From Luminiphilus sp. (GTDB lineage Bacteria; Pseudomonadota; Gammaproteobacteria; Pseudomonadales; Halieaceae), in the NCBI GenBank assembly GCA_029242325.1, contig JAQWUD010000043.1:1-33318 (forward strand): a DNA stretch of 33,318 bases, given 5' to 3'. Of this stretch, positions 1 to 33,318 are shown one piece after another (the first letter of the stretch is position 1; each line of letters begins with the position of its first letter). Under the pieces are notes generated by a model, which was given only the letters and a program-made list of their open reading frames with translations, was not told where the DNA came from and did no database searches. The position numbers were made by a program, and so were the translations under genes.

Positions 1-118
1 CGGGGAAAATCTGACGAATCAGAGGGCGCGCAGACTACTGCCTCGCACGCGCGCTGTCAATTTGTGCCCGGTGTTGGGATAGCGTGATTTGCTACCGGTG
101 CTCACAGGTTTTCCCGCG

Positions 119-124
119 TATAAT
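119..124 (+). promoter_or_regulatory. Putative -10 element upstream of rnr
   Basis: A perfect TATAAT lies 47 bases before the rnr start codon. No convincing -35 hexamer sits 16-18 bases upstream (TTGCTA at 89-94 is too far), so this is a -10 call only. The first 170 bases hold no other gene I can support. Confidence 0.4.
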
Positions 125-170
125 AAAAGGGTGTTCTCCAACCGGCTGACTCCAGCCATCGGACTTTCTT

Positions 171-2618
171 TTGGCGCCACGCCGCAAAAACAACGACCCA
201 ACTCCGTCTTCTGATCCGCACGCCGCTCGGGAGCGTGATCGTTACGCGCATCCCATCCCCAGTCGCGAAGTCATTCTCGCCATGCTGCAAGCGGCAGATG
301 CGCCCATGGCCTTTAATGGCATTGCTGAGCAGTTGGGGTTGAGCGTCGAGCGAGACCTGGATGCACTGGGTAAACGGTTACGCGCTATGCAGCGCGATGG
401 TCAACTTATTTCGGGCAGACGGGGCGCCTATGGCGTGCCCCAGCGCATGGATTTACAGCGTTGTCGGGTGATGGGCCATCGCGATGGCTATGGCTTTGCG
501 CGTCCGCTGGAGGGCGGAGACGATCTGTTTCTCTCGGCCAAAGAGATGTACCAGGTCTTCGATAGCGATGAGGTGCTGGTAGCCGTGGCGGGCGTAGATC
601 GTCGTGGGCGAGCTGAAGGTCAGATTGTTGAGGTATTGGTTCGTGCTCACACTCAGGTCGTGGGTCGGTACATGGAAGAGAGTGGTATCGGCTTTTTGCT
701 GCCGCATAACACCCGCATCAAAAACCACATACTCATTCCGCCCAAGGCAAAGGGTGGTGCGCGCCATGGGCAACTGGTCTCGGCGACCCTGACAGATTAT
801 CCCTCTGCCACGCTGGGGGCCAAGGGCCATGTAGACGAGGTGCTGGGGGATCATCTGGACCCCGGGCTCGAGATTGACGTGGCTATTCGCGCTCACGGTA
901 TTCCCTGGGAGTGGCCCAACGAGGTGTTGAGCGAGGCGGGCGCTTTGGGTGAGGAGCCGGCGGAGGCTGACAAAGCTAACCGGGTGGACTTGCGCGCCAT
1001 ACCGTTTGTCACCATTGATGGAGAGGACGCACGAGACTTTGACGATGCCGTCTGGTGTGACCAGAGCGGCAAGGGCTTCCAGCTTCGGGTCGCGATTGCG
1101 GATGTCGCTCATTACGTGCCGGTTGGGTCGGCCCTCAATGAAGAAGCCAGCATCAGAGGTAATTCGGTGTACTTTCCTGAGCGGGTCGTGCCGATGTTCC
1201 CGGAGGTGCTCTCCAATGGCTTGTGCTCACTCAAGCCCCGAGTTGACCGCTTGGCAATGGTTTGCGAGATGGAAATCGACCAACACGGGCAGTTACAGGA
1301 TTACAGATTTTATGAGGCCATTATTCACTCTCACGCGAGATTAACATATACCGACGTGGGCGACGTGATCGAGAGTGGTGATAGCCCGAACGTGCCGGCA
1401 GAGCGCGTAGCCGATATTCAACGGCTTCACGGGCTTTATCGGATTCTGCGAGTTGCGCGTGAACAACGCGGAGCGCTCGATTTCGAGACCCAGGAGACGC
1501 GCATCCTCTTCGATGAGCAACGTAAGATTGCGGCGATCAAGCCGGTGTATCGAAATGACGCACACAAGCTGGTAGAGGAGTGCATGCTGATCGCCAATGT
1601 GGCGACGGCACAGTTTCTGGAATCTCTCGGGCAGCCCGCATTGTTCCGGGTGCACGAGGGCCCAAGTGCCGAGAAGCTTGAAAATCTCCGAGCATTTTTG
1701 GGTGAGCTCTCGTTAGACTTGCCCGGTGGCGTAAAGCCCACCCCAGAGCACTATCAGTCTTTACTGAGCACAGTTGAGGGGCGCGAGGACGCGCACATTA
1801 TTCAAACGATGCTGCTGCGATCACTCTCCCAGGCTGTCTACCAGCCCGAGAACGCCGGTCATTTCGGGCTTCACTTTGAGGCCTATGCGCACTTTACGTC
1901 GCCAATTCGCCGCTACCCAGATCTGCTGGTGCATCGCGCTATCCGTGCGGCGATTCGTGGCGCTGTAAAAAGCGGCCACGTCGAGCGGGTGAAAGGTGCC
2001 CGCGCGCTAAAGCAGAAGGAGATTTATCCTTATGACGTAGGCACGATGGTGGCGTTGGGCGAGCAATGCTCCATGACCGAGCGCCGCGCAGATGATGCGA
2101 CCCGAGAGGTCGATGCTTGGCTTAAATGTGAGTTTCTCAAGGACCGGGTTGATGAGGAATTTGGCGGTGTTATCGCGGCAGTGACCAATTTTGGTGTGTT
2201 CGTGGAGTTGGATGATCTTTATATCGAAGGTCTCATTCATGTAAGTGCACTGCCCGGAGACTATTACCATTTTGATCAAGCCAAGCAGCGGCTTGTGGGC
2301 GAGAGAACGCGACAGGTCTTTAAGTTGGGGGGCGCTGTCACGGTGAGGGTGGCCCGGGTGGATCTTGATAATCGCAAGATAGATCTTGAACTCGCTGGCC
2401 AAGTGTCATCAGGGCGAGCAGCTCCTCAAAAGCGAAGAGGGTCTGCCAAAGCCACTGCCACCCAAAAGGGCAGAAAGTCCAGCTCTAAGGGCAGTGCTGG
2501 AAAGCCGTCGGCGTCGTCATCGACTTCGTCAGATTCCTCGCGATCCGGAAAACCTGCCAAGAGTGGCAGGTCGCCATCCGCCAAGAACGCCGCAACGCGC
2601 AAGAAGAAGAAGCGCTAG
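171..2618 (+). CDS. rnr: Ribonuclease R (3'-5' exoribonuclease)
   Basis: This is an 815-residue RNase R, the processive 3'-5' exoribonuclease that degrades structured RNA in mRNA and rRNA quality control. In order: an N-terminal winged-helix segment (about 30-90), two cold-shock-like domains, the RNB catalytic domain with the acidic cluster D286-x-x-D289-x-D291-D292, an S1 domain (about 660-740), and a Lys/Ser-rich basic tail of roughly 70 residues. Length matches the family (about 813 in E. coli). The start is TTG at 171 with a weak GGA at 161-163; no in-frame ATG gives the complete winged helix. rlmB starts 3 bases after the stop, so the pair is probably cotranscribed, as in enterobacteria. 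Confidence 0.97.
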   Translation: MAPRRKNNDPTPSSDPHAARERDRYAHPIPSREVILAMLQAADAPMAFNGIAEQLGLSVERDLDALGKRLRAMQRDGQLISGRRGAYGVPQRMDLQRCRVMGHRDGYGFARPLEGGDDLFLSAKEMYQVFDSDEVLVAVAGVDRRGRAEGQIVEVLVRAHTQVVGRYMEESGIGFLLPHNTRIKNHILIPPKAKGGARHGQLVSATLTDYPSATLGAKGHVDEVLGDHLDPGLEIDVAIRAHGIPWEWPNEVLSEAGALGEEPAEADKANRVDLRAIPFVTIDGEDARDFDDAVWCDQSGKGFQLRVAIADVAHYVPVGSALNEEASIRGNSVYFPERVVPMFPEVLSNGLCSLKPRVDRLAMVCEMEIDQHGQLQDYRFYEAIIHSHARLTYTDVGDVIESGDSPNVPAERVADIQRLHGLYRILRVAREQRGALDFETQETRILFDEQRKIAAIKPVYRNDAHKLVEECMLIANVATAQFLESLGQPALFRVHEGPSAEKLENLRAFLGELSLDLPGGVKPTPEHYQSLLSTVEGREDAHIIQTMLLRSLSQAVYQPENAGHFGLHFEAYAHFTSPIRRYPDLLVHRAIRAAIRGAVKSGHVERVKGARALKQKEIYPYDVGTMVALGEQCSMTERRADDATREVDAWLKCEFLKDRVDEEFGGVIAAVTNFGVFVELDDLYIEGLIHVSALPGDYYHFDQAKQRLVGERTRQVFKLGGAVTVRVARVDLDNRKIDLELAGQVSSGRAAPQKRRGSAKATATQKGRKSSSKGSAGKPSASSSTSSDSSRSGKPAKSGRSPSAKNAATRKKKKR

Positions 2619-2621
2619 GCC

Positions 2622-3374
2622 ATGACAGAGGTCGTTATTGGTTATCACGCCGTCGAGAGCCTGATCCGCCACGAGCCAAGTCGCGTGGCGGCAGTGCAAG
2701 TGCAATCTGACCGGCAGGACAAACGCATGCTCACCCTTTGCGAGCTGGCGCGTAACCAAGGGGTTGCGTTGGTGCTGTGTAGCAAAGCAGAGCTGGATGC
2801 CAGGGTGAGTGGACGCCATCAGGGTGTCGTCGCCTTGCTAGATCCCACTGGTCAGCGCGCGCGCGCGGACATGATCAGCGAGACGGATCTTATGGACAGG
2901 GTGTCGCAAATCAGCGCACCGCTATTACTTATCCTAGATGGTGTGACAGACCCCCATAATCTGGGGGCATGCCTGCGCAGTGCTGACGCAGCGGGTGTGA
3001 CAGCGGTTATCTTCCCTAAGGACAAGAGCGCGGATGTAAATGAGGTGGTTCGCAAGGTCGCCAGTGGTGCAGCGGAGGCGGTGCCATGGGTGCGAGTCAC
3101 CAATTTGGCGCGCACGATTGAAGCGCTCAAGCAAAAGGGGGTCTGGATCGTGGGCACCGACGGCGATGCGGATGAATCACTCTATGACCGCGACCTCACG
3201 GGACCTTGCGCCTTGGCCATGGGCTCGGAGGGAGCCGGGATGCGGCGGCTGACCAGAGAGCTGTGCGATTTTGTTGTCAAGCTGCCCATGTCAGGCTCGG
3301 TATCTAGCCTCAACGTGTCGGTTGCAGCGGGCATCTGTCTATTTGAGGCGGTTCGCCAGAGAGGCGCGCATTGA
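2622..3374 (+). CDS. rlmB: 23S rRNA (guanosine-2251-2'-O)-methyltransferase
   Basis: A 250-residue SpoU-class (SPOUT knot) methyltransferase that methylates Gm2251 in the 23S rRNA P-loop. The three class motifs are visible: N-L-G-A-C-L-R-S-A-D near 110, M-G-S-E-G-A-G-M near 200, and the C-terminal L-P-M-x-G-x-V-x-S-L-N-V-S knot near 225. An N-terminal substrate-binding domain of about 75 residues precedes the catalytic domain, as is usual. It follows rnr with a 3-base gap. Length and motif spacing match E. coli RlmB (243 residues). Confidence 0.95.
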   Translation: MTEVVIGYHAVESLIRHEPSRVAAVQVQSDRQDKRMLTLCELARNQGVALVLCSKAELDARVSGRHQGVVALLDPTGQRARADMISETDLMDRVSQISAPLLLILDGVTDPHNLGACLRSADAAGVTAVIFPKDKSADVNEVVRKVASGAAEAVPWVRVTNLARTIEALKQKGVWIVGTDGDADESLYDRDLTGPCALAMGSEGAGMRRLTRELCDFVVKLPMSGSVSSLNVSVAAGICLFEAVRQRGAH

Positions 3375-3410
3375 GCCCGTTTGCGGTGAAACCTTTACCA
3401 AATTTCGCCG

Positions 3411-3439
3411 TTGCAATGCCGCGTCCGGCTTTGTAGACT
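3411..3439 (+). promoter_or_regulatory. Putative sigma70 promoter for the rpsF operon
   Basis: TTGCAA (3411-3416) and TAGACT (3434-3439) are separated by 17 bases, each matching 4 of 6 consensus positions. The predicted start point leaves a leader of roughly 85 bases before rpsF. Confidence 0.45.
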
Positions 3440-3461
3440 CCGCTCCTCAAAAAAATTGGTC

Positions 3462-3509
3462 GGGCCTGAAAAGGGCCCATCCTCCTTGCCACACCCTCAG
3501 ACGGGTGGC
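3462..3509 (+). promoter_or_regulatory. Structured leader of rpsF (two small hairpins)
   Basis: Two inverted repeats lie between the promoter and rpsF. The first is GGGCC 3462-3466 with GGCCC 3474-3478. The second is GCCA/CCC 3488-3496 with GGG/TGGC 3503-3509, with a 2-base bulge. A leader element bound by S6:S18 is known upstream of rpsF in many bacteria. I could not identify its diagnostic CCG bulge with certainty here, so autoregulation is an inference. Confidence 0.3.
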
Positions 3510-3532
3510 TGTAAACCATAGGGAGTACGCGA

Positions 3533-3991
3533 GTGCGACACTACGAAGTTGTGTTCATGGTCCATCCGGACCAGTCCGAACAAGTCCCAGGCATGATCGA
3601 GCGATACAGCAATGTCATCACAAAAGATGGTGGTACCGTGCATCGCCTGGAAGATTGGGGCCGACGTCAGTTGGCTTACCACATCAATAAAATCCACAAA
3701 GCGCATTACGTGATGATGAATGTGGAGGCCTCCAACGAAGCGATGGAAGAGCTCACCACCACTTTTCGTTACAACGACGCAGTGATTCGCAACATGGTAA
3801 TCCGTCGTGACGAGCCAGCATTGGATGAGTCCCTGATCATGAAGGCTGAGCGCGAGGATAAAGAGCGCAAGGCGCGATATCAGGAACGTCAGAATAACGA
3901 CGCGCGTCGCGCGGCGGAGCCTGCTGGAGACGCCAAAGCTGAAAGCGAGGATGCGCCCTCCGAAAAGTCAGAAACAGCCACTGAGGAATAA
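3533..3991 (+). CDS. rpsF: 30S ribosomal protein S6
   Basis: A 152-residue S6, a component of the 30S platform that binds S18. Residues 1-100 are nearly identical to the E. coli protein (begins [12 protein letters not shown]). The start is GTG at 3533, confirmed by this N-terminus and by GGGAG at 3521-3525. The tail after residue 105 is long, charged and low-complexity and ends T-A-T-E-E. The terminal Glu-Glu is the kind of end that RimK extends with further glutamates, and rimK is in this window. rpsR follows directly; the priB gene found between them in enterobacteria is absent. Confidence 0.98.
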
Positions 3992-3994
3992 GCC

Positions 3995-4222
3995 ATGTCA
4001 CGTTTTTTTCGTCGCAGAAAGTTTTGCCGATTCACAGCCGAGGGCGTGACAGAGATCGATTATAAGGATCTGGATACGCTCAAGCAGTACGTCTCCGAAA
4101 CGGGAAAGATTGTGCCGAGTCGTATCACGGGCACGAAAGCCAAGTATCAGCGGCAGTTGGCGACGGCGGTAAAACGCGCGCGTTTCCTCGCCTTGTTACC
4201 TTATACAGACGCACACAAGTAA
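3995..4222 (+). CDS. rpsR: 30S ribosomal protein S18
   Basis: A 75-residue S18, exactly the usual length, with the N-terminal R-R-R-K-F-C-R-F segment and the conserved I-V-P-S-R-I-T-G-T motif and basic C-terminus. It binds S6 on the 30S platform. The ATG at 3995 is preceded by GAGGA at 3983-3987, which lies inside the end of rpsF, so S6 and S18 are probably made from one transcript in a coupled way. Confidence 0.98.
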
Positions 4223-4231
4223 GTATTAAAC

Positions 4232-5113
4232 ATGCGCGGCCTCGCTGAATTCATCATGCGCGGCTGGTGGCAGGCACTGGTGGTTGCGGTGCTGGGGTCA
4301 GGAAGTCTGCTGTTTGGCTGGATCAGCGCGGCGGCCATTGCGCTGGTTACCCTGAGACAGGGTTCAGCTTCCGGCGGCTGGTTGGCCCTCTGGGCAATGC
4401 TACCCGCTGTGATCGTTGCCACGATGAGTGGCGATATGGGGAGCGTGATATTGCTGCTGGGGGCCTTCGCTCTGGCGGTGATTTTGCGGGAGACAGTGAG
4501 TCTCTCTTTGGCCGTGATGGCAAGTGTGCCGATGGCGATGCTGGGTGGGCTGGCGTTGGTGACGCTCAATGGTGCTTTTTTGGAGGAGCTGGTTGCGACC
4601 TTCAACCAAGCACTGGCGCAGTTAGAGCAAGACATTGCGAGTGAACAACAGGGTGAGTTGGCCTTCACCACGTTGTCGGTGCCCCAGGTGGGGGCACTGC
4701 TAGCGACCGGTAATACCGTGGTCGCGGTATTGAGCTTACTACTGGGACGCTACTGGCAAGCGCTGCTGTATAACCCAGGAGGGTTTGGCGCTGAGTTTCG
4801 AGCCCTGAGACTGCCGCAAGCCGCGGTGGTGATCATGGTTGGGACAGGCGCGTTGCTCTGGTGGCAAGGCGCGGAGTGGCGCATCTGGAGCGCCGCGGCG
4901 GTACTGCCCTTGACGGTAGTGGGATTTGCCTTGGTGCACGCTTATTCGGCGCACACCGGCAAAGGGGTTACTTGGTTGACCCTGATGTACACACTGTGGA
5001 TCGTGCTCGATCCTGTGAAGTGGCTATGGTTGGGATGCGTTGTTGCCGACGTATTCTTCGATTTTAGGGCTAGATGGAACACACCGTCTGGCGGGAGCGC
5101 AAGCAGTGAATAA
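4232..5113 (+). CDS. Polytopic inner-membrane protein between rpsR and rplI
   Basis: A 293-residue very hydrophobic protein with about eight predicted membrane segments (for example near residues 12-40, 50-65, 68-85, 90-112, 150-170, 195-210, 220-235, 245-270). I do not see catalytic motifs. Several pseudomonads and relatives carry an uncharacterised membrane protein (YybS/DUF2232-like) at this same place, and this looks like the counterpart. It starts with ATG at 4232, 9 bases after rpsR, with no clear Shine-Dalgarno, suggesting low or coupled translation. Function is unknown. Confidence 0.75.
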   Translation: MRGLAEFIMRGWWQALVVAVLGSGSLLFGWISAAAIALVTLRQGSASGGWLALWAMLPAVIVATMSGDMGSVILLLGAFALAVILRETVSLSLAVMASVPMAMLGGLALVTLNGAFLEELVATFNQALAQLEQDIASEQQGELAFTTLSVPQVGALLATGNTVVAVLSLLLGRYWQALLYNPGGFGAEFRALRLPQAAVVIMVGTGALLWWQGAEWRIWSAAAVLPLTVVGFALVHAYSAHTGKGVTWLTLMYTLWIVLDPVKWLWLGCVVADVFFDFRARWNTPSGGSASSE

Positions 5114-5173
5114 GCTGCTTGTTGAGCGGGTTGAAAAAGTCGGTCGTTAAAGCGGTTAGCAGAGGAAAGAATG

Positions 5174-5623
5174 ATGGAAGTTATTTTGCTCGAAAACATT
5201 GGCAATCTCGGTGCGCTGGGTGACAAGGTTGATGTCAAGGCAGGGTACGGGCGCAATTTTCTGATCCCTCAGGGGAGAGCGGTACCCGCCACGGAACAGA
5301 ATGTGGCGAAATTCGAGGCGCGTCGTGCTGAGCTGGAGGCCGCAGCGGCCGAGACGCTCGCCGCTGCACAAGCGCGCGGAGAGGCGCTGACAGCGCTCGG
5401 AGCGGTTGAAATTGGTGCGACCGCGGGTGAGGAAGGGAGATTATTTGGCTCTGTGGGCACTCGTGACATTGCTGAGGCGCTTACGGCGGCTGGTTGCGAG
5501 GTCGACAAGGCCGAGGTGCGACTGCCTGAGGGCGTAATCCGCGAACTGGGTGAATTTGAGATAATGATCCAGCTCCACGCAGAGATAGCAACCTCTGTGG
5601 CGATCCACATCATTGCTGAATAA
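5174..5623 (+). CDS. rplI: 50S ribosomal protein L9
   Basis: A 149-residue L9, matching the E. coli length. The N-terminal domain has V-I-L-L-E-N-I-x-N-L-G and the [11 protein letters not shown] motif (about 27-37). A long Ala/Glu-rich connecting helix (about 45-75) and a C-terminal rRNA-binding domain follow. Two ATGs are adjacent at 5171 and 5174. I prefer 5174 because it gives the conserved N-terminus and a better 7-base spacing from GAGGA (5162-5166). L9 binds 23S rRNA at the base of the L1 stalk and limits frameshifting. Confidence 0.97.
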
Positions 5624-5631
5624 TGCTCTGT

Positions 5632-5649
5632 AGCGGGCGTCGGCCCGCT
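5632..5649 (+). terminator. Perfect hairpin after rplI
   Basis: AGCGGGC (5632-5638) and GCCCGCT (5643-5649) form a perfect 7-bp stem with a 4-base loop 8 bases after the rplI stop. The following bases (GCCTCATTT) are only weakly T-rich, so it may attenuate rather than terminate fully. Confidence 0.4.
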
Positions 5650-5777
5650 GCCTCATTTCCATATCCGCTGGCGTGACCACGCCGTCGCAGGTAATCTATT
5701 CGACCCGCTGACATTTGTTGGCTCCTCTGGGCGCGGCCCTTTTGGCGTCATCAATGAGCATATAAGAAGGTCAGATC

Positions 5778-7154
5778 TTGGAGTCGGTGAAACCTCAGGA
5801 TTCGGACGTTGCCCGGATTCGCATGCAACCCCAATCCGTTGAGGCGGAGCGGTCTGTTATTGGCGGCATTTTGCTGGCACCTGAAAGCTGGGATGCCATC
5901 GCTGAACTGGTCGACGCCGGCGATTTTTATCGTCCTGAGCACCGCGCTATCTTCCGTCAAATCGCCTTATTGGTGGATCGGAACGAGCCAATCGATGTCA
6001 TCACCGTTGCCGACCGGCTCCTTGTTACGGGAGAGCTCGATGCGGCAGGTGGTCATACCTACCTTGCCGAACTTGCTGAGCAAACGCCAACAGCTGCCAA
6101 TGTCCGCGCTTACGCGCGCGCCGTGAGAGAACGCTCGCTGCTCCGAAAACTGATTGGCGCAGCGCAGGATATTGCAACAGCAGGGTTCAGTCCGGAGGGG
6201 CGAAGCGCCGATGAGCTCGTTGATGAGGCGGAGCGGCTCATCATGGCAGTCTCCGAGAGCGGGCCTAAATCAGGTGGGCCTCAAAGCATGGCTCCGCTCC
6301 TGACTGGCGCGTTGGAGCGGATTGAAGAACTCTATAACACCGGCGGTGAAATTACGGGATTGACGACGGGTTTCATTGATCTGGATAAAAAAACCTCGGG
6401 CCTCCAGCCTTCAGACCTGGTGATTGTGGCGGGTCGACCTTCGATGGGCAAGACCAGTTTTGCCATGAATTTGGTGGAGAATGCAGCGGGAAACACGGAT
6501 AAACCCATCGTCGTATTCTCCATGGAGATGCCCGCTGAGCAGCTGGTGATCAGAATGCTGTCCTCACTCGGCAAGATCGATCAATCTCGTGTGCGAACCG
6601 GTAAATTGCAGCAGGACGATTGGCCCAAGTTGTCCGCGGCGATGGCCAAACTCAAAGACAAGGCGATTTTTATCGACGACACGCCTGCTCTGACGCCCAC
6701 CGAGGTCAGGGCTCGAGCCCGGCGCCTCGCCAGAGAACACGGTGATCTGGGCATGATTATGGTCGACTATTTGCAGTTAATGCGTGTGGCCGGTACTTCT
6801 GAGGGCCGCACGGCCGAAATATCTGAAATTTCGCGTAATTTGAAAGCGATTGCGAAAGAGTTCCGGTGCCCTGTTGTTGCACTATCTCAGCTGAATCGGG
6901 CGCTGGAACAGAGACCCAATAAGCGGCCCGTCAATTCTGATCTCCGTGAATCCGGTGCCATCGAGCAAGATGCCGATGTGGTGATGTTTATCTACCGGGA
7001 CGAGGTTTACCATGAAGACTCGCCCGATAAAGGCGTTGCTGAGATCATCATCGGAAAGCAGCGTAATGGCCCAATAGGGACGTGTAGGCTCGCGTTTCAG
7101 GGTGAATTCACCCGCTTCGAAAATCTGGCAAGAGATGACTATGCCGGTTATTGA
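5778..7154 (+). CDS. dnaB: Replicative DNA helicase DnaB
   Basis: A 458-residue DnaB, the hexameric 5'-3' helicase of the replication fork. An N-terminal DnaG-interacting domain (about 15-120) is followed by a linker and a RecA-like ATPase domain. The Walker A is G-R-P-S-M-G-K225-T-S, the Walker B is M-I-M-V-D-Y-L-Q-L-M, and S-D-L-R-E-S-G-A-I-E-Q-D-A-D lies near 395. The start is TTG at 5778 with AGAAGG at 5765-5770; an ATG at 5823 would remove residues before the conserved P-Q-S-V-E-A-E. No intein is present. Its neighbours include a lambda-P-type helicase loader on the opposite strand. Confidence 0.97.
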   Translation: MESVKPQDSDVARIRMQPQSVEAERSVIGGILLAPESWDAIAELVDAGDFYRPEHRAIFRQIALLVDRNEPIDVITVADRLLVTGELDAAGGHTYLAELAEQTPTAANVRAYARAVRERSLLRKLIGAAQDIATAGFSPEGRSADELVDEAERLIMAVSESGPKSGGPQSMAPLLTGALERIEELYNTGGEITGLTTGFIDLDKKTSGLQPSDLVIVAGRPSMGKTSFAMNLVENAAGNTDKPIVVFSMEMPAEQLVIRMLSSLGKIDQSRVRTGKLQQDDWPKLSAAMAKLKDKAIFIDDTPALTPTEVRARARRLAREHGDLGMIMVDYLQLMRVAGTSEGRTAEISEISRNLKAIAKEFRCPVVALSQLNRALEQRPNKRPVNSDLRESGAIEQDADVVMFIYRDEVYHEDSPDKGVAEIIIGKQRNGPIGTCRLAFQGEFTRFENLARDDYAGY

Positions 7155-7225
7155 GGGCCGAATTTTCCGTTTTAATCATCCCTGCATCCTGGCGCGCTGA
7201 ATAGGGTTATGAAGTGAGGGAGCGG

Positions 7226-7579
7226 ATGCTGCCCATTAATTTTTTTGCCTTGCTCGACATGTTGGGGGGCGACACGCAGCGCGTGAGCACGCTGCTGCAA
7301 ACCTTCTTAAAAGAGCTTGCCTCGGATCTGGAATCGAGTCAGCTTGCGCTGGAGTCTGGTGATATGGGGTCTCTGCGAAAGATAGCGCATCGCGTAAAAG
7401 GTACCAGCGCCAACCTGCATGCCACGCTGGTCTCGGCGGCGGCACGTGAATTAGAGCAGGCTTGTATCGAAGGCACTGCCTCAGCTGTTGCCGCCACGCA
7501 GCGTGTGATGCAAGAGCAAGGGGAAATCTTGATGGATGCGATCCGTGACTGGCAACAGCGGTTGGCCACTTCGGCCTGA
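7226..7579 (+). CDS. Stand-alone Hpt (histidine phosphotransfer) protein
   Basis: A 117-residue single-domain Hpt protein. It has the typical A-H55-R-V-K-G-T-S-A-N motif with His55 as the expected phosphoacceptor, in an all-helical sequence. Such proteins relay phosphate between a hybrid sensor kinase and a response regulator. No kinase or regulator is nearby, so the partners are elsewhere. The start could be GTG at 7214 (121 residues) or ATG at 7226. I prefer 7226 because AGGGAG (7217-7222) lies just upstream. It is convergent with the next minus-strand gene. Confidence 0.85.
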   Translation: MLPINFFALLDMLGGDTQRVSTLLQTFLKELASDLESSQLALESGDMGSLRKIAHRVKGTSANLHATLVSAAARELEQACIEGTASAVAATQRVMQEQGEILMDAIRDWQQRLATSA

Positions 7580-7598
7580 TCAGAGGCCGATCTCTTTT
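7571..7598. terminator. Hairpin between convergent genes
   Basis: TCGGCC (7571-7576) and GGCCGA (7585-7590) form a stem around an 8-base loop, followed on the plus strand by TCTCTTTT. It overlaps the stop codons of the Hpt gene and of the lambda-P-like gene and could serve as a shared terminator, best for the plus strand. Confidence 0.4.
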
Positions 7599-8257
7599 CT
7601 GAGCCGCGCGAGATGGGTCGCTTGCTCCTCGGGGCTGGGCACTGTTTCTTCTGGCGGTGAAATACTGACCCGCTCGGGTCCTTTAAGCGTCTCTCCTCGA
7701 GCGGCTCTACTCACCCAGCGCTCGTAATGCTCTCGGAACACGGGCCAGGTTTTGGCCTCGGGCTCGTTTGCCAGGAAAAACCAATTGCTGTCGCGACCCG
7801 CTAGATACACCGCAGGGTGCTGCCATGACGCCTCCACTTTGGGTGAGGGGGCAAGGCAGGCCTCCCGGTAGGCATCATAGGGTGACGGCAAGCCCAGGTC
7901 ACTCAAGGCGTGATGGCAAGCGTCAATCATCCTATTTAGGGTGGGCAAATAATCACTGTTTTCGATCGCATGTTGCGCGGCGCGCAAAATTACTGCAGTG
8001 GGATAGGCATCCAGCGCATCCAGCCACAGTCGCTTCACTTGCTTGACCTGTTCGGCGTCACTCCACGCAGCGTAGTACTGGTTATGGTAGTTCAACCGAA
8101 AGAGCGCAAATACCTGGTTGATGGCCTCGACGGCCTGATTATCTGGGGGAGAGGTGGTTTCAGTTAGCCCAGCTGGTGTCGGTGAGGTCATCGTTGAGGC
8201 TTCGGTCTTTTGAACGATGCCCCGAGCCAGTGTTGCTGCGTCCTGCTTCTCCGCCAT
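7580..8257 (-). CDS. dopE: Phage lambda P-type DnaB helicase loader (DopE-like)
   Basis: A 225-residue protein whose body aligns by eye with lambda replication protein P. It matches at A-I-N-Q-V-F-A-L-F near 43, the region of about 65-170, R-G-E-T near 185, and an ending H-L-A-R-L-R-K-E-I-G-L resembling the end of lambda P. Lambda P binds host DnaB and delivers it to the origin. A chromosomal, domesticated lambda O/P pair (DopC/DopE) has been proposed as a third kind of bacterial helicase loader; that this gene is DopE is my inference. The ATG at 8257 has a strong purine-rich SD (complement of 8264-8273) and overlaps the upstream gene by 98 bases. An internal ATG at 8191 lacks an SD. No integrase, capsid or lysis genes are nearby. 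Confidence 0.75.
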   Translation of the reverse strand: MAEKQDAATLARGIVQKTEASTMTSPTPAGLTETTSPPDNQAVEAINQVFALFRLNYHNQYYAAWSDAEQVKQVKRLWLDALDAYPTAVILRAAQHAIENSDYLPTLNRMIDACHHALSDLGLPSPYDAYREACLAPSPKVEASWQHPAVYLAGRDSNWFFLANEPEAKTWPVFREHYERWVSRAARGETLKGPERVSISPPEETVPSPEEQATHLARLRKEIGL

Positions 8258-9218
8258 GTTGGTCTCCCTCTCCTGCAGGCCGGCACTGGCGCTTGACGTG
8301 TTGCAGGAATTTACTGTTCCAAGAGGTGTGTACCTCGTTACTGTCGACCCAGTACATCACAAATTCGGGCAACAATGCGCGCGCTGACTCCTCACTAATG
8401 CCAGCGAGGCGCAGCGTATCGTAGACCGCGGAATCGGGTTGCCAATTGCGTGGTATGCGAGTGGGTTCGGTACTGTGGTGCATCTGGCTGGTGTGTCTTA
8501 GCCAGCGGCGACGCACATGTTCTACAAACCGGCTATTGATTTCCTTTGGTGCCCCGCCGCGCTCGCTCCAATAGAGCACGAACTCGGACCTGACAGATTC
8601 AGCGAACTCCACATCGATATCCGCCTGAATCAGAATATCCAGCGCATCTGCACTGGGTTGCCAATCCCGTCCAAAGGACGGAGGGGGGCGCACCTCGAAC
8701 GCCAGCCGCGGCGGCTGTTGTTGTTGCCAGCGCCCGAGTACATGTTGCCGGAACTGAGTGTCGATCTCTCTTCCAGGTCCCGGTACGAAGCTGCTTTGGG
8801 CCTCGCGAATGGCATTTTCTGGGATGCCGTGATTCAGTGTGAGGAGCTCTATTAAGGCATGACTGGGCACCCAGTCAGGTTGTTGGGTTACCGTGTTCCT
8901 TGTGCTGTCTCCAATGATGGTGGGCGTCTCTGCTGCGGCGGTGTCTGCCACTCTCAAAATGAGTTGATTGGGTCCGCTCTGCGCCGCGCGAACCAAAATG
9001 CCCAAAGCCACCAGCTTTTCCGTCAGCAACTCAATATGATCCACGGACCAGAAGGGCAGAGACTGATGCAAGGAATTCAAATCAAAGGTCGCCCAGTGGT
9101 GGCCTGTGAGGCGCGTCCCCAGCTTTTGCAGTAGCACCGCTTCCTCAAGCCCAATTGTCGCCGCAAGCTCCGGTGAAAACGTGAGTTGTCGATCGGGGAT
9201 GAGTGAACCAAATTGCAT
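8160..9218 (-). CDS. Triple DnaT-like-domain primosomal protein
   Basis: A 352-residue protein with an N-terminal winged-helix-like domain (about 1-95; begins M-Q-F-G-S-L-I-P-D) followed by three copies of a DnaT C-terminal-like unit. Each unit has the pattern W-x-P ... F-x-x-(Y-W) ... F-x-x-H-V-x-x-(R)W. They begin near D-W-V-P, D-W-Q-P and N-W-Q-P, about 60-65 residues apart; the first is the most diverged. DnaT of E. coli binds ssDNA and helps load DnaB in replication restart. The tail after about 305 is Gly/Arg/Ser-rich and overlaps the next gene. The start at 9218 is chosen because the reading frame further upstream runs toward radA and lacks family resemblance. With the lambda-P-like gene it forms a probable helicase-loading operon and may be the DopC-type partner. 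Confidence 0.75.
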   Translation of the reverse strand: MQFGSLIPDRQLTFSPELAATIGLEEAVLLQKLGTRLTGHHWATFDLNSLHQSLPFWSVDHIELLTEKLVALGILVRAAQSGPNQLILRVADTAAAETPTIIGDSTRNTVTQQPDWVPSHALIELLTLNHGIPENAIREAQSSFVPGPGREIDTQFRQHVLGRWQQQQPPRLAFEVRPPPSFGRDWQPSADALDILIQADIDVEFAESVRSEFVLYWSERGGAPKEINSRFVEHVRRRWLRHTSQMHHSTEPTRIPRNWQPDSAVYDTLRLAGISEESARALLPEFVMYWVDSNEVHTSWNSKFLQHVKRQCRPAGEGDQHGGEAGRSNTGSGHRSKDRSLNDDLTDTSWAN

Positions 9219-9307
9219 TGGGTGACGTGCAGACTGGAAAGGCCTGTTAGGATACCGGCTTAACTGCACCAATACACGTTCTACGATCAGTTTCTGCGGA
9301 GTTTCTC

Positions 9308-10687
9308 GTGGCCAAGGCAAAGACAGCATTTGTTTGCAGTGACTGCGGTGCCGATTTTCCAAAATGGCAGGGTCAATGCGGTGAGTGCAACGCGTGGAAT
9401 ACCTTATCCGAGATACGGTTGAGCTCGGCAGCGGGTAAGACAGTAGTGACGTCTCGCGGGGGCGCTCGTTCGGGGTTCGCGGGCAGCAAGGCGGCGGTGC
9501 AACGACTGGAAGAGGTTGCGGTTTTGGACCTCCCCCGGCTTGCGTCGGGTTTTGAAGAATTCGACCGAGTGCTGGGTGGTGGCTTTGTTCCCGGGTCGAG
9601 CATTCTCATCGGCGGGCACCCGGGAGCGGGCAAGAGCACCTTGCTGCTGCAAACCCTGTGCCGCCTCGCAGCACAGCACAGTGCGCTGTACGTCACCGGC
9701 GAAGAGTCGCCGGAGCAGATCGCCCTTCGCGCCAGCCGCCTCAACCTGCCCGCAGATCAGCTTCAGTTGCTCGCTGAGACCGATGTAGACGAAATCTTGT
9801 CCTCGGCTTTGACACTGCAACCGCGGATTTTAGTTGTTGATTCCATTCAGGTGGTGCATAGCGAGACACTGACGTCAGCCCCGGGAAGCGTATCGCAAGT
9901 GCGGGATTGTGCGGCGCAGCTCACGCGCTATGCCAAGCAGACGGGCACTGTGTTGATTCTGGTGGGGCATGTCACGAAAGACGGTAGCTTGGCCGGGCCC
10001 AAAGTGCTTGAGCATATGATCGATTGCTCCATTTTGCTTGAGGGTGATCACGACTCTCGTTACCGGACTCTCCGAGGGCAAAAGAATCGATTTGGCGCGG
10101 TGAATGAGCTGGGCATCTTTGCCATGACCGACTCGGGCATGCGCGAGGTCACCAACCCGTCGGCAATTTTTCTTGATCGCTCAGAGCATACGGCACCGGG
10201 AACAACGGTTGTTGTTGTGTGGGAGGGTACCCGGCCGCTGCTAGTGGAAATTCAAGCGTTGGTAGACGACAGCTCTTTGGGAAATCCGCGACGGGTGACA
10301 GTGGGGTTTGAGCAAAATCGATTGGCAATGTTGCTGGCTGTATTGCATCGCCACGCCGGGATTCATGTTGGGGATCAGGATGTTTTTGCCAATGTGGTAG
10401 GCGGCGTCAGGGTGACGGAGACTTCTGCCGACTTGGCTTTATTGCTGGCGGTAGTGTCCAGCCTGCGAAACCGTCCACTTCCCAGAGATTGGGTGGTTTT
10501 TGGTGAGGTCGGGTTATCAGGTGAGATCAGGCCTGTGGCAAGTGGACAGGAGCGGATCACAGAAGCCGCCAAGCACGGCTTCAAGGTCGCCATCGTGCCC
10601 AAGGCCAACACACCTCAAAAACCGCCGCCCAACCTAAAGGTGATTCCGGTGACCAGGCTCACAGAGGCGCTTGAGGCCTGCGGGTAG
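9308..10687 (+). CDS. radA: DNA repair protein RadA (Sms)
   Basis: A 459-residue RadA, the branch-migration helicase that processes recombination intermediates. It has a Cys4 zinc ribbon at the N-terminus (C-S-D-C ... C-G-E-C), a RecA-like ATPase core with Walker A G-G-H-P-G-A-G-K109-S-T, the RadA-specific K259-N-R-F-G motif, and a Lon-protease-like C-terminal domain. Length equals the E. coli protein (460). The start is GTG at 9308 with GGAG at 9298-9301. It is divergent from the DnaT-like gene, with 89 bases between start codons, so the two share one control region. Confidence 0.97.
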   Translation: MAKAKTAFVCSDCGADFPKWQGQCGECNAWNTLSEIRLSSAAGKTVVTSRGGARSGFAGSKAAVQRLEEVAVLDLPRLASGFEEFDRVLGGGFVPGSSILIGGHPGAGKSTLLLQTLCRLAAQHSALYVTGEESPEQIALRASRLNLPADQLQLLAETDVDEILSSALTLQPRILVVDSIQVVHSETLTSAPGSVSQVRDCAAQLTRYAKQTGTVLILVGHVTKDGSLAGPKVLEHMIDCSILLEGDHDSRYRTLRGQKNRFGAVNELGIFAMTDSGMREVTNPSAIFLDRSEHTAPGTTVVVVWEGTRPLLVEIQALVDDSSLGNPRRVTVGFEQNRLAMLLAVLHRHAGIHVGDQDVFANVVGGVRVTETSADLALLLAVVSSLRNRPLPRDWVVFGEVGLSGEIRPVASGQERITEAAKHGFKVAIVPKANTPQKPPPNLKVIPVTRLTEALEACG

Positions 10688-10727
10688 CAAAGGTGAAGCT
10701 ATTCGGGTGCGCGAACCGGCGCCGAGA

Positions 10728-12392
10728 TTACTTTAGCTTGCGATGTTTTACCCGGCTCGGTACCGCTGCATCAGCACCGGCCCGGTTGCGTCGATCCGCC
10801 TCGTAGTCGGTGTAATTGCCTTCATGAAAGACCACGTTGCCGTCATCCTCGTACGCGAGAATATGGGTGGCAATCCGGTCAAGGAACCATCGGTCGTGCG
10901 AAATTACGAGTGCGGAGCCGGGAAATGCCAGTAATGCTTCTTCCAGAGCCCGCAGTGTTTCCACATCCAGGTCATTTGTCGGTTCATCCAGTAGCAGCAC
11001 ATTGGCGCCCTGTTTGAGGAGCTTTGCCAGATGCAGTCGATTGCGCTCGCCGCCGGAGAGGTCTTTGACAAATTTCTGCTGATCTGAGCCCTTGAAGTTA
11101 AAGCGGCCTACATAGCTGCGCGAGGGAATCTCGTAGGTCCCAATGCGGATAATATCGTGGCCGTCCGACACCTCCTCCCACACCGTTTTGCTGCCATCCA
11201 GATCGTCGCGGGATTGGTCAACATAGCCTAATTCGACAGTATCCCCGACGACGACTCCGCCACCATCGGGTGTTTCAAGCCCCATCAAGATCCTGAAGAG
11301 GGTCGATTTACCCATGCCGTTGGCACCAATGATCCCCACGATACTGCCCTTGGGCACGACAAAGCTCACGTCTTCGAACAACAAGCGATCGCCAAAGGTT
11401 TTTCTTAAACCGGCCACCTCAATCACTTTGTCTCCAAGTCGCGCCCCGGGTGGAATATAGATTTCGTTGGTTTCGTTACGCGTCTGGAATTCCTGTGAGC
11501 TCAGCTCCTCAAATCGCTGCAGTCTCGCCTTATTCTTGGCTTGACGCCCCTTCGGATTGGAGCGGACCCACTCCAGCTCCGCCTTGATCGCTTTTTGATG
11601 TGACGCTTCCTGTCGCTGTTCTTGTCCCAGGCGCTTCTCCTTCGCCTCCAGCCAGTTGGAATAATTTCCTTCGTACGGGATCCCGCGCCCCCGGTCTAAT
11701 TCCAGAATCCATCCGGCCGCGTTATCGAGGAAGTAGCGATCGTGAGTGATGGCCACAACGGTGCCGGGAAAATCCTCCAGAAAGTGCTCCAGCCACGCCA
11801 CTGACTCTGCGTCTAGGTGGTTGGTAGGCTCGTCCAGAAGCAACATGTCAGGTTCTGAGAGGAGCAGGCGCGCCAGCGCGACGCGGCGCCTCTCCCCGCC
11901 TGAGAGCGTCTCGACGTTGGCCTCCCACGGAGGCAGCCTCAGTGCATTGGCCGCTATTTCAAGTTGCGTATTCAGGTTGTGTGCATCGCTCGCCTGAATA
12001 ATATCTTCCAGTCTCGCCTGCTCCTTTGCCAGGGCATCAAAATCGGCGTCTGGTTCCGCATAGTCGGCGTACACCTTCTCCAATCCGGCCAATGCGTCGA
12101 TCGCATCCTGAACACCCTCTTCGACATTGCCGCGCACATCCTTTTCCAGGTTCAGTTGCGGCTCCTGCGATAGATACCCAATCTTGATATCCGACTGCGG
12201 GCGCGCTTCACCCAGTATGTCGGTATCGATGCCCGCCATGATTCTCAAGAGCGTTGATTTACCTGCGCCGTTGAGTCCCAGTACGCCAATTTTGGCGCCC
12301 GGAAAGAACGACAACGAAATGTCTTTCAGGATTTCTTTTTTCGGCGGGACGATTTTTCCCACTCGGTTCATGGTGTAAACGTATTGCGCCAC
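10728..12392 (-). CDS. ettA: Energy-dependent translational throttle protein EttA (ABC-F)
   Basis: A 554-residue ABC-F protein that binds the ribosomal E site and gates the first elongation cycle according to the ADP/ATP ratio. Two ABC domains are present with Walker A motifs G-L-N-G-A-G-K-S-T and G-A-N-G-M-G-K-S-T and signatures L-S-G-G-E-R-R-R and L-S-G-G-E-R-N-R. A charged P-site tRNA interaction linker lies between them. It is near-identical to E. coli EttA along its length (555), including M-A-Q-Y-V-Y-T-M at the start. The start codon is GTG at 12392 with GGAG 8 bases upstream. Confidence 0.97.
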   Translation of the reverse strand: MAQYVYTMNRVGKIVPPKKEILKDISLSFFPGAKIGVLGLNGAGKSTLLRIMAGIDTDILGEARPQSDIKIGYLSQEPQLNLEKDVRGNVEEGVQDAIDALAGLEKVYADYAEPDADFDALAKEQARLEDIIQASDAHNLNTQLEIAANALRLPPWEANVETLSGGERRRVALARLLLSEPDMLLLDEPTNHLDAESVAWLEHFLEDFPGTVVAITHDRYFLDNAAGWILELDRGRGIPYEGNYSNWLEAKEKRLGQEQRQEASHQKAIKAELEWVRSNPKGRQAKNKARLQRFEELSSQEFQTRNETNEIYIPPGARLGDKVIEVAGLRKTFGDRLLFEDVSFVVPKGSIVGIIGANGMGKSTLFRILMGLETPDGGGVVVGDTVELGYVDQSRDDLDGSKTVWEEVSDGHDIIRIGTYEIPSRSYVGRFNFKGSDQQKFVKDLSGGERNRLHLAKLLKQGANVLLLDEPTNDLDVETLRALEEALLAFPGSALVISHDRWFLDRIATHILAYEDDGNVVFHEGNYTDYEADRRNRAGADAAVPSRVKHRKLK

Positions 12393-12431
12393 GAGCAGAC
12401 TCCATAGAAAGGTAACGGGCGGTTCGAACGC

Positions 12432-12461
12432 GGTATACCCCGCGACTGTGAGCGTTGTCAG
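12432..12461 (-). promoter_or_regulatory. Putative sigma70 promoter for ettA
   Basis: Reading the minus strand, CTGACA (12461-12456) and TATACC (12437-12432) are 18 bases apart, a good -35 and a fair -10. They lie in the 134-base gap between the 59-residue ORF and ettA, and would give ettA its own transcript. Confidence 0.45.
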
Positions 12462-12526
12462 AGGAGTGAGAGTGTACTGAATCGCCGCGGATCACGCTCA
12501 CTTTTGCGCGTTTTGCACCGGTGAAT

Positions 12527-12706
12527 TTATTCTTCCCGGATCTCAACGATCGTGGATTTGATGACATCTTCAAGCTTCTGTTCTGTCTCGTTCCACACCA
12601 CCAGACGCTCGCTGCTGGGATGAGCCGGTACGGCTGCGTCTTTGAATTCGATAGTTTTCATCTCACCGCTTTTCCAATGCTTGAATGTCATGAACTTCTT
12701 GGGCAT
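12527..12706 (-). CDS. Small protein (59 residues) at the end of the rimK operon
   Basis: An ATG-started ORF of 59 codons. It begins M-P-K-K-F-M-T-F-K-H-W-K-S-G and ends I-V-E-I-R-E-E. The protein is mixed charged, soluble and without cysteines or membrane segments. Reasons to believe it is real: a GAGG Shine-Dalgarno (complement of about 12717-12720), TAATG overlap with the ORF before it, and codon use like the neighbouring genes. I do not recognise the family. Given its place after rimB, rimK and a desuccinylase it could act with ribosome modification, but nothing in its sequence proves that. Confidence 0.6.
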   Translation of the reverse strand: MPKKFMTFKHWKSGEMKTIEFKDAAVPAHPSSERLVVWNETEQKLEDVIKSTIVEIREE

Positions 12707-12837
12707 TAATCCGTAACCTCTTTGTCTATGCCTGACGTGTTACGCAGGGATTCAATCAGCGCAGCAGTGCGTTTGCGCCTGCCGTAGCGATCGAGCACGG
12801 GCTCGCTGTGCTCAAAAGCGATGCGGGCCGCTTTCAC
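12706..12837 (-). CDS. Possible micro-protein (43 residues)
   Basis: A GTG-started ORF of 43 codons that fits exactly between the desuccinylase gene and the 59-residue ORF. Its start overlaps the upstream stop as TAGTG, and its own stop overlaps the next start as TAATG. The peptide is basic and helical-looking in the middle (D-R-Y-G-R-R-K-R-T-A-A-L-I-E-S-L). There is no separate Shine-Dalgarno, so translation would depend on reinitiation. It could be a real micro-protein or just a coupling relay; no family is recognised. Confidence 0.4.
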   Translation of the reverse strand: MKAARIAFEHSEPVLDRYGRRKRTAALIESLRNTSGIDKEVTD

Positions 12838-13916
12838 TATAGTGCGATGGGAGCAGTACTGGGATCATCTTCCGTTGGTTGATAATCAGATGGCATGAGT
12901 TCTTCGTGAAATGAATCTGCCGTAAAAGTGGCCTCTTGATGCATGTCGGCAACATGAAACAGGGCATCGCCGGCATAAACAAGTGGCAGATTGGACCGGC
13001 CGATGATGACGCCGGCGGTTGGCGATCTGACTTCTGTTTCCTCGATCCCGAGCGGATCCGCGATGAGGCCAATCACCTGCTCTTTATTAACCTGAGCCCC
13101 CAGCGGCACCAGCACGCGGTGAATGCCACTCGCGGGTGCTCTCAGCCACTGAGTCTGACGACTGAAAATAGGCTTATGGCGATTGCTGGCGCGACTTTTG
13201 CGCAGCATGCCCAAATGCCTCATCACATTTACCACACCTTTTACACCCGCGCGGATGTGTACCTCATCGAATCTCAGGGCTTCGCAGCTCTCATAGAGGA
13301 TGACTGGCACACCCAGTTCGGTCGCACACTGGCGCAACGAGCCGTCGCGGACAGCTGAGTTGATCACCAACGGAGCGCCAAAAGCCTCTGTCATTGCCCG
13401 CACCTCCGGATCACTGAGTTCCGCCCGGATTTGCGGAAAGTTGCTGCGGTGCCTGCCCCCCGTATGCAGATCGATGCCGTGGGTGCAGTGAGACACAATT
13501 TCCTGCATAAAAGTATGCGCAACTCTGCCCGTCAGAGAGCCCGTGGCGGAGCCTGGAAAACTGCGATTCAGGTCACGCCCGTCAGGTAGGTAGCGTGAGT
13601 GGGAAATAACCCCATATACGTTCACGATGGGTATTGCCAGCAGCGTGCCGCGCAGCTTGCGCACATCGATTCGCTTGATCAGCCGGCGAATAATCTCAAT
13701 GCCGTTAATTTCATCCCCGTGGATGGCGGCACACACAAACATCGCAGGTCCAGCACGCTTGCCGTGGATCACATGTGCCGACATCGCCAGATCATCGTGC
13801 GCGTAGGTGGGCGCAACCGGTATCTTTACGGTTTTCTGCTCCCCGGGGGCAATCAGTGCGTCGCCAATTTTGAAGTGAGTGGCAGCCGTGCTACCTGCCT
13901 TGTCGTGGGTAGGCAC
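12837..13916 (-). CDS. Succinylglutamate desuccinylase / aspartoacylase family protein (M14-like)
   Basis: A 359-residue zinc carboxypeptidase-fold protein. The N-terminal catalytic domain shows H-G-D-E (about 67-70), the D-G-R-D-L-N-R-S-F-P-G segment (about 112-122) and D-L-H-T-G-G (about 149-154), which supply the usual zinc ligands and substrate-binding residues of the AstE/ASPA group. The C-terminal ~85 residues form a lipoyl-like beta domain (L-R-A-P-A-S-G ... R-S-P-T-A-G-V-I). The start is GTG at 13916 with AAAGG 6-7 bases upstream, 4 bases after the rimK stop. Its position beside rimK/rimB suggests it removes an acyl or amino-acyl group linked to glutamate metabolism; the substrate is unknown. 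Confidence 0.85.
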   Translation of the reverse strand: MPTHDKAGSTAATHFKIGDALIAPGEQKTVKIPVAPTYAHDDLAMSAHVIHGKRAGPAMFVCAAIHGDEINGIEIIRRLIKRIDVRKLRGTLLAIPIVNVYGVISHSRYLPDGRDLNRSFPGSATGSLTGRVAHTFMQEIVSHCTHGIDLHTGGRHRSNFPQIRAELSDPEVRAMTEAFGAPLVINSAVRDGSLRQCATELGVPVILYESCEALRFDEVHIRAGVKGVVNVMRHLGMLRKSRASNRHKPIFSRQTQWLRAPASGIHRVLVPLGAQVNKEQVIGLIADPLGIEETEVRSPTAGVIIGRSNLPLVYAGDALFHVADMHQEATFTADSFHEELMPSDYQPTEDDPSTAPIAL

Positions 13917-13920
13917 AGCT

Positions 13921-14826
13921 TTAACCTTTTACTCGGCGCTGCGATTTCCCTGTGTGCACGTGGGACTCGATAAATTGAATGATCTTGCCTGCCACATTGA
14001 CACCTGTCGCTTCCTCGATGCCCTTGAGTCCCGGCGATGAATTCACCTCCATCACCAGAGGGCCGCGAGCAGACCTGAGAATGTCTACTCCCGCCACATT
14101 CAGCCCCATAGTGTGAGCCGCCTTGATCGCCGTGCGCCGCTCGAGGGCACTGAGCTTGGTGAGTTTGGCGCTGCCGCCGCGGTGGAGGTTGGAGCGAAAT
14201 TCACCTGCGGCCGAGGTTCTCTCCATCGCCGCTACCACTTTATTGCCGATCACAAAACATCGCACGTCTGAACCACCGGCTTCCTTGATAAATTCTTGCA
14301 CCAGAAAATCTGCGCCTAATTCCTTAAACGCTTCGATCACTGATTCTGCGGCTTTGGCCGTTTCTGCAAGGACTACGCCGCGTCCTTGTGTGCCCTCGAG
14401 TAATTTCACTACCACAGGCGCTCCGCCCACCAGTTGAATGAGCTGGCGCGTATTGGAGACATCATGCGCAAAACCGGTTGCGGGCATCCCCAGCCCTCTC
14501 TTAGATAACAGCTGCAATGCCCTGAGCTTGGAGCGAGAGCGACCTAGTGGAATGGAACCTACTAGCGCATAGGTATCCATCATTTCGAACTGGCGAATGA
14601 CCGCAGTGCCGTAGTTGGTAATAGAAGCGCCAATCCGTGGAATGATCGCATCAAGGTGGTCCAACTGCTGCCCGCGATACCACACCGCTGGTTTGGCCGA
14701 GCTGATGTCCATGTAACACTTGAGGGTGTCAATGACACGACAATGGTGGCCCGATGCAATCGCTTCTTCTAATAATCTGGAGGTACTGTAGAGCTTGGGG
14801 TTGCGCGAGAGAATGCCTATTTTCAT
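13921..14826 (-). CDS. rimK: Ribosomal protein S6--L-glutamate ligase
   Basis: A 301-residue ATP-grasp ligase that adds glutamate residues to the C-terminus of ribosomal protein S6. It is closely similar to E. coli RimK (300 residues) throughout, with M-K-I-G-I-L-S-R at the start, [15 protein letters not shown] near 135-150, F-R-S-N-L-H-R-G-G near 205 and [10 protein letters not shown] near 255-265. Two tandem ATGs exist. 14829 overlaps the rimB stop as ATGA, and 14826 gives the conserved M-K-I start; the difference is one residue. The order rimB-rimK-desuccinylase indicates one operon. Confidence 0.95.
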
Positions 14827-15278
14827 CATGATTCCGGTGGGTAGTGCCGACTCCCACCCTGCAAGAAAGAGCGTCGCGGGAGTACGGTAGCGTCGTGTGG
14901 TATTGCAGTGCGACCCAGCAACATGCGGAATGTCATTGTGCTGCGATCGGTCAGCGTAATATTGATGGCCGATTGTAATGACCCGAGGTCGATATGAGTA
15001 CGAATCACGGGCCTTTTTTCCATATTGCCGCCAGAGTCTTTGACATTGCGGTATTCCTGCACGGGTACTTCGCAGACGACACGGGGGGCATCTCGCTGCT
15101 GCATCGGATAGAGGCTGAAACGGACCCAATCAAACTGATCTCGCTGGAAAATGGTGATGTCCTGGGCATTGAGTGCGCTCGTTCGAGCGCCCGTATCTAC
15201 TTTGACCTTGATCCAGGGTACTTTGAGTTCGGGCAGGGCCAGCCACTCTCGCCAACCCACCGCCAGCGGGCGACTCAA
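14826..15278 (-). CDS. rimB: RimB-type retropepsin-like protease (ATP-dependent zinc protease family)
   Basis: A 150-residue protein of the PF05618 'putative ATP-dependent zinc protease' family, which has an aspartic-protease-like fold. The active-site-like motif is K-V-D28-T-G-A-R-T-S-A-L. The family member RimB of Pseudomonas was reported to trim the glutamates that RimK adds to S6, making RimB a counterpart of rimK. The start is TTG at 15278, overlapping the ugd stop as TTGA, with GAGAG just upstream; there is no ATG near the conserved start region. Confidence 0.88.
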
Positions 15279-16618
15279 GAGACTCTCTGCACAGATAGCC
15301 CACGTCCGATACCGTAGTATTCGATGCCAAGCGCCTCCAAGTAATCCGGATCGTAAAGATTTCGACCGTCGATGATCACGGGGTGATTCAGGCGCGACTT
15401 GATATCCTCAAAATCGGGTGACCTGAACGCTTTCCACTCGGTACAGATTACAAGGCAATCAGCCGCGTCGATCGCAGCCTCTTTAGTTGTCGCGAACTCG
15501 AGATCACTGCGCTGACCATAAATCCGAGCACAGGCCTCCATGGCTTGGGGGTCAAATGCCTTGATCCGGCCGCCGGCGGCCCAGATTGCTTCCATCAAAG
15601 TCCTGCTGGGCGCCTCGCGCATGTCGTCGGTATTCGGCTTGAACGATAAGCCCCAAACAGCAATTGTCCTGTCATTAAGACCCGGACCGAAGCGCGAGAG
15701 CACATGATGCGAAAGCTTTTGCTTTTGCCTTTCGTTGGCGTTGTGGACTGCGGTCAAAATCTGCCCGTCGGTGCCGCTCGCTCGTGCTAGCTGCTCGAGT
15801 GCCTTCACATCTTTAGGAAAGCAGGAGCCGCCGTAACCTGCACCGGGATAGATGAACTGATAACCGATGCGTGGATCCGAGCCAATGCCTTTGCGGACCC
15901 ACTCCACGTCAGCACCGACGGCCTCGGCAATGTTGGCTATTTCGTTAATAAAACTGATCTTGGTTGCCAGCATGGCATTGGCGGCGTACTTGGTGAGTTC
16001 AGCACTTCGGAGGTCCATAACCATCATTTTGTCGCGATTGCGATTGAAGGATTCGTACATTCTTTGAAATTCGGCGACCGTGTCCTCGGATCGTGCGCCT
16101 ACAATAATGCGATCGGGGCGTAGCGCATCGGCCACGGCAGAGCCCTCTTTCAAAAATTCGGGGTTCGAACAGACCTCAAAGGGGATATCGACTCGTCGAT
16201 CAGCGAGTGCGTCATCGATCACGCGGGATACTTGATCGGCCGTTCCGACAGGCACAGTAGATTTATTGATCACGACTTTTCGCGCAGTCATGTGCTGCGC
16301 GATGCCACTGGCCACTGCCATGACAGCGCCCAAATCCGCATCACCCGCCTCAGTTGCGGGTGTACCCACGCAGATAAAAAGATAGTCGCCGTGCTCAACC
16401 GCGTCTTGGGTATCTGAAGTGAAGCGGAGCTTCCCCTGCGCGACACCCGCTTTTACCAAATCACTGAGCCCGGGTTCGAAGAAGGGCAGCTCGCCACCTT
16501 GAATTAGCTCGATACGGGCCGGATCAATGTCCATGCAGACCACGTTGTGCCCCACCTCGGAGAAAACCGCCGCCTGCACAAGACCGACGTACCCACTGCC
16601 GAAGATACTGATCCGCAC
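15275..16618 (-). CDS. ugd: UDP-glucose 6-dehydrogenase
   Basis: A 447-residue UDP-glucose dehydrogenase that oxidises UDP-glucose to UDP-glucuronate with two NAD+, for polysaccharide or lipid A precursor synthesis. It has the Rossmann motif G-S-G-Y-V-G-L at residues 6-12, S-T-V-P-V-G-T, E-F-L-K-E-G-S-A, and the catalytic G-Y-G-G-S-C-F-P-K-D (active-site Cys). GTG at 16618 has GGGAG about 7 bases upstream and gives M-R-I-S-I-F-G; a TTG at 16645 is less likely. It leads the minus-strand operon and overlaps rimB by 4 bases, although no functional link to rimBK is evident. Confidence 0.93.
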   Translation of the reverse strand: MRISIFGSGYVGLVQAAVFSEVGHNVVCMDIDPARIELIQGGELPFFEPGLSDLVKAGVAQGKLRFTSDTQDAVEHGDYLFICVGTPATEAGDADLGAVMAVASGIAQHMTARKVVINKSTVPVGTADQVSRVIDDALADRRVDIPFEVCSNPEFLKEGSAVADALRPDRIIVGARSEDTVAEFQRMYESFNRNRDKMMVMDLRSAELTKYAANAMLATKISFINEIANIAEAVGADVEWVRKGIGSDPRIGYQFIYPGAGYGGSCFPKDVKALEQLARASGTDGQILTAVHNANERQKQKLSHHVLSRFGPGLNDRTIAVWGLSFKPNTDDMREAPSRTLMEAIWAAGGRIKAFDPQAMEACARIYGQRSDLEFATTKEAAIDAADCLVICTEWKAFRSPDFEDIKSRLNHPVIIDGRNLYDPDYLEALGIEYYGIGRGLSVQRVS

Positions 16619-16695
16619 ATTATTTCTCCCACCAGATAATCGCAATATCCTATACGGAAAACCGTTACTGTCTATAGCGCCGAGCCGACAAATGC

Positions 16696-16724
16696 CTGAC
16701 GTAAGACCCGTGTTCGGCTAACAT
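16696..16724 (+). promoter_or_regulatory. Possible glyA promoter
   Basis: CTGACG (16696-16701), a 17-base spacer and TAACAT (16719-16724), each 4 of 6 to consensus, lie in the 165-base divergent region between ugd and glyA and would give a 50-60-base leader. No riboswitch-like structure was recognised there. Confidence 0.3.
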
Positions 16725-16783
16725 TCACGCTCGCCGAGCCTTTGAGGCTTTGACCGCCCGATATTCATAAGCAGGATGCCACC

Positions 16784-18082
16784 ATGAACCATGCAGCCAC
16801 CCATGTTTCTCATTATCTCGATCGGGATGTGCAGACAATCGAAGCGTTCGATCAGGAGCTTTGGTCAGCCATGCACGCTGAGGAAGTGCGCCAAGAACAG
16901 CATATCGAGCTGATCGCATCGGAAAATTATTGCAGTCCCCGCGTGCTTGAGGCGCAAGGATCTGTACTGACCAATAAGTATGCTGAGGGATATCCCGGAA
17001 AGCGTTACTACGGTGGTTGTGAGTTCGTCGATCAGGCAGAACTGCTGGCGATTGAGCGAGCAAAGGCGCTTTTTGGCGCCGATTTCGCCAATGTGCAACC
17101 GCATTCCGGCTCCAGTGCCAATATCGCGGTCTTTCAGGCTTTGCTGCAACCCGGAGACACCGTATTGGGTATGAGCCTTGCCGACGGAGGGCATTTGACC
17201 CATGGTGCGTCGGTTAACTTTTCAGGCAAGATTTATCATGCGGTTCAGTACGGCATTGACCATGACACGGGATTGCTTGACTACGACGCCGTGAGAGAGC
17301 TTGCGATAGCGCATCGGCCCAAGCTCATCATCGGCGGTTTTTCCGCTTACAGTCGGGTTCTGGATTGGTCCAAGTTTCGTGATATTGCCGACGAGGTCGG
17401 TGCGTACCTGCTGGTCGATATGGCGCATGTGGCGGGCCTGGTGGCCGCGGGCGTGTATCCGAGCCCGATTCCTCATGCAGACGTGGTCACTACAACTACC
17501 CATAAAACTTTGCGCGGGCCGCGCTCTGGGCTCATCTTGGCGAAATCCAATGAGACGCTGGAAAAGCAGTTCAATTCAGCGATTTTCCCCGGCGCACAAG
17601 GAGGTCCCTTGATGCATGTGATCGCGGCGAAAGCGGTTGCCTTCAAGGAGGCGATGGCCTCTGAATTCGTGGATTACCAAAAACAGGTGGTTCGCAATGC
17701 TCAGGCGATGGCCGATCGATTCGTGGCCAGGGGCCATAAAATTGTCTCGGGGGGCACCGATAACCATCTCATGCTCCTGGACCTCATTGGCAAGGAATAT
17801 ACGGGCAAGGATGCCGATGCAGCGCTGGGTGAGGCCTATATCACCGTGAACAAGAACGCCGTGCCCAATGATCCACGCTCTCCCTTTGTGACTTCTGGTT
17901 TGCGACTGGGTACGCCTGCTATTACCACCAGAGGGTTTGGTGTCGCGGAGGCAGAGCGTCTGACCGATTGGATCTGCGATGTTCTGGCTTCACTCGAAGC
18001 AGGAACGTCGGCTGAGCAGATCCCCGCGGTGCGAGAGCAGGTGAAAGCGCTCTGTGCCGATATGCCTGTTTATACCCGGTAA
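16784..18082 (+). CDS. glyA: Serine hydroxymethyltransferase
   Basis: A 432-residue PLP enzyme that interconverts serine and glycine while charging tetrahydrofolate with a one-carbon unit. The PLP lysine is K241 in [38 protein letters not shown] and the Y-S-R-V-L-D-W segment are conserved. It has about 12 more N-terminal residues than E. coli GlyA (417), and AGGA at 16773-16776 supports the ATG at 16784. It opens the plus-strand operon glyA-nrdR-rib-nusB-thiL-pgpA. Confidence 0.97.
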
Positions 18083-18115
18083 GGAGGTGGGTGCGTTTAG
18101 TGCGCCCTATTCGAG
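18082..18115 (+). promoter_or_regulatory. Strong SD separated from nrdR start by a hairpin
   Basis: A perfect AGGAGG (18082-18087) lies 28 bases before the nrdR ATG, too far for normal use. The bases between contain GGGTGC (18089-18094) and GCGCCC (18102-18107), a 6-bp stem with one G-U pair and a 7-base loop. Folding it out would leave about 9 bases between SD and ATG, an ideal spacing. Confidence 0.45.
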
Positions 18116-18601
18116 ATGCACTGTCCTTTTTGTAGCACTGACGAAACGAAGGTGATTGACTCGCGCTTGGTGGCTGAGGGGGCTCAGGTGCGACGAAGAC
18201 GTGAATGCCTCAGTTGTGCCGAGCGCTTTACCACTTATGAGGCCGCGGAACTGGTCTTGCCCCGCATCATCAAACAAGATGGTAGCCGCGAACCTTTTGA
18301 CGAGCAAAAACTGCGCGCGGGTTTGTTGCGCGCCCTCGAAAAGCGACCGGTTTCCGTCGAGAGCATTGAAGCGGAAATCAATCAGATTAAGCATCGCTTG
18401 CGTGCGACCGGTGAGCGAGAGGTGAAATCTCTGCAGGTGGGTGAGCGGGTGATGGAGTCGCTGAAGGCGCTTGATCAGGTGGCCTATGTCCGCTTCGCCT
18501 CGGTATACCGAAGCTTTCAGGATTTAGCCGAATTTCGCGACGCGATCGAATCTCTCGAGGCCGAGCCCAATCCCAATCCCAATCCGGGCGATCAGCCTTG
18601 A
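18116..18601 (+). CDS. nrdR: Transcriptional repressor NrdR
   Basis: A 161-residue NrdR, the ATP/dATP-sensing repressor of ribonucleotide reductase genes. It has an N-terminal zinc ribbon (C3, C6, C31, C34) with the basic D-S-R and R-R-R-R patch, followed by an ATP-cone domain (about 48-138) with K-Q-D-G-S-R-E-P-F. The tail (about 150-161) is a short N-P repeat. The ATG at 18116 is fixed by the conserved M-H-C-P-F-C. It lies between glyA and ribD, a common gammaproteobacterial order, and its stop overlaps the ribD start as TTGA. Confidence 0.96.
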
Positions 18602-19707
18602 ATACAGCAGCAGATCGTATGCTGATGGAGCGTGCGATCGAGGTCGGTCATTTGGCCCGCTTTTGGTCAGCACCCAACCCGCCGGTCGGGTGTGTGCTGG
18701 CTCGTGGGAGCGACGTGATCGGAACCGGATTCACGCAGCCGGCGGGTCAGCAGCATGCAGAGATTATGGCATTGGGTGAGGCGTTGGATCCGCACGGTGC
18801 GACCGCCTATGTCACGCTGGAGCCCTGCAGTCACTATGGTAAGACTGGTCCGTGTGTGGATGCACTGATCACTGCCGGTATTAGCCGCGTCGTCTTAGCA
18901 GTAGAGGACCCCCACCAAGAAGTGTCAGGTCGAGGTATTGCCGCTTTGCGCGCCGCGGGTATAACAGTTGACACAGGGTTGTTGGCAGACAGGGTAGAGG
19001 CCGATTTGGCCGGGTTTCTCCAGCGCATGCGCAGGGGCTGGGGTCGTATCACGCTCAAATTGGCCGTTTCCCTTGACGGCCGAACCGCCCTCGCTTCGGG
19101 TGAAAGTCAATGGATTACGGGGGAGGCCGCCCGGCGCGATGTGCAGGCACTGCGCGCGCAATCCGACCTAATTGTTACCGGGGTGGGGACCGTGCTCGCT
19201 GATGATTGTCGCCTGACCATCAGGGAGGACGAACTCCCGCTGGACGCTGAAAACACGGCGCGAGCGCTCGCTTATCCCCCTGCGAGAATGGTCCTGGATT
19301 CCAAGGGCCGCACGCCTGCAGGCGCTGCAATTTTGGCCGGGCCACCCGCGACAACAGTTGTCGCGACCGAAGCGCCGCCGGCACTCTCCATTGCAAGCAC
19401 CGTGCTGGAGTCGGGTGAGCAGGGGCGCGTGTCCCTGGCAGCATGGGTCAAACTGCTGGCAGCGTTACAACATAATGAGGTGCTCGTTGAGGCTGGGCCA
19501 AGGCTTGCCGGCGCGCTGATCTCCGAGGGTTGGATCGATCGCCTTGTGCTGTATCAGGCGCCCAAGTTGCTCGGGCAGACAGCGCGTCCGATGGCTGCAT
19601 TTGAAGTGGGCGTGTTGGCTGCCGCACCCGAGTTTAGGATTCAGGAGGTGACCCGTCTGGGCGATGATCTGCGTATGATTGCAACGCGAGATGCTCCACC
19701 TGATTAG
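18598..19707 (+). CDS. ribD: Bifunctional riboflavin deaminase/reductase RibD
   Basis: A 369-residue bifunctional enzyme of riboflavin synthesis: an N-terminal zinc deaminase (about 1-145) and a C-terminal NADPH-dependent reductase. The zinc site is Q-H-A-E-I-M-A-L with [12 protein letters not shown]. Reductase landmarks include [11 protein letters not shown], the G-E-S-Q-W-I-T segment and [13 protein letters not shown] at 18598 overlaps the nrdR stop; an in-frame ATG at 18619 would remove 7 residues and is a possible alternative. Length matches E. coli RibD (367). Confidence 0.95.
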
Positions 19708-19753
19708 TCAGTGAATTGGGTTGGGTGTTCTTTTGCCTTAAAAAGGAGCAAAG

Positions 19754-20377
19754 GTGTTTACAGGGATTATTCAAGCTGTTGGTCGTATTGCTGCTATTGA
19801 AGCTGGCGAGCTCGACATACGGTTGCGTATCCAGACGGAAAAGTTACCCCTGGACGACGTTGCGCTGGGAGACAGCATTGCGACCAGCGGAGTCTGTCTG
19901 ACGGTGACGGAGCTGCCCGGCGACGGTTATTGGGCCGATGTCTCCCCGGAGACACTATCGACGACTACGCTTGGACACAGAGGCGTTGGTGATGCGGTCA
20001 ATCTTGAGAGATCCCTGACCCTGAGCACGCCGCTGGGTGGTCATCTCGTGAGCGGGCATGTGGATGGTGTGGGTACGATCGAGTCGATTGAGGAGGACGC
20101 TCGATTCTGGCGCGTGCGAATCATGGCCCCAGAGAATCTTGCCTGTTACGTCGCGATGAAAGGGAGCATTTGTGTTGATGGCACCAGCTTGACGGTGAAT
20201 AAAGTGGATGGGCGGTGCTTTGAGCTCACGATCATCCCGCAAACGTGGGAGGAGACCGTGTTCAGTGACTACCAGGTTGGCACTGCCGTTAATCTGGAGG
20301 TCGACGTGATCGCCCGCTATTTGGAGCGCCTGATGCAATTTGACAATGGCGAAGGCAAGCGGCATCCCGATGAGTGA
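19754..20377 (+). CDS. ribE: Riboflavin synthase (alpha subunit)
   Basis: A 207-residue riboflavin synthase that dismutates two 6,7-dimethyl-8-ribityllumazine to riboflavin. It shows the internal duplication of the family: M-F-T-G-I-I-Q at the start, S-G-V-C-L-T-V in repeat 1, and G-H-V-D-G-V-G-T with D-G-T-S-L-T-V-N in repeat 2. The start is GTG at 19754 with a good AGGAG at 19744-19748. E. coli calls this gene ribC; ribE is used in most other genera. It overlaps the start of the following ribBA-like gene. Confidence 0.96.
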   Translation: MFTGIIQAVGRIAAIEAGELDIRLRIQTEKLPLDDVALGDSIATSGVCLTVTELPGDGYWADVSPETLSTTTLGHRGVGDAVNLERSLTLSTPLGGHLVSGHVDGVGTIESIEEDARFWRVRIMAPENLACYVAMKGSICVDGTSLTVNKVDGRCFELTIIPQTWEETVFSDYQVGTAVNLEVDVIARYLERLMQFDNGEGKRHPDE

Positions 20378-21488
20378 GTGCGCAGACATCGACAAAGTGC
20401 TGAGCGCGCTCCGGCACGGACATACCTGCCTCATGCTCAATGAGAACAGTGCTGGCGGCGTCACCGGTTTTGTCGTGGTGGGTGCAGAGCACTGCGAGGC
20501 CAGCCACATCGCATTTATGGCGCGGCAGGCTCGGGGGCTGGTTTGCCTTGCCATGACCCGGAATCGCTGTGCGGAGCTCGAGCTGCCCCTCATGGTAGAG
20601 AGTGATGATTCGCAATCCCCTTTCACGCTTTCCATAGAGGCGGCAACGGGTATCGATACCGGCATCTCCGCGGCTGATCGAGCGCGTACAGTGAGAGTCG
20701 CGGTAGATTCAGCAACCAGGCCCGCTGATCTAGTGCAGCCTGGCCACATTTTCCCGATTTCAGCGGCGGAAGGCGGCGTGCTTACGCGAACCGCGCCCGC
20801 TGAGGCAGCAATTGATTTGGCAACGCTGGCAGGATTGACGCCCGCCGCAGTCTTTACAGAGGTGCTCGACAGTGCAGGTGCTGTTGCCGACGCGCCGTTT
20901 CTGGCGCAATTCGCGGCACAGCACGAGCTGGTCGTGGGCCGCGTGTCGGAGCTTGTGACCTACCGGCTGACCAACCAGAAAACCATTGAGAAAGTCCGTA
21001 GGGGTGCACTGCAGAGCCGTTATGGTGAGTTGGATCTCCACGCCTACCGAGATACGACGCATGGCCGGATACACCTGGCGCTGACAAAAGGCAACATTGA
21101 GCCCGATAGCCCCACACAGGTTCGCGTGCATGTGACGGCGGTATTTCGTGACTTGGTGGGCACAACACTGGAGGATCATATGTCGTGGTCGTTCGATGCC
21201 AGTTTGAAAGCCATCGCTGAAGCAGAGTCAGGGGTGCTGGTATTGCTGCGCAGGCCCGAAACGGTGGAAGATCTTTTGGGTGATATTGATCGGGTGTTGG
21301 GGCGAACTGAAACAGACGGAATCGCCAATGCTGACGGTTACAACCAGATCGGCATGGGAGCGCAGATTCTCCGGGATCTGGGAGTGGGTAAGATTCATCT
21401 GTTGGGTGCGCCAGTCAAGTACAATGCACTCGCCGGCTTTGGGCTTGAGGTGGTTGATTTTGTGGCGCCGCAGGATAGCCAAGGCTAA
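20370..21488 (+). CDS. Degenerate RibBA-like protein (both catalytic sites altered)
   Basis: A 372-residue fusion of a DHBP-synthase (RibB) domain (about 1-203) and a GTP cyclohydrolase II-like (RibA) domain (about 210-372). The scaffold of RibB is clear (I-A-F-M-A-R-Q-A-R-G-L-V-C-L near 58, G-I-S-A-A-D-R, P-G-H-I-F-P). The metal/substrate motif R-E-N-E-G-D is replaced by A28-G-G-V-T-G33, and the His of R-x-G-H-T-E-A is P143. The RibA domain has no cysteine at all, so the zinc triad is gone. Relatives with only the second domain dead (RibBX-like) are known; loss in both is unusual. Start ATG at 20370 is chosen by alignment; ATG 20346 or TTG 20340 are possible. It may be structural or regulatory. 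Confidence 0.85.
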   Translation: MSECADIDKVLSALRHGHTCLMLNENSAGGVTGFVVVGAEHCEASHIAFMARQARGLVCLAMTRNRCAELELPLMVESDDSQSPFTLSIEAATGIDTGISAADRARTVRVAVDSATRPADLVQPGHIFPISAAEGGVLTRTAPAEAAIDLATLAGLTPAAVFTEVLDSAGAVADAPFLAQFAAQHELVVGRVSELVTYRLTNQKTIEKVRRGALQSRYGELDLHAYRDTTHGRIHLALTKGNIEPDSPTQVRVHVTAVFRDLVGTTLEDHMSWSFDASLKAIAEAESGVLVLLRRPETVEDLLGDIDRVLGRTETDGIANADGYNQIGMGAQILRDLGVGKIHLLGAPVKYNALAGFGLEVVDFVAPQDSQG

Positions 21489-21507
21489 CGGAAGGATTTA
21501 AGGGCTC

Positions 21508-21990
21508 ATGGCGAATAAAGGTATCGACAATTCGGCGGCGCGGGTTCAGGGCAATGACGGTGGTTACTTCATTATAACCACGCGCTGGAATACCGAGATC
21601 GTAGAAGGGCTGCTCTCTGGTGCAAAGGGAGCGCTGCTCGGTGTCGGGGTTGACCCACGGCAGATACGTGTCGAGTGTGTGCCCGGTGCTTTCGAGATCC
21701 CGCTGGCCTGTCAGGCGGCAGCTGCGAGATCTGACTGTGACGCAGTCATCGCATTGGGTGCGGTGATTCGGGGTGGTACTCCCCATTTCGAGTACGTTGC
21801 TGGCGAGTGCACCCGCGGAATCGGTCAAGTCGCGCTGCAGTCGGGCAAGCCCGTCGCCTTTGGTGTACTGACGGTCGATACCCTGGAGCAGGCCATGGAG
21901 CGCGCAGCGGATAACGAAGAAAACAAGGGCGCTGAAGCGGCACTGAGTGCAGTCGAGATGGTCAACCTGCTCAGGGTGCTCGCAGACTGA
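21508..21990 (+). CDS. ribH: 6,7-dimethyl-8-ribityllumazine synthase
   Basis: A 160-residue lumazine synthase that condenses the ribityl-pyrimidine with dihydroxybutanone phosphate. Conserved features are R-W-N-T-E-I near 26, V-P-G-A-F-E-I-P near 58, [15 protein letters not shown] (with the catalytic His) near 80-95 and the N-K-G-A-E-A-A segment near 138. Length is typical (156 in E. coli). It follows the ribBA-like gene by 19 bases and its stop overlaps the nusB start (TGATG). Confidence 0.97.
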
Positions 21991-22436
21991 TGTCGCAACC
22001 CAACGCACTCGCGGCGCAACGGAGAAAGGCGCGTCATTTTGGTCTGCAAGCCTTATACCAGTGGAGCATGGCTGGATCGACGCTGTCTGACATCGAGGCA
22101 GAGTTCCGCATGGATAACGATTTTCGTCACACGGATGGCGAGTACTTCGCTGCGCTGCTCAGAGGGGTGGCATCCGATGTCGACGCGCTTGAAACACTCT
22201 TTTCTCCTTGTCTCGATCGCACGCTGGACGAGTTAGATCCTATTGAGCGCAATCTTTTGCGCATGGGGACTTTTGAACTACGCGATCGCATCGATGTGCC
22301 ATACAAGGTGGTGATCAATGAGGCGGTGTCTCTCGCCAAAAAATTTGGTGCTACCGAATCACACCGATACATCAACGCTGTGCTCGACAAGGTGGCGCGG
22401 GAATTGCGCACTGTGGAGCGCCGCGACGGGCATTGA
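21990..22436 (+). CDS. nusB: Transcription antitermination factor NusB
   Basis: A 148-residue NusB, which binds boxA RNA with S10 (NusE) in rRNA and phage antitermination. It is recognised by A-R-H-F-G-L-Q-A-L-Y-Q-W near the start, R-G-V near 58, and the C-terminal P-Y-K-V-V-I-N-E-A-V-x-L-A-K-K-F-G with Y-I-N-A-V-L-D-K. Its ATG overlaps the ribH stop and its stop overlaps the thiL ATG (TGATG), showing translational coupling of the operon. Confidence 0.97.
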   Translation: MSQPNALAAQRRKARHFGLQALYQWSMAGSTLSDIEAEFRMDNDFRHTDGEYFAALLRGVASDVDALETLFSPCLDRTLDELDPIERNLLRMGTFELRDRIDVPYKVVINEAVSLAKKFGATESHRYINAVLDKVARELRTVERRDGH

Positions 22437-23359
22437 TGGCAGCCACTGAGTTCCAGCTCATCGACCATTTCTTCGCCGGTATTGGCGACTCTTCTTCTGT
22501 ATTGCTGGGTATAGGTGACGACGCGGCCGCGCTGGAGCTACCCGCGGGGCATGTGCTTCTAGTGTCTACCGATACCGTATCGGAGGGGGTGCACTTTCCC
22601 AGAGGCACCCATGCCGTGGACGTGGCCTATCGCGCGGTCATCGCGGCTGCGAGTGATTTGGCCGCGATGAGCGCTGAGCCCTTGGGTATGCTGTTGGCAC
22701 TGACCCTTGCGCGGACAGATAGCGAGTGGCTGGCGGGGTTTGCAACGGGCCTACGGGAGGCTGCGGCGATCACGCAGCTGCCTCTGGTGGGCGGTGACAC
22801 AACGCAGGGCGCGCTGACAGTGTCCATCACCGTGTTAGGCTCGGCTCCCCGAGCGACATACTTGACGAGACAGAGCGCGCAACCGGGTGATCGTCTTTGC
22901 GTTTCCGGAACTCTGGGTGATGCCGCCGCAGGTCTATCTATCCGTCTGGGAGAGACCGTAGCGGATGATCAGTCCGCTTTATTTTTGACCGACCGGTTTA
23001 CGCGACCCTCTGCGCGTTTGGCATTGGGTCAATTGTTGAGGGGGCATGCCACCTCTGCGATAGATATATCGGATGGATTGCTCGCTGATGCGGGTCATCT
23101 CGCAAGGTGCTCTGGTGTGGCGCTCGAGGTTGATTCAGCCGCACTGCCCTTGTCGGAGGCAATGCAGACCATCGCTGATGAGGCCCAGCAGTTGAATTGG
23201 GCGCTGGGTGGCGGTGATGACTATGAGTTGTTATTCACGTTACCTGCGGATGCAACACTGCCATCGGGATGCACGGAAATTGGCCGCGTTCGCTCAGGAA
23301 GTGGCGTATTTTGCGACGTGATGCCCGAGCAGACGGGGTACGAACATTTTGTCCGATAA
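22436..23359 (+). CDS. thiL: Thiamine-monophosphate kinase
   Basis: A 307-residue ThiL that phosphorylates thiamine monophosphate to the active cofactor. Characteristic motifs are G-I-G-D-D-A-A near 25, V-S-T-D-T-V-S-E-G-V-H-F near 43-54, V-G-G-D-T near 119 and D-I-S-D-G-L near 210. The ATG at 22436 overlaps the nusB stop; a TTG 3 bases upstream is also possible. The 3' end overlaps pgpA by 11 bases, a conserved nusB-thiL-pgpA arrangement. Confidence 0.96.
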   Translation: MAATEFQLIDHFFAGIGDSSSVLLGIGDDAAALELPAGHVLLVSTDTVSEGVHFPRGTHAVDVAYRAVIAAASDLAAMSAEPLGMLLALTLARTDSEWLAGFATGLREAAAITQLPLVGGDTTQGALTVSITVLGSAPRATYLTRQSAQPGDRLCVSGTLGDAAAGLSIRLGETVADDQSALFLTDRFTRPSARLALGQLLRGHATSAIDISDGLLADAGHLARCSGVALEVDSAALPLSEAMQTIADEAQQLNWALGGGDDYELLFTLPADATLPSGCTEIGRVRSGSGVFCDVMPEQTGYEHFVR

Positions 23360-23870
23360 GATTTCGGTACCAGAAGGCGCCGCTATCCGCGATGTTGCCA
23401 CTTTTCTCGCCAGTGGAGCCGGTGTCGGACTCTCTCGCTGGGCACCCGGTACCATGGGCAGTGCACTGGGGGTGGCGGTCGTATGGCCAATCGAGGAGCC
23501 CTCATTAATACTGTGTTGGTCGGCCTGGGCCCTCGCGACCGTAACGGCCATCTGGGCTGCGCAAAAGGCGGGAAAGTCCTGGGGCGTGGTCGACCACCCC
23601 GCCATTGTGATCGACGAAGTCGTGGGGGTATGGCTTGCGATTCTGCTGCCTATGAGCCTGCTATCGGTTACGACGCCTTCGCTTAATCTGCTTATCAGCT
23701 GTCTGCTCGTATTCAGAGTCTACGACATTGTAAAGCCTTGGCCGGTGAATTGGTCTGAGCGACGTTTCAAGGGCGGTCTGGGCGTGGTTTCGGACGATCT
23801 TGTTGCCGGTGCAATGGCCGGCTTTTGTGTAACAGCGGGTTATATAGTGGCCAAATTGCTGAGCATTTGA
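23349..23870 (+). CDS. pgpA: Phosphatidylglycerophosphatase A
   Basis: A 173-residue inner-membrane lipid phosphatase that makes phosphatidylglycerol. It has G-A-G-x-G, A-P-G-T-M-G-S near 33, I-D-E-V-V-G near 88 and a C-terminal V-S-D-D-L-V-A-G-A segment, with four hydrophobic stretches. The start is TTG at 23349, inside the end of thiL; no in-frame ATG precedes the conserved region. It ends the operon and is convergent with ispA, 24 bases away. Confidence 0.94.
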   Translation: MSDKISVPEGAAIRDVATFLASGAGVGLSRWAPGTMGSALGVAVVWPIEEPSLILCWSAWALATVTAIWAAQKAGKSWGVVDHPAIVIDEVVGVWLAILLPMSLLSVTTPSLNLLISCLLVFRVYDIVKPWPVNWSERRFKGGLGVVSDDLVAGAMAGFCVTAGYIVAKLLSI

Positions 23871-23894
23871 TCAGTCCTGATGATTGGGGTGACG

Positions 23895-24725
23895 CTAAGT
23901 GTCACGCCGCACCATCTGCTGCGCCAGTTGCCTCAGTGATTCTGCCTTTGTTCCAAAACCGCCCAGGGCGTTCAGAGCTTCTGCCAAAAGGGTTTCGGCC
24001 TCGTCTTGAGCGCCGTTAAGGCCAAGCGTGCTGACGTAGGTCGATTTTCTCGCCTGCGCGTCTTTGCCGGCCGTTTTGCCCAGAGACTGGCTGTCGCCCG
24101 TCACGTCGAGCACATCATCGGTGACCTGAAAAGCGAGTCCAATTGCCCTGGCAAAGCGCAGTAGCGCTCTTCGTGCGTCCTCGCTTGCGTTCGCACAAAT
24201 CGCGCCTGCCTCCACCGAGGCGCCAATGAGTGCGCCGGTTTTCAAGTGGTGTATTTTCCGCAGCGCATCGACGGAAACGGCCTGTTGTTCTGCCCCGAGG
24301 TCGAGTGCCTGACCACCCACCATCCCCTGAAAGCCGACTGCGGTACTGACGACTCGCAAGATTTCCAGCTGTTGCATGGCGTTGAGCGAGTCGATTTCTG
24401 TGAGGCGTTGAAACGCGGCTGCCTGCAATCCGTCGCCTGTCAGAATGGCTGTGGCTTCATCGAATGCACGATGCAGGGTGGGGTGGCCTCTTCTCAGGTC
24501 GTCATCGTCCATGGCTGGCAAATCGTCATGGACGAGAGAGTAAGTGTGCAGGAGTTCGACTGCTTCACCCACGGGCTCTGCTGACTGAACGGGCTTACCT
24601 GCAATTAATTCGGCGCTAAGCCGCACAAGGCGACTCCGCAGCTGCTTCCCGGGATGCTGCGCGAGATAAGCAAGAGCCTCAGTCAGCCGTGGGTCGGGGC
24701 AGGTCAGCCAGGCAAACGGTTCCAT
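23895..24725 (-). CDS. ispA: Farnesyl diphosphate synthase (short N-terminus)
   Basis: A 276-residue trans-prenyl synthase that makes farnesyl diphosphate. The first Asp-rich motif D-D-L-P-A-M-D-D-D-D (near 62-71) and the second F-Q-V-T-D-D-V-L-D are intact, and G-K-Q-L-R-S replaces the usual G-K-R-L-R-P. Compared with E. coli IspA (299) about 25-30 N-terminal residues are missing. Upstream in-frame sequence up to 24776 overlaps xseB and does not resemble the missing helix. The ATG at 24725 is 8 bases after the xseB stop. Confidence 0.92.
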   Translation of the reverse strand: MEPFAWLTCPDPRLTEALAYLAQHPGKQLRSRLVRLSAELIAGKPVQSAEPVGEAVELLHTYSLVHDDLPAMDDDDLRRGHPTLHRAFDEATAILTGDGLQAAAFQRLTEIDSLNAMQQLEILRVVSTAVGFQGMVGGQALDLGAEQQAVSVDALRKIHHLKTGALIGASVEAGAICANASEDARRALLRFARAIGLAFQVTDDVLDVTGDSQSLGKTAGKDAQARKSTYVSTLGLNGAQDEAETLLAEALNALGGFGTKAESLRQLAQQMVRRDT

Positions 24726-24732
24726 GCGAGTG

Positions 24733-24990
24733 CTAGTCTTCCCCCTCAGCGTGTTCCTCATCTGGCAGTGATCCATCCTCCGCGACTTGTGCCACTCGTT
24801 GCTCAGCTACTTCCAAAGTGTGCTGAATAGCGCCACTGAGCTTGACACCCTCCTCGTAGAGTTTGAGCGCGGTTTCCAGCTCGATTTCAGGGTCCTCAAG
24901 TTGCTCCACCAGCTCAGCGAGCTTCGCCATCTGCTGCGAAATGCTCAGGGTGGATTGAACTTTGGGAGTTTTAGCCGCTGTTTTAGCCAC
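24733..24990 (-). CDS. xseB: Exodeoxyribonuclease VII small subunit
   Basis: An 85-residue XseB, the small helical subunit of exonuclease VII. The core L-E-D-P-E-I-E-L-E-T-A-L-K-L-Y-E-E-G-V-K-L near 32-52 is diagnostic, preceded by a basic lead and followed by an acidic tail. It lies 25 bases after dxs and 7 bases before ispA. Confidence 0.95.
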   Translation of the reverse strand: MAKTAAKTPKVQSTLSISQQMAKLAELVEQLEDPEIELETALKLYEEGVKLSGAIQHTLEVAEQRVAQVAEDGSLPDEEHAEGED

Positions 24991-25015
24991 TAGGGTGCCC
25001 TCGATAAAGTGCGCG

Positions 25016-26923
25016 TCAGAGTGCCTGTTGGGTCATGCTGGGCTGGGTGCTTCCAGCGATTGAGATGATGTCGTCTGCTGTCAGCCCGGCCAATTGACGG
25101 CATTCGTTCTGGCCGGCGTGAGCAATGAAGTGATCGGGTATGCCAACTTGCCGCACCGCACAGGTGACGCCAGAGGCCGCGAGAAATTCTGCTACGGCGC
25201 TGCCCGCGCCTCCAGCGATTGCGTTTTCCTCGAGTGTGATCAGGCAGTCATGGTCCTCAACAAGCGACAGGATCATTTGTTCATCGAGCGGCTTCACCCA
25301 CCGCATGTCGACAACCGAAGCATTCAGTGTTTCGGCGGCGATTAACGCCTGATCGAGCAACACGCCGAAATTCAAGATCGCCACATTGGCGCCCTGCCGG
25401 ATCATCTGCGCTTTACCCACAGCCACCGTATTCAGGTCCGGTTCCAGCGCCGCCCCGGTGCCCTCTCCGCGAGGGTAGCGGACCGCAGCCGGCCCGTCGT
25501 GCAACCAGGCGCTTTGCAATATCTTGCGGCACTGGGCTTCATCGCTGGGTACGCCGATAACCATGTTGGGGACACAGCGAAGGAAGGATAGATCGAACGT
25601 GCCATGGTGCGTCGGCCCGTCTTGGCCCACTAAACCGGCGCGATCAATAGCAAAAGTGACATCCAGGTTTTGTAGTGCCACGTCGTGAATCAGCTGATCG
25701 TAGCCGCGCTGCAGGAACGTGGAATAAATCGCCAGGACGGGTTTCAACCCATCGCAGGCCATGCCCGCTGCCAGCGTCACGGAATGTTGCTCGGCGATGG
25801 CAACGTCGTAGAATCGCCCGGGATATTGCTTGGCATAGCCCACCATGCCAGAACCCTCACACATGGCGGGGGTAATCCCCACGACACGCTCATCTGCTGC
25901 GGCCAAGTCGCAGAGCCATTGCCCAAAGACGTCCTGGTATTTGGGCGCCTTCGGCTTGACGGGGGTAGGGGTGTTGGGAGCGGCTTTGGCGGGCTCGAGC
26001 TTGTTGATAGCGTGATACCCGATCGGGTCCCGTTCTGCGGGCGCGAAGCCTTTACCTTTGATCGTTCGGATGTGTAGAAACTGAGGGCCTGTAAGATCGA
26101 GCATCAGCCGAAGGGTGCTCACCAACTGCGGTAGATCATGTCCATCCAATGGTCCGATATAGTGCCAGCCCAATTCCTCAAACATGGTGCCGGGGGCCAC
26201 CATCCCTTTCATATGCTCTTCGGTTCTCTTCGCCAGATCCCATGCGCCACGGACATGCCCCAGAATTTTTTTGGAACCCTCGCGCAGCGCAGTGTAGGTT
26301 TTGCTGGCCCATATCTTGGCGAAATAAGTTGCGAGGCCACCGGTGTTGTGCCCGATCGACATCTGGTTGTCGTTGAGAATGACCAACATGTTCGGTCGCT
26401 CGTGTCCGGCATGCGCGAGGGCTTCAAAAGCCATACCACCCGTGATAGCACCATCACCGATTACCGCGACGACCTTGCGATCAATACCTTGCTTTTCAGC
26501 GGCAAGCGCCATGCCCATGGCCGCTGAAATACTAGTAGAGGAATGGCCTACGCCAAAGGTATCAAACGGGCTCTCGCTGCGTTTCGGAAAGCCTGATAAA
26601 CCCTCGATTTGGCGCATGGTGCCCATGCGATCGCGCCGCCCCGTGAGAATTTTATGCGGGTAGGTTTGGTGCCCAACATCCCAGACGATCCGATCGTGAG
26701 GCGTATTGAGGACATGGTGCAGCGCGACGGTGAGCTCCACCACGCCAAGCCCTGCACCGAAGTGGCCGCCCGTGCCCGCCACGGAATAGAGAAGATCGTG
26801 TCGCAGCTCCTCAGCGAGTCGAACAAGCTCGCGGCTCTCCAATCCCCCCAGTTTGCTGACCCCTCCCGAAACACCGTCCAGCAATGGGGTGTCCGGCCGG
26901 ATTGTTGGCAGTTCTTCAATCAT
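25016..26923 (-). CDS. dxs: 1-deoxy-D-xylulose-5-phosphate synthase
   Basis: A 635-residue thiamine-diphosphate enzyme that starts the MEP isoprenoid pathway from pyruvate and glyceraldehyde-3-phosphate. Motifs: T-G-G-H-F-G-A-G-L near 48, V-W-D-V-G-H-Q near 79, G-H-S-S-T-S-I-S, the cofactor motif V-I-G-D-G-A-I-T-G-G-M-A-F, and D-R-A-G-L-V-G-Q-D-G-P-T-H-H-G in the Pyr domain. The ATG at 26923 fits the family N-terminus; ATG 26935 would add 4 residues. In many gammaproteobacteria the order is xseB-ispA-dxs; here dxs comes first. Confidence 0.96.
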   Translation of the reverse strand: MIEELPTIRPDTPLLDGVSGGVSKLGGLESRELVRLAEELRHDLLYSVAGTGGHFGAGLGVVELTVALHHVLNTPHDRIVWDVGHQTYPHKILTGRRDRMGTMRQIEGLSGFPKRSESPFDTFGVGHSSTSISAAMGMALAAEKQGIDRKVVAVIGDGAITGGMAFEALAHAGHERPNMLVILNDNQMSIGHNTGGLATYFAKIWASKTYTALREGSKKILGHVRGAWDLAKRTEEHMKGMVAPGTMFEELGWHYIGPLDGHDLPQLVSTLRLMLDLTGPQFLHIRTIKGKGFAPAERDPIGYHAINKLEPAKAAPNTPTPVKPKAPKYQDVFGQWLCDLAAADERVVGITPAMCEGSGMVGYAKQYPGRFYDVAIAEQHSVTLAAGMACDGLKPVLAIYSTFLQRGYDQLIHDVALQNLDVTFAIDRAGLVGQDGPTHHGTFDLSFLRCVPNMVIGVPSDEAQCRKILQSAWLHDGPAAVRYPRGEGTGAALEPDLNTVAVGKAQMIRQGANVAILNFGVLLDQALIAAETLNASVVDMRWVKPLDEQMILSLVEDHDCLITLEENAIAGGAGSAVAEFLAASGVTCAVRQVGIPDHFIAHAGQNECRQLAGLTADDIISIAGSTQPSMTQQAL

Positions 26924-26966
26924 GCGCCGGATCATACCCCAACTACTTGATTTGCGACGCGTAAAA

Positions 26967-27374
26967 TTAAGGCGCGTCAAATTGTTTCCGAAGGCGCTCT
27001 AGCGCCTTTCGTTCATGCTTGCCCGGCTTTTGCGTTGGGCGAGCCAGGGCGCCAGCTGCCTTGCGCGCCTCTGCCGCGCGCGCACGTCGGCCGATGCTGG
27101 CTTCAGTTTCCTCATAAAGTGTCTGTGCGATCGGCGCAGCCCGCCGCTGCTCGCTGATCGCCTGCACGACGATTTCGTATTCGTCCCAGCCTTTACGGAT
27201 TCGGAGTACGTCCCCAACGCTAATTTCCCGAGAAACTTTCACCCGCTGCCCGGTGAGCTGCACCTTGCCACCCACAATTGCATTTTTCGCCAGGGTTCGC
27301 GTTTTAAAGAACCGTGCGGCCCACAGCCATTTGTCGATGCGGGCCTTCACAGCCTTGGTGTTGGGGTCAGTCAA
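26967..27374 (-). CDS. hslR: Heat-shock protein 15 (ribosome-associated, S4 domain)
   Basis: A 135-residue Hsp15 with an S4 RNA-binding domain: R-I-D-K-W-L-W-A-A-R-F-F-K-T-R near 12-26, then G-G-K-V-Q-L-T-G-Q-R-V-K. A basic C-terminal tail follows. Hsp15 binds free 50S subunits carrying a stalled nascent chain and helps recycle them. It overlaps the end of yrfG by 8 bases, matching the E. coli yrfG-hslR order. Confidence 0.94.
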   Translation of the reverse strand: MTDPNTKAVKARIDKWLWAARFFKTRTLAKNAIVGGKVQLTGQRVKVSREISVGDVLRIRKGWDEYEIVVQAISEQRRAAPIAQTLYEETEASIGRRARAAEARKAAGALARPTQKPGKHERKALERLRKQFDAP

Positions 27375-28071
27375 CGCGAGGCAGCCCTTCTAGGATTTCA
27401 TCGAAATGAAGAATTGCAGGGAATTGGGTGTGCTCGCGAATAGCCCGACTGGAGTCCGGTTGCCGCAGGGTGATGAGATGCGACACGCCAAAGTGATGTG
27501 CAGATTGGAGCACATGCTCAGAATCATCAACAAACAGAGTTCGACGTGGGTTAAATGCTCTGCGCTGTGTTAGCGCGTCCCAAAATGCCGGTGTCTCTTT
27601 GGGGGCGCCCAGTTCGTGGGAGGTCAGCATCAGATCAAACCATTGTGTCAGGGGGAGCTTTTCAGCTTTCATTTCCAGTGTAACGGGGTGGGCGTTTGTG
27701 ATCAGAACAACATCCAGATGGCTGGCATGCAACCTTTGCAGAAATAACTTCGCCCGAGGCCGCCAGCGGATGCCATCGGTGTAATTCGCCTTAATCGTTG
27801 GGATATTTAGTTCGAGTCTGTTGCCCCAATAATCCAGGCAGTACCAGTTCAGTTTGCCTTGCTGTTCGGCAAAAACTGGCGCCAGCGTCGTCTGGCTGGC
27901 CACCACGTCGAGACCTCGCTGGCGACCCCAATGCTCAGGAATCACCGTGCCCCAGAAATGGTTATCAAACTCCAGATCCAGTAGCGTGCCGTCCATATCC
28001 AGCAAAACCGTATCGAGTTTTGACCAGTCGACGGCTGTGACGGAATGAGAGTGGGAAACAGTAAGTGCCAT
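27367..28071 (-). CDS. yrfG: HAD-family GMP/IMP nucleotidase YrfG
   Basis: A 234-residue HAD hydrolase closely resembling E. coli YrfG, which dephosphorylates GMP and IMP. Motif I is D25-M-D27-G-T-L-L-D, followed by the family-specific F-D-N-H-F-W and L-N-W-Y-C-L-D-Y-W. Motif II is the I-T-N-A-H-P segment, and motif IV is L-F-V-D-D-S-E. The ATG at 28071 is only 19 bases from the divergent cysQ start. Confidence 0.92.
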   Translation of the reverse strand: MALTVSHSHSVTAVDWSKLDTVLLDMDGTLLDLEFDNHFWGTVIPEHWGRQRGLDVVASQTTLAPVFAEQQGKLNWYCLDYWGNRLELNIPTIKANYTDGIRWRPRAKLFLQRLHASHLDVVLITNAHPVTLEMKAEKLPLTQWFDLMLTSHELGAPKETPAFWDALTQRRAFNPRRTLFVDDSEHVLQSAHHFGVSHLITLRQPDSSRAIREHTQFPAILHFDEILEGLPRVD

Positions 28072-28090
28072 CGAGTGCTACCCTGTAGCC

Positions 28091-28987
28091 ATGAGCGATC
28101 CCCACTATAGCGGCAACCCTGTTCTTGATGGAGCGCTGCAACAGACAAATCTGACTTTTTCGCAATTGCTGTCGGCGCTTCGCCGCCTGGCTGCTGATGC
28201 TTCGCAATGTGTGCTGGATCTTTATGCGGTGGCAGGTGAGGTGGCTGTGACGCAGAAGTCAGATGCAAGTCCCGTTACCGAGGCTGACCACGCCTCGCAT
28301 CGACTCATTTGCAATGCGCTTCAGGCGCTGACACCCGCCATCCCGATTTTATCGGAGGAGTCTACGCTGGAGCAGTTGATTGGGCGCAGGGATTGGCCAG
28401 TGTGCTGGATGATTGATCCACTGGACGGTACACGGGAGTTCATTGAGGGCACTGGCGAATTCACTATCAACATTGCGCTGATCGTTCAGGCGGAGTCGGT
28501 CATGGGCGTGATTGCCGCCCCCAACCGAGGTTACGTTGACGTGGGCGTTCCAGGTTGGGGCGCGCGCCGCTACACCCTCGATGAGGGTGATGGTGATGGG
28601 AAACTCTTACAAACTCGGCGGCTGGATACAGCCTCCCCGCTCACAATGTCTGCCAGTGCGCGACATCGCGAGGAGAGGGTAAAGGTGATGATGGATCGCT
28701 TGTCACCTTTGGCCAAGGGGGCGCAGCGATTGGATGCGGGCAGTGCGCTGAAGTTTAACGATCTGGTGTCCGGACGGGCGGATGTCTATCCCCGCACCTC
28801 CCCTTGTTATGAATGGGATCTGGCGGCTGGCGACGCGCTGGTGCGCGCGGCGGGGGGCAGGGTCACCACGCTTGAGGGAAGCGCTATTCGCTATAACCAG
28901 TGGGACAGCCTGAAGGCACCCAAGTTTATTGCGGCTGCGGACCCCGATATTCCGTATACCGAAGTGATGCGGGATCCCGAGATGTAG
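28091..28987 (+). CDS. cysQ: 3'(2'),5'-bisphosphate nucleotidase CysQ
   Basis: A 298-residue lithium-sensitive phosphatase of the inositol monophosphatase superfamily that hydrolyses 3'-phosphoadenosine-5'-phosphate from sulfate assimilation. Metal-site motifs: L-S-E-E-S near 93 and W-M-I-D-P-L-D-G-T-R-E-F near 105-117. The third aspartate lies in Y-E-W-D-L-A-A-G-D near 240. It is longer than E. coli CysQ (246), mostly through about 25 extra N-terminal residues, so the start at 28091 is less certain than the rest. Confidence 0.93.
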   Translation: MSDPHYSGNPVLDGALQQTNLTFSQLLSALRRLAADASQCVLDLYAVAGEVAVTQKSDASPVTEADHASHRLICNALQALTPAIPILSEESTLEQLIGRRDWPVCWMIDPLDGTREFIEGTGEFTINIALIVQAESVMGVIAAPNRGYVDVGVPGWGARRYTLDEGDGDGKLLQTRRLDTASPLTMSASARHREERVKVMMDRLSPLAKGAQRLDAGSALKFNDLVSGRADVYPRTSPCYEWDLAAGDALVRAAGGRVTTLEGSAIRYNQWDSLKAPKFIAAADPDIPYTEVMRDPEM

Positions 28988-29009
28988 CATGCTAGGGCGC
29001 AGCCGACGC

Positions 29010-29039
29010 TTGTCAGCTTTGCCAAAGCGCAGTTAGATT
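29010..29039 (+). promoter_or_regulatory. Possible promoter for the DUF465 gene
   Basis: TTGTCA (29010-29015), an 18-base spacer and TAGATT (29034-29039) stand in the 82-base gap after cysQ and would place transcription start about 25 bases before the ATG. Confidence 0.3.
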
Positions 29040-29069
29040 TAAGCGGAAAGCGTTGGTTTAGGGTGAGAC

Positions 29070-29303
29070 ATGACAGATCGAGTGGAACCAGATCAATCGG
29101 CAGCCAATGAGGAGCTTTCTCTCTCTGAGCGGTTAGGGTTATTACAAAATCAGCATAGAGGACTGGATCAGAAGATCACCGATTTACAGACTCGTCCCTG
29201 GCAAAACCAATTGCTCGTTCAGCGTTTAAAAAAAGAGAAGCTTAGAATCAAGGATGCGATCAAGCGCTTGAAAGACGAAATGATTCCCGATCTGAACGCC
29301 TGA
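29070..29303 (+). CDS. DUF465 family small coiled-coil protein
   Basis: A 77-residue charged helical protein of the DUF465/YdcH type. It has the family pattern H-R-G-L-D-Q-K-I near 34-41 and a C-terminal L-K-K-E-K-L-R-I-K-D-A-I-x-R-L helix typical of these proteins. Function is not established. It starts with ATG at 29070 and ends directly against the stop of ogt on the other strand (29304). Confidence 0.85.
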   Translation: MTDRVEPDQSAANEELSLSERLGLLQNQHRGLDQKITDLQTRPWQNQLLVQRLKKEKLRIKDAIKRLKDEMIPDLNA

Positions 29304-29780
29304 TTAATCGCTCACCACGCACCCTTCCAACTGCAGCAATGTTTCCTTGATAGTGAGGCCTCCTGTGAATCCTGTGAGGCTGCGGTCGCTGCCAATAACG
29401 CGATGGCAGGGCACAATGATCGGAATCGGGTTGCGGCCAACAGCTCCCCCTACCGGTCGCGCAGCGCGCGGGCGACCCACTGCCACGGCGATGTCGGCAT
29501 AGCTCACGGTATGGCCAAAAGGGATGGCCACCAGTGCCCTCCAAACGGCCTCCTGAAAAGAAGTCCCCTCCCAGGCAAGCGGTATCGAGAAGTGGGTAAG
29601 GTCTCCCCTGAAATAGGCAGACAGCTCTTGCTTGCTTTGCTCCAAAATAGGATGAGAGCGCTTTGGTTTGCACTGGCGCAGATTTGCATCAGGAAAGCGG
29701 ATGCTGGTGAGACCCAAGTCTGTGGCCGATAATTGCAGCACACCCATGGGCGTCGCCAGCGAATCACAGCAGAGGGTCAC
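29304..29780 (-). CDS. ogt: Methylated-DNA--protein-cysteine methyltransferase
   Basis: A 158-residue suicide repair protein that removes O6-methylguanine and O4-methylthymine. The active-site motif P-C-H-R-V-I-G is intact, with the arginine-finger region Y-A-D-I-A near 94 and G-G-A-V-G-R-N-P before it. GTG at 29780 is chosen: it overlaps the upstream stop as GTGA and has AAGGTGG upstream. It is coupled to the small membrane-protein gene before it. Confidence 0.93.
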   Translation of the reverse strand: MTLCCDSLATPMGVLQLSATDLGLTSIRFPDANLRQCKPKRSHPILEQSKQELSAYFRGDLTHFSIPLAWEGTSFQEAVWRALVAIPFGHTVSYADIAVAVGRPRAARPVGGAVGRNPIPIIVPCHRVIGSDRSLTGFTGGLTIKETLLQLEGCVVSD

Positions 29781-30133
29781 AGGTTTCCCACCTTTGTTGA
29801 CTGAAGGTCCGCGGGGGCAAGCAGGATGCCCATGCAAAGCAGTAGCGTCGGCAGCTCAAGCCAATGGGTGAGGGTTGAGCGACTGTCTACGGCGAGCCAT
29901 TCGGGGAGCGTTGTGCCACAGAGTAAGGCTGTCAGCACTAGGCTCAGCCGCTGTGTGCCCATCAATCCCAATCCGAGCAAAACAAACAGTACACCCCGCC
30001 CGGCCTCAGTCAACTGCCTCTCAGACAGTGGGTTATGCCATAAGGCAGCGATCAGCAGCACACCGATGACCAGCGCCAGTATCATGGTCAGGAGCCGCAG
30101 TTTTTCCCGTACTTTGGGTAACGCAACGGGCAT
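29777..30133 (-). CDS. Small inner-membrane protein upstream of ogt
   Basis: A 118-residue protein of unknown family with three to four hydrophobic segments (near residues 16-33, 48-65, 66-78 and 90-105) and a basic N-terminus (V-R-E-K-L-R). An ATG at 30133 with GGAT upstream is preferred over a longer GTG reading from 30184. The stop overlaps the ogt start, so both proteins are probably made together, but no functional link is visible. Confidence 0.6.
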   Translation of the reverse strand: MPVALPKVREKLRLLTMILALVIGVLLIAALWHNPLSERQLTEAGRGVLFVLLGLGLMGTQRLSLVLTALLCGTTLPEWLAVDSRSTLTHWLELPTLLLCMGILLAPADLQSTKVGNL

Positions 30134-30276
30134 GGTTATCCATCTATCTAGTCTCCAACTCAAAATAACACGTGCTTCACTCACGTTGGGCGCTTTGAGG
30201 AGAATTAGGAAGCAAAGCGCTCAAGGCGCGCGCATCCATGCGCTGATGAGTCTGGCTCCTTCGGTATGATGGCGAG

Positions 30277-31083
30277 ATGACGATGGCCCCTTTGGACAAC
30301 ACGATGATTACCCGGTCGCTTTCCGATGATGCCTCTCGGGTGTTGCGGGTGATCGTCCGGCAGTCGGTCGGTTCTACGAACGATGAAATTAGAGCGCTGG
30401 CTGATGCGGACAGCTTCCACGGGTCGGTGGTGCTGGCAGAGGAGCAGACGCAGGGGCGCGGGCGCCGCGGACGGATGTGGCACAGCCCTGCGATTGCTAA
30501 TGTCTACTGTTCTATGGGCTGGCAGTTTTCTCACTCAACGCCACACTTATCAGGCTTGAGTCTCGCGGTGGGTGCGATCGTGGCCGATATGCTGACCTCG
30601 GAATATAAAGTGGATGCCCAGCTGAAATGGCCTAATGACATCTTTTTCAGTGGCCGCAAATTAGGTGGCATATTGATAGAAATTTGCGGCAGCAATAAAG
30701 GAAGGCAGCAGGTCGTGATTGGTCTGGGTTTGAACATTGACATGCCTGAACAGGCTAACAGCGCGATTAATCGACCGTGGACGGATCTGCGCGAGATCCT
30801 CGGAAGGGGAGTTGACCGAAATGAATTGGTCGCGGCGCTGCTGACTGAACTCGCTGCCGGGATGGCGCGTTTTGGAGACGGGGGGTTGGCCCCCTGGCTG
30901 AACGCCTGGCGGCAGCGTGATTTTTTGAAAGGACGTGCGGTCGTCGTCGATGGCACGCCGCCAGTATCGGGAATTGCCGCTGGGATAGATGACAGCGGAG
31001 CGCTGATCGTGGAGACTGAAGTCGGGCCACAGTCTGTCGCAGGAGGAGAAGCAAGCTTGTTGGAAATTGGATCCCTTCGGTGA
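30277..31083 (+). CDS. birA: Biotin--[acetyl-CoA-carboxylase] ligase, no HTH domain
   Basis: A 268-residue biotin protein ligase that charges BCCP of acetyl-CoA carboxylase. The ligase motifs are clear: S-T-N-D-E near 33, G-R-G-R-R-G-R-M-W-H near 61-70 (biotinyl-AMP loop), K-W-P-N-D-I near 115 and G-G-I-L-I-E. The C-terminal SH3-like domain is present. The N-terminal winged helix of bifunctional BirA (321 residues in E. coli) is absent, and the upstream sequence does not encode one in another frame. It therefore should not repress bio genes itself. The stop overlaps the coaX start (GTGA). Confidence 0.94.
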   Translation: MTMAPLDNTMITRSLSDDASRVLRVIVRQSVGSTNDEIRALADADSFHGSVVLAEEQTQGRGRRGRMWHSPAIANVYCSMGWQFSHSTPHLSGLSLAVGAIVADMLTSEYKVDAQLKWPNDIFFSGRKLGGILIEICGSNKGRQQVVIGLGLNIDMPEQANSAINRPWTDLREILGRGVDRNELVAALLTELAAGMARFGDGGLAPWLNAWRQRDFLKGRAVVVDGTPPVSGIAAGIDDSGALIVETEVGPQSVAGGEASLLEIGSLR

Positions 31084-31823
31084 CCCATTCCTCACTTTTT
31101 TTGCTGCTGGATGTTGGCAACTCGGCGATCAAATGGCGCCTGGGGGATGCCGCCAGCCTGTTGGAGGCAGGCGGCGAATGTGACGGTCAGGCGGCGCTAT
31201 GCAAGGCAGTGGCGGGCTTGGATTGGGGATGTGTAGCGGTAGCCAGTGTGGCGGGTGACGCAATAGATGAGGCGTTGGTCGGTGCTTTGCAGTCCGTCAG
31301 AGACGCCCCCTGCTGGCGTGCCCAGCCCCAGCGCGAATGTCTGGGACTCACTAACGGTTACCCCGATCCGGGTACGATGGGGGTAGATCGCTGGGTCGCG
31401 ATGATTGGTGCTTGGCGCGAGCTGGGCGGCCCCCTGTGCATTATTGACGCGGGCACGGCCACGACCGTCGACTTGGTGAACCAAGATGGCCGTCATGAGG
31501 GGGGGTTTATTCTGCCGGGTGCTGATTTGATGCGCCACGCATTGAGTTCGGGCACGGGGCGGATTCGCGTTGCCGCGCTGTCTGCCTCCGGCATGAGACC
31601 TGGCACGAGCACACAAGAGTGCGTGTCCGCAGGGGCCTGGCGGGCGACCTTTGGCGCTGTGCAATCTGTGCTGTCTGATTTCCCGCAGCATCGTGCAGTG
31701 ATTACGGGCGGTAATGCGTCGCATTTGCTGTCGTTGGGCTTGGTAGCCGAGTACAGGCCAAATGTGGTCATGGAGGGTTTGAGACTTAGCGTGATACAAC
31801 AGCTTGACGATCGCGCGCCCTGA
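31080..31823 (+). CDS. coaX: Type III pantothenate kinase
   Basis: A 247-residue CoaX, the first enzyme of coenzyme A synthesis, of the ASKHA fold. Motifs: L-D-V-G-N-S-A-I-K-W near 10-19, G-V-D-R-W near 100 and I-I-D-A-G-T-A-T-T-V-D near 121-131. The start is GTG at 31080, overlapping the birA stop. In E. coli the equivalent slot after birA holds the unrelated CoaA, and both types are followed by the tRNA-tufB cluster. Here only a broken tRNA follows, 58 bases downstream. Confidence 0.96.
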   Translation: MTHSSLFLLLDVGNSAIKWRLGDAASLLEAGGECDGQAALCKAVAGLDWGCVAVASVAGDAIDEALVGALQSVRDAPCWRAQPQRECLGLTNGYPDPGTMGVDRWVAMIGAWRELGGPLCIIDAGTATTVDLVNQDGRHEGGFILPGADLMRHALSSGTGRIRVAALSASGMRPGTSTQECVSAGAWRATFGAVQSVLSDFPQHRAVITGGNASHLLSLGLVAEYRPNVVMEGLRLSVIQQLDDRAP

Positions 31824-31881
31824 GGGGATCATTCGCCCCCGCCGGAAAGTAGTGCTGTCTGATTTCGGCGTGTTGTGTAGG

Positions 31882-31935
31882 GCTGGCGTAGCTCAGTAGG
31901 TAGAGCAGCTGATTTGTAAGACCTCGGAGATCAGC
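31882..31935 (+). pseudogene. Truncated tRNA-Thr(UGU), 5' part only
   Basis: Bases 31882-31919 match a tRNA-Thr perfectly: acceptor strand GCTGGCG, D-arm, anticodon-stem strand GCTGA and loop TTTGTAA with anticodon TGT at 31915-31917. The next 11 bases (31920-31930) are foreign, then TCAGC (31931-31935), which could be the other stem strand. No variable loop, T-arm or 3' acceptor strand follows anywhere to 33318. This is the thrU position after birA-coaX, so the break disrupts a normally essential tRNA cluster. Either the chromosome is rearranged here or the sequence is chimeric. Confidence 0.8.
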
Positions 31936-31937
31936 TT

Positions 31938-32315
31938 TCACTCGCCGCAAGCGTAAGAAAACCTTCGCATTTTCCCCTTCGCTAAAATCCGTTTTTGCAT
32001 TCCTGAACCTATACCGAAGCCCCAGAGGCATAGGCTGATTGGCAACTGTTGCTGGGCTTCCAGTTTGAGACAGACGATTACTGAACTTATACCGAGCTTT
32101 GATAAAAGCAGTGCTTTGTCGGAGTCTGGAGTGTTGTGCGCCCTAATACAGAGAGCCTGGGTAAGTACTTTGGAAAAGTGGCGAAAGGCTATTGCAGCTT
32201 GCGTGGACGGGGAGATTTCCACGAGTTCCGGCTTGTGTTTCTCCAGCCACAGCCGCTTCTCGCACTGCCATCCGGATATCAGCTTAGATTTTGAAAGATA
32301 AATTTGTCGCGACAT
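31938..32315 (-). pseudogene. N-terminal remnant of a DUF2779-type protein
   Basis: An open frame of 125 codons starts M-S-R-Q-I-Y-L-S-K-S-K-L and continues I-S-G-W-Q-C-E-K-R-L-W-L-E-K-H-K-P. This resembles the N-terminus of DUF2779 proteins (about 500 residues, Cas4-like nuclease-related). After about residue 45 resemblance fades, and the frame ends by running into the broken tRNA. No Shine-Dalgarno is visible. It is probably a decayed fragment of an accessory gene whose 3' part was lost at the tRNA junction; a short functional protein is less likely. Confidence 0.5.
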
Positions 32316-32355
32316 AATTTGATGATTCCACACACGTATTCAACCGAATTCTGGC

Positions 32356-32676
32356 CTACTCCACGCCACCCGATCCCACATAGGTTCCATCCGGAGCGAG
32401 ACTCGGCTCACCTCCCACATAGCTTCCATCGGGTGTTAATCTGGGATCGTTGCCAACATACGATCCATCAGGTGCTAATTCCGGATGACCTCCTACATAC
32501 GTTCCATCAGGAGCCAACCTCGGCTCACCGTCAACGTATGTACCATCTGGGGCAAGAAAACAGCTCTCGCCGCCTACGTAGCTGCCATCGGGACATAGTG
32601 TCTGGCCAAAGGTCGCAATTGAACAACTCAGTCCGAATATCGCAAGCCAACATATCATCAATTTTCTTAAAAACAT
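32356..32676 (-). CDS. Secreted small repeat protein (P-D-G-[ST]-Y-V-G-G repeats)
   Basis: A 106-residue protein with a hydrophobic N-terminal signal-like segment (about 5-24) followed by six tandem copies of a 13-residue unit, consensus L-A-P-D-G-T-Y-V-G-G-E-P-R. Five regular copies cover residues 41-105; the first, cysteine-bearing copy is at 27-40. Only short linkers exist, so the mature protein is essentially all repeat. The start ATG at 32676 has GGAG 7 bases upstream. Similar short repeat proteins occur in other proteobacteria, but I know of no established function. The copies differ at several bases, arguing for selection on the protein. Confidence 0.7.
   Translation of the reverse strand: MFLRKLMICWLAIFGLSCSIATFGQTLCPDGSYVGGESCFLAPDGTYVDGEPRLAPDGTYVGGHPELAPDGSYVGNDPRLTPDGSYVGGEPSLAPDGTYVGSGGVE
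32362..32556. repeat. Five tandem 39-bp coding repeats
   Basis: Five in-frame 39-bp units encode the 13-residue repeats of the small secreted protein. Units are imperfect and have no spacers, which separates them from a CRISPR array. Confidence 0.75.
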
Positions 32677-32694
32677 TTCGGATCTCCGAATCAA

Positions 32695-33227
32695 GCGCTG
32701 GAAAGGAAAACTGTCGAGGACCGACAGAATACATCAGGAGACGTCAAGAATGACACTCTGTGCATCCATACACGTCGCCTTTTCAATCAAGTGTTTTTAT
32801 GAGTCTATAATTCAGATAAATAAAAAAACGGATTGATAATTTCCAACTTAAACGTCGTTTGACCGGCATTATTCTGCAGCATACCTCAGCCAACTCCTCC
32901 TGTATTTTTCACCTCTGTCCATGCGCTGTATGGCACTGTGGGAATTCGACGCATCCCTGCCAACCTCTGCGCTGTATTGCATCACACATGTAGAGTACGA
33001 CAAATGTAAACTTGAGGGGCTTGGCCCCTTTGCACATGACTTAACTCTTCCACCTCCCGAGGATTTCAAACGGGTTTACTTAAACCTGCCAGATCAATAC
33101 TGCCAAAACTGACAAAACCCGGTTTCGGCGGTTTTGACACCCTGCAGGTGGCAACCCATTCGAAAATGCGACAGGTATATCTGTACAGGATAGTGGATAA
33201 CATCTGACCAGTTGATAATCTACACCC
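32695..33227. other. Gene-poor A+T-rich interval
   Basis: No convincing gene is seen in these 533 bases. It contains a TATAAT at 32806-32811 (plus strand), a run of seven A's near 32823, a 6-bp hairpin AGGGGC/GCCCCT at 33015-33029 with a 3-base loop followed by TTT, and an inverted repeat CAAAACC 33113-33119 / GGTTTTG 33130-33136. Two overlapping ~60-codon frames (32869-33112) show no recognisable protein features. Confidence 0.5.
33015..33031 (+). terminator. Small terminator-like hairpin
   Basis: AGGGGC (33015-33020), loop TTG, GCCCCT (33024-33029), then TT(T). The stem is G+C-rich but the T tract is very short, so termination is uncertain. Confidence 0.25.
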
Positions 33228-33318
33228 ATGAAAATCGTATCGTGGAACATCAACCAAAAACCCGAGGCCTGGGAGCTGCTCCGATGGAGTAACTACGATA
33301 TAGCGCTTTTGCAGGAGG
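33228..33318 (+). CDS. Endonuclease/exonuclease/phosphatase-like protein, 5' end only
   Basis: An ORF starting at ATG 33228 runs off the end of the window after 30 codons. It begins M-K-I-V-S-W-N-I-N-Q and ends D-I-A-L-L-Q-E. The pattern (I-V-S-W-N-I-N ... D-I-x-L-L-Q-E) is the typical first strand and Asn/Glu metal-site start of the EEP nuclease/phosphatase superfamily (exonuclease III, DNase I type). No Shine-Dalgarno is evident. Which member it is cannot be told from 30 residues. Confidence 0.7.
   Translation, partial: MKIVSWNINQKPEAWELLRWSNYDIALLQE

Follow-up and report, generated by a model that had tools for sequence, protein, structure and literature searches.

A chromosomal lambda-P-type helicase loader and its DnaT-domain partner in Luminiphilus, with a proposed C-terminal docking tail

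Every bacterium must place its replicative helicase on DNA. In 2017, DopC and DopE, a domesticated pair of the lambda O/P type, were reportedly proposed for bacteria that lack both dciA and dnaC/dnaI, and DopC is said to have derived from lambda O in that study. A further article treats DopE as a loader family (PMC13326638), and another reports the order Cellvibrionales to be without either known loader type (PMC5109545). Within the open-licence literature searched, we found no experimental study of the DopC/DopE route and no paper on C-terminal tails that name a helicase loader.

The Luminiphilus locus described here resembles the pair reported in 2017: its loader is of the P type and its partner of the O type, both are chromosomal, and the genome is without detected dciA and dnaC/dnaI; no decisive difference is apparent. 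The DopC/DopE system is already known, and the new part is the tail rule. What we describe for DopC/DopE are three DnaT domains, a lambda-O-like tail, a conserved gene overlap and pairs in other orders. The locus shares with lambda O/P the family and fold of P, the O-P gene order with an overlap, and the O tail DLTNTDW (lambda O ends DLTNTDWIYGVDL). Unlike lambda O/P, this pair is chromosomal and lies between radA and dnaB, its genes overlap by 98 bp instead of 4 bp, and DopC has DnaT domains and no match to the phage O head PF04492. As in E. coli DnaT/DnaC, a DnaT-domain partner gene immediately precedes a helicase loader gene; DnaC, however, belongs to a different family that was not found here, and DnaT ends IPPGFRG whereas DopC ends DTSWAN. 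DciA has the same presumed role of DnaB loader, but its sequence is unrelated and has no match here.

The dopC-dopE locus and its two proteins

The window, by which we mean the whole stretch of 33,318 nucleotides that was analysed, belongs to a host assembly of 2.76 Mb in 51 contigs that is 96.5% complete. The initial annotation had described a two-gene minus-strand unit near dnaB, and we indeed find two overlapping ORFs: dopC (P0002; 8160-9218, minus strand; 352 aa from the ATG) upstream and dopE (P0001; 7580-8257, minus strand; 225 aa) downstream, with the overlap at 8160-8257. On one side of the unit lies dnaB (5778-7154, plus strand; PF03796 E=3.7e-109, PF00772 E=7.7e-34), the presumed cargo, and on the other a RadA-like gene (9308-10687, plus strand), whose name is our reading of its domains. 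That the flanking genes are core genes, as had been stated, is true of those tested.

A genome-contig search with the loader returned Luminiphilus and other Halieaceae as its closest relatives. We took as close relatives the best 80 of the 114 loci from this search, mostly assigned to Halieaceae or its genera, some to Gammaproteobacteria only and one to Alteromonadaceae. In these best 80 of 114, dopC and dopE are side by side without exception (80/80), which argues that their pairing is not due to chance; RadA was seen in 78 and DnaB in 75, and the overlap measures 86-101 bp in 79, with start codons picked by a script. Such an overlap, 98 bp in this genome, is long by the standards of bacterial genes.

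The second gene had been read as a relative of phage lambda P, and both family and fold uphold this reading. DopE matches the Pfam family Phage_lambda_P PF06992 significantly (E=1.8e-9, 38 bits for a cut-off of 26), with residues 45-192 aligned to profile positions 2-160 of 162, and the family phrog_109, 'P-like helicase loader' (E=1.4e-21, residues 21-223). An AlphaFold2 model was obtained from 40 aligned sequences as input (mean pLDDT 79, pTM 0.60). Its three top-ranking Foldseek matches are the lambda P chains Z, Y and V of 9oa1 (E. coli DnaB complexes), with E=5.2e-5, 9.7e-4 and 2.9e-3 and a probability of 1.00, yet with whole-chain TM values of just 0.36-0.41. The SPP1 loader G39P is also among the fold matches; its TM to the target is 0.79, although its E value is 1.8. 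Across 40 sequences 46-81% identical to DopE, 41 positions are invariant. PDB sequence searches with the single proteins of the locus found nothing, and neither protein matched PF05258 (DciA) at E up to 1. In a tree of 105 loader cores the chromosomal loaders form roughly three groups interspersed with phage sequences, an arrangement that long branches make unsure and that is compatible with a single domestication as well as with several.

The claim of a DnaT-like partner beside the loader is likewise borne out, since DopC matches the DnaT DNA-binding domain PF17948 with E=5.4e-46 over three stretches. In the AlphaFold2 model of DopC, a winged helix is followed by three helical domains and then by a disordered tail. 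The predicted winged helix covers residues 16-90 (8949-9173), and the first DnaT-like helical domain, the most divergent, was placed by our reading of the model at residues 120-167 (8718-8861). The second and third DnaT domains, at 8481-8669 and 8280-8459, match PF17948 with E=2.8e-18 and E=4.8e-22, respectively. A candidate C-terminal docking tail, DLTDTSWAN, proposed from its conservation and from the motif common to the end of lambda O, is encoded at 8163-8189, on the minus strand like the domains. PDB matches of the model were mostly winged-helix regulators, every one with E above 0.05 in Foldseek, and no kinship was detected between the winged helix and phage O heads (hhalign probability 4%). 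We also considered lambda-ori-like iterons within dopC and found just short two-copy repeats, taken as chance.

Other helicase loaders and distribution of the pair

In this assembly, PF05258 gave no match to dciA. A second profile, for which 30 dciA sequences from within the order were used, was likewise without a match both here and in five other sampled genomes of the family (6/6). According to an excerpt on Gammaproteobacteria, dciA sits between secA and lpxC (PMC5109545). Here, an M23 peptidase gene is all that the lpxC-secA interval contains, separated by 92 bp from lpxC and by 68 bp from secA; the usual dciA site is therefore present but empty. For dnaC/dnaI, the genome has three PF01695 (IstB/DnaC) matches, which proved to be DnaA, Lon and RecG. 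Little weight can be put on one negative family search, since the PF06992 search of the genome gave no match although dopE is present there (hmmscan of the protein detects PF06992). For this reason, the case for the absence of dciA rests on the tuned profile together with the empty site.

The initial annotation had taken the locus for the housekeeping helicase loader of this bacterium, a view that an intact dciA or dnaC in the same genome, or the lack of a significant match to the lambda P family, would have contradicted; neither gene was detected by PF05258, the tuned profile or PF01695, and the PF06992 match is significant. We consider the annotation correct in what it observed and probably also in the role it assigned, given the PF06992 family, the fold and the lack of detectable dciA, dnaC or dnaI, with the pair presumably loading DnaB at oriC.

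Among 145 genomes of the order, the P-like family (phrog_109) was found in 94 and DciA (order profile) in 45; two have both (G054 and G130) and eight, by subtraction, have neither. We read 80 stretches out of 73 of the 94 P-like genomes. A DopC-DopE pair is present in 71 of these 73, all without a dciA match, and the two exceptions are G054 and G130, which have dciA. Thus, the pair and dciA are mutually exclusive in the order genomes read. By our own profiles, 72 of the 80 stretches contain the pair, 34 of them together with radA or dnaB, while six lack DopC and two, L210 among them, lack DopE. This distribution agrees with Cellvibrionales lacking both known loaders and with the DopC/DopE proposal. 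One order genome (G113; L207, L208) has ten P-like matches, presumably prophages beside a resident pair.

At the level of the class, DnaT domains occur in 8 of 276 genomes, the present one included. Five class genomes outside the order (G155, G193, G308, G388 and G400) have a DnaT-domain gene adjoining a P gene. G155, G193, G308 and G400 gave no PF05258 match; G388, on the other hand, has the pair and dciA together, which counts against exclusivity. P was found by phrog_109 in four of these five genomes, and the P gene of G193, which it missed, was detected by our own profile. No DnaC was seen in the class loci read. A 0.9-Mb genome (G180, L459) encodes a DopC-like protein that lacks the tail; searches of it for a P-like gene and for DciA gave no match.

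C-terminal tails and the neighbouring loader gene

The end of DopC reads DDLTDTSWA in 38 aligned proteins, in which D344, L345, D347, S349 and W350 are invariant. For the counts, we used the pattern [DN][TRVSCYQL][SDN]W within the last 40 residues, chosen post hoc with the sequences already seen. It occurs in 79 of the 80 close relatives (best 80 of 114); in the one miss (L025), a residue of the motif is unknown. Among the remaining DopC-type proteins of the order, 71 of 73 have it. The two exceptions, L208 (ending GEGWINDLGDF) and L210, are both extra copies of P-type pairs; this second set counts 73 DopC-type proteins and not the 72 pairs because the P of L210 was found by phrog_109 and missed by our own profile. 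As controls, the pattern was present at the ends of 17 of the 5047 other ORFs with 100 aa or more in the same loci, and in 16 of 1099 inner DopC windows. We summarise the partner tail as a conserved D-[TR]-[SD]-W. Outside the order, all five DnaT-domain proteins beside P end in D-x-x-W, three of them fitting the narrower pattern of the counts, and the single DopC-type protein without a nearby P in other orders of the class is also without the tail.

Since the tail falls within the dopC/dopE overlap, the TPAG motif at the N-terminus of DopE could be a shadow of the tail coding. Codon-position diversity in the overlap did not distinguish which frame is constrained, and pairs without an overlap were used in place of that analysis. 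The tail is kept in four of the five such pairs (L077, L196, L198 and L202) and absent from L208; therefore, the tail peptide itself seems to be selected.

Phage O proteins offer a comparison in which the gene next to O varies. The O protein of Pseudomonas phage PAJU2 combines a PF04492 head with the end NDTSWAVGLEQDLF and has no match to DnaT. Among 34 viral loci sharing this one O head, the tail is present in 11 of 11 with P next and in 0 of 23 with DnaB next, counts that are not independent, as clustering at 70% identity leaves two clusters for P and six for DnaB. Beside DnaB, these O proteins have other conserved ends, which also bear a tryptophan.

We also read a set of named phages, 18 of them drawn from the 263 records whose O head is of the lambda type, together with lambda, PAJU2 and SC_8, where the tail was first noticed; QHHSV-1 was excluded from the counts. 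With P next, the tail occurs in six of seven (lambda, PAJU2, SC_8, 4C10, SEN34 and phi80); the exception is the lambdoid phage phiES15, in which P adjoins O yet the tail is absent. With DnaB next (n=9), the loosest pattern occurs once, in P22 O, as DRDW placed 21 residues from the end and inside DnaB-type sequence, and with other next genes (n=5) the tail is absent. In three Suso-type phages, the record contains a DnaT-domain protein that lacks the tail, but no P. L349, L351, L352 and L353, four viral contigs that may be fragments, encode DopC-like proteins ending in D-x-[SD]-W, again with no P in the record. Phages that have the DopC tail and in which no P of their own was found may borrow the DopE of the host. 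The protein of L350, whose P neighbour is weak, lies outside the pattern with its GGDW end; four poor sequences were left out of the P model.

A different end accompanies DnaC-type genes. Gifsy-2 O (L363:1601-2578) ends PDKTIPTGFRG and E. coli DnaT (L373:2979-3518) ends PDSQIPPGFRG; each precedes a DnaC-type gene (dnaC itself in E. coli), and the two have PDxxIPxGFRG in common; for DnaT, the IPxGFRG tail was checked in the K-12 strain of E. coli alone. Among the 80 viral relatives of Gifsy-2 O, DnaC and the tail occur together in 73, the tail with no DnaC seen in five, and DnaC without the tail in two; the relatives are 76-100% identical, and the counts are not independent. In phages N7 and RCIP0098, a DnaC-type gene also comes next (PF01695 E=1.8e-18 and 4.1e-19), and their O proteins end PSWAQE and PSWARD, not IPxGFRG, which speaks against a simple rule. 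DnaC-type tails are thus not uniform. Nevertheless, two scaffolds, the PF04492 head and the DnaT domain, each bear P-type and DnaC-type tails with the matching partner.

Proposed mechanism and alternative explanations

We propose, with a probability of about 0.72, that a domesticated phage O/P-type module (DopC/DopE) replaced dciA as the chromosomal DnaB loader and that the tail of DopC docks DopE-DnaB. Judging from its family and fold, DopE would bind the DnaB ring and open or position it as lambda P does. The domains of DopC suggest that it marks single-stranded DNA via its DnaT domains and that its winged helix may contact duplex DNA; in an excerpt on E. coli DnaT, the C-terminal domains of that protein are described as forming filaments on single-stranded DNA (PMC13377028). 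The tail D-L-T-D-T-S-W-A would dock DopE-DnaB and deliver it to the DNA so marked, as its conservation and the partner swaps in phages suggest. This proposal adds a specific short contact to the DopC/DopE route and would tie that route to lambda O-P.

Docking of the loader would be the simplest account of the tail. By extension, and with slightly better than even confidence, the C-terminal peptides of O, DopC and DnaT may be interchangeable labels, each specifying the helicase loader. A code can be formulated on the same sequence comparisons, in which P/DopE would be denoted by [DN]-[TR]-[SD]-W, one kind of DnaC by IPxGFRG, and the phage's own DnaB by GWxADxDYL or FDWLI...KVxEG; we hold it to be somewhat more plausible than its opposite. 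The cases of phiES15, L208, L210, L350, N7, RCIP0098 and G388, together with the clustering of the phage sets, caution against overconfidence in the tail rule.

Whether DopE is the partner of the tail can be questioned. The tail could instead bind DnaB, DnaA or another part of the replisome; the O proteins beside DnaB also have conserved tryptophan-bearing ends, although of another kind. We regard such a target as unlikely, while taking it more seriously than any of the other alternatives. Lambda O, Gifsy-2 O and E. coli DnaT all work with the DnaB of an enterobacterial host, and still the tail of lambda O differs from those of Gifsy-2 O and E. coli DnaT in a manner that matches P and DnaC, respectively; the tail therefore appears to follow the loader and not the helicase. 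The end of lambda O is reported to be essential, the reported truncation point lying, by our own count, just after the tryptophan. On the other hand, a 76-residue tag behind the end of lambda O is tolerated (PMC6022878), which counts against docking by the tail.

The role of the pair in initiation is open to two further objections. The pair might serve replication restart only, in the manner of PriA-PriB-DnaT, with another factor loading DnaB at oriC; DopC does have DnaT domains, and an excerpt describes E. coli DnaT as acting in restart (PMC13377028). However, dciA and dnaC/dnaI were all not found in this genome, the pair and dciA exclude each other in the order genomes read, and DciA is an initiation loader in Pseudomonas aeruginosa (PMC5109545), so that we find restricted service in restart improbable. 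Even less credible, to the point of being very improbable, is a dciA hidden in the missing part of the assembly (96.5% complete, 51 contigs), the pair being a prophage remnant. Family searches can miss genes, as dopE itself illustrates, but all six sampled genomes of the family lack a DciA match, the place where dciA normally lies is present and empty, the tested flanking genes are core genes, and the loader keeps 41 positions invariant across 40 sequences that are 46-81% identical to it.

If the tail rule were true, it could explain how DnaB-DnaC is brought in by E. coli DnaT during replication restart. A cryo-EM study of 2026 describes the recruitment of DnaB-DnaC by DnaT as unknown and tentatively suggests the N-terminal domain, the opposite end of the protein (PMC13377028).

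A further gene, recognised by a domain match as encoding an Hpt domain, lies between dnaB and dopE (7214-7579, plus strand). It was detected by tblastn in 31 of the 80 close relatives (best 80 of 114), mostly in the closest ones.
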